Of a stretch of DNA of 36,307 nt, positions 1 through 36,307 are shown in pieces. The translations under genes were made by a program, and so were the position numbers. Every line of letters begins with the position of its first letter. The stretch's first letter is position 1. Source of the DNA: Clostridia bacterium (GTDB taxonomy: Bacteria; Bacillota; Clostridia; Oscillospirales; CAG-272); the NCBI GenBank assembly GCA_017455185.1, contig JAFTBN010000046.1:1-36307 (forward strand), in the 5' to 3' direction. Under the pieces are notes generated by a model. That model saw only the letters and a list, made by a program, of their open reading frames with translations, searched no databases and was not told where the DNA came from.

Positions 1-2
1 AA

Positions 3-461
3 TATCTTGACAGGGACACGCCTGAATACGTGCCGACAAATAACAGCGGCACACGCTTTAAGCTTTCGCTCGGCAATGACGATGACGCGGAAGTGATCGA
101 AAAAGGCCTTGACACATACAGCAAAGCCTACGTGCATGAAAGCGAAACCGTTGATTTTTGCAAAAAGCTTGTGGATAACGAAGGCAGATTTGAGGCAGGC
201 GTGATCGCAGACACGGAAAAAGGTGATAGCGGTTCCATTGTCGCACTGTTTGTGGAAGAGCCGCTGAGACGAAAAGGCTTGGGCACGTATCTTTTGAAGG
301 AAGCAGAGAAATTCGCAAAGGAAAACGGCGCTTCGATGGTCTTCACAAACGCAGGCGACTGGAATATCGGTTTTTTCAAAAAGAACGGCTATTTGATGAG
401 AGGCGAGCTCAAAGACGTTCCCAAGGGACACGATTGCTACGAGCTCTACAAAATGATATAA
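3..461 (+). CDS. GNAT-family N-acetyltransferase, 5' end cut by the window edge
   Basis: The reading frame is open to the left edge (it reads ..YLDRDTPEYVPTNNSG before the first GTG at 30), so the GTG at 30 is probably internal and the true start lies outside. The visible 150 or so residues carry the acetyl-CoA binding signature of the GNAT fold: a beta strand (SIVALFVEEP) followed by RRKGLGTYLL, the R/Q-x-x-G-x-G/A pyrophosphate loop, then an alpha helix, and a C-terminal NIGFFKKNGY segment typical of motif B. GNAT enzymes transfer acetyl from acetyl-CoA to an amine; the substrate cannot be told. No signal peptide or membrane segment is seen. A hairpin terminator lies about 105 bases downstream. 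Family call is secure, specificity unknown. Confidence 0.8.
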   Translation, partial: YLDRDTPEYVPTNNSGTRFKLSLGNDDDAEVIEKGLDTYSKAYVHESETVDFCKKLVDNEGRFEAGVIADTEKGDSGSIVALFVEEPLRRKGLGTYLLKEAEKFAKENGASMVFTNAGDWNIGFFKKNGYLMRGELKDVPKGHDCYELYKMI

Positions 462-565
462 GGCATGGGAAACAGCTTGACAAACACCTGTTTATTGAGC
501 TGCACAGCGTGTACTTTTAAGGCGCACTTAGCTTTTTTGTCCCTTTGGGCGCTCTTAGACATAAA

Positions 566-606
566 AGAAACCTCTTTTGTCTACCACGACAAAAGAGGCT
601 TTTTCT
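566..606 (+). terminator. Rho-independent terminator after the GNAT gene
   Basis: An 11-bp perfect stem (CCTCTTTTGTC at 571-581 pairing with 588-598) with a 6-base loop is followed by CTTTTTCT. The left flank is A-rich, so it could also act on the minus strand. Confidence 0.8.
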
Positions 607-657
607 ATTGAACCGTTCTTTCTCCATCGGAACAATATCCAAAAACGTGGCGGCATA

Positions 658-705
658 GTTCCGAACATTGTTCCGAATATTGTTCTTGGCATTGTTCCGA
701 TAATG
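658..705. repeat. Four tandem 12-bp iterons overlapping a promoter
   Basis: Four head-to-tail units of 12 bp: GTTCCGAACATT (658-669), GTTCCGAATATT (670-681), GTTCTTGGCATT (682-693) and GTTCCGATAATG (694-705). An inverted partial copy, CGGAACAAT, lies near 628-636. The array covers the -35 box and most of the spacer of the promoter at 686-714, which suggests regulator binding sites, but this is inference. Confidence 0.6.
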
Positions 706-714
706 CGTTATACT
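686..714 (+). promoter_or_regulatory. Sigma-70-type promoter inside the iteron array
   Basis: TTGGCA at 686-691, 17-base spacer, TATACT at 709-714. No intact gene follows; transcription would enter the group II intron remnant. It may be the relic promoter of a lost gene. Confidence 0.5.
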
Positions 715-723
715 ATATTTGTG

Positions 724-1000
724 TAATGGTATCACCTATGTTTTGCTGATCAATTGGCTACGCCGAACCATCAGGGACGAAAGGGTGATTCAACTCATCA
801 AGGAAAGGTTACTGGACGGTCGCAAAGAGTGGAATCCTGACACAGACCATAGCGGACAAAAGACTCGCACAGGCGGGATACTTTGATATCCTCGACAAGT
901 ACGAGTCCTTGCATTGTTGATTGAACCGCCGTGTATCGAACGGTACGCGCGGTGGTGGGGGAGGTCGGTCACTCAACTAATGGGTGACCTCCTACCCGAT
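724..1000 (+). mobile_element. Degenerate group II intron: RT/maturase fragments plus domains V and VI
   Basis: Three parts of a bacterial group II intron can be read. First, around 739-795 one frame gives LLINWLRRTIRDERVIQLIK, resembling the RT segment after the FDxVNHD motif. Second, at 795-917 another frame gives SRKGYWTVAKSGIL, then TIADKRLAQAGYFDILDKY and ESLHC before a stop, the typical C-terminus of the intron-encoded maturase (RKGYW..). Third, 923-956 is a 34-base domain V (starts GAACCGCC, has the CGAACGG apical part, ends GGTGGT), followed by a domain VI hairpin (arms GGTCACTC / GGGTGACC) and a 3' end ..CCTACCCGAT at about 1000. Domains I-IV and most of the RT are missing, and the two coding pieces are out of frame, so the element is dead. 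RT piece is less certain than the maturase and RNA domains. Confidence 0.7.
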
Positions 1001-1126
1001 TGTGCTACGCGGCCGATTTAGGATGATAAGCAGGAATCCTCGGTAATTCAATTGCCGACGTAGTTCACAGCACTTTCGGCTGGCTTTCAGTCCGATTTCT
1101 CCGTTGTTTCCGTATGCTCCGCCGTT

Positions 1127-1148
1127 GGTTGGGGTCAGATAAGTGGTC
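1127..1148. repeat. 22-bp near-repeat of the tRNA-Pro promoter region (other copy 2889-2910)
   Basis: The block containing TGGGGTC..AAGTGGTC matches 2889-2910 at 19 of 22 positions in the same orientation. The second copy contains the -35 box of the tRNA-Pro promoter on the minus strand. The remaining sequence 1001-1204 shows no gene, only short inverted repeats. Confidence 0.4.
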
Positions 1149-1204
1149 AAAACCGGCAAATAAAAACATAAGACCAGCGACGATTACAATCACAGTTCGT
1201 ATTA

Positions 1205-2536
1205 TCAAATGAACATAACAAAATAGTGAGGAAGGGTTATCTTGGCACCGATCGTACCGTTTTTGCCGCCAATCAACTTGTATGCATAGGAAGGAGAAAA
1301 ATCTTCTATATAACTGTTAAGAGAAGGGGTTGGGTTGTTTCCGGCTTTCACTTCAACCGGAATTACTTCTCCGTCCTTCTCAATAAGAAACTCAATTTCG
1401 TGCTCGCTGTCCGGCTTGTAATAGTATAACGTGTATCCGCGTTTCATAAGGCATTCGGAGATAATGTTTTCGTAAATGCCTCCGCGCGCATTGCCTCTTA
1501 TCGTATCATTGAGGATAGCAAGTTTCGTCTCATAACCGTACATACAGCAGAGCAGCCCGGTATCGTTTATATAGAGTTTGAACTGATCTTCCTTAGCATT
1601 TGCCATAAGAGGCAGATACGGTTCGCGAATATTATAGCATGCGTTAACGATTTCCGAATCTTTCAACCACTGTACGCTGCCGCCGTATTTCCTGCGGGTC
1701 TGGCCTTTTTCCACTGAAGAGTACTGAAATTTCTTGAGTTCTTTCGCAAGCTGTTTCGGAACGGCGTCGTAGCACATACGAACATACTGCTTTTCTTTTC
1801 CCTTGGCGTGTTTGGCAATGTCGTCTCTGTATTCGGCAATAATGTCCCTCTGGATCCTCTCAACCCGGTTGAAATCTTTGTTTACGGCAAAATCCGCAAC
1901 CACTTCGGGCATCCCGCCAACGACCATGTATTCACGGAAAAGAGATTCGTATTTATTATGGATGCTTTCGGGAACAGTTTCTCCCGTCTCAAAATATGAA
2001 CGGAGAACAGAAATAGCCGTCTCGTTATAGCCGTATGCCCATAAGAATTCTTCAAAATCGAGGGAATACATTGTAATTTGCGATTCGTAACCAACGGGCA
2101 CGGAATCCGGTACTTCAACTTCTTTGTCATCATCTTCTCCGTATGTAAGACCCATAAGCGATCCGGAAGAGATGACGTCAAAACGCATATCTTCCGCAAG
2201 AAATTTGATTGCGGTACGGGCGTTTCCGCATCGCTGTATTTCGTCAAGAAAAATAAGGGTATCTCCCGGAACGAGTCTGAAATCGCGAACGCTCGCGGTA
2301 ATTCTTTTCAGTATCTCTTCTGAAGTCAGATCACCTTCAAAAACAAATTTCAGTTCCGGGTTGCGGAAAAAGTCGATGCAGAGAAATGAGCTATACTCTC
2401 TTTTGCCGAATTCTTTTACAATAAAGGATTTTCCGACCTGCCGCGCTCCTTTGATGAGGAGGCATTTCCTGATTTGTTCGTTTCGCCTTATGTTTTTCCA
2501 TTCTATCAGGTCGTCGTAAATTTTGCGTTTTAACAT
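1205..2536 (-). CDS. AAA ATPase with C-terminal DUF4143 nuclease-like domain
   Basis: A 443-residue protein of the AAA_14/DUF4143 family, common in gut Clostridia and Bacteroidetes and of unclear role. Walker A is GARQVGKS (residues 30-37), Walker B is LIFLDE (94-99). The C-terminal third has the E..EFLI...PVEVKAG pattern (about 379-399) that resembles a PD-(D/E)xK nuclease core. The start at 2536 is chosen because GGAGGG lies 8 bases upstream; an upstream in-frame start at 2566 would fall between the promoter -10 and this site. A consensus promoter at 2568-2596 drives it alone. No partner toxin, methylase or transposase gene is adjacent. The family assignment is firm; function is not known. 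Confidence 0.9.
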   Translation of the reverse strand: MLKRKIYDDLIEWKNIRRNEQIRKCLLIKGARQVGKSFIVKEFGKREYSSFLCIDFFRNPELKFVFEGDLTSEEILKRITASVRDFRLVPGDTLIFLDEIQRCGNARTAIKFLAEDMRFDVISSGSLMGLTYGEDDDKEVEVPDSVPVGYESQITMYSLDFEEFLWAYGYNETAISVLRSYFETGETVPESIHNKYESLFREYMVVGGMPEVVADFAVNKDFNRVERIQRDIIAEYRDDIAKHAKGKEKQYVRMCYDAVPKQLAKELKKFQYSSVEKGQTRRKYGGSVQWLKDSEIVNACYNIREPYLPLMANAKEDQFKLYINDTGLLCCMYGYETKLAILNDTIRGNARGGIYENIISECLMKRGYTLYYYKPDSEHEIEFLIEKDGEVIPVEVKAGNNPTPSLNSYIEDFSPSYAYKLIGGKNGTIGAKITLPHYFVMFI

Positions 2537-2567
2537 AAACCGTACCCTCCGTTCTGTCAGCCACAAT

Positions 2568-2596
2568 ATTATACATCAAAATGGGGTTGCAGTCAA
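2568..2596 (-). promoter_or_regulatory. Promoter of the DUF4143 ATPase gene
   Basis: On the minus strand TTGACT (2596-2591), 17-base spacer, TATAAT (2573-2568). The -35 box and spacer are part of a perfect 33-bp tandem repeat. Confidence 0.75.
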
Positions 2597-2647
2597 GGCA
2601 TTCATGCATAAAAATGGGGTTGCAGTCAAGGCATTCATGCATAAAAA
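2582..2647. repeat. Perfect 33-bp tandem duplication covering the -35 region
   Basis: Two identical 33-bp units, 2582-2614 and 2615-2647. Each holds a TTGACT box (minus strand), but only the copy next to the gene is followed by a TATAAT at the right distance. The unit length is three helical turns, so the second copy would present the same face of DNA. Confidence 0.85.
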
Positions 2648-2741
2648 TGTGGTATTAAAATGTTTGTTTGCGCAGGTTTTCGGGGTAATACATTTATATT
2701 TTGTACCAGTCAAGTAAAGTAGACACAAAAAATATTGTGCT

Positions 2742-2792
2742 GAAAAAGAAAATCGAGTATCCATAACTGAAGTCCGTTATGAATACTCGATA
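2742..2792 (-). terminator. Terminator of tRNA-Pro
   Basis: A 16-bp stem with one mismatch (2752-2767 with 2776-2791, loop of 8) begins right after the CCA end of the tRNA and is followed on the minus strand by TTTTCTTTTT. Confidence 0.85.
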
Positions 2793-2868
2793 TGGTCGGA
2801 GTGACACGGCTCGAACGTGCGGCATCGTGGTCCCAAACCACGCACTCTACCAACTGAGTTACACCCCG
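2793..2868 (-). tRNA. tRNA-Pro (UGG)
   Basis: Cloverleaf read on the minus strand: acceptor CGGGGTG paired with CACTCCG (one G-U), D-arm with AACTCAGTTGGTAGAGT, anticodon stem CGTGG/CCACG around the loop TTTGGGA (anticodon TGG), T-loop GTTCGAG, discriminator A and an encoded CCA. It has its own promoter and terminator. Confidence 0.95.
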
Positions 2869-2871
2869 ATA

Positions 2872-2900
2872 TGTATAATTCTGTTTTTGGCTGGGGTCAA
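2872..2900 (-). promoter_or_regulatory. Promoter of tRNA-Pro
   Basis: Minus strand TTGACC (2900-2895), 17-base spacer, TATACA (2877-2872), a few bases from the mature 5' end of the tRNA. Confidence 0.6.
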
Positions 2901-3160
2901 ACAAGTGGTCTGGCTTTGGCTCAAACCTCTTATTTTCTCCGCTTTTAAGGTTTTCTGTGCTTTCCGCGGCTTTTTTCGCGGTCAAACAATAACGGCATCT
3001 GGGATAATAAGTGGGGAACTTTGGCAACACCTTGCCGAGGTGGTTCGCCAGTGGCCGGGTGTATTCTCGTTCTGCTGTGACGCCAGGCAACTGTGATTCG
3101 TCCTGCGTTTTAAGAGAATAGCATATTTTATCAAAAAAATCAAGGTGTATTTTCTTCTGA
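2901..3160. other. Intergenic stretch with no recognised gene
   Basis: Open frames exist on both strands, the longest on the minus strand running straight through the tRNA-Pro gene, but none has a start with a ribosome-binding site or a recognisable domain. Confidence 0.5.
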
Positions 3161-3189
3161 TTGTTTTTTGCTATTTCGCGTGCTATAAT
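3161..3189 (+). promoter_or_regulatory. Promoter of the small membrane protein and phosphatase/LamG genes
   Basis: TTGTTT at 3161-3166, 17-base spacer, TATAAT at 3184-3189. The next start codon is at 3237, and no terminator separates this gene from the one at 3519. Confidence 0.65.
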
Positions 3190-3236
3190 ATGTCCAAGGG
3201 AATTGCTCCCAATACTTTTTATAAGAGGAAAGAAAA

Positions 3237-3467
3237 ATGGCAAAAAAGTTTCAGAAACTGCCTCGTCTTGTGCAAATTTTACTGTTGTTGATTCCAGGCG
3301 TGAACTGGCTTACGGAAATCATTGTTCGTGTTTCAGCTGTGATTGAGAAGGCAGACCTGCGAAACGTTTTTGGATTAATCCTGGCTATCTTTGTCGGATT
3401 TGTTTTTGGATGGATTGATTTGATATGGTGCTTGCTTTTCAAGCATTTGATTTTCTGCAAAGCCTGA
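3237..3467 (+). CDS. Small membrane protein of unknown function, 76 residues
   Basis: The ATG is preceded by AGAGGAAAG at good spacing and by a consensus promoter, so the frame is credible despite its size. Two hydrophobic segments are visible, about residues 10-30 (RLVQILLLLIPGVNWLTEII) and 47-68 (ILAIFVGFVFGWIDLIWCLL), joined by a short charged loop (EKADLR), giving a likely helical hairpin with a basic N-terminus (MAKKFQK) inside. No family is recognised. The gene ends 51 bases before the lipoprotein gene at 3519 and probably shares its transcript; a 6-bp hairpin (3491-3508) sits just before that gene's ribosome-binding site. Confidence 0.65.
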   Translation: MAKKFQKLPRLVQILLLLIPGVNWLTEIIVRVSAVIEKADLRNVFGLILAIFVGFVFGWIDLIWCLLFKHLIFCKA

Positions 3468-3518
3468 CAGAGAAAAGATTTCAAAAAGTGTCGGATTGTT
3501 GCATCCGAGGGGACTTAC

Positions 3519-5264
3519 ATGAGAAAAAGATTATTGATTCTGTTACTAGCATCGGTTCTTTTTGCAATGCCTGCTTTTTCGGCTTGTAAACAGCTTCCGT
3601 CTTCTTCCGAGACGGAAAAACCGGAGCAGGGTACTTCGTTTGAATCCGAGACGGATCCGTCTTTAGAATCGGAGACGGAAGAGGAAACGGAGGAGGAAAC
3701 GGAAAGTCAGCCTGCCGTCACAGAGCCGTACAAGTATGTGGTTGTTATCGGTGTTGACGGGGCAGGGACTTCTTTTAAAGAGACGGATACTCCGAATTTT
3801 GACAGGATTTTTCACGATGGTGCCGTTACGTATGCTTCACAGTCGATGATTCCTTCCAACGGAGCCGAGAACTGGGGGTCAATGCTGCACGGAGTCCTGC
3901 CTGAGATTCACGGGCTCAACAATTCCGTGACAGGCGTTCGAGGATATCCGGAGAATTCTCGGTTCCCCAGCGTTTTTCGCCTGGCGCATGAACAAATGCC
4001 CGATGCGCAAATGGCTTCTTTTTGCACATGGAAGAATCTGAATTACGGAATCATAGAAAACGGGCTTGGAGTTTACAGGGAAACCGTTGATAACGGAACC
4101 GGGTTAACCGAAAAGGTTTGCCGATATGTAAAGGAGAATCAACCGACACTGCTTCTGGTTCAAACCGATGAGGTGGATAAAGCCGGGCATGCTTCCGGAT
4201 TTATGAGTGATGCGTTTGTTGCGCAGTTGAAGAAGGCGGATGAGTTGATTGGGGCCGTTTACGATGCATATCGGGACGCCGGCCTGCTGGATGATACTCT
4301 GTTTGTCGTAGCATCGGACCACGGAGGCGTCAACAACGGGCACGGAGGAACGTCATCCAAAGAAGCCGCGGTGATGTTTGCCGCTGCAGGCAGAACGGTC
4401 AGGAAAGGGACCGTCGGGGTGATGGATAACCGGGACGTGGCTGCGGTTGTGGCCTATGCATTGGATCTGGCTGTTCCGGACACATGGACGGCACGGGTCC
4501 CCGCAAGATTGTTTGAAGGAGTCCCCGAATCGGACAGACCTGTGTTTGAACGAAGCGACGGCCGGGCTCATGATGTGGTTTCAACTCCTTCGAAAACCGA
4601 GTCCGGGTATGTTTCCCATTATCTGGGAGGGCTTGAACCGTCTTTATATCTTGCGTTTGACGGCGAGGTGAAGGATGAATATCAGACGTCCGTAAAGACC
4701 GTGGGAACGGTCGAATTCATCGACGGGTATTTCGGGCAGGCGGCTTCTTTGAACAGCGGATACGTTCAGATACCGGATTATTCGGTCGGAACCGACAGCT
4801 TTTCCATCGCCTTGTGGCTGAAGACGGGTGGTGAAGGATCCGATCCTTCCATTGTCTCCAACAAGGACTGGAATTTCGGCGGTAACAGCGGATACATACT
4901 CTCGCTGCGCTCGGGCGACATCAAGTTCAACGCCGGATCCGAAGGAAATCGGATGGATGCGGAATATGCACTTCCGTTTGATTATAAGGACAACTGGATT
5001 CATCTGGTCTTGTCCGTAGACCGGCAGGCAGAAGTCATACGTTTTTGCTATGATTTCGGGGCTTTTTACGAACATCCGCTTCCGGATGCGCTCAAAGGTG
5101 TTTCTTTGGATGCTTATCCTTCTTTGATGATTGGACAGGATGGGACCGGTACGTATGCTCCGCTTCATGCGGCAGTGGATGAGTTTATGCTTTTTGACTG
5201 TGCGCTGACCATGGAAGACGTGCGGGCGCTGGAGAATTATTACAAACAGACGCCGCTCTCCTGA
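3519..5264 (+). CDS. Lipoprotein with alkaline-phosphatase-superfamily domain and C-terminal LamG domain
   Basis: 581 residues. A lipoprotein signal peptide ends at Cys23 (AFSAC), followed by a Glu/Thr/Ser-rich linker to about residue 70. Residues 72-330 look like a type I phosphodiesterase/alkaline phosphatase fold: IGVDGAG (metal Asp80), D220-x3-H224, SDHGG (Asp267, His268) and GHGG (His275). The nucleophile loop reads IPSNGAENWGSMLHG, where the expected Ser/Thr position seems to be Gly115, so activity is doubtful. Residues about 375-580 are a concanavalin-like LamG/laminin_G_3 domain (SLYLAFDG..., FSIALWLKTG, NWIHLVLSVD, AAVDEFMLFDCAL), usually a glycan-binding module. GAGGGG lies 7 bases before the ATG. 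The protein should face the outside, tethered by lipid. Substrate unknown. Confidence 0.85.
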   Translation: MRKRLLILLLASVLFAMPAFSACKQLPSSSETEKPEQGTSFESETDPSLESETEEETEEETESQPAVTEPYKYVVVIGVDGAGTSFKETDTPNFDRIFHDGAVTYASQSMIPSNGAENWGSMLHGVLPEIHGLNNSVTGVRGYPENSRFPSVFRLAHEQMPDAQMASFCTWKNLNYGIIENGLGVYRETVDNGTGLTEKVCRYVKENQPTLLLVQTDEVDKAGHASGFMSDAFVAQLKKADELIGAVYDAYRDAGLLDDTLFVVASDHGGVNNGHGGTSSKEAAVMFAAAGRTVRKGTVGVMDNRDVAAVVAYALDLAVPDTWTARVPARLFEGVPESDRPVFERSDGRAHDVVSTPSKTESGYVSHYLGGLEPSLYLAFDGEVKDEYQTSVKTVGTVEFIDGYFGQAASLNSGYVQIPDYSVGTDSFSIALWLKTGGEGSDPSIVSNKDWNFGGNSGYILSLRSGDIKFNAGSEGNRMDAEYALPFDYKDNWIHLVLSVDRQAEVIRFCYDFGAFYEHPLPDALKGVSLDAYPSLMIGQDGTGTYAPLHAAVDEFMLFDCALTMEDVRALENYYKQTPLS

Positions 5265-5277
5265 CCGATAAAAGAGA

Positions 5278-5323
5278 AATCAGACAACCGCCGGGCGTAT
5301 GAAAGCCCGGCGGTTGTCTGATT
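5278..5323. terminator. Strong 19-bp hairpin after the phosphatase/LamG gene
   Basis: Perfect 19-bp stem (5278-5296 with 5305-5323), loop GTATGAAA. The plus-strand side lacks a T-run (ATTGGGGAG), whereas the minus-strand side has TTTCTCTTTT, so termination on the plus strand would depend mostly on stem strength. Confidence 0.6.
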
Positions 5324-5401
5324 GGGGAGAAAGGATTCCTCTTTTTGCAAAGCAAAGACCGGATTTTGGGGGGTTATCAAGTCCGGAAAGGTTCGGTTGG
5401 T

Positions 5402-5429
5402 TTGACAACAAGATGGAAAGTGGTATAAT
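5402..5429 (+). promoter_or_regulatory. Promoter of the mtnN-diguanylate cyclase-ldhA operon
   Basis: TTGACA at 5402-5407, 16-base spacer, TATAAT at 5424-5429; a second TATAAT follows at 5435-5440. Confidence 0.75.
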
Positions 5430-5491
5430 AAAGGTATAATAAAGCAGAAAAGATCGGACAATTGAGCCGTTTTGCAGAAGAGGGGTAGACG

Positions 5492-6223
5492 ATGGCACAT
5501 ACAAGAACAGTAGCCGTAATCGGCGCTATGGATTGCGAAGTGAATGCATATCTTGCCTTGTTGGATCGGGTGCAGGAAAATCATTATTGCGGAATGACGG
5601 GATACGATGGGTTTCGGGGAAGCACACGCGTCATAGTGGCGAAAAGCGGGATTGGAAAAGTGAATGCAGCCCGGTGTACGCAGTGGCTGATTGATGCGTT
5701 TCATCCGGATGTGCTGATTAATGCCGGCATTGCGGGTGCACTCGGAAAAGGATTGACCATCGGGGATATTGTGGTGGCGGATTCCCTGATTCAGCATGAT
5801 TTTGATGCGAGAGGATGGGGGTACGCTCAGGGCAATCTGTGCGATCGGAGTGACCCGTCCCATCCGACGGTCTTCTATCCGGACAGGAATGTGACGGAAC
5901 GGATGAAGGAGGCTGTCCGTGAGCAGGCGGCCGGACATCAGTGCCGGGTGGGCAGAATCGTCAGCGGCGACGTGTTTATAGCAAGCAAAGAAAAGAAAAC
6001 CGAACTGCGCGAGTTGTTTGACGCGGAAGCAGGTGAAATGGAAGGCGCGGCGATCGCACAGACAGCCGAAAAAGCCGGGGTTCCATATGCGATTGTACGG
6101 GTCCTCTCGGACAACGGCGAAGGAGAAGCGGGCGAATTGATTGATTCGTTTGAGGAGGTTACCGCGGAGCAGTCCGGCCGGGTACTGAAAGTCTTTTTGG
6201 ATTTGTTGGAACGGGATCATTGA
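5492..6223 (+). CDS. mtnN: 5'-methylthioadenosine/S-adenosylhomocysteine nucleosidase
   Basis: Hydrolyses MTA and SAH to adenine plus the thioribose, in methionine salvage and the activated methyl cycle; cytoplasmic. 243 residues, close to the usual 230. Motifs of the Pfs/MTAN family: IGAMDCE with Glu16, KSGIGKVNAA (51-60), NAGIAG (77-82), GDVFIAS (159-165), EMEGAA with Met183 and Glu184, and LSDNGE with Asp207, matching the catalytic Glu12/Glu174/Asp197 of the E. coli enzyme. AGAGGGG precedes the ATG. It overlaps the next gene by four bases if that gene begins at the TTG at 6220, so the two are probably coupled. Family assignment is firm. Confidence 0.95.
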   Translation: MAHTRTVAVIGAMDCEVNAYLALLDRVQENHYCGMTGYDGFRGSTRVIVAKSGIGKVNAARCTQWLIDAFHPDVLINAGIAGALGKGLTIGDIVVADSLIQHDFDARGWGYAQGNLCDRSDPSHPTVFYPDRNVTERMKEAVREQAAGHQCRVGRIVSGDVFIASKEKKTELRELFDAEAGEMEGAAIAQTAEKAGVPYAIVRVLSDNGEGEAGELIDSFEEVTAEQSGRVLKVFLDLLERDH

Positions 6224-7614
6224 AACAAAATACCATGAACGATAAGAAACAAGAAGAAAAGGGAAGAAAAAGCAAGGAAGGGATATCCTTGCGCAAAATT
6301 CATCTGGCCTGGCTTCTTTTGACTGTTCTGATTTCTGCTTCGCTTTTGTCCACAACGATTTTATTGATTGTCGGGTTCCGGAATATGACCAGGGCAACCG
6401 ACGCATACATAGAGATGCAGCAGGCGGCTTACGATCTGATGGACGCCTCCGATTTGATGACCGAATCGGCCAGACGGTATGTGCTGACCCGGGAACAGAC
6501 CTATATGCGGGATTATTTTGAGGAGGCTTTGGAAACGCGCAGGCGTGAAAAGGCAGTGGAACTGCTTTCCGGACATGCGGAAGCCAAGAGTGCGTTTGAA
6601 CGGCTGAATCTGGCGCTGGAAAAATCCATCCGACTGATGGACAGGGAGTATTATGCGATGCGTCTTGCGGCCTTGGCTGAAGGTTACACGACGTATCCGG
6701 ACGCTCTGAATGATGTGGTCATCAGCGAAGAGGATTTGTCCGCAGGGAAAGAAGAAAAACTGGCAAAGGCCCAGATGATGCTGTTTGATGAGGAATACTG
6801 CACGCAAAAACAGCAGATCGAAACTGAAATGAATGCAAGTCTGCACGAACTGGATTCTTCCCTCAGAGAGTCGCAGAAGGGGTCTACCCGTTCGCTTCGG
6901 ATTTATTTTGCAATTGCAATAGCGGACATTGTACTGCTTTTGCTTGGAATTTTCTTTTTAACCTGGCTGGTGTCCTATTTGGGAATCGGCCCGATCCTGA
7001 AAGCGGTCGATGAAATCAAAAGCGAAAAGGAAATATCCATCAAGGGAGCCAAGGAATTCCGCTATTTGGCCAAGACATACAATAAGCTGTTTAATGTGTA
7101 CCGGAATAGCATCACCCGTTTGAATTATGCGGCTTCTCACGATGAACTGACCCGGGTTTACAACCGGGCGGGCTACGATGAAATGATTGCGACAATCGAT
7201 TTTGATTCCACGTATCTGATCGTCATCGATGCGGATGAGTTCAAGTCTGTAAACGACCGGTACGGGCATGAAATCGGAGACAAGGTGTTGCAATCCATTT
7301 CGGATTCCATCCGGAAGGTTTTCCGTCAGGAGGACTTTGTTTTTCGGGTCGGAGGAGATGAGTTTGTGGTTCTGATGACGCATGTGAACCGCGAATTCGA
7401 GGAACTGATCGGACGGAAGATCGAACAGATCAATGCACTGTTGCAGGCTGAACAGGAAAGGGGGCTTCCACCGATTTCCGTCAGCGCGGGTGCGGCTTTC
7501 AGCGAGGGCATCCAATCCGCTCAGGAATTGTTCAACCGGGCGGATGAAGCTCTGTACGAGGTCAAGCGGCACGGAAGGAAAGGAATCGCCTTCTATGACC
7601 GGAAATCAGATTGA
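6220..7614 (+). CDS. Membrane diguanylate cyclase (GGDEF) with intact I-site
   Basis: 464 residues. Makes c-di-GMP from two GTP. Basic N-terminus, TM1 about 29-53, an extracytoplasmic, mostly helical sensor region about 54-224 with no named domain recognised, TM2 about 226-250, a short HAMP-like linker, then GGDEF domain about 305-464 with DELTRVYNRAGYD, DADEFKSVND, and the signature GGDEF at 378-382. RQED at 369-372, five residues upstream, is a product-inhibition I-site (RxxD). No EAL domain. The start is ambiguous: TTG at 6220 overlaps the mtnN stop; ATG at 6235 lies in the same frame; neither has a strong ribosome-binding site. The signal sensed is unknown. Confidence 0.9.
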   Translation: MKQNTMNDKKQEEKGRKSKEGISLRKIHLAWLLLTVLISASLLSTTILLIVGFRNMTRATDAYIEMQQAAYDLMDASDLMTESARRYVLTREQTYMRDYFEEALETRRREKAVELLSGHAEAKSAFERLNLALEKSIRLMDREYYAMRLAALAEGYTTYPDALNDVVISEEDLSAGKEEKLAKAQMMLFDEEYCTQKQQIETEMNASLHELDSSLRESQKGSTRSLRIYFAIAIADIVLLLLGIFFLTWLVSYLGIGPILKAVDEIKSEKEISIKGAKEFRYLAKTYNKLFNVYRNSITRLNYAASHDELTRVYNRAGYDEMIATIDFDSTYLIVIDADEFKSVNDRYGHEIGDKVLQSISDSIRKVFRQEDFVFRVGGDEFVVLMTHVNREFEELIGRKIEQINALLQAEQERGLPPISVSAGAAFSEGIQSAQELFNRADEALYEVKRHGRKGIAFYDRKSD

Positions 7615-7640
7615 ACGGTAAAGGAACGGAATCATAAAAA

Positions 7641-8675
7641 ATGAAAATTGCTTTTTTTGACGCCAAGCCTTATGACATCCCCCCTTTTGAAAAGTATGCC
7701 CGCGATGTCGGGGCTGAACTGAAGTTTTTTGAAACGAAACTGGATCAGGATACCGCCGAACTGGCAAGGGGTTCGGATGCGGTCTGCATCTTTGTGAACG
7801 ATACGGCCAATGCGGCCGTGATTGACAAACTCTATGCGTACGGAATCCGGCTGATTGCACTCCGGTCCGCCGGATACAACAACGTTGATATAAAGCATGC
7901 GTTTGGCAAGATCCACGTTGTGCATGTTCCGGCTTACTCGCCCTATGCGGTGGCGGAGCATGCCATGGCACTGTTGCTGGAACTGGTTCGACATCTTCAC
8001 AAGGCGTATGTCAGGACTCGGGATTTCAATTTTTCTTTGCAAGGGCTGACCGGCTTTGACTTGCACGGCAAGACCGTAGGCGTCATTGGGACAGGAAAAA
8101 TCGGGCGGATCTTTATGGACATTTGCCACGGATTTGGCATGAACGTTCTGGCTTATGATAAATATCCGGCCGAGAACGTCGGATGCAGATACGTTGAACT
8201 GGATGAGTTGCTGGAAAAGAGCGACATTGTATCTCTGCATTGCCCGCTGACCGAAGAAACTAAGCACATAATCGGCAGGCAGGCCATTGAAAAGATGAAA
8301 AAAGGGGTCATTCTCGTGAATACTTCCCGGGGAGCGCTGGTCGATGCGGAAGCTTTGCTCGAAGGCATAAAAGCAAGAAGAATCGGCGGTGCTTGTCTGG
8401 ATGTCTATGAAGAAGAGGCCAATATTTTTTTCAACGATTTTTCCGCGGACATTATAGACGACGATCTTCTGGCAAGGTTGATTTCTATGCCGAACGTCAT
8501 TGTGACTTCTCACCAGGCTTTTCTGACCGAAGAGGCGCTGAATAATATTGCCGAAACCACGATCCGCAATATCCAGTCCTATTTCGAGAAGGACGGACTG
8601 TGCGACAATGAGTTGTGCTATCGCTGCGGGCGCATTGAAAGCTGCGAGAAAAAAAGAAGGCAAAGGTGCTTTTAA
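7641..8675 (+). CDS. ldhA: D-lactate dehydrogenase (D-2-hydroxyacid dehydrogenase family)
   Basis: 344 residues. Reduces pyruvate to D-lactate with NADH in fermentation; cytoplasmic. The Rossmann motif GVIGTGKIG spans 147-155, with Asp173 (AYDKYP) as the expected NAD-selecting acid. Catalytic residues of the family are present: Arg230 (NTSRGALVD), a Glu in DVYEEE (257-259) and His291 (TSHQAFLT). The substrate loop RSAGYNNVD is typical of lactate-specific members. A short Cys-rich tail (CDNELCYRCGRIESC) ends the protein. It is 26 bases after the diguanylate cyclase gene with a weak ribosome-binding site (AAAGGAAC) and no terminator between, so it is third in the mtnN operon. A terminator follows at 8758. 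Related 2-hydroxyacids cannot be excluded as substrates. Confidence 0.9.
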   Translation: MKIAFFDAKPYDIPPFEKYARDVGAELKFFETKLDQDTAELARGSDAVCIFVNDTANAAVIDKLYAYGIRLIALRSAGYNNVDIKHAFGKIHVVHVPAYSPYAVAEHAMALLLELVRHLHKAYVRTRDFNFSLQGLTGFDLHGKTVGVIGTGKIGRIFMDICHGFGMNVLAYDKYPAENVGCRYVELDELLEKSDIVSLHCPLTEETKHIIGRQAIEKMKKGVILVNTSRGALVDAEALLEGIKARRIGGACLDVYEEEANIFFNDFSADIIDDDLLARLISMPNVIVTSHQAFLTEEALNNIAETTIRNIQSYFEKDGLCDNELCYRCGRIESCEKKRRQRCF

Positions 8676-8757
8676 GGCGGTAGGGTTGGCAGAAAAGAAA
8701 AACAAAGGAAATGGATTCGGGATCCGGACAATCGTATTGCACCATTACCGAACACGG

Positions 8758-8804
8758 AAAACGGCCGGAAACCAGAGCGGAATTCGGCCGTTTTTGTTGT
8801 TTTG
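8758..8804 (+). terminator. Terminator between ldhA and the sensor operon (possible attenuator)
   Basis: AAAACGGCCG (8758-8767) pairs with CGGCCGTTTT (8785-8794) around a 17-base loop, then TTTTTGTTGTTTT. The hairpin ends only 25 bases before the next start codon, with no clear promoter after it. Confidence 0.8.
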
Positions 8805-8829
8805 GGATGATGACAGACAGAGGTTTACC

Positions 8830-10497
8830 ATGACAAGGCAAATGAAGCAGAGGGTATATTCTATTTGCGCGGTAGTGGCTTTGATTGCCATTGCCGTTGT
8901 TTGCCGTTTCGTTTCCCGCAATCCGGAAACGCCGCTGTTTCTCAATAAACTGTGCAATATCGTCAGAACACTGATATACGAAGGAATCTTTGCCACCTGG
9001 GGCGTATACGTTTACCGCAGAGTGGTGCAGGTGCAGGCGAGAAAAATCTTTGTCCTTCTTTCCTTGCTGATGGTGGTCTGGGTGCTTTTGCGCGCGTTCA
9101 AGTTCTATTTCATCCTGGATCAGACCGCTCAAAGATATCTGTGGTATTCCTATTATATCCCGATGCTTTTGATTCCGACTCTGACTTTGTTTGTGGTGCT
9201 TTCCATCGGAAAGAGCGAAGGATACCGTTTGCCGAATTACGCATTTTTGCTTCTGCTTCCTGCCACCATCCTGACCATTCTGGTCCTGACCAATGACATC
9301 CATCAAGGCGTATTCCGTTTTCCCGAAACCGCAGAGGTCTTCTCCGAGGCGGATTATTCCTATTCCTGGGGCTATTTTCTCGCGGTCATCTGGGGCGTTT
9401 TTTGCGGGATTGCTTCCCTGGCGCTCCTGTTCGTAAAGAGCAGGCTGCCCAAAAAACGGTTTTCGCTTTGGATTCCGATTGTTCCTTTTGCGGTTGTGAT
9501 CCTGTATGTGATTCTCTATGCGCTCAGAGTGCCGTTTGCGTTTGCCGTCGGCTGGGACCTGGCTGTATTTGAATGTCTGTCTTTTACGATTTTCCTGGAA
9601 AGCTGCATTTTAAGCGGACTCATTCAGTCCAACGTCCGTTACGAAGAATTGTTTCGTGCTTCCCAGGGCTTATCGGTGCAAATCACGGACAAGGCGTATC
9701 ATATCCGATATGCCGCAGAAAACGCCGAGCCGATCGACAAGGAGACGCTTGAAAAGGCGGAAGCCGCTCCCATCATCATCGGCAACAAACTTTTGCACAA
9801 CAATCCGATTCGCGGAGGCCGCGCAATATGGACGGATGACATCACCGAACTGCTGAAGGTCCGGGAGAACCTTGCGTCCACCCAGGAGGAACTCAAGGAC
9901 CGCAATGCTTTTCTGCAATATTCATATAAAAGGGAAGAAGAGAACAAGATTGTGGAAGAGCAGAACCGGCTGTACGACCTGTTGCAGAGCAAAACGCAAA
10001 AACAGATCGACAGCATAAACCGTCTTGTCAATGCGTATAAGTGCGCGGAGTCAGACGGGGAAAAGCGCAGGATTCTTTCAAAGATCGTCGTCCTCGGCAG
10101 CTTTATAAAGCGCAGAAAAGATTTCGTCCTTCTTACGGATTATACGCCCATGCTTCCGGATGCAAAACTGACGAATGCATTTGCCGAGTCTTTCCGTGCG
10201 CTCGGACTGTACGGCATGAAGGGAACGTTTTCGGTCAGGACGAACAAGGAGTATGTTCCCGGCGAAGTGCTGACCAAGGCGTATGACTTTTTTGAAGACG
10301 TCATGGAAACCGCGCTGGACAGGGCCGGGTCTATTGCCGTACGGGTATACGAAGTCCGGGGAACGCTCCGCATCAGCATAGCGGTGGATTGCAGACTGGA
10401 AATGAAGAATCTTTCCAAGACGTATCCGGGAATACAGGGGGATGAAAGCGAAGAAGAGACGGAATTGTATCTTCCGCTGGCGGGAGGTGCGAGATGA
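8830..10497 (+). CDS. 7TM sensor protein with PAS-like and degenerate histidine-kinase region
   Basis: 555 residues from the ATG at 8830 (AGAGG upstream; an ATG at 8842 is also possible). About seven membrane segments lie in residues 7-245, resembling the N-terminal 7TM domain of some Firmicutes histidine kinases. A PAS-like segment follows (LSVQITDKAYHIRYAAENAE ... GGRAIWTDDITELLKV), then a coiled coil (about 345-400). Where a dimerisation/phospho-acceptor helix is expected the sequence reads YDLLQSKTQKQIDSINRL with no usable His, and the following ATPase-like region (VLGSFIKRRKDFVLL..., LTKAYDFFEDVMETAL, LRISIAV) has no N-box or G-boxes. It is therefore probably a pseudokinase or signal-receiving partner. 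Its stop overlaps the next start (ATGA), coupling it to the true kinase. Confidence 0.75.
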   Translation: MTRQMKQRVYSICAVVALIAIAVVCRFVSRNPETPLFLNKLCNIVRTLIYEGIFATWGVYVYRRVVQVQARKIFVLLSLLMVVWVLLRAFKFYFILDQTAQRYLWYSYYIPMLLIPTLTLFVVLSIGKSEGYRLPNYAFLLLLPATILTILVLTNDIHQGVFRFPETAEVFSEADYSYSWGYFLAVIWGVFCGIASLALLFVKSRLPKKRFSLWIPIVPFAVVILYVILYALRVPFAFAVGWDLAVFECLSFTIFLESCILSGLIQSNVRYEELFRASQGLSVQITDKAYHIRYAAENAEPIDKETLEKAEAAPIIIGNKLLHNNPIRGGRAIWTDDITELLKVRENLASTQEELKDRNAFLQYSYKREEENKIVEEQNRLYDLLQSKTQKQIDSINRLVNAYKCAESDGEKRRILSKIVVLGSFIKRRKDFVLLTDYTPMLPDAKLTNAFAESFRALGLYGMKGTFSVRTNKEYVPGEVLTKAYDFFEDVMETALDRAGSIAVRVYEVRGTLRISIAVDCRLEMKNLSKTYPGIQGDESEEETELYLPLAGGAR

Positions 10498-11744
10498 CGG
10501 TTTTCACACTTCTTCCGATGGCGCAGCGCGGTATATTGGCAGGCGTGGTCTTTCTGTCTTCGGTATCGTTGCTGGCGCTCGTCCTGTATGGGTTGTTATC
10601 CCGCGCCCGGGCGTGGCTGAATGCCGCAAACACCGCCCTTTTCCTTGCCCTGACGGGGTTCACCGTCTATGCAATGTGCGCCGCTGCGGAATCGGAGCGC
10701 TATTTGCTTTCCATGCCCTGGCTGTGGATGCCCGGAATTGCAGTTCCGATGGTTCTGTACGGCATCGTTTCCATTGCCCTGATACATGACCGCCGCAGGG
10801 ACACGCTGTCGCCCTCTTCGGTGAAGGAAACGCTCGACAATCTGGATTCCGGCATCTGCTTTTCGGATGGAAACGGCAGAATCATTCTCGTCAACAAAAC
10901 GATGGCAAAACTTGCATCGATTCTTCTCGGTAGTTATCCCCAGACACAGGGTGAACTAACTGCCGCTCTGGCCCGTCCGGACGGGAAAGCGGAAAAACTC
11001 GGCGATCTTTACCGGTTTTCCGACGGTAAGGTCTGGCGCTTTGTTTCAGTCACTTTTGAAGAAGGGTCCCTGAAGGGATTCGTTCAGACGACGGCGCAGG
11101 ACGTGACGGAAGTGTATAACGTCAACGAGAAAATCCTCGCAGAAAACGAAAAACTCAAAGAAGCCATAGCGGAAACGAAGGCGTTGATGGTGCGCCTGGC
11201 AGACCGCATACGCGAGCAGGAAACCCTGGCCCTGAAAATCAAGGTGCACAACGACATCGGTTCCAGCCTGATTGCCCTGTCCCAGTTGCTGACAGCCGGG
11301 GAAGGGGAAAACGCGGAACGGCTGCTGTTTGATCTGCAGCACGCCGTATGGCATTTCAATACACCGGATGAACCGAGAAAGGACACCCTTGATGACGTAA
11401 GACGAAAAGCCGGGACAATGGGTATCACGCTCACTGTTCTGGGCGTTATTCCCACCGGAACCACCGTCGAAAGAATCATCGTTCTTGCCGCCAAGGAGAG
11501 TGTGACGAATTGTTACAAACATGCGGGAGGAGATACCGTTATTCTTCGGATTGCCGAGCGAAACGATCAGTTTATGGTAACCGTCACGAACAATGGCGAG
11601 CCGCCCAAGGAAGAAATCACGGAAGGAGGAGGTCTGACGTCTTTGCGTCAGACCGTCGAGAAAGCGGGAGGGGAAATGTTTGTTTCTGCCGCACCGACTT
11701 TTTCGCTCATATTGAATCTGCCGAAAGAGGATAAAACGAAATGA
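10494..11744 (+). CDS. NarL-type sensor histidine kinase
   Basis: 416 residues. Three hydrophobic segments in about residues 10-100, a PAS-like domain about 108-205 (LDNLDSGICFSDGNGRIILV ... FVQTTAQDVTEVY), coiled linker, then a HisKA_3-like dimerisation helix with the phospho-acceptor His252 in KVHNDIGSSL. The ATP-binding domain is intact by eye: N-box KESVTNCYKHA (Asn339), and G-box GGGLTSL (about 376-382). This is the catalytic partner for the response regulator whose gene overlaps its stop codon by four bases (ATGA). It starts inside the stop of the degenerate sensor gene in the same way, so all three products are probably made in fixed ratio. The signal is unknown. Confidence 0.9.
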   Translation: MTVFTLLPMAQRGILAGVVFLSSVSLLALVLYGLLSRARAWLNAANTALFLALTGFTVYAMCAAAESERYLLSMPWLWMPGIAVPMVLYGIVSIALIHDRRRDTLSPSSVKETLDNLDSGICFSDGNGRIILVNKTMAKLASILLGSYPQTQGELTAALARPDGKAEKLGDLYRFSDGKVWRFVSVTFEEGSLKGFVQTTAQDVTEVYNVNEKILAENEKLKEAIAETKALMVRLADRIREQETLALKIKVHNDIGSSLIALSQLLTAGEGENAERLLFDLQHAVWHFNTPDEPRKDTLDDVRRKAGTMGITLTVLGVIPTGTTVERIIVLAAKESVTNCYKHAGGDTVILRIAERNDQFMVTVTNNGEPPKEEITEGGGLTSLRQTVEKAGGEMFVSAAPTFSLILNLPKEDKTK

Positions 11745-12379
11745 TCAACACCGTTCTTGTGGAAGACAACTATTATGTACAGCAGGTTTTGAAGAAAATG
11801 ATCGAAGACGACGGGCGGTTTCGGCTGGTCGCCACGTTTGAAGACGCCTTTGAAGCGGAAAAACTCTGTGTAAAAGGGGGCGTAGGCCTTGTCCTTATGG
11901 ACGTGCAGACCAGGAACAATCATTCGGGGCTTGCCGCAGGCAAACGCATAAAAGAGGTCCAGCCCAGGACAAAAATCATCGTAGTGACATCCTTGGTCGA
12001 CCCGGAAGTGTTGAAAGCGGCGAAAAACGGCGCCGCAGACAGTCTTTGGTATAAGGATTACGGAACGAAGGATATAATGGACGTCATCAACCGGACGCTG
12101 AACGGCGAAAATGTCTTTCCCGACCGTTCGCCAAACGTTACGCTGAAGGATCTGTTTTCCGAAGAATTGACCGATAAGCAGAAGAAGATCCTCCGGTGTT
12201 ATGTCATGGGATATACCCACAAGGAGATGGCGGAAGAACTCGGCATGACCGAAAGAAACGTCCGATGGCATCTTGACAACATGGTTGAGAAAGGAAATTT
12301 TGCAAACAAGCACGAACTTCTCATTGCCATACTCGACAGCAAACTCATCGTTACCAGTCTTCTGGACGAAGATATATGA
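11741..12379 (+). CDS. NarL/LuxR-family response regulator
   Basis: 212 residues. Receiver domain 1-120 with acidic pocket Glu8/Asp9, phospho-acceptor Asp54 (LVLMDVQTR), Thr83 (VVTS) and Lys105 (WYKD), all in place. C-terminal LuxR-type helix-turn-helix about 143-205: ELTDKQKKILRCYVMGYTHK, EMAEELGMTERNVRWHL. The LuxR pattern (LT..E..IL......Y..KEIA..L..S..TVK.H) is kept with small changes: Glu to Lys at the first turn and T-E-R-N-V-R in place of S..TVK. Cognate of the kinase just upstream (4-base overlap). A terminator follows at 12446. Target genes are not shown by the sequence, but the operator-like palindrome at 12512 upstream of the next operon is a candidate. Confidence 0.93.
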   Translation: MINTVLVEDNYYVQQVLKKMIEDDGRFRLVATFEDAFEAEKLCVKGGVGLVLMDVQTRNNHSGLAAGKRIKEVQPRTKIIVVTSLVDPEVLKAAKNGAADSLWYKDYGTKDIMDVINRTLNGENVFPDRSPNVTLKDLFSEELTDKQKKILRCYVMGYTHKEMAEELGMTERNVRWHLDNMVEKGNFANKHELLIAILDSKLIVTSLLDEDI

Positions 12380-12445
12380 AGGCATATGTACACAGGACGG
12401 CATTCTGTCTTGTTCAGAACGGCATCGTTTGAAACGGTACAACCC

Positions 12446-12470
12446 AGCCCGGCTTCGGCCGGGCTTTTTC
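12446..12470 (+). terminator. Terminator of the sensor/kinase/regulator operon
   Basis: AGCCCGGC-TTCG-GCCGGGCT followed by TTTTTC: an 8-bp GC-rich stem with a UUCG tetraloop. Confidence 0.92.
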
Positions 12471-12511
12471 ATTTGAAGGGACGGAAGAACCGGTTCGGAA
12501 ATTTTTTCAGA

Positions 12512-12555
12512 ACTGTCAAAATAGCAGTGACAGTCTTTTCTGTTTTTTCTAAAAT
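12512..12555 (+). promoter_or_regulatory. Promoter with overlapping 7-bp inverted repeat
   Basis: GTGACA at 12527-12532, 17-base spacer, TAAAAT at 12550-12555. The inverted repeat ACTGTCA-N9-TGACAGT (12512-12518 / 12528-12534) covers the -35 box, which suggests an operator. The same hairpin followed by a T-rich stretch could instead help terminate upstream transcripts. Confidence 0.5.
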
Positions 12556-12630
12556 GAGAATGGATAAATAGATAAAGATAAGAAGTCTTCCGCATCGAAA
12601 GAATGAATTCGGAAAGGCAGGTGGTGTTGA

Positions 12631-13014
12631 TTGAAAACGATTGTGCTGGATATGCAAAGTGTGCTGTATGCAAAGGCGGTTAGGCGGATATTGGCTCAGG
12701 ATCTGGATGAGTTGCAGGTGGACATAGCCACAAGCCCGAAGCAGACCGTCGGGCGATGCATGCTGCTGCACGCGGACGTGCTGATCATGGAAGTGACTCC
12801 GTTTATTCCCTGGTGTTTGTCTGAACGGATCCGCATCCGGGAGCAGGTCCGAGAGGGACTCCCGCAATGTAAGATTGTCCTGCTGGTGGATGAAAAAGCG
12901 GACCGGGAACTGCTGCAAGAGGTCAAAAGATGCAGCAGAGAAGGCGCTATTGACGCGTTTCTGTTTACGTCCGTTCCCGAGAGCTATCTTGTGGCTGTCG
13001 TTGACAGTTTGTAA
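12631..13014 (+). CDS. Stand-alone receiver-like protein lacking the phospho-acceptor Asp
   Basis: 127 residues from a TTG start preceded by AGGTGG at six bases. The alternating beta/alpha pattern and length match a CheY-type receiver domain: beta1 KTIVLDM, beta3 ADVLIMEV, beta4 CKIVLLVDEK, beta5 DAFLFTSV, and a final helix PESYLVAVVDSL. The expected phospho-acceptor is Glu54 (LIMEV), only one acidic residue (Asp7) is in the pocket strand, and the conserved Lys is absent. A Glu in that position can mimic constant phosphorylation in some receivers, so it may be a constitutively active or scaffold form. No DNA-binding domain. The stop codon overlaps an ATG (TAATG) in the frame of the giant surface protein, whose own start is 38 bases further. 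Fold call is inference. Confidence 0.6.
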   Translation: MKTIVLDMQSVLYAKAVRRILAQDLDELQVDIATSPKQTVGRCMLLHADVLIMEVTPFIPWCLSERIRIREQVREGLPQCKIVLLVDEKADRELLQEVKRCSREGAIDAFLFTSVPESYLVAVVDSL

Positions 13015-13052
13015 TGAAAAAACGATTGAGAAATCAAAAAGGAGATGGATCA

Positions 13053-16000
13053 ATGAATACTGCGAAGAAAACGGTTTTAAGCGTGGTGTTGGCAGGGTTG
13101 ATCGTGCTTGCGATTGCCATAACAATCATGGTACCCGCCACACTTACGGCTCATGCCGCAGTGAGCGAGACATTGGATTATACCAATTCCACTTATCCGG
13201 TCGTTAAAGTAACCAATGACGAGGAATTGCGGGCGGCGCTCACCGATGAGGGAAACAAACTGGTTGTGATACAAAACGATATCGAAGTTGAGTCTCCCAT
13301 TGACGAGAGTTGGGAGGATAAACATGCCGAAATCCCGGAGATTGACGTAAGGGGAAATAAAATCCTGCATCTGAACGGACATCAGGTGTATTATAGCGAC
13401 AAGTCCCAACTTTGCTATTTTGGAACAATCGGCGGATTCGGAAACAAAAGGGTTGAGTTGGATTATAAGTGGTACTCAGATAATGAGAGCGCATACAACA
13501 AAACCTTGATCAAAGTCGGGTATGACGCTACGCTCACCATAACGGACAACAGCGACAACAAAGGCGTTTTACAGTTTGATACCATGTTTAGCGACATTGA
13601 CGGTGCGCCGGGCAATATTCTTCGCAATGTCATCCGGGTTGCACAGGGAGGCAAACTTGTTGTTCACGGCGGCAACATTGTCGCAGGCAGAAACAAGCAG
13701 GTCTATTCCTATGTTTTTGACAGATCGAAATCCATCAGCCGGACAAGAACCGTGACAGCGTATACCATGGGGTCTGCTGTGATTGTGGACGGCGGAGAAG
13801 TTCTGGTCACCGGTGGTACGTTGAAAGGCCGCGGTCATAACGACAGCGACACGGAAGTTGCGGCGATTTTTTATAAAAAAGGCAAATTGAGAATTGAGAA
13901 CGGTAAATTCTTCGGATATGGAAGTGCCCCGGCGCTGTGTGTGAAAGTCAGCGATGCAAAAGTTCCTGTGGAAGAGAATCTGAGCCTTGCGGATATCGTC
14001 ATCAAAACCGGTTATTTCGAATCTTATTGCGAAACGTATGCGTCGTACTATTTCTCTTCCAATTTTAGAATGGGTGAGCCGGAATATGGCGCTTTTGTCT
14101 GTCATTCCGGAAAGGACACCGTGCAGAACATGGGGGACGCGTATGCCAATCTGCTGGAGAATCAGGATAGCGCCGTCGTCAAGCGTACGACTGACCACTC
14201 GGGTGATGGCTCCGACGCAGGCGATTGGGGCAAGGAATGTTATACAATCAGCCAAAAAGACAAAAAGCTCAACAAAACATTGCTGAATGAAAAAGGAACC
14301 GGGACCGTTGCCGATATCTACCAGCATCAGGCTCTCAAAGTGCAGCTGGATTATTGGGATCAGGCTTATTGGCCTTATCACAGCCAATTCAATTGCACCG
14401 ATTTGATGCAAACCTATAACGGAGTGGTTGCCGACGGCAATAAAAACGCAGAATACATCAAGGACAACGGCATAACCGCTACATTCATCGTTTCCAAAAA
14501 GGTCGGTGGGGATGATTATGCCTATTTCAAGACAATTGTCAGGCAGGCAGGCATGAACGAACCGTTCCCCCTGGAGTTTACTCTAAAGGCGGGAACCGAA
14601 AAATGGGACGTAGGTGAATACCAGGTTCAATGCAGATTGACCGAAAGGTCAGAAGGAAAATCGATCACGAACAAGTGCAACACCCTGACGGTTACGGTGG
14701 TGGAGTCTGCCTCGATGCTGCAGTTCGTGGATGTTCAGCCTCAAACGTTTGCCGAGAACCTGGGTAACATGAACGCGGTGGAGAATGCCAAGGTCAAACT
14801 GCAATTCAATGTCAGTTCGAAAATCGAACTGGACAGCGGCCTGACTCTTGCCAAGAACGTAATGGTCAAAAGACCCGGTTCGACCCAATACGAGAATGCC
14901 GATTATGACAGTGTAACCGGCATATACAGCATTCCGGTGAACGAAATCGGATATTATTCGGTTGTTGAGTTCATCCAACTCAAAAAAGGAAACAATGTGC
15001 TGGCACAAAAATCGCGTGAGTGCCATTTCAGCGGCGTTGACCTGACCAAAACCGTGACCGTTGTGATGAGCAACTACGGCACGGTGCACCTGTCTGCCCA
15101 AAGCGGACAAACTAAAACGTCATTCAAACCAGGCGAAAAGGTGCTGATCGGCGTCACGCCCAGCGAAAGCGGTTTTGCCGTCAAAGACATCGTCGTCAGA
15201 ACAAAAGGCGGTGTCCCGGTTCAGGTTGTCGGCAACGCCTTTGAAATGCCCAACGACGACGTGACCGTCGCGGTTACATACGGCCGGGCACACAAACTGA
15301 TTTACAAGGAGTCCACAGGCGGCGCGACGTATCTGACCGATGTGTACTTTGAGGATGGCACGAAGCTGCAGGAGGCCCTGTTTACAAAATTGGGATATGT
15401 GCAGACGGGCTGGAAAATCGGGAATAAGACCTATGCCCTGGAGGCTTCTTTCAACGAGAATGCCAATATGACGGCATTCCCTGTCTTTGAACCCGTTTCG
15501 TATCCGCAATTGAAGGTAAACTATCACTACCAAGGAAAAATCTATACTGAATCCACGGAGTACAACTTCGAAGAGAATCCCAGGTACAGGCTTTTCAACA
15601 ATCTGGATGTGTTGAGGAATTATTTCGGCCTCGGGGGAACGCAAGTCGTTTCTTCTTACAGAACGACCCAAGTCTACAACAGCGAGATTGAGTCTTATAC
15701 GTACGAAGCCGGCAGAACGTTCTATCCGGGGCAGGAAATCTATCCCATGGCAGGAGAAATCGATTTTGAGGTTGTCGTGGAAGCAGTGTCGCAAATCAGG
15801 TCGGTCTATATCACCATACCCAATAAAGCAACGCTTGATTTTGGCACAAACAACCTTGATTTCGGGACCAACAACTGCGGGTTCCTCGCATCGAATACAC
15901 AAATATACAGTAACCCGGAAAAGACGCAACGGTTTACCGAACTGGTGCTCAATCCTCAGAAACCTGTCACATATGAATTGTATATCTATGCGGAAGACGG

Positions 16001-18215
16001 GTATCTGTTTGCCGATGACTTGGATGTTCGGTTTGTTTATATAGTCAGTAATGTTCCGTACACGCTGTTTGCCGACGCGACGCAGATTGACAAGCGTATG
16101 ACCGCTTTGGATTATAAGAGCATTAAAGTCGATCTTACGTTTTATCCAAGCTGCGGCCACGAGGACAGTGACCACGATTGGCGCCTGACGGACACTCCGC
16201 ATTGGTGCAAGGACAATAAAGCGCTCTATACCTGCGCCGATTGCGGCAAAGAAAAATATGTACAGCAGGAAATGCCGGAAGACATCGGTTTGGAGGAACT
16301 GCATCGCATAGAATACGTCAGTGAACATGAGGGGAACTGCAAGGAAGGGGAATACTCCCAGAATGCGCATTATGTGTGTTCTGACTGTGGGCAGTGTTTC
16401 AGTAAACCTTACGGAGGCGGATACGTAGAAAAGGAAGCGGACGATTTCATCTATTTGCACAAATGGACGGATTTAGTGCCCGGAACCACAGAAGTGTTCG
16501 GCGTCGAAATTCACGTGCATTACAGCTATTGCATACAATGCGGAGAAGTCGACGAATCCTCTGTCGGTGCCCACAGAGATATGGATGGGGATTGCATGTG
16601 CGACATGTGCGGGTATTTGATTCCTTGTGAGCACGAGTTTGTTTATACCGAAGTTGTGTCAACCTGTCATAACCAGGGCAGCATGATAATCAAATGCAAG
16701 AAGTGCGATTATGAAGACGTAATCATCTACAACTTCGCAGATCATACGCTCGTTTATGTGGAAGCAACCGAGTCAACCTGTTCCACTCACGGCAGAGCCG
16801 CACACTATAAGTGCGTGGACTGCGGGACGTTGTTTGATGTGGATGTTACCGATTACATCCGTGAGCTTGATCGGGATGGGTTGCGGTTCCTGGATTTGAC
16901 CGCAGAAGATTGCGAATATCGTCTGACTGACGAATTGGAGGCTTTGCTTGAGGCGGAAAACGAGAACAACCAATTAATGGAATACGATTCTCTGAACGGA
17001 ACCTATTCCTGGAGTTGGGCTATCATTAAAGAGAAGTGTTCGAGTTATACGACAAACGAGAAATTGAAAAAGGTCGTTGATGCACATTTTATTTACGATG
17101 CGGCAGATGCGTATAAGATTGAGCATCAGATTTCACAGCCCGGTTTTTTGCCTTACGACAACACCAAACACATGCATACCGAATTGCGTAAAGAAACTCC
17201 GGTCACGGTGAATACCGATGGTTACAGCGGCGATCTGTATTGTACGGATTGCGCAACTCTCATTGAAAAAGGGCATGTGATTGCGAAACATACGCATGCA
17301 TATGTCGGAAGTGAATGGAGTCAGGATGAAATGTATCATTACCAGACCTGCAACGTCTACGATGGGTGCACCGAGCAGCTGAACAAGGCAGAACATACGT
17401 ATGGCGACTGGCATTATGTCACGCTTGCCGATAAAGTCGGTCAAAAGTGGAGAGAGTGTACGGTTTGCGGGTATGTTTATGTGGAAGACTCAGTTGCGCA
17501 GCCCGAGGTCAAGGACGGAGAAAAGGAATACTTTGTCAGTGAAGGATTGGCGGACCTTGCCACAGAAGACGGCAAAGACGTGAGATACATTTTTGATCTT
17601 GCCGCTGAAAATGATGCTGCTATTACTTTTGATACCGGCAAAGTGGTTATTACATTCGACAAAGCCGCCGTTAAGGAAATTGCGGGACAGGATGTCCGGC
17701 TTAAGGTTCAGATTGTAACCGACAATCTTGCTGTATACAATATTTCCAACGCCCAAATGGCTCTGATGCTTTCGCTTGGTGGTGTAACGTTTTCAGAAGG
17801 GAAAGCGACGGTAAGGATTGACGCTGCTCTGTCCGATGAGGAGATTCCCGGGGTGAAGGTTTATTATGTAAATGGCAGTGAAAAGACGGATATGGGCGCA
17901 GTTTATGAGGAGGAAATGATAGCGTTTGAAACGAATCATTTTTCCACTTATGTGGTGGCGTATGAATTCACAGCAGAACCGGTTGAACCCGAAACTGGTA
18001 CTTTCCAACCCGGCGGTTCTGATGCAGAGCCCAAACCTTCAAAGAAAGGGTTGTCCGGCGGCGCTGTTGCGGGTATTGTTATTGCAATCGTGGCTGTCCT
18101 TGCCGGAGCAGGCACAGGCGTCTTCTTCCTTCTCAAAAAGAAGGGAGTAATAGGCGGCAGAAAAGCCGATGAACAAAAGCGGGATGACGAGACGGAAAAC
18201 AAGTCCGATGAGTAG
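13053..18215 (+). CDS. Giant secreted surface protein with CxxC modules and C-terminal membrane anchor
   Basis: 1720 residues. AAAGGAGAT nine bases before ATG 13053 decides this start over the in-frame ATG at 13014. Signal peptide to about residue 35 (ATLTAHA-A). Residues about 60-350 carry short beta-rich repeats (VIVDGGEVLVTGGTLKGRG, KLRIENGKFFGYG), resembling a right-handed beta-helix. Beta-sandwich-like repeats follow; about 675-746 is a bacterial-Ig/InlB-like repeat, and about 748-816 resembles an InlB B-repeat (GYVQTGWKIGNKTY). Residues 1034-1480 have eight CxxC motifs (CADCGK, CSDCGQ, CIQCGE, CDMCGY, CKKCDY, CVDCGT, CTDC, CTVCGY) amid conserved His, like the Cys-rich repeats of clostridial adhesins. 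A TM helix at about 1669-1692 is followed by LLKKKG and a charged tail; no LPxTG. Likely cell-surface anchored; ligand unknown. Confidence 0.85.
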   Translation: MNTAKKTVLSVVLAGLIVLAIAITIMVPATLTAHAAVSETLDYTNSTYPVVKVTNDEELRAALTDEGNKLVVIQNDIEVESPIDESWEDKHAEIPEIDVRGNKILHLNGHQVYYSDKSQLCYFGTIGGFGNKRVELDYKWYSDNESAYNKTLIKVGYDATLTITDNSDNKGVLQFDTMFSDIDGAPGNILRNVIRVAQGGKLVVHGGNIVAGRNKQVYSYVFDRSKSISRTRTVTAYTMGSAVIVDGGEVLVTGGTLKGRGHNDSDTEVAAIFYKKGKLRIENGKFFGYGSAPALCVKVSDAKVPVEENLSLADIVIKTGYFESYCETYASYYFSSNFRMGEPEYGAFVCHSGKDTVQNMGDAYANLLENQDSAVVKRTTDHSGDGSDAGDWGKECYTISQKDKKLNKTLLNEKGTGTVADIYQHQALKVQLDYWDQAYWPYHSQFNCTDLMQTYNGVVADGNKNAEYIKDNGITATFIVSKKVGGDDYAYFKTIVRQAGMNEPFPLEFTLKAGTEKWDVGEYQVQCRLTERSEGKSITNKCNTLTVTVVESASMLQFVDVQPQTFAENLGNMNAVENAKVKLQFNVSSKIELDSGLTLAKNVMVKRPGSTQYENADYDSVTGIYSIPVNEIGYYSVVEFIQLKKGNNVLAQKSRECHFSGVDLTKTVTVVMSNYGTVHLSAQSGQTKTSFKPGEKVLIGVTPSESGFAVKDIVVRTKGGVPVQVVGNAFEMPNDDVTVAVTYGRAHKLIYKESTGGATYLTDVYFEDGTKLQEALFTKLGYVQTGWKIGNKTYALEASFNENANMTAFPVFEPVSYPQLKVNYHYQGKIYTESTEYNFEENPRYRLFNNLDVLRNYFGLGGTQVVSSYRTTQVYNSEIESYTYEAGRTFYPGQEIYPMAGEIDFEVVVEAVSQIRSVYITIPNKATLDFGTNNLDFGTNNCGFLASNTQIYSNPEKTQRFTELVLNPQKPVTYELYIYAEDGYLFADDLDVRFVYIVSNVPYTLFADATQIDKRMTALDYKSIKVDLTFYPSCGHEDSDHDWRLTDTPHWCKDNKALYTCADCGKEKYVQQEMPEDIGLEELHRIEYVSEHEGNCKEGEYSQNAHYVCSDCGQCFSKPYGGGYVEKEADDFIYLHKWTDLVPGTTEVFGVEIHVHYSYCIQCGEVDESSVGAHRDMDGDCMCDMCGYLIPCEHEFVYTEVVSTCHNQGSMIIKCKKCDYEDVIIYNFADHTLVYVEATESTCSTHGRAAHYKCVDCGTLFDVDVTDYIRELDRDGLRFLDLTAEDCEYRLTDELEALLEAENENNQLMEYDSLNGTYSWSWAIIKEKCSSYTTNEKLKKVVDAHFIYDAADAYKIEHQISQPGFLPYDNTKHMHTELRKETPVTVNTDGYSGDLYCTDCATLIEKGHVIAKHTHAYVGSEWSQDEMYHYQTCNVYDGCTEQLNKAEHTYGDWHYVTLADKVGQKWRECTVCGYVYVEDSVAQPEVKDGEKEYFVSEGLADLATEDGKDVRYIFDLAAENDAAITFDTGKVVITFDKAAVKEIAGQDVRLKVQIVTDNLAVYNISNAQMALMLSLGGVTFSEGKATVRIDAALSDEEIPGVKVYYVNGSEKTDMGAVYEEEMIAFETNHFSTYVVAYEFTAEPVEPETGTFQPGGSDAEPKPSKKGLSGGAVAGIVIAIVAVLAGAGTGVFFLLKKKGVIGGRKADEQKRDDETENKSDE

Positions 18216-18248
18216 TCGGTTTGGGCGGTTCATTTGCCAAAAATAAAA

Positions 18249-18284
18249 CAATCAGGGCGGCGTATGATTGCGCCGCCCTGATTG
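18249..18284. terminator. Bidirectional terminator after the giant surface protein gene
   Basis: Perfect 14-bp stem CAATCAGGGCGGCG / CGCCGCCCTGATTG with an 8-base loop. Plus side is followed by TTGATATGTTTTTT, minus side by TTTTATTTTT. Confidence 0.85.
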
Positions 18285-18339
18285 TTGATATGTTTTTTCA
18301 TCGGTTATATCTTTATTTCATATTCCTTGTCAACACTTT

Positions 18340-18387
18340 TTCGGCAGATTTTTATTCTTGCTCAAAATCTGCCGAAGTTTTTGCCTG
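18340..18387 (+). terminator. Second hairpin terminator on the plus strand
   Basis: TTCGGCAGATTTT (18340-18352) pairs with AAAATCTGCCGAA (18364-18376), followed by GTTTTTG. The stretch 18388-18462 shows no gene. Confidence 0.65.
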
Positions 18388-18462
18388 AAAAACCGAACTA
18401 CGCGATCCAGGTATAAGGGTCCTCGAAGGCAGGAGAGCATACATACGCGGGAGAATACAAAT

Positions 18463-18506
18463 CCAACACAAAAAGCCCGCCTCGATCAACGTGCGAGGTG
18501 GGCTTT
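18463..18506 (-). terminator. Minus-strand terminator downstream of hsp20
   Basis: A 13-bp stem with one G-U pair (18472-18484 with 18494-18506) is followed on the minus strand by TTTTTGTGTT. Confidence 0.75.
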
Positions 18507-18542
18507 CGTCGCTCAATACGGCTTATCTTCCCATGAGGAAAG

Positions 18543-18574
18543 CAGACTCCCCGCCGATTCCGGCGGGGAGTCTG
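18543..18574 (-). terminator. GC-rich hairpin directly after the hsp20 stop codon
   Basis: Perfect 14-bp stem CAGACTCCCCGCCG / CGGCGGGGAGTCTG with loop ATTC, eight bases after the stop. The minus-strand tail (CTTTCCTC) is a weak T-run; it may stabilise the mRNA 3' end rather than terminate. Confidence 0.55.
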
Positions 18575-18581
18575 TGGGAAA

Positions 18582-19037
18582 TTACCCTTCGATGGAGATA
18601 TACTTTTTCTCAGGCAACTGCGGCTTTGAGTCCTTTTTCGGGATCTGCAGCGACAGGATACCGTGCTCCAGTTTGGCTTTGATATCCTCTTCCGTGATAT
18701 CCTCGCCAACGTAAAAGCTGCGGCTCAAAGTGCCGGTGTACCGTTCCTGACGGATGATTTTCCCGGTTTTCTTATCCTTTTCATCCTTGTCAAGACCTTT
18801 TGCCGCCGTGATGTTCAGGTATCCGTTCTCCAAGCTGAGCTGAACCTCATCTTTGTGGAAGCCGGGAAGCTCAATATCGACTTCATAACCGTCATCGTGC
18901 TCCCTCACGTCCGTTTTCATCAGGTTCTTGGCATTGTGACCGTAAAGCGGTTTCTCCATCCGAGAAAACTCACGATCCACGTCGTTTAACCAACGATCCA
19001 TCAAATCCTCACCAAAAATACTAGGCATGTACAACAT
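18582..19037 (-). CDS. Small heat-shock protein, Hsp20/alpha-crystallin family
   Basis: 151 residues, the usual size. ATP-independent holdase chaperone of the cytoplasm that binds unfolding proteins. The N-terminal region (SIFGEDLMDRWLNDV) is followed by the alpha-crystallin domain about 40-140: TDVREHDDGYEVDIELPGFH, KDEVQLSLENGYLNITAAK, SRSFYVGEDITEEDIKAKLE, HGILSLQIPK (the GILSL motif that closes the domain), and a C-terminal tail with I-x-I-like KKYISIEG. AAAGGAGG lies 8 bases upstream of the ATG. The promoter at 19167-19195 is overlapped by a CIRCE operator, so the gene is expected to be repressed by HrcA and induced by heat. Monocistronic. Confidence 0.95.
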   Translation of the reverse strand: MLYMPSIFGEDLMDRWLNDVDREFSRMEKPLYGHNAKNLMKTDVREHDDGYEVDIELPGFHKDEVQLSLENGYLNITAAKGLDKDEKDKKTGKIIRQERYTGTLSRSFYVGEDITEEDIKAKLEHGILSLQIPKKDSKPQLPEKKYISIEG

Positions 19038-19166
19038 AAGTCAAACCTCCTTTTATTTTCGGTCCTGGATGCTGTTCAGGGCTGTTGTTATGGTATATGT
19101 CGCAAGGGGAGATGGAGAAACCCGGAACCTTGATTCCTGATTTCTTTCTTTCCCTATTGCAAGTAT

Positions 19167-19195
19167 AGTATACCACGGCTTTTGGCACTTGTCAA
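19167..19195 (-). promoter_or_regulatory. Promoter of hsp20
   Basis: Minus strand TTGACA (19195-19190), 17-base spacer, TATACT (19172-19167). The CIRCE element covers the -35 box, and transcription would begin near 19160, about 120 bases before the ATG. Confidence 0.8.
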
Positions 19196-19208
19196 TAGAG
19201 AGTGCTAA
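19182..19208. promoter_or_regulatory. CIRCE operator (HrcA binding site)
   Basis: TTGGCACTT-N9-GAGTGCTAA at 19182-19208. The consensus is TTAGCACTC-N9-GAGTGCTAA: the right arm is perfect and the left arm matches at 7 of 9. Known role: HrcA repression of heat-shock genes. Confidence 0.88.
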
Positions 19209-19366
19209 TTTTTTTTGAAAAAAATTTATAAATTCTTTTAACCGTGATTCTGATGTGTATTTTCAACGAGGTGCTTGGAGGATTTAGTGCTTGAAACGGC
19301 CAAAAACGTGGCAAAGTATATTTCGGAGTGCTAGTCGGTTTTCTATATTTTTATACTAAAAACCAC

Positions 19367-19495
19367 AAGCTCGCCGCCGCGAAGGAAATGCGGAACGCAA
19401 AATTGAGATTGGAACAGGCGAAAAAGCGTGTTGGTGAGTTGGATAAACTTATCAAATCCGTTTTCCAATTTCATTTTCACAAATATATCCGATAA
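19367..19495 (+). pseudogene. Fragment resembling the coiled-coil region of a serine recombinase
   Basis: A frame ending at a TAA at 19493 reads KLAAAKEMRNAKLRLEQAKK then RVGELDKLIKSVF. The pattern (..L.KA.KRI.ELD.L...LYED) is typical of the zinc-ribbon/coiled-coil stretch of large serine recombinases from Clostridia mobile elements. No start codon, catalytic domain or ribosome-binding site is present. An AAGGAGG at about 19503 is not followed by a start codon. The call is a weak similarity judged by eye; the rest of 19209-19580 holds nothing recognised. Confidence 0.35.
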
Positions 19496-19580
19496 TTTAG
19501 ATAAGGAGGTCAGCAAAGAGTAGGACGCGTTGTGCCTCCTGAAAAAGAAAAAATCAGCTGGCGGCAGCCGATTGGATCAT

Positions 19581-19618
19581 AAAAAAACGACAGCCAGATC
19601 ATCAAAGATCTGGCTGTT
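19581..19618 (-). terminator. Terminator of tRNA-Arg
   Basis: CAGCCAGATC (19591-19600) pairs with GATCTGGCTG (19607-19616), followed on the minus strand by TCGTTTTTTT. It begins one base after the CCA end of the tRNA. Confidence 0.9.
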
Positions 19619-19695
19619 TGGCGTCCCCGATTGGATTCGAACCAACGGCCTGTCGCTTAGGAGGCGACCGCTCTATCCTACTGAGCTACGGAGAC
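19619..19695 (-). tRNA. tRNA-Arg (CCU)
   Basis: Minus-strand cloverleaf: acceptor GTCTCCG with CGGGGAC, D-arm TAGCTCAGTAGGATAGAGC, anticodon stem GTCGC/GCGAC around CTCCTAA (anticodon CCT), T-loop GTTCGAATC, discriminator G, encoded CCA. tRNA-Arg genes are frequent integration sites, which fits the recombinase fragment 120 bases away. Confidence 0.95.
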
Positions 19696-19839
19696 ATAAT
19701 GAATTGTATTACACACTCACCGTTCTACGTGTTTCATAAATGGAATTTGAACAGGCACTATTATATTCTTTTTTGACGCAAAAGGGAATAGGAAAAGAAG
19801 ATTTTTGTCTTAAAAAGGGCGGAAGATTTTGAAACGGGA

Positions 19840-19868
19840 TTGAAAAATCGTTTTTTGTGTGTCATACT
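19840..19868 (+). promoter_or_regulatory. Promoter of the membrane protein gene at 19898
   Basis: TTGAAA at 19840-19845, 17-base spacer, CATACT at 19863-19868, followed by AGGAGG at 19887-19892. Confidence 0.6.
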
Positions 19869-19897
19869 AATGCATAGCAGAAACGCAGGAGGATAAG

Positions 19898-20626
19898 ATG
19901 GCGACAGTTAGGAAAAGCTTGGCATTCAGGCGATTATCCACAATCCTTAAGATTATGATTGTTGCCTTTGTTATTGGGGTCAACATTCTGATTATATGGC
20001 GTATGGCTTCATCCGGGGATCCGAAGGAAATCCGGACTTTGATGGTGAATGATGCCACTTTGAAGGCTTATCTGGACCCTGAAGTGCCGTTTGAAGGGTA
20101 CTATCAGGAACAGAATACCATTACACGTACTAAAGAAGCTTATGGTTATTTTTCCGTTACGCAGGTCGTCATTTTGCCATCCGCCCATCAGGTGCAGATC
20201 GTTTTCCGGTACAACAGAAGCACGGTCAAACATCTTCAGCAGGATTATGGGTTGGAAGAGATGCCCTCTTTTGACGAGGATTTATACGATGTGACGCTGG
20301 TGCTGACCGAAGATTTAACGCCGGAAGACCGGGGTGACAATCAGGATCCGCAAACCATAAAGCTGATGAGATACTATCCTTCCGAAGTCAAAAAAGAGCA
20401 GAAGTCGGTCTATCAATACCGCAGGCTGGTATTCGATCAGGTGGATATTACAGAGGATACAATCGGAGCATTTGTTGACGTTTATTACAACCGGGATATC
20501 CGATATGAAGAATCCGCATATGGCACGCTGTGCATCTATGACGACGAGTCCGAAAGAAAGACATACGTCTTTTCCAAACGGGACATGGCGGCACTGAACG
20601 CGGCAGCAGACCAAAATGCGGATTGA
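19898..20626 (+). CDS. Single-pass membrane protein of unknown function
   Basis: 242 residues, ATG five bases after a perfect AGGAGG. A basic N-terminus and one hydrophobic segment (about 16-36, LKIMIVAFVIGVNILIIWRM) act as an uncleaved signal anchor; the remaining 200 residues should lie outside. That part is mixed alpha/beta and acidic, with strands such as VTQVVILPSAHQVQIVFRYN and RLVFDQVDITEDTIGAFVDV; no catalytic or binding motif is recognised. The gene stands alone with its own promoter and converges on the SGNH lipoprotein gene, whose stop is only 19 bases away with no visible terminator between them, so the two transcripts may overlap at their 3' ends. Confidence 0.8.
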   Translation: MATVRKSLAFRRLSTILKIMIVAFVIGVNILIIWRMASSGDPKEIRTLMVNDATLKAYLDPEVPFEGYYQEQNTITRTKEAYGYFSVTQVVILPSAHQVQIVFRYNRSTVKHLQQDYGLEEMPSFDEDLYDVTLVLTEDLTPEDRGDNQDPQTIKLMRYYPSEVKKEQKSVYQYRRLVFDQVDITEDTIGAFVDVYYNRDIRYEESAYGTLCIYDDESERKTYVFSKRDMAALNAAADQNAD

Positions 20627-20645
20627 AGTTGAATTGACAGACGGA

Positions 20646-22664
20646 TTAACCGAGCAAAAGATTGAGCAGGGCAGTGGTGCGGTCCACTTCAGCCTGCGTT
20701 TGAGCGGAGGATGCTTCTTCATATGCGAGGCGCAACTCTTCGGATGACGAAGATTTCAGCGCCTCTTTTGCTTTTGCGAGCGTTGCCTGCCACTCGGTCA
20801 GGTCACCGGCATACAGTCCGCAGTTCAGCGTCAGATAATCCAGTTTGATAGTCAGTTCTTTTGTTGTATCCACATTGAAAATGCGGATGTTTTTGATGGT
20901 ATCAAACTGGTCGAGATTGGCGGAACTTCCCTTGGTTACCTTCAGAACCCGATGGTTCCATCCGGCCTGAAGATCCAGGCTCTGCAAACCGTAGGCAACC
21001 TCAATGGAGTCAATTGATTTGGATATTTCTATGCAGCTGCCGGATGTGATTGCGGATGGATCGGAAATATACATCCAAAATTCAAAATAGCATTCTTCGA
21101 AATTGTCCGGGATCGGGATGTTCAGGCCGGAGGTTTTGAACAGGGCAACGGTTCCGCTGGCCCCGGTTGCGGTCAGGGCCCCGGTTCCTTCCTTAAATTC
21201 TTCCCGATCCAGCTGACAGTTCCAGCCGGAGGTGGCGTCGCAGGCGTCGAGGACAAGGTATTCGGAACTGGATTCGGCAATGGTGCGAAGCTGTTCGAAA
21301 TCATAGGTCAGCTGAGCAAGAAGTTCTTTGAACTGGCCGGCATCCGTCCCGGCATAGTTTGCAACCGCCCGGTAGGATTGTGTGAGAGCCGAGCCGGATG
21401 CGGGGGTGTAGACTTTCAGATAATCCGAAGAAAGGGCTCGGGAGGCAAAAAGCTGTTCAACCGAGGATTTTATAGCTGAAAAATCAGCTGCTTTGACATT
21501 CAGGCTGTTCAGTGTTTCCAGTATTTCGCTTGCCATGAAGAGCTGTGTGGTCTTGCTGGGATTCTTTTCGGCTCCGCTTGCAAACTGCTTGATTCCACTT
21601 AAGTCGCAAAAGGCGATTTTGGAGTCTTTCAAACTATCAATGGCGGCCTTGACCGGATTGACCAGCGACAAATCGTTCATTCCGCCGGCCCATACGATTA
21701 CGGCGCCGGGATTTTTGGCGCGTATCAGGGTAAGCAGTTCCGAGGCGTCTGCCTGTGCCTGCTCATTGAAGGTCTTGCCTTCGGCTGAAGGATGGGCGGC
21801 ATTGCTTTCCGCCGGCCCGAATGCCAGCACGACAATGTCGGCCGGTCTTGCTTCAAAATTCCAGGGGTTCTGATTGATTTGAGCATCGGGGAGGGAAGCG
21901 GTTTTTTCATATAGACTTTGCGCGTTTACCGTGGAGGAATTCTTGACAAATCCGAGGTTGGAATACCCGATAACCGAAAGATCCGCTCCGAGTGTCCTTG
22001 AAAGCAGGAAAGGAAAAGCCGCGTTTCCGTTTTCCAGAGACGTGGTGAAGAGCCCGGCTCCCGTAACGGATTCGATTCCGTTTCCGGTTACCAGAGAGTC
22101 GCCGATGCATTCAACAAGAAGCCCGGCTTTTTCGGGGGCGGCCGTCAATTCTCCGCCTGATACGGTGAGTGAGGCGATGCCAAGCGTCGCGGACGAACCG
22201 TATGCCGCTTCGTTTCGCTTGACGGCTTCAAGTGTATGCGAGCCGGAGGAGAGACGGTCTGCCAGTGTATATTCCGCGCTTTCCGTGATTCGGACGGTGT
22301 TGGAAGGCTGTGCTTCCCCGTCGACAAAGATGTCCAGATAACCCAGGAAGGAGGCATTCGTTGAGGTGGTCAGAATTTTGGCCGAAACCGAAGTGCCGGA
22401 AAAAGAGATTCGGAATCCGGAGCCTGTCCAGAACAGAATGAGAACTTGGTTGTCAAAATAGGCGCGCCCGGTGGGGGTGACCGCTTCGCTGTTCAGGGAG
22501 CCCGGCTCCTCAAAGACGGAGGGGCCTTGCGGTTGTGTTTCCGCTGTGTCCTGCGTTTCGGTTTCCTGCGGTTGTTCCGGACTGCCGCAGGAGGAAGCGA
22601 GAAGACAGACGGCCAAAAGGATGCAAACGAAAAAGAGAGGGAGGTTTCTGATTCTGATTTTCAT
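20646..22664 (-). CDS. Lipoprotein with CE2-like jelly roll, SGNH hydrolase domain and carbohydrate-binding-like domain
   Basis: 672 residues from ATG 22664. Lipoprotein signal to Cys26 (LLASSC), then a Glu/Thr/Gln linker. Residues 60-175 look like the N-terminal beta jelly roll of CE2-type acetyl-xylan esterases; 183-385 is an SGNH hydrolase with GDSL-like nucleophile Ser190 (ECIGDSLVTG). Two later blocks are changed: GPAESN (283-288) replaces the G-x-N-D oxyanion motif, and NPSKTTQLFMASEIL (368-382) has Asn where the catalytic His of HPS..GH..MA..I is expected. Residues about 490-640 form a beta-sandwich like a carbohydrate-binding module; the last 45 are helical. The ATG has no good ribosome-binding site; TTG at 22709 behind AAAGGAG is the alternative. 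Probably surface-exposed and possibly non-catalytic. Confidence 0.8.
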   Translation of the reverse strand: MKIRIRNLPLFFVCILLAVCLLASSCGSPEQPQETETQDTAETQPQGPSVFEEPGSLNSEAVTPTGRAYFDNQVLILFWTGSGFRISFSGTSVSAKILTTSTNASFLGYLDIFVDGEAQPSNTVRITESAEYTLADRLSSGSHTLEAVKRNEAAYGSSATLGIASLTVSGGELTAAPEKAGLLVECIGDSLVTGNGIESVTGAGLFTTSLENGNAAFPFLLSRTLGADLSVIGYSNLGFVKNSSTVNAQSLYEKTASLPDAQINQNPWNFEARPADIVVLAFGPAESNAAHPSAEGKTFNEQAQADASELLTLIRAKNPGAVIVWAGGMNDLSLVNPVKAAIDSLKDSKIAFCDLSGIKQFASGAEKNPSKTTQLFMASEILETLNSLNVKAADFSAIKSSVEQLFASRALSSDYLKVYTPASGSALTQSYRAVANYAGTDAGQFKELLAQLTYDFEQLRTIAESSSEYLVLDACDATSGWNCQLDREEFKEGTGALTATGASGTVALFKTSGLNIPIPDNFEECYFEFWMYISDPSAITSGSCIEISKSIDSIEVAYGLQSLDLQAGWNHRVLKVTKGSSANLDQFDTIKNIRIFNVDTTKELTIKLDYLTLNCGLYAGDLTEWQATLAKAKEALKSSSSEELRLAYEEASSAQTQAEVDRTTALLNLLLG

Positions 22665-22793
22665 CGGGTTGTAAATTGACACGGTTTGCTGTTTCTTCCA
22701 AGGGAACAAGCCGCGCGATTCTCCTTTCCATAAGGGTAAAAAGGGTAAATAAGAGAAATATGCACAAATACAACGGGGTCGTATCCTGCTTTC

Positions 22794-22821
22794 ATTATAC
22801 AAAAAACAGGATGAAATACAA
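22794..22821 (-). promoter_or_regulatory. Promoter of the SGNH lipoprotein gene
   Basis: Minus strand TTGTAT (22821-22816), 16-base spacer, TATAAT (22799-22794). It leaves a leader of about 125 bases before ATG 22664, in which an AAAGGAG lies before a TTG codon. No riboswitch is recognised. Confidence 0.6.
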
Positions 22822-22966
22822 GGAGTTTTGGGAAAATGTTTGCCCTGCCGACCCCTGTCTCCGAACCGCCTTTGGCTTGCCTGTGGTCTGTCTGTGATCT
22901 GCCTTCGGCACGTATGGGGCGCCCCGGAAACTTCAGTTTCAAAGGGCGGCCGGTTTATTTTTTATA

Positions 22967-22995
22967 TTGCTTTTTTCAAAAGGGTTTGCTATAAT
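22967..22995 (+). promoter_or_regulatory. Promoter of the LRR lipoprotein gene
   Basis: TTGCTT at 22967-22972, 17-base spacer, TATAAT at 22990-22995. The stretch 22822-22966 between the two divergent promoters holds no gene. Confidence 0.65.
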
Positions 22996-23054
22996 TTATA
23001 ATGCGTTTTTGTACGCAATTCTTTGCACAGGCTGAATTGAAAAGGGAGATTGTT

Positions 23055-25382
23055 ATGCGTCGATTAACCATCTGTCTGGTCTTGCTGGCGGGGCTGCTTC
23101 TGAGCGTGACAGTGTGTTTGAGCAGTTGTGCTTTGTTCCCTTCGGAGAAGGAAACAGGGACCATGGAATCCAATACGGAAACGCAGCATTCCGGTGCGGA
23201 GAGTCAGACGGGTGATGTGTCCGTTGAAACGGATTCGGAAACCGAATCGGAAACAGTCGAAATCCCCGGTCCCGAAACCGACACGGAAACGGACAAGGAG
23301 TCGGACAAAGAGTCGGAGAAAGAAACAGAGAAAGAAACAGAGACCGAAACGGACGAACCCGCTTCCGGCCCCCCCGCGCTTGTGCGGGCGGAAGGGATGA
23401 CGCCTGATTTCTCCGGGACCTATCCGACCCTGAGCTGTACGGTGGACTCCGAGACGGACTATTTTGATTTTACACTGCACTGCGTCGCAGCCGAGGGGTG
23501 CACCTGGGAATTGTATGCGGACTTCACCGGCATGAGGCCGTATCCGCTGAAAGCCATCAGTCTGAATTACGGCGAGAATGTCGCGTATCTGATTGTCTGG
23601 GATGCCAAACACGAGAATTACACTCGGTACAAAGCGACAATTCTCCGTCCGAAAACCGTGGAGTATTCGTTTGTTTGCGAGGGAAGAGTCGTTTCCAAAG
23701 GCAAGGTCAGCTCGTCCGTTCCGCTGGATGGAAAAGTACAGGCAGACCTGATTCCGGGTAAATATTTTGTCTGCTGGGCATGCAACGGGGAGGAAGTTTC
23801 TTTTCCCAGAAAAATCAGTGAGAATACCGTATTTGAGGCGGTCTACCGCCCGTATGAATATACCATCACCCTCAATCCCGATGGAGGAACGACAGACGTC
23901 GGTTCCATAACCGTAAAACTGGGAGATCCGTTCACCCTTCCAAAACCGACCTTCGGCTCACAGGTGTTTGACGGATGGTACGAGGGAAGCAAAAAATGGG
24001 AGATGGAAGGAACGTTCAACCGGACGGAAAACGTTGTCCTGAGTGCCCATTGGTTTGAACTCAAGGCCTGCGGCGAAGGACTGACCTGGTCCCTGAATGA
24101 GAGCGCAACTGTCCTGACCGTGACAGGAAGCGGAGCCATGTACGATTATTCGGCTACGAATCCGGCGCCGTGGTCCCGCTATTCAGAGCAGATTACAAGG
24201 ATTGTTCTGGATCCCGAGATGACCTACATCGGTTCTTACGCTTTTTCCGGCATGAATGCGCTTCAATCGGTCAATCTCAACGGCAAACTGACAAGAATCG
24301 GGGCATTTGCTTTTCATAAGTGCCAGGCTCTTGAAAGCGTAGAGTTCGGTTCTTCCCTGGAGGAGATAGCGGCCCGCGCGTTCTATCAGTGTCAGGCGCT
24401 TCAGTCTGTCTCTCTTCCTGAAACCTTTAAAACCCTCGGAGCGTATGCCTTTGCCGAGTGCGGCGCCTTGCGGTCCTTTAAGTCCGGCGGAGCGACCGGA
24501 ATCGGTACGCGGGCCCTGGCGGATTGTCCGGCTCTTGCTTCGCTCGAACTGGGTACGGCGGTGCAGTCCATCGGGGACGAGGCATTTGCACGCTGCGCCG
24601 TTCTGAGCGAACTGACCATCGGACAGAATGTGCAGTCCATCGGCGCGAGTGCCTTTGCCGGCTGTGAGCAGCTTGCGAAGTTGCACTTCAATGCAGTGCT
24701 TTGCTCGGATATGCTTCCGAGCGCGAAACCTTTCGCCCAGGCGGGGAACGGAATGGAAGTCATCTTCGGGCCGAAGGTGACCGTTATTCCTGCCAACCTG
24801 TTCGCGGGCGTTCAGGGAGGGCTGAGGAAGATGACCTTTGCCGACGGAACGGTCTGCCGCGAAATCGGAGAGAATGCGTTCGGAGACTGCATCGCTCTTG
24901 AGAGCATCCGGGTTCCCACTACGGTCACTCGCATCGGGAAGCACGCGTTTGCGGGATGCACCTCGGTCCGGACGGTGTATTACGAGGCGGAAAATGCAGC
25001 CGCCTGTGACTGGATGGACTGGCCTTTTTACAACGTCGGCAGTGTCGAGCAAATGGCCGAACTGAGAATCGGGGCATCTGTAAAGACCATTCCGGCTTAT
25101 ATGTTCTGCATGAGCGCGAACCTCGATACTCTTGTATTTGAAGAGCGTACGGAGTTAATTCGCCTGGAGCGTTCCGCTTTCCAGGCCTGCCGAGCCCTTG
25201 CGGAAGTCTCTCTTCCGGCGCGGATTTCCTACCTGGCGCCCGATGCGTTTGCCGGCTGCGCCGGACTGCAAAACGTCCACTATGCGGATACGGTTGCGTC
25301 CTTTGCCTCATTGTGGGGCGAACAGGATTTGCCTTCGTTTGTGGTGGTTTGCACGGACGGAAACTGGCCGGATGAATCCTGA
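23055..25382 (+). CDS. Lipoprotein with InlB B-repeat and BspA-type leucine-rich repeats
   Basis: 775 residues; GGGAG lies before ATG 23055, which begins a lipoprotein signal peptide ending at VCLSSC. A linker very rich in Glu, Thr and Ser follows (SETESETVEIPGPETDTE and more), then an Ig-like/cadherin-like beta domain (about 110-205), an InlB B-repeat about 270-340 (ITLNPDGGTT...FDGWYEG...VVLSAHW), and from about 345 to the end at least eight LRR_5 repeats of BspA type (ITRIVLDPEMTYIGSYAFSG, LTRIGAFAFHKCQALESVEF and so on). Such proteins act in adhesion or protein binding at the surface. It uses its own promoter; the next gene starts 33 bases after its stop with no terminator, so the housekeeping operon may partly be read from here. 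Confidence 0.9.
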   Translation: MRRLTICLVLLAGLLLSVTVCLSSCALFPSEKETGTMESNTETQHSGAESQTGDVSVETDSETESETVEIPGPETDTETDKESDKESEKETEKETETETDEPASGPPALVRAEGMTPDFSGTYPTLSCTVDSETDYFDFTLHCVAAEGCTWELYADFTGMRPYPLKAISLNYGENVAYLIVWDAKHENYTRYKATILRPKTVEYSFVCEGRVVSKGKVSSSVPLDGKVQADLIPGKYFVCWACNGEEVSFPRKISENTVFEAVYRPYEYTITLNPDGGTTDVGSITVKLGDPFTLPKPTFGSQVFDGWYEGSKKWEMEGTFNRTENVVLSAHWFELKACGEGLTWSLNESATVLTVTGSGAMYDYSATNPAPWSRYSEQITRIVLDPEMTYIGSYAFSGMNALQSVNLNGKLTRIGAFAFHKCQALESVEFGSSLEEIAARAFYQCQALQSVSLPETFKTLGAYAFAECGALRSFKSGGATGIGTRALADCPALASLELGTAVQSIGDEAFARCAVLSELTIGQNVQSIGASAFAGCEQLAKLHFNAVLCSDMLPSAKPFAQAGNGMEVIFGPKVTVIPANLFAGVQGGLRKMTFADGTVCREIGENAFGDCIALESIRVPTTVTRIGKHAFAGCTSVRTVYYEAENAAACDWMDWPFYNVGSVEQMAELRIGASVKTIPAYMFCMSANLDTLVFEERTELIRLERSAFQACRALAEVSLPARISYLAPDAFAGCAGLQNVHYADTVASFASLWGEQDLPSFVVVCTDGNWPDES

Positions 25383-25415
25383 TTCGGAACGAAAGAATCA
25401 CACGGAGGTTATAGT

Positions 25416-25907
25416 ATGGCGGACAGAATTTCAAAAGAGAATTATTATCTGGACATAGCGCAGACGGTGGCAGAACGCTGCACCTGCCTGAGAAGAAAGT
25501 TCGGAGCCATTATCGTCAAGGACGATTCGATTATTGCGACCGGATACAACGGGGCGCCTCGGGGAAGAGTGAACTGCATCGACCGCGGTTCCTGCATTCG
25601 GGAGGAACTGAAGATTCCCCGCGGCGAGCGGTATGAACTTTGCCGCGCCGTGCACGCAGAGGCGAACGCAATCATTGCGGCACCCCGGGATCAGATGCTC
25701 GGTTCCACGTTGTATATGGCCTGCGTCAACCCGAAGGACGGAAGCCTGTATGCCGGGACTTCCAGCTGCATGATGTGTAAGCGGATGATCATCAATGCGG
25801 GAATCGAGACCGTGGTGGTCCGGGATACGCCCGAAGAGTTCCGTGTAATCCGTGTGCAGGACTGGATTGCGGATGACGATTCCCTGACGGGTGTTTTCGG
25901 GTACTGA
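25416..25907 (+). CDS. dCMP deaminase (ComEB-type cytidine/deoxycytidylate deaminase)
   Basis: 163 residues. Zn-dependent deamination of dCMP to dUMP for dTTP synthesis; cytoplasmic. The zinc site is complete: HAEAN (His80, catalytic Glu82) and SSCMMC (Cys118, Cys121). The substrate loop YNGAPRG (44-50) and the extra Cys/His-containing insertion (CIDRGSC, CRAVH) are typical of dCMP deaminases. GGAGG lies before the ATG. It heads a run of six tightly packed plus-strand genes ending at 29926. In Bacillus the homologue is ComEB, not required for competence itself. The family call is firm; dCMP as the substrate is likely. Confidence 0.92.
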   Translation: MADRISKENYYLDIAQTVAERCTCLRRKFGAIIVKDDSIIATGYNGAPRGRVNCIDRGSCIREELKIPRGERYELCRAVHAEANAIIAAPRDQMLGSTLYMACVNPKDGSLYAGTSSCMMCKRMIINAGIETVVVRDTPEEFRVIRVQDWIADDDSLTGVFGY

Positions 25908-25910
25908 GCG

Positions 25911-26486
25911 ATGGGAAACAGAGCGGATGCGGTTTCGCCGGTGGCAGAACTTTTGGATCTGTCCGAGAAGAAACAGATCATCCGGGTGTGTTTTGTCTGT
26001 TCGGGCAATACGTGCCGGTCCCCTATGGCGGAAGTCCTGCTGTCCCATATGGCGAAAGAACGGAAAGTGACCTTGCGTACCCCGGACGGAAAACTGAAAA
26101 GGTATACCGGGGTTTTGACGGATTCGGCCGGCCTTGCGGTTCTGCCGGGCAGCCGGCTGAGTGAGGAAGCAGGCAGGGCGCTTTTGGCGTACGGAATCCG
26201 GGACGGCGAGGAAAAAACGTTTTTGGGACGGGTTGCCAAGCCGCTGCGGGAGGAGATGTTCCATATATCGGACGTCGTAGTGGCCATGACAAGCGGCCAT
26301 CTGTTTGAAATGATGCTCCGGTTCCCGGCTTTTGCCGACCGGATGATCTGCATGCCGGACCCTGTACCGGACCCGTTCGGACAGGGAGAAGAGGTTTACC
26401 GGGAGTGCCTTTTGCGCATCCGGGACAATCTGGAAACTTTGTTTTTTACGGGGAATGAGACGGATGAACATACGCCGGATTTGTGA
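25911..26486 (+). CDS. Low-molecular-weight protein phosphatase (tyrosine or arginine type)
   Basis: 191 residues. The P-loop VCSGNTCRSP holds Cys30-x5-Arg36, the catalytic signature of LMW-PTPs, and a C-terminal PDPVPDPFGQG supplies the general-acid Asp. Thr34 before the second Cys is the feature that in YwlE-type enzymes favours phosphoarginine, so a protein-arginine phosphatase is plausible but not proven. An insertion at about 55-70 (TLRTPDGKLKRYTGV) lengthens it over the usual 150 residues. It starts 3 bases after the deaminase stop and overlaps rimI by 23 bases. No strong ribosome-binding site, which fits translational coupling. Confidence 0.88.
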   Translation: MGNRADAVSPVAELLDLSEKKQIIRVCFVCSGNTCRSPMAEVLLSHMAKERKVTLRTPDGKLKRYTGVLTDSAGLAVLPGSRLSEEAGRALLAYGIRDGEEKTFLGRVAKPLREEMFHISDVVVAMTSGHLFEMMLRFPAFADRMICMPDPVPDPFGQGEEVYRECLLRIRDNLETLFFTGNETDEHTPDL

Positions 26487-26904
26487 GAAGGATCTGGAAA
26501 GACTGACTGACTTGGAACGGGAGTGTTTCTCGGTTCCGTGGAGTGCCGAGTCTTTGCGGATGCTGCTGCAAGACAATTTTCTCGCATTTTGCGCCGAGGA
26601 CGACGACGGTACGGTGCAGGCATACGCCGGGATGATGTACGTCCTGGACGAAGGGCAGATTGTCAACGTGGCCACCGCGAAAGAGGCGCGCCGCCGGGGA
26701 CTGGCCGAGCAGTTGCTGCGGCGGTTGCTCGAGCAGGCAAGGCAGCAGGGAATTACTTTTTTGTCGCTGGAAGTCCGTCAGGGCAATCTGCCGGCCCAGG
26801 AATTGTATCGGAAGCTGGGCTTTTCCTTTGCGGGAGTCCGCCCGAACTATTACGTCAAGCCCAGGGAGAACGCCCTGATCATGATTCGTTCATTGTTGGA
26901 TTGA
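26464..26904 (+). CDS. rimI: Ribosomal-protein-alanine N-acetyltransferase RimI
   Basis: 146 residues; ATG 26464 is chosen over ATG 26455 because GGGGA lies at better spacing. GNAT fold: CFSVPWSAESL substrate loop typical of RimI, acetyl-CoA loop EARRRGLAEQLL, then LSLEVRQGNLPAQELYRKLG and FSFAGVRPNYYVKPRENALI, the RimI signature. It acetylates the N-terminus of ribosomal protein S18 (bS18) in E. coli and may act on other proteins. It lies directly upstream of tsaD, as in many Firmicutes, though tsaB, the usual third member, is not in the run. Confidence 0.92.
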   Translation: MNIRRICEKDLERLTDLERECFSVPWSAESLRMLLQDNFLAFCAEDDDGTVQAYAGMMYVLDEGQIVNVATAKEARRRGLAEQLLRRLLEQARQQGITFLSLEVRQGNLPAQELYRKLGFSFAGVRPNYYVKPRENALIMIRSLLD

Positions 26905-26922
26905 GAGAAGAAAGACCGAACT

Positions 26923-27942
26923 ATGTTTGTATTGGGATTTGAGAGTTCCTGTGACGAGACTTCGGCGGCGGTTCTGGAAATCAACCGGGACGGCCGGGAG
27001 CAGATCATACGCTCCAACGTCATCGCGTCACAGATTGACATACACAGCCTTTACGGAGGAGTCGTGCCCGAAATAGCGTCCCGTGCCCACGTCGAGGCCA
27101 TTTCGTCGGTTACCCGCCGGGCGCTGGAGGAAGCGGGTGTGAAGCCATCGGACATCGGGCTGGTTGCCGTTACGGCGTACCCCGGTCTTATCGGGGCGCT
27201 TCTGGTCGGGGTGAATTTTGCCAAATCGCTGGCCTTTGCCAACCGGATTCCCCTGGTGGGGGTGGACCATCTGAAAGCGCATATTGCGGCCGCTTATATC
27301 GGCGCGCCGGAGATTCAGCCGCCTTTTCTGGGACTGATTGTGTCGGGAGGCCATACGGTTCTGTTCCGGGCAGAGGATTACTATTCGTTTGAGCAGATCG
27401 GTTCAACCCGGGATGATGCCATCGGAGAATCCTTCGACAAGGTAGCGCGCGTTATGGGAATGCCCTATCCGGGCGGGGCAAAACTGGACCTGCTCGCGAC
27501 GAAGGGCGACCCGCATGCGTTCGCTTTTCCGTCTCCTGCTCTTGCAGGGGATACGCTGGATTTTTCCTTCAGCGGAATCAAGACGGCGGCCCTGAATGCG
27601 CTGCATCATGCCCGGCAGACCGGGCAGGCCGTCCGGTACGAGGATCTTGCCGCTTCCTATGTGCATACGGCGGTTGAGGCCATCCGGTCCAAGGCGGAGA
27701 AGGCGCTGAAACAAACCGGCGCCGGGCAACTGGTTGTGGCGGGCGGCGTTGCGGCCAATTCGCACCTGCGGGCGTCACTGAGCGGAATGTGCAAAAAACT
27801 CGGAGTGGAATTGTTTATGCCGGCACTCTCTCTGTGCGGAGACAACGCAGCCATGGTTGCCTCGGCCGGTTACTATGCTTTCCGGGCCGGAGAATCGGCC
27901 GGAACGGAATTGAATGCCTCGGCATCGGATGGGGATTGGTAA
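26923..27942 (+). CDS. tsaD: tRNA N6-threonylcarbamoyladenosine transferase TsaD
   Basis: 339 residues, the normal length. Transfers threonylcarbamoyl to A37 of ANN-decoding tRNAs, with TsaB and TsaE. ASKHA fold with GFESSCDETSAAV at the start, His116 and His120 (VDHLKAHIAAAYI) as metal ligands, VSGGHT (140-145), DDAIGESFDKVAR, GGVAANSHLR and a final SLCGDNAAM metal-binding motif. It begins 18 bases after rimI and its stop overlaps the next start (TAATG). Essential in most bacteria. The ribosome-binding site is weak (AGAAGAAAG). Confidence 0.97.
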   Translation: MFVLGFESSCDETSAAVLEINRDGREQIIRSNVIASQIDIHSLYGGVVPEIASRAHVEAISSVTRRALEEAGVKPSDIGLVAVTAYPGLIGALLVGVNFAKSLAFANRIPLVGVDHLKAHIAAAYIGAPEIQPPFLGLIVSGGHTVLFRAEDYYSFEQIGSTRDDAIGESFDKVARVMGMPYPGGAKLDLLATKGDPHAFAFPSPALAGDTLDFSFSGIKTAALNALHHARQTGQAVRYEDLAASYVHTAVEAIRSKAEKALKQTGAGQLVVAGGVAANSHLRASLSGMCKKLGVELFMPALSLCGDNAAMVASAGYYAFRAGESAGTELNASASDGDW

Positions 27943-28955
27943 TGGAAACAAAAGGGAAAAAGGTACATTTTGAATACGGGGACAGGGTCCTGAATCTGCC
28001 CGGGCATGTGGCAAGCGTGCTGGAACGGGCGGATCTGAAGGCCGTCCGGCTGCTTTTGCTCCTGGCATCCGATTCCGGAAAGGATCCGTATGCCTGGGCG
28101 GGTCAGGCCGGGCTGACCAGGGCTTCCATTGAGAGCGCGTTGTCCTTCTGGAACGGAGCCGGGATTCTGACGGTTTCAGAGGAGGACGCCCGGCCCTCTG
28201 TCCAGACTCCCGCGGCGGTCCTGATGCCCGGGAATACGGTTCCGACCTATACCAACTCGGAGATTGAGGTTCTGTACTCCAAGAGACCGAATCTTTCTTT
28301 GCTGATCCGGGAATGCGAAAAAACGGCCGGGAAGGTTTTCAATGCTCACGAAATCAACATCATCATCGGTCTGACGGATTATCTGGGGCTGGACGAAGAA
28401 TACATTCTCAATCTTCTGACGTATTGCATTTCCATCGGGAGAAAGTCCATGCATGCCTTCCAGACCATGACGTTCGCCTTGGTCAACGACGGAATTGACA
28501 CGTCGGAAAGACTGAACGCTTACCTCAGGCGCCGGGAGGAAAACCGGGAAGTGGAGGCGCAGATCAAAAAGCTGATGGGATTCGGCGAACGCGCGCTGAC
28601 GGCTAAGGAGGCGGGTTTTATCCAGACCTGGACCGAGGAGTTCGGGTACGATATGGAGGTCATCCGGATGGCGTACGAACAGAACGTGGATACGGTCGGG
28701 AAACCTTCGCTGAATTATATGAACGGAATCCTGGGCCGATGGCACGGAGAAGGTTATCTGGACGCACGCTCGGTTCACGACCTGCTCGAGCATGAAGCGG
28801 AGCAGAGACAGGCCCGCCGCAAACGCCCGGCCCAGAGCGGGGTAAGAAAAACCGCATCCGGGGGAAGCGGCGATGATTCGCAGTCCAGTTTCGATCCGGA
28901 TGAATTTATGGATGCTGCCCTGAAACGCAGTCTGAAGGAAAGTGAGGAGTCCTGA
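27942..28955 (+). CDS. DnaD-domain primosome protein
   Basis: 337 residues from the ATG that overlaps the tsaD stop; a longer frame beginning inside tsaD is rejected. An N-terminal winged-helix-like region (LPGHVASVLERADLKAVRLL) is followed by two DnaB_2/DnaD C-terminal domains, about 125-200 (LIRECEKTAGKVFNAHEINI, IGLTDYLGLDEEYILNLL) and about 210-285 (ALTAKEAGFIQTWTEEFGYD, with the YxxxxG..K..YM-I like SLNYMNGILGRWHGEGY motif). The C-terminus is basic then acidic. Such proteins help load the replicative helicase. The next gene, coding for a DnaI-like loader, overlaps the stop by one base, which supports a joint role in helicase loading. Confidence 0.9.
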   Translation: METKGKKVHFEYGDRVLNLPGHVASVLERADLKAVRLLLLLASDSGKDPYAWAGQAGLTRASIESALSFWNGAGILTVSEEDARPSVQTPAAVLMPGNTVPTYTNSEIEVLYSKRPNLSLLIRECEKTAGKVFNAHEINIIIGLTDYLGLDEEYILNLLTYCISIGRKSMHAFQTMTFALVNDGIDTSERLNAYLRRREENREVEAQIKKLMGFGERALTAKEAGFIQTWTEEFGYDMEVIRMAYEQNVDTVGKPSLNYMNGILGRWHGEGYLDARSVHDLLEHEAEQRQARRKRPAQSGVRKTASGGSGDDSQSSFDPDEFMDAALKRSLKESEES

Positions 28956-29926
28956 TGGCATTTAACCGTGACAATGTGATTTCCGTAAAACAGCAGTTCG
29001 CGCAAAAGCACGAGCTGGCGGTGGCCCGGGCGGAACAGAGGACCCGGGAGTTGGCCGAACGTTTTCCCGAAATCCGGGAAATCGATCAGAAACTGAGAAA
29101 GACGGCCTCCGAACTGTTTTTGCTCGCAGCATATCCCGACAGAGAGGCCCGGTTCGAGAAAATCCGCAGGGACAATCTTGAACTGATGGAGAAAAGGCGG
29201 AATTTTCTTCTTTCCCGGTCGCTGGACCCGGATTACGATTCGGTCCATTACGAGTGTGAAAAATGCGAGGATACAGGGTATGTCGGGTATCAGATGTGCG
29301 ACTGCATGCGGCGTGCGCTGATTGCGGCGGGATACGCTTCTTCCGGCATGGGGGAATTGCTCAAAGAGCAGAATTTCTCCAATTTCTCATTGGATTATTA
29401 CAAAGAGGATAAGGAAAACCTGGCGCGGATGAGGAGCAATCTGGAAACGGCCCGCGCTTTTGCTCAGAACTTTTCGAAAGCCGGCGGGCATTTGCTCATG
29501 CTCGGACCGACCGGGCTTGGGAAGACGCACCTTTCCACGGCGATTGCGGCCGAGGTGCTGAATCAGGGGTACGACGTGCTGTACGTAAGCGCCGTAGGCC
29601 TGGTTGCGGATTTCCAAAAGGAACGATTCGGCGGAACGGTCTCCGCGGCCGAAAACGAGAGCACATCGCGGTATTATGAGGCGGATCTTCTGATTATCGA
29701 CGACCTCGGAACCGAGGTGGTCAACCAGTTCACGCTGTCGGTCCTGTACAATCTGCTCAACGAGCGCATGATGCGCAAGCAGTCCATGATCATCAATTCC
29801 AATCTGAATCACAGGGAACTGAAGGAGCGGTACAGCGACCGGATCTACTCCCGGCTGCTGGGCAATTGCCAAATCCTTCTTTTCTCCGGCAAGGACATCC
29901 GGATGCAGAAAATCCGGGGCGTCTGA
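28955..29926 (+). CDS. DnaI/DnaC-type helicase loader ATPase
   Basis: 323 residues. N-terminal coiled-coil helicase-binding region (1-85), then a four-Cys zinc site CEKCEDTGYVGYQMCDC (about 100-116), then an AAA+ domain: Walker A GPTGLGKTH (about 184-192), Walker B LLIIDDLG (about 247-254), sensor-1 IINSN, and an Arg finger region RIYSRLLG. This layout matches Bacillus DnaI, which loads the replicative helicase DnaC at oriC with DnaB/DnaD. GAGGAG lies at good spacing before the ATG, and the start overlaps the stop of the DnaD-domain gene (TGATG). Last gene of the run; a hairpin terminator follows at 29962. Confidence 0.92.
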   Translation: MAFNRDNVISVKQQFAQKHELAVARAEQRTRELAERFPEIREIDQKLRKTASELFLLAAYPDREARFEKIRRDNLELMEKRRNFLLSRSLDPDYDSVHYECEKCEDTGYVGYQMCDCMRRALIAAGYASSGMGELLKEQNFSNFSLDYYKEDKENLARMRSNLETARAFAQNFSKAGGHLLMLGPTGLGKTHLSTAIAAEVLNQGYDVLYVSAVGLVADFQKERFGGTVSAAENESTSRYYEADLLIIDDLGTEVVNQFTLSVLYNLLNERMMRKQSMIINSNLNHRELKERYSDRIYSRLLGNCQILLFSGKDIRMQKIRGV

Positions 29927-29961
29927 GAAGCCCGGGTAAAGAGCGGAAAGGAACAAGAAAA

Positions 29962-29990
29962 GGCCGGGGTTACGGTTCGTAACCCCGGCC
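29962..29990. terminator. Shared terminator between convergent dnaI-like and diguanylate cyclase genes
   Basis: Perfect 12-bp stem GGCCGGGGTTAC / GTAACCCCGGCC with a 5-base loop. The minus-strand side has TTTTCTTGTT; the plus side is weaker (ATACTGTTCTGTT). Confidence 0.8.
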
Positions 29991-30035
29991 ATACTGTTCT
30001 GTTATGTGCCGGTCCGGGCGGCTCACAAGACACCG

Positions 30036-31496
30036 TCAGGAGCCCCGGTGCTTCATATGCACCTTGCGCTCGTACATGTTGCTGTCTGCCCGACGGAAGA
30101 CGTCCTGGCAGGTCCGATCGGTCTGTGGGTCGAATTTCGCATACCCGATGGCAGCCATGCTCTTTTCCCAGGGCTTCAGGGAGGGATCTTTTTGCTTTGC
30201 CTCAAGTTTTTCGTTGAATTCGGCGACCAGCGCATCGATGTTCTGATAATCTTCGTTCTTAAGGATGACCATGAATTCGTCTCCGCCGATCCGGTAAACG
30301 GGGGAGTGCTTGAAGACTTTGCAGATCAGGGAGGACAGCGTCTTGATGGCGATGTCTCCGTGTTCGTGTCCGTAGGTGTCGTTTGTGCCCTTCAGATCGT
30401 TCAGATCCACCATGGCCAGTCCGAAGGCGGGATTGCCCGAGGCGGCCAGTTCATCCAGTAGTTTGATTGCACTGTCGTAGGCCGTTTTGCTCTTGACGCC
30501 CGTCAGGGGGTCGATGTTGGCAAGTTTGGTCATCTGTGCCGCGATGGTCTGGCTTTCCGACAGGTCGTCGGTGGCCTTGTTCAGGCGGAGGATGTGATTG
30601 TTTATATCCTCTTCCATCTTGGTCATGGAGGTGGCCAGGGCTCCGATTTCATCCTTGTTTTTGATGTGGAGTTTGGCGAAACTCTGGTGGTATCCGTCGG
30701 CCAAGGTCTGTCCGTTGAAGAAGTTCAATGCGGTATCGGAGAGCTGCCGCAGGGGATGGATGAGAATCCGGTTGACGATGAACATGGATATCACGCAGAT
30801 CAGGACAATCAGCACAAGGAGAAGACCGGTCAGTTCAAGAACAAAAATCTGACTTTCCCGGTTGATATTCAGCATGGATATGTCTACGAAAGCATATCCC
30901 AGGACGTTGTTTTCATCGTCAATAATCGGGGATCCCGCGGTAATCAGATGGCCGAATGCATCCGTGTTGGTCAGAAAGGGAGGGAACCCGTATGCCGGAT
31001 CTTCCAGGACGCGCCCATCCTCGGAATAGAATGGATCGATGCAACCCGGGAGACACTGTCCCTCGCTCGTGTCCGAATCGATGACGTATACGATTTGTTC
31101 GGCATACGTATCAACGAATCCCAGATAGATGCAGTCTACCTTGAAACTGTCTGTCAGCTCCCTTAAGTAGGAGAGAAGTTCATCGTATTCTTTTTCTTCG
31201 GTGACGGGAGTGAAATGATCTGTATAGGCTTTAAAGGCTTCGCTTTGCCATTCTTCGCTGCTGACTTTCGGTTCGGTCTTGTGATAGATTTCTTCGGTCA
31301 GCTGACGGAGATGCAGATATTGGGTTTTGTCGATTACTTTCGCTGCCGTGGCTGCCGTGGTGCTTGCTTTGTCCTTGTAATAATCAACGGCAATGTTCAC
31401 AATGGTTCGACCGCTCAGAATCACCGAAGCCGTAGCCAGAGTCAGGCAAAAGGCAACAATCATTAAGATGGTCTTGACTCGAATGTTTAATTTCAT
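30036..31496 (-). CDS. Membrane diguanylate cyclase (GGDEF) without I-site, riboswitch controlled
   Basis: 486 residues from ATG 31496. TM1 about 7-30; an extracytoplasmic sensor about 31-225, with a Cache-like pattern (YVIDSDTSEGQCLPGCIDPF, ITAGSPIIDDENNVLGYAFV); TM2 about 223-245; HAMP about 246-300; coiled linker; GGDEF domain about 320-486 with DPLTGVKSKTAYD, VDLNDLKGTNDTYGHEHGD and the signature GGDEF at 404-408. The residues before it (FKHSPVYRIGGDEF) lack RxxD, so product inhibition at the protein level is not expected. Its 210-base leader carries a c-di-GMP-I riboswitch and a terminator, so control by the product seems to be moved to the RNA. The ATG has no good ribosome-binding site; AGGAG lies 18 bases upstream. 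Confidence 0.92.
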   Translation of the reverse strand: MKLNIRVKTILMIVAFCLTLATASVILSGRTIVNIAVDYYKDKASTTAATAAKVIDKTQYLHLRQLTEEIYHKTEPKVSSEEWQSEAFKAYTDHFTPVTEEKEYDELLSYLRELTDSFKVDCIYLGFVDTYAEQIVYVIDSDTSEGQCLPGCIDPFYSEDGRVLEDPAYGFPPFLTNTDAFGHLITAGSPIIDDENNVLGYAFVDISMLNINRESQIFVLELTGLLLVLIVLICVISMFIVNRILIHPLRQLSDTALNFFNGQTLADGYHQSFAKLHIKNKDEIGALATSMTKMEEDINNHILRLNKATDDLSESQTIAAQMTKLANIDPLTGVKSKTAYDSAIKLLDELAASGNPAFGLAMVDLNDLKGTNDTYGHEHGDIAIKTLSSLICKVFKHSPVYRIGGDEFMVILKNEDYQNIDALVAEFNEKLEAKQKDPSLKPWEKSMAAIGYAKFDPQTDRTCQDVFRRADSNMYERKVHMKHRGS

Positions 31497-31570
31497 ACGA
31501 TTGGTCTGTTTCGGCTCCTGTGGGATTTGATCGGAATGAGTATGGCGGCATGACAAGGGCGGGACCGAAT

Positions 31571-31617
31571 GAAAAAGAAAGAACAGGCGGCATGCAGCGA
31601 GGTATACCGCCTGTTCT
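31571..31617 (-). terminator. Riboswitch expression-platform terminator
   Basis: AGAACAGGCGG / CCGCCTGTTCT, an 11-bp perfect stem with a 16-base loop (31580-31590 with 31607-31617), followed on the minus strand by TTTCTTTTTC. It lies between the c-di-GMP aptamer and the diguanylate cyclase start. Confidence 0.9.
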
Positions 31618-31633
31618 GTATTTAACAGGGAAA

Positions 31634-31702
31634 GTGCAACTGGCTGCCTGTGTGAGGCCCTATAGCTTTGCGTCGCCGGATTGCTCCGGTTTTGCCGAAC
31701 TA
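31634..31702 (-). promoter_or_regulatory. c-di-GMP-I (GEMM) riboswitch aptamer
   Basis: Read on the minus strand, the leader has the conserved elements of the GEMM-I class in order: CGGCAAAACC, a short stem CCGGA-GCAA-TCCGG with a GNRA tetraloop, the hallmark GACGCAAAGC, then TATAGGGCCT-CACAC-AGG, and CAGCCAGTTGCAC. It begins about 10 bases after the predicted transcription start and is followed 16 bases later by a terminator, the usual layout for transcriptional control. Whether ligand binding turns the gene on or off cannot be decided by eye; feedback repression would be the simple expectation. Confidence 0.88.
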
Positions 31703-31715
31703 TTCATTTTTTGTC

Positions 31716-31744
31716 ATTATAAACCAAAAAGTGGCGTTTGTCAA
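31716..31744 (-). promoter_or_regulatory. Promoter of the riboswitch-diguanylate cyclase unit
   Basis: Minus strand TTGACA (31744-31739), 17-base spacer, TATAAT (31721-31716): both boxes perfect. Confidence 0.85.
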
Positions 31745-31793
31745 TAGAAATTTCAGGACCAAGTGATTTTCAATAAGATTGAAATGGATTTTT

Positions 31794-33833
31794 TTATCGT
31801 TTCTGTCCCTTTTTCTTCAAAAGAAGGAGTCCAAGCCCCGAAAGAGCAAGCGGCAAAAGAAGTCCGCAAGATCTGAGAAGGGAGGAGCAGCCGCTCTTGC
31901 CGATCTTGGGTTCATCGGAGACCGGCGCGGTTTCGTCCGTCGGTGGCGGGGTTTCGGATTCGGGAAGAGGGGATACGGATTCCGGTTCGGACTCTTCTTC
32001 AGTCTCCCTGTCGGGTTCCTCCACCGGCGTTTCCCTTTGGATCTCCTTGCGGATCGTCAGCGAATCAATCAGGTCATCCGGATGGAGGTTGTCATAAATC
32101 TCCAGAGTCAGCTCGCCGTCTTCAGCCCGGAGCAGTCCGTAGGTGAAAACCGCTTTTCCGTTATCCGAGCAGGTGAACTCCATAAAGGAGAAGGGCCAGT
32201 TGGGATTGGAAGAGGTGTTGCCGAACTGCCACATGCGGGAAGACGTGCCCATATTGACGTAGACCGTCCCCTGCGGATTGAGGTAGGCCCCTTCGTCGGA
32301 CCGTTCCACATCCACGATCTCCCCGTCGCGGATGAAGCGGGACCGTCCGTAAATGTGGGAATGCCCGGTCAGGCAAAGGTCGGGTTTGTAGCGGTCGAAC
32401 AGGGTGATGAAGGACTTGTAAAAGGTGTTGCAGTAATCCAGTGCGTCGCCTGAGTCCGAGGTATATCCTTTCAGATAGTTTCCGTAAATGGCTTCATGGA
32501 AACAAACCACCATCCAGTCGTAATCCGGATAATCCTCAAGGGCCTGCTCGAAGGTCTTGGCGTGGTCTTCTTCCTTGTAGTTGATATCGGTGATGGACAG
32601 CATGATGAAAAGCGTGTTGCCCGACTTGAAGTAGTAATCGCTGATGCCCTGGGAACCGGGGAAGACTTCGTTCGGAACGTTGGTGTAGTGGGGAAGGTTT
32701 TTCGAGGCGGGGGACAGGTCGTGGTTGCCGTTGATCGGAGCCAGGACAACGTCCGTCAGGTCGGATGCTCCGAAAAAACCGTCCAGATAGGCGGTGTTGC
32801 TCGTATCTTGCATCTGGTCGCCCAGGGAGAGAATCAGGTCTGCGTCGCCCCGGTCAAGCAGCTGTCCCAGCGTGATTTCCCAGTTGTCGACGGACACCTG
32901 GAGTTTGTCTGCCCAGGAAGGATGGTCGATGACATGAATATCGCTCAGGACATAAGCGGAAGTGGTCGTGTTGCTCGACGTGGATACGGTAAAAGGTCCT
33001 GCCTGCCTGCCGTCGTATCCGACACAGTAGCGGTAGGATTTTCCGGGTTTCAGTCCTGTAACGGTGACTTTGCAGGAGTAACGGAACAGGAGGTCGGAAC
33101 CGGAAATTCCAATGGGATTTGCGTAATCATACGTTCCTTCAAAACGGGTTTTGGAGGATTCGAAATCCTGAGCGGACGGTGCGATTTCCACATAGGGGTT
33201 TTCGGGAAGATAGGGGGAAATCCAATTGAAATTGAGTGAGGTTGTATCGCTTCCGGGCTGCACGGTGATGTCAAAAATGGGAGGGTCGGTAATGACGGTG
33301 TCGGAGGACGGCCCGGAGTTAGCCGAACCGACGGGTATTTTGGTGCCGTCCTCTTTGACGGCCTGGATGTTGCGCAGGGCAACCATGATCTGCGGGTCGG
33401 TGGAAGTCGTATTGAATATACGGACGCGCTGGAATGTCTGAGGGTTGAATGCACCGGTCGAACCATCCCCGGGATCTACCGCGGCAGAGGGGCTTCCGTC
33501 CGACAGCTTCAGGGTGACGGTGTTCCAGCCGTCTTTGAGAGAAGGCCATTTGCTGACGCCCGTGTATTGCAGTTCCTGCCAGTCATTGCGCCAGTGGGAA
33601 CCGAATTCTATGGCCGAAATGCGGAAATTGGAGGCTTTGTCGATGAAAAAATCAAACTGAATCGCTGTGGCTCCCGTGATGTCAGTCGGCTCGAAATGAA
33701 TCAGCCAGACGGACGGGAGGGATTTGACGATGACTTTCCCTTGTTCATAGTCGTATTCTTCGGCGGAAGCGGAGAAAATCAGACTTGTCATGACAAGGCA
33801 AAACAGAAGAATGAAAGCGAATATCTTTTTCAT
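31794..33833 (-). CDS. Secreted, C-terminally anchored metallophosphoesterase (purple-acid-phosphatase-like)
   Basis: 679 residues; AGGAGG lies before ATG 33833. Cleavable signal peptide to about residue 24 (SLIFSASA-E). Residues 25-175 form a beta-sandwich like a carbohydrate-binding module; about 180-285 is a fibronectin-III-like domain as in purple acid phosphatases. The calcineurin-type phosphoesterase domain has all metal motifs: Asp298-x-His300 (DIHV), Gly-Asp339 (SLGDQMQD), GNHD (369-372), a His in CFHEAIYG, and GHSH (His491, His493). A Pro/Glu/Ser/Thr-rich spacer (about 595-650) leads to a C-terminal TM segment LLLPLALSGLGLLLLKKKG; no LPxTG. It should hydrolyse phosphate esters outside the cell. 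It has its own promoter; no clear terminator follows. Confidence 0.9.
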   Translation of the reverse strand: MKKIFAFILLFCLVMTSLIFSASAEEYDYEQGKVIVKSLPSVWLIHFEPTDITGATAIQFDFFIDKASNFRISAIEFGSHWRNDWQELQYTGVSKWPSLKDGWNTVTLKLSDGSPSAAVDPGDGSTGAFNPQTFQRVRIFNTTSTDPQIMVALRNIQAVKEDGTKIPVGSANSGPSSDTVITDPPIFDITVQPGSDTTSLNFNWISPYLPENPYVEIAPSAQDFESSKTRFEGTYDYANPIGISGSDLLFRYSCKVTVTGLKPGKSYRYCVGYDGRQAGPFTVSTSSNTTTSAYVLSDIHVIDHPSWADKLQVSVDNWEITLGQLLDRGDADLILSLGDQMQDTSNTAYLDGFFGASDLTDVVLAPINGNHDLSPASKNLPHYTNVPNEVFPGSQGISDYYFKSGNTLFIMLSITDINYKEEDHAKTFEQALEDYPDYDWMVVCFHEAIYGNYLKGYTSDSGDALDYCNTFYKSFITLFDRYKPDLCLTGHSHIYGRSRFIRDGEIVDVERSDEGAYLNPQGTVYVNMGTSSRMWQFGNTSSNPNWPFSFMEFTCSDNGKAVFTYGLLRAEDGELTLEIYDNLHPDDLIDSLTIRKEIQRETPVEEPDRETEEESEPESVSPLPESETPPPTDETAPVSDEPKIGKSGCSSLLRSCGLLLPLALSGLGLLLLKKKGQKR

Positions 33834-33914
33834 GCGGGTTCCTCCTCAAATCATAGGATTGACAAAGCAGTTTGCTTGACAATGAGTGGGCCGGATTATC
33901 ATTCGGCTGTTTTC

Positions 33915-33943
33915 ATTATAGCGTGAATCTGGCGCGCTTTCAA
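33915..33943 (-). promoter_or_regulatory. Promoter of the metallophosphoesterase gene
   Basis: Minus strand TTGAAA (33943-33938), 17-base spacer, TATAAT (33920-33915). Leader of about 75 bases. Confidence 0.75.
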
Positions 33944-34004
33944 GAAAAACGCAATATTTCTTTTAATGCAGCATGGCTGAATGAGCCATAGCTTCGGGGA
34001 AGGA

Positions 34005-34514
34005 TTATTGCTTTTTTCGGGTCAGCACAATTCCGACGAAAGAGCCTGCCAGGGCAAACGGGGCAATCCGAAAGAAAAACCAGACAAACCCGTGGAGGAA
34101 GGTGCCTGCTATGGCGGACTCTGTGTTGTCCCAGTTCCAATTTGAAAAAGCGGCATCCGCAAGCGCGGACAGGAAAAAGAGGAGCACGATGGCCGAGGAA
34201 AGGAGGATAAAGAACCAGTGGAGTGCTTTCCTTGCGGTTTTTTGCCGTTGCGCCAGCTGCCGGTTGATGACTTCCAGCTTTTCGGAAATTGCCTTCCATT
34301 CGTTCGGTTCGGGCTCAGCGATGGTTTCTCCCAAAAGGGTACTGACCGGGACCTCGAGCACTTCCGACAGGGCAATCAGTAGGTCCGCATCCGGAACGGA
34401 TAGCCCCTGTTCCCACTTTGAAACCGTTTGGCGGACCACATTGAGTTCGACGGCAAGTTCTTCCTGCGAAAGGCCTTTCGCTTTTCTGAGTTTTCTGATG
34501 TTTTCATGAAGCAT
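34005..34514 (-). CDS. XRE-family regulator with C-terminal membrane domain
   Basis: 169 residues from ATG 34514 (AAAGGA upstream). Residues 1-58 are a Cro/C1-type helix-turn-helix: ENIRKLRKAKGLSQEELAVE, then LNVVRQTVSKWEQGLSVPDA, with a full recognition helix. A linker with a short coiled coil (about 70-90) leads to two hydrophobic segments, about 100-120 (HWFFILLSSAIVLLFFLSAL) and about 140-165 (GFVWFFFRIAPFALAGSFVG), so the protein is a membrane-bound transcription factor. This architecture is frequent in Clostridia and is usually tied to surface or stress genes. Its own promoter is at 34551. It lies 83 bases downstream of the acetyltransferase gene on the same strand and may also be read from there. 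Confidence 0.88.
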   Translation of the reverse strand: MLHENIRKLRKAKGLSQEELAVELNVVRQTVSKWEQGLSVPDADLLIALSEVLEVPVSTLLGETIAEPEPNEWKAISEKLEVINRQLAQRQKTARKALHWFFILLSSAIVLLFFLSALADAAFSNWNWDNTESAIAGTFLHGFVWFFFRIAPFALAGSFVGIVLTRKKQ

Positions 34515-34550
34515 GGTGAAAATATCCTTTCTTTTTTTGCTTGTGCCGTC

Positions 34551-34579
34551 AGTATAGGGATCAGTGTCCGTTGCCGCAA
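34551..34579 (-). promoter_or_regulatory. Promoter of the XRE-membrane regulator gene
   Basis: Minus strand TTGCGG (34579-34574), 17-base spacer, TATACT (34556-34551). Confidence 0.5.
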
Positions 34580-34597
34580 GCAACGCAAATTAACATG

Positions 34598-35215
34598 TCA
34601 GAGTTTTTCCGCCTCCGGGTCGATTTTTTCATCCCGGAAGAAGAACAATCGGTCCCGTTCGCCGATTTCCCGGATGACGCGGCAGGGATTGCCTACGGCA
34701 ACGACTCCGTCCGGAATGTCCCGGGTGACGATGCTTCCCGCTCCGATGACGGTGTTCTTTCCAATCTTTATGCCGGGGACGATGACGGCGCCGGCTCCGA
34801 TCCAGGTGTTGTCTCCGATCGATACATCTTTGTTGTATTGCAAGCCGCGGGAGCGAAGCTCCGGGTCAATCGGATGGTTTGCGGTTGCAATCGTTACATT
34901 TGGCCCGAAGAGCACATGACTGCCAACGTAGATATGACCGTCATCCACCAGCGTCAGATTGAAGTTTGCGTAAACGTCGGACCCGAAATGGACGTGCCGG
35001 CCGCCCCAGTTCGCGTGAAACGGCAGTTCGATGTAACAGTTTTCCCCGCATTCCGCAAAGACTTCTCGCATGTAGCGTTGTTTTCCTTCCATGTCCGACG
35101 GCTTCAGTTGGTTGAACTGCCAAAGCTTATCCAAAAAAGGCAGTTGCGCATTTTGGATTTCTTCGTCTGCCGGGTCGTAAATCAGTCCTTTGACCATTCG
35201 TTCGTAGTTTGTCAT
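34598..35215 (-). CDS. Sugar O-acetyltransferase (maltose/galactoside acetyltransferase type)
   Basis: 205 residues; AAGGAG lies ten bases before the ATG. The N-terminal Mac domain (MTNYERMVKGLIYDPADEEI) is followed by a left-handed beta-helix made of hexapeptide repeats (HVHFGSDVYANFNLTLVDDG, IYVGSHVLFGPNVTIATANH, VSIGDNTWIGAGAVIVPGIK, IGKNTVIGAGSIVTRDIPDG). The catalytic His lies in TATANHPID. These trimeric enzymes acetylate the 6-OH of maltose, galactosides or similar sugars from acetyl-CoA, probably for detoxification; cytoplasmic. The precise sugar is not shown. It sits 45 bases downstream of the tRNA-Gln terminator with no separate promoter seen. Confidence 0.93.
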   Translation of the reverse strand: MTNYERMVKGLIYDPADEEIQNAQLPFLDKLWQFNQLKPSDMEGKQRYMREVFAECGENCYIELPFHANWGGRHVHFGSDVYANFNLTLVDDGHIYVGSHVLFGPNVTIATANHPIDPELRSRGLQYNKDVSIGDNTWIGAGAVIVPGIKIGKNTVIGAGSIVTRDIPDGVVAVGNPCRVIREIGERDRLFFFRDEKIDPEAEKL

Positions 35216-35259
35216 ATCACGTTGTCTCCTTGCGCTGAGCGTGGATTGCTTTCAGATGC

Positions 35260-35294
35260 AAAAAACCTCTCTTGCACGCGGGCAAAAGAGGTTT
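35260..35294 (-). terminator. Terminator of tRNA-Gln
   Basis: ACCTCT-c-TTGC pairs with GCAA-a-AGAGGT (one mismatch), followed on the minus strand by TTTTTTGC. It starts three bases after the tRNA CCA end. Confidence 0.85.
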
Positions 35295-35297
35295 GTG

Positions 35298-35372
35298 TGG
35301 CTGGGGTGGCCAGATTTGAACTGACGCATACAGGAGTCAAAGTCCCGTGCCTTACCACTTGGCTACACCCCA
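35298..35372 (-). tRNA. tRNA-Gln (UUG)
   Basis: Minus-strand cloverleaf: acceptor TGGGGTG with CACCCCA, D-arm TAGCCAAGTGGTAAGGC, anticodon stem CGGGA/TCCTG around CTTTGAC (anticodon TTG), T-loop GTTCAAATC, discriminator G, encoded CCA. Confidence 0.95.
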
Positions 35373-35382
35373 AAGCGCGGTT

Positions 35383-35411
35383 ATTGTATCACAAAAGCCT
35401 GGACCTGTCAA
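35383..35411 (-). promoter_or_regulatory. Promoter of tRNA-Gln
   Basis: Minus strand TTGACA (35411-35406), 17-base spacer, TACAAT (35388-35383), about ten bases from the tRNA. Confidence 0.8.
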
Positions 35412-35441
35412 GGAAAAAATTGTCCTGTTTTATGAGGCGGG

Positions 35442-35463
35442 CGCCAAAGATGCGCCAAAGATG
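35442..35463. repeat. Two perfect 11-bp tandem units
   Basis: CGCCAAAGATG occurs twice in a row at 35442-35452 and 35453-35463, followed by a degenerate third unit (CGGCAAAAG). No gene is recognised in 35412-35570. Confidence 0.5.
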
Positions 35464-35591
35464 CGGCAAAAGAAAGACAAGATGCAGGTAGGTGTAAAAT
35501 TACTGTATGTAAAAGGAAAAAAAGGCACAGACCTCTCCAATGTGGTATACTGTAGATATCCAAAACCAAAAATACCAGGAGGGCCTATGCC

Positions 35592-35852
35592 ATGAATATT
35601 GTAGCACAGATTTTTGCAAATGCAAGTGGACAAGCAGACAATTATGTAGAAGAGTTCTTCAAGACCAGCAATTTGGAATCGTTATGCCAAAACATACTTG
35701 GAGTTTTGCTTTCGGCGGGGAAAGAAACAGCAACGGCTACTTCAAGAGAATACCAACAATACTTTATTAGTATTACTCAGGGTTTATTTTCCCTTCCATC
35801 CCAGATAGTTTCTATACACCGTGAAGTGCTTATACCCAGCACCTGCTTGTGA
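35592..35852 (+). pseudogene. N-terminal fragment of a possible ISLre2/UPF0236-type transposase
   Basis: A perfect AGGAGGG lies eight bases before ATG 35592, with an extended -10 (TGGTATACT) near 35546, so a genuine gene start is present. The first 50 or so residues (MNIVAQIFANASGQADNYVE, EFFKTSNLESLCQNILGVLL, SAGKETATA) resemble the N-terminus of UPF0236/ISLre2 transposases, in which ..AGKE.A.AVLEELD normally follows. After residue 49 the sequence breaks (TSREYQQYF) and the catalytic domain is missing. The open frame then runs into the antisense of the next gene, so only about 35592-35738 is likely original. The family call is from memory of the pattern and is not firm. Confidence 0.45.
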
Positions 35853-36307
35853 ACTTAACATCCCGGCCAAAATACCTTCCCACGTCGCTGTAGGATCGTC
35901 CACAAGAACATAGTTATCATAGCTTGAGTACAGGGCGGTAGAAGAAGGAGCATCTCCAGTAAAATGAAGGAGATATTTGAATGATTCCTGATAGTCCACC
36001 GCTTCCGCAGTACTTTCGCGCACCTTCACGGAGTATTCCGTTCCATCGTATTCTACCAGATCGAAGAACAGCTTTGGATATTTATCTTTTTCTTCTTCGT
36101 ATAATTCTGCGCTCATACGCTCTTTATCAAGAACGTAGTAATGGGCGCAAAGGACTGATGCCGGGGTCCCGTTACTGACGGTCTGGAAGAATGTATCCCA
36201 AGTCTCATTTCCAGAAGTGCATCCCTGCAGTTCAAAAACAGGTATATTTGATTTTCTGGCCAACTCCAGCGCATCATCAGCAGAGCATACAGTTTGGAAA
36301 AGGGCCT
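35784..36307 (-). CDS. Unknown protein, 5' end cut by the right window edge
   Basis: The frame is open to the right edge (..ALFQTVCSADDALELARKSNI before the TTG at 36263), so the true start lies outside. About 174 residues are visible, mixed alpha/beta, acidic, without a membrane segment: NIPVFELQGCTSGNETWDTF, then LCAHYYVLDKERMSAELYEE, LFFDLVEYDGTEYSVKVRES and a C-terminal YKHFTVYRNYLGWKGK. No family is recognised. Its last codons lie antisense to the transposase-like fragment, so an insertion may have landed near its 3' end. The gene itself shows no frameshift in the visible part. Confidence 0.7.
   Translation of the reverse strand, partial: ALFQTVCSADDALELARKSNIPVFELQGCTSGNETWDTFFQTVSNGTPASVLCAHYYVLDKERMSAELYEEEKDKYPKLFFDLVEYDGTEYSVKVRESTAEAVDYQESFKYLLHFTGDAPSSTALYSSYDNYVLVDDPTATWEGILAGMLSSQAGAGYKHFTVYRNYLGWKGK

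What the first reader, a model, noticed from the sequence alone, without database searches (positions are those of the whole stretch)
30036..31744. Diguanylate cyclase under its own c-di-GMP riboswitch, with I-site lost
A perfect promoter, a GEMM-I aptamer with the hallmark GACGCAAAGC and GNRA-capped stem, and a strong terminator precede a GGDEF gene. The enzyme lacks the RxxD inhibition site, while the other cyclase in this window (6220-7614) keeps it and has no riboswitch. Feedback seems to have moved from protein to RNA, giving a c-di-GMP homeostat in one transcript.
Basis: partly seen in the sequence, partly recalled or inferred. Interest (0 to 1): 0.75.

Follow-up and report, generated by a model that had tools for sequence, protein, structure and literature searches.

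The report
Riboswitch-controlled c-di-GMP synthase gene
The gene for a predicted c-di-GMP-making enzyme sits behind an RNA leader that matches a known c-di-GMP sensor and likely turns the gene down when the signal is plentiful, a known kind of feedback loop; the enzyme's missing self-inhibition site is the norm among its relatives, with or without the RNA.

Summary
Observation confirmed. Window 31706-31632 (-) is a c-di-GMP-I (GEMM-I) aptamer (50.1 bits, cut-off 35). It lies behind a 12/12 sigma-70-type promoter match and ahead of a strong terminator-like hairpin and a GGDEF gene (486 aa, likely ATG 31496). RxxD is absent there and present in the 6220-7614 cyclase.

The claimed trade of I-site for riboswitch is not supported. 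RxxD is absent in 31 of 31 orthologues, 24 of them without a detected riboswitch; outgroup-rooted trees nest the riboswitch clade inside. In seven genomes, 28 of 33 judgeable GGDEF domains without riboswitch also lack RxxD. Class-wide, both riboswitch-linked cyclases sampled keep it.

Feedback gains comparative support inside the family. Phosphodiesterase leaders use the aptamer's own 3' strand as terminator arm (ON design, 14 of 16 hits); cyclase leaders do not (0 of 9). That fits OFF at the synthase and ON at the hydrolases, both negative feedback. The pattern fails class-wide (3 of 21 phosphodiesterases ON), and the window's predicted antiterminator alone is no better than chance (p=0.11).

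Verdict: a real, ordinary GEMM-I leader, likely an OFF switch; the sign-matched wiring is the lead worth testing.

The parts
31716..31744 (-). sigma-70-type promoter match TTGACA-17-TATAAT, 12/12
   Evidence: a start of transcription near 31709 is inferred from spacing
31632..31706 (-). c-di-GMP-I (GEMM-I) aptamer; GNRA hairpin 31689-31676; P3 31667-31638; G 31696, A 31669, C 31636 at the positions of Vc2 G20, A47, C92
   Evidence: G20 and C92 as specificity positions from mutants named in PMC7288161 (passages); A47 and the mapping to Vc2 numbering are recalled
31594..31647 (-). predicted antiterminator: GCAGC 31647-31643 with GCUGC 31598-31594, nested around CCUGUU 31629-31624 with AACAGG 31615-31610
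   Evidence: 10-12 expected pairs when the transcript is 116-122 nt long; not better than shuffles on its own: 55/300, p=0.114, duplex test p=0.79
31571..31617 (-). terminator-like hairpin: 14-bp stem 31617-31580 and U-rich tail 31579-31571; starts 14 nt past the aptamer model's end and shares no aptamer strand
30036..31496 (-). predicted membrane-bound diguanylate cyclase, 486 aa: TM helix, about 150-residue domain without a Pfam name (predicted extracytoplasmic), TM helix, coiled coil, GGDEF
30051..30521 (-). GGDEF domain with active-site GGDEF and the DLNDLKGTNDTYGHEHGD signature; RxxD replaced by F-K-H-S (30314-30303)
29962..29990 (-). terminator-like hairpin after the gene, so the unit looks monocistronic
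6220..7614 (+). second diguanylate cyclase of the window, with RxxD (RQED) and no riboswitch

Best explanation
A c-di-GMP-I riboswitch aptamer with its own promoter-like sequence and a terminator-like hairpin forms the leader of a predicted membrane-bound diguanylate cyclase gene, and binding of c-di-GMP likely lets the terminator form so that the enzyme's product would lower the enzyme's own synthesis. Shown by sequence: promoter match, aptamer, terminator-like hairpin placed beyond the aptamer, GGDEF gene, no RxxD site. Inferred: at low c-di-GMP the aptamer's 3' strand and the linker pair with the 5' half of the terminator (antitermination, ON); bound c-di-GMP holds the aptamer, frees that half, and transcription stops (OFF). 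The absence of the I-site is shared with relatives that have no riboswitch and is most simply an older trait, not part of the switch; the RNA was probably added later in one clade of this cyclase family.
For: Covariance-model match well above cut-off. The aptamer lies within 400 nt upstream in 7 of 31 orthologous cyclases; all 7 fall in one 9-row clade (99/97; 97/92 with phosphatase sensor domains as outgroup), and the six others share 38-44% identity with the window's protein (riboswitches). No hairpin meeting the ON rule uses the aptamer's strand in any of 12 riboswitch-linked cyclase leaders (9 of the family; L209, L214, L221 from named genomes), whereas 14 of 16 phosphodiesterase hits of the same family have one (over genes 0/12 v 13/14, Fisher p=2.7e-6; shuffled leaders 23 of 219). 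Folding of growing transcripts gives 10-12 pairs between aptamer/linker and the terminator's 5' half at 116-122 nt, and the cost of keeping the native aptamer rises from 5.5 to 9.5 kcal/mol there. Over 13 leaders (12 cyclases plus the hybrid G076) that pairing exceeds shuffles weakly (combined p=0.029).
Against: For this leader alone the antiterminator is not beyond chance (55 of 300 shuffles as good; p=0.114; simple duplex p=0.79). At full length the terminator wins with or without the aptamer, so any switching must be kinetic. The free-RNA minimum pairs 5' AUAGUU with AGCUAU and disfavours the native P3 by about 5 kcal/mol. Two of the 12 cyclase leaders (G122:C40, L214) have only weak terminator candidates (-6.5 and -7.2 kcal/mol). 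The sign pattern fails outside the family: 3 of 21 phosphodiesterases and 1 of 2 cyclases are ON-type among 90 class-wide hits. Family genes are related, so p-values overstate independence. Ligand binding and enzyme activity are untested.
Confidence: 0.68

Rival explanations
1. ON switch: bound c-di-GMP prevents the terminator, so the cyclase feeds its own synthesis (positive feedback, a bistable latch).
For: Many other riboswitch leaders of the family are called ON-type (31 of 49 evaluable hits of other or unclassified genes); one class-wide cyclase leader is ON-type (L297).
Against: The terminator starts 14 nt after the aptamer, and no hairpin using the aptamer's 3' strand precedes a U tract here; 0 of 12 riboswitch-linked cyclase leaders of the family and its orthologues are ON-type.
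Confidence: 0.1
2. The aptamer binds c-di-GMP but the terminator is a fixed attenuator that ignores it, so there is no feedback.
For: The terminator (-22.5 kcal/mol) is compatible with the aptamer and wins at full length either way; the antiterminator is not beyond chance for this leader.
Against: Aptamer and a downstream terminator-like hairpin recur in most of the distant riboswitch-bearing orthologues although the hairpin sequence itself differs; combined antiterminator signal p=0.029.
Confidence: 0.17
3. One reading: the I-site was lost because the riboswitch took over feedback.
For: In the window the riboswitch cyclase lacks RxxD and the other keeps it; 9 of 9 riboswitch-linked GGDEF domains of the seven genomes lack it.
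Against: 28 of 33 judgeable canonical GGDEF domains without riboswitch also lack RxxD; 0 of 31 orthologues have it, 24 of them without a detected riboswitch; the five RxxD domains form one separate clade (99/93); the riboswitch-linked cyclases L287 (RKVD) and L297 (RQVD) keep it.
Confidence: 0.05

Closest known systems
c-di-GMP-I (GEMM-I) riboswitch, RF01051
   Same: Sequence and structure model, GNRA tetraloop, guanine and cytosine at the ligand-contact positions; reviews state that GEMM RNAs lie upstream of genes for DGC and PDE proteins (PMC3971182, passages; PMC12564702, passages).
   Different: Nothing in the aptamer is unusual; a flanking P1 helix is at best weak here and is not in the Rfam model.
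Cd1 riboswitch of Clostridioides difficile (transcriptional OFF switch)
   Same: Terminator downstream of the aptamer, with an antiterminator that would use an aptamer strand; Cd1 is described as a transcriptional OFF switch with a T/A/H strand exchange (PMC9262584, passages).
   Different: Different sequence and a different target: in the C. difficile review seen (PMC11477304, passages) the listed c-di-GMP-I targets are flagellar, surface, protease and hypothetical genes and antisense RNAs, and a find for 'diguanylate cyclase', 'phosphodiesterase' and 'GGDEF' in its text returned 0.
PleD/WspR-type GGDEF cyclases with RxxD I-site
   Same: GGDEF fold and catalytic signature; RxxD in WspR is R242-D245 (PMC7288161, passages).
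   Different: No RxxD here: F-K-H-S; HSPV[FY]R before GGDEF in 22 of 27 named orthologues.
pilM-type GEMM ON switches (c-GAMP)
   Same: The design seen at phosphodiesterase leaders of this family: an aptamer strand is part of the terminator (PMC9262584, passages).
   Different: Not the design of the window's leader, and pilM senses c-GAMP.

Membership tests
c-di-GMP-I riboswitch (RF01051) | covariance-model score above the gathering score | tested here: met
   50.1 v 35 bits
c-di-GMP-I riboswitch (RF01051) | GNRA-capped hairpin and GACGCAAAGC core | tested here: met
c-di-GMP-I riboswitch (RF01051) | G at the Vc2 G20 position (c-di-GMP rather than cGAMP type) and C at C92 | tested here: met
   G 31696, C 31636 from the alignment; G20A and G20A/C92U mutants named in PMC7288161 (passages); mapping of numbers recalled
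c-di-GMP-I riboswitch (RF01051) | binds c-di-GMP | not testable with these tools
   needs in-line probing or ITC
Transcriptional OFF switch (Cd1-like) | terminator not sharing the aptamer strand | tested here: met
   no ON-type hairpin; terminator at +14 to +52 after the aptamer
Transcriptional OFF switch (Cd1-like) | antiterminator that uses an aptamer strand | tested here: inconclusive
   predicted, but 55/300 shuffles as good, p=0.114, p=0.79 in the duplex test
Diguanylate cyclase (PF00990) | domain score and intact GGDEF active-site motif | tested here: met
   87.2 bits v 23.8; GGDEF, DLNDLKGTNDTYGHEHGD
Diguanylate cyclase (PF00990) | makes c-di-GMP | not testable with these tools
   no assay; not the Ser variant recalled for Hypr cGAMP synthases (Asp kept in GHEHGD)
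I-site-regulated cyclase | RxxD five residues before GGDEF | tested here: not met
   F395-K-H-S398

The most novel reading that the evidence does not exclude
In this bacterial family, whose cyclases have mostly dispensed with the protein I-site, c-di-GMP level is held by RNA on both arms of turnover: OFF riboswitches on the synthases and ON riboswitches on EAL and HD-type hydrolases, with the expression platform's sign matched to the enzyme. In the window's genome this leader is the only c-di-GMP receptor recognised by the four models searched, so c-di-GMP would there be read by RNA only to control its own synthesis.
Probability: 0.3. Interest if true: 0.62.

Novelty: new member of a known kind. 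Interest (0 to 1): 0.4.

Why it matters
If the sign rule holds, a whole family of bacteria would set its second-messenger level by riboswitches wired oppositely on synthesis and breakdown, where textbook cyclases use allosteric inhibition. It also warns against reading a missing I-site next to a riboswitch as a swap: here the absence is general and shared with relatives that have no riboswitch.

Tried and rejected
I-site/riboswitch trade: tested three ways (matched genomes; orthologue trees; class-wide cyclases) and rejected. The tree is midpoint-rooted and could not by itself say which came first; others (phosphatase sensor domains as outgroup; 35 other GGDEF domains as outgroup) were added for that. 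Both nest the riboswitch clade inside the family (97/92; only 88/84), but an old riboswitch lost several times is not excluded. Of the 24 orthologue rows without a detected riboswitch, three (L173, L196, L210) have under 250 nt of upstream sequence.

Antiterminator by simple duplex of P3 and terminator half: p=0.79 for the window, no support; the ensemble version is weak.

Sign rule as a general law: rejected class-wide. The 90 hits are 30 fetched by the tool and 60 I took from the top of the list (best scores; about six tandem partners or contig-edge hits skipped, at least three tandem pairs still counted twice). Classes came from small home-made profiles: of the 21 called PDE, 8 have EAL (1 ON) and 13 only an HD-like match (2 ON), three of these with a gene more than 380 nt away; the HD ones may not all be phosphodiesterases. 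The scanner was tuned to the family's design.

The scanner errs: 23 of 219 shuffled leaders are called ON; G063:C81 (flgB-like) is called ON but reads by eye as an OFF design; PDE leader G066:C12 is missed but reads by eye as ON; the second PDE miss is the upstream partner of a tandem (G126:C76). Only 17 first genes of the family hits were scanned with Pfam, picked by eye or by GGDEF/EAL motif, so the 'other' class may hide turnover enzymes. One search used stricter filters that lose weak matches.

Perfect promoter as a sign of special strength: 20 of 76 family hits have 12/12.

Rows dropped or moved: G076 was first counted as a cyclase, then found to be GGDEF-GGDEF-EAL; it is left out of the cyclase counts but is one of the 9 riboswitch-linked domains and one of the 13 leaders. 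G274:C7 starts too close to the motif to judge RxxD (43 to 42 canonical domains). G257:C197 carries the riboswitch but its gene runs off the contig: in the platform counts, not in the I-site counts or trees. L220 is a phosphatase (28 to 27).

Literature searches. No listing (titles and starts of abstracts) described a sign rule for DGC and PDE riboswitches. Passages only were read of PMC9262584, PMC9481103, PMC6200980, PMC11477304, PMC12564702, PMC3971182 and PMC7288161. The 2007 paper that first described GEMM was not held.

Full report
WHAT IS THERE. On the minus strand a 12/12 sigma-70-type promoter match (31744-31716) is followed within 10 nt by a c-di-GMP-I aptamer (31706-31632, 50.1 bits against a cut-off of 35), a 14-nt linker, a terminator-like hairpin of -22.5 kcal/mol with a U-rich tail (31617-31571) and a GGDEF gene whose likely start is ATG 31496. 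A terminator-like hairpin follows the gene and the next gene downstream runs the other way, so the unit looks monocistronic. The upstream gene on the same strand (31794-33833, a metallophosphoesterase) ends about 50 bp before the promoter and the scan shows no terminator between, so some readthrough is possible. The aptamer has the GNRA loop, GACGCAAAGC, and G, A and C at the positions that I match from memory with Vc2 G20, A47 and C92; the mutants G20A and G20A/C92U are named in PMC7288161 (passages).

THE ENZYME. 486 residues; an AlphaFold model from 23 orthologues (mean pLDDT 87.7, pTM 0.50) shows a long first helix, an alpha-beta domain, a second TM-length helix, coiled coil and GGDEF. The 50 listed PDB fold matches are nearly all GGDEF-containing proteins and do not name the sensor domain. 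The active site is intact. RxxD is replaced by F-K-H-S before PVYRI-GGDEF. The other cyclase of the window has RQED there.

IS I-SITE LOSS TIED TO THE RIBOSWITCH? No. (1) In the seven genomes that hold a riboswitch-linked canonical GGDEF gene with a complete domain I collected all 64 GGDEF matches: 43 have a canonical GG[DE]E[FY], 42 can be judged. RxxD is present in 0 of 9 with and 5 of 33 without riboswitch (Fisher p=0.57). The nine include G076, a GGDEF-GGDEF-EAL hybrid. (2) A profile of the sensor domain found 28 loci in one genome per GTDB species, 27 of them cyclases. RF01051 lies within 400 nt upstream of 6 of 27; RxxD is present in 0 of 27. With the window and three further members of the family there are 31 rows, 0 with RxxD. 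The 7 riboswitch rows and 2 others form one clade (99/97). Rooted with phosphatase sensor domains this clade is nested among the other 22 rows (97/92); in a GGDEF tree with 35 other domains it is nested too, with weaker support (88/84), and the five RxxD domains form a separate clade (99/93). So the site was most likely missing before the riboswitch came; one gain and two losses of the riboswitch is the simplest count, though an old riboswitch lost repeatedly is not excluded, and three of the 24 rows without it have short upstream sequence. (3) In 90 class-wide riboswitch hits the two DGC-only genes found, L287 (RKVD) and L297 (RQVD), both keep RxxD; a GGDEF-EAL hybrid there (L292) does not.

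WHICH WAY DOES IT SWITCH? Among 295 genomes of the family 39 carry 76 matches to RF01051, one of them under the cut-off. I fetched all 76 (two are cut too short to judge) and read the first gene. Turnover enzymes recognised: 9 cyclase hits in 3 architectures, 16 phosphodiesterase hits for 14 genes (9 EAL-only, 2 PAS-GGDEF-EAL, 3 HD) and the hybrid G076. In phosphodiesterase leaders the conserved aptamer strand (AGCCAGUUGC or a variant) is itself the 5' arm of a hairpin followed by a U tract: a ligand-bound aptamer excludes that terminator, an ON design. A scan with fixed rules calls ON in 14 of 16 phosphodiesterase hits, 31 of 49 other evaluable hits, 0 of 9 cyclase hits, and 23 of 219 shuffled leaders (cyclases against all other evaluable hits, Fisher p=9e-5). 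Three further cyclase leaders from named genomes are not ON-type either. In most cyclase leaders a terminator-like hairpin lies beyond the aptamer (weak candidates only in G122:C40 and L214), the layout of the Cd1 OFF switch (PMC9262584, passages). In locus L209 both layouts occur on one contig: the cyclase leader is not ON-type, the next riboswitch, before a surface-protein-like gene, is.

FOLDING. For the window, truncated transcripts of 116-122 nt prefer an extended hairpin in which aptamer GCAGC pairs with GCUGC in the terminator loop, around CCUGUU/AACAGG. It would be broken by a ligand-held aptamer, as an OFF switch needs. Alone this is no better than chance (55 of 300 as good; p=0.114; duplex test p=0.79); over 13 leaders (12 cyclases and G076) combined p=0.029. 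At full length the terminator wins with or without the aptamer, so switching would depend on timing. OFF is my reading at about 0.7; it is inferred, not shown.

AGAINST. The sign pattern does not extend to the class: 3 of 21 phosphodiesterases and 1 of 2 cyclases are ON-type among 90 hits, and some HD-domain leaders there look Cd1-like by eye. In-family genes are related, so the p-values overstate independence. In C. difficile, raised c-di-GMP gave a trend to more transcription of GGDEF-EAL genes, which its authors read as buffering, but one such gene fell 5.1-fold and GGDEF genes showed no trend (PMC6200980, passages).

GENOME CONTEXT. The genome (2.1 Mb, 83 contigs, 91.5% complete) has 7 GGDEF and 6 EAL matches, one RF01051, and no match for c-di-GMP-II, PilZ or MshEN (the c-di-GMP-II search rang in no control genome either, so its absence is not shown). 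This leader is thus the only c-di-GMP receptor recognised by these four models; other receptor kinds were not sought.

KNOWN OR NEW. Reviews already place GEMM RNAs upstream of DGC and PDE genes (PMC3971182, PMC12564702; passages). This is a new member of a known kind. The family-level sign-matched wiring is what I would follow up; I saw no description of it in the nine searches listed in Tried and rejected.

Noticed in passing
L174-L184: The cyclase's sensor domain also sits on proteins of about 540-700 aa in which no GGDEF was found; by eye they end in a PP2C/SpoIIE-like phosphatase and, in the longer ones, an ATPase-like domain. The same sensor seems to feed two different outputs.
   Followed up: partly
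L063 (G103:C16) and L085 (G126:C76): Tandem c-di-GMP-I aptamers upstream of EAL-only phosphodiesterase genes; in G103:C16 each aptamer has its own ON-type terminator.
   Followed up: partly
L209 2344-2418 and 4103-4182: Two c-di-GMP-I riboswitches on one contig: a non-ON leader before the cyclase and an ON-type leader before a repeat-rich surface-protein-like gene.
   Followed up: partly
G274:C101 and G235:C96: Orthologues of the window's cyclase lie convergently next to an RxxD cyclase; in the window the two cyclases are about 22 kb apart on one contig.
   Followed up: no
L069 (G063:C81): A flgB-like gene whose leader has GCAACUG, able to pair with the aptamer's CAGUUGC or with a later CAGUUGC before a U tract: by eye a three-strand OFF design, although the scanner called it ON because the long hairpin includes both.
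   Followed up: partly
window genome G000: No PilZ or MshEN match and a single c-di-GMP-I riboswitch despite 7 GGDEF and 6 EAL matches: what reads c-di-GMP in this organism is unclear.
   Followed up: partly
L172 3045-3236: Weak T-box-like match (45.4 bits, below the cut-off of 93) near a cyclase orthologue.
   Followed up: no
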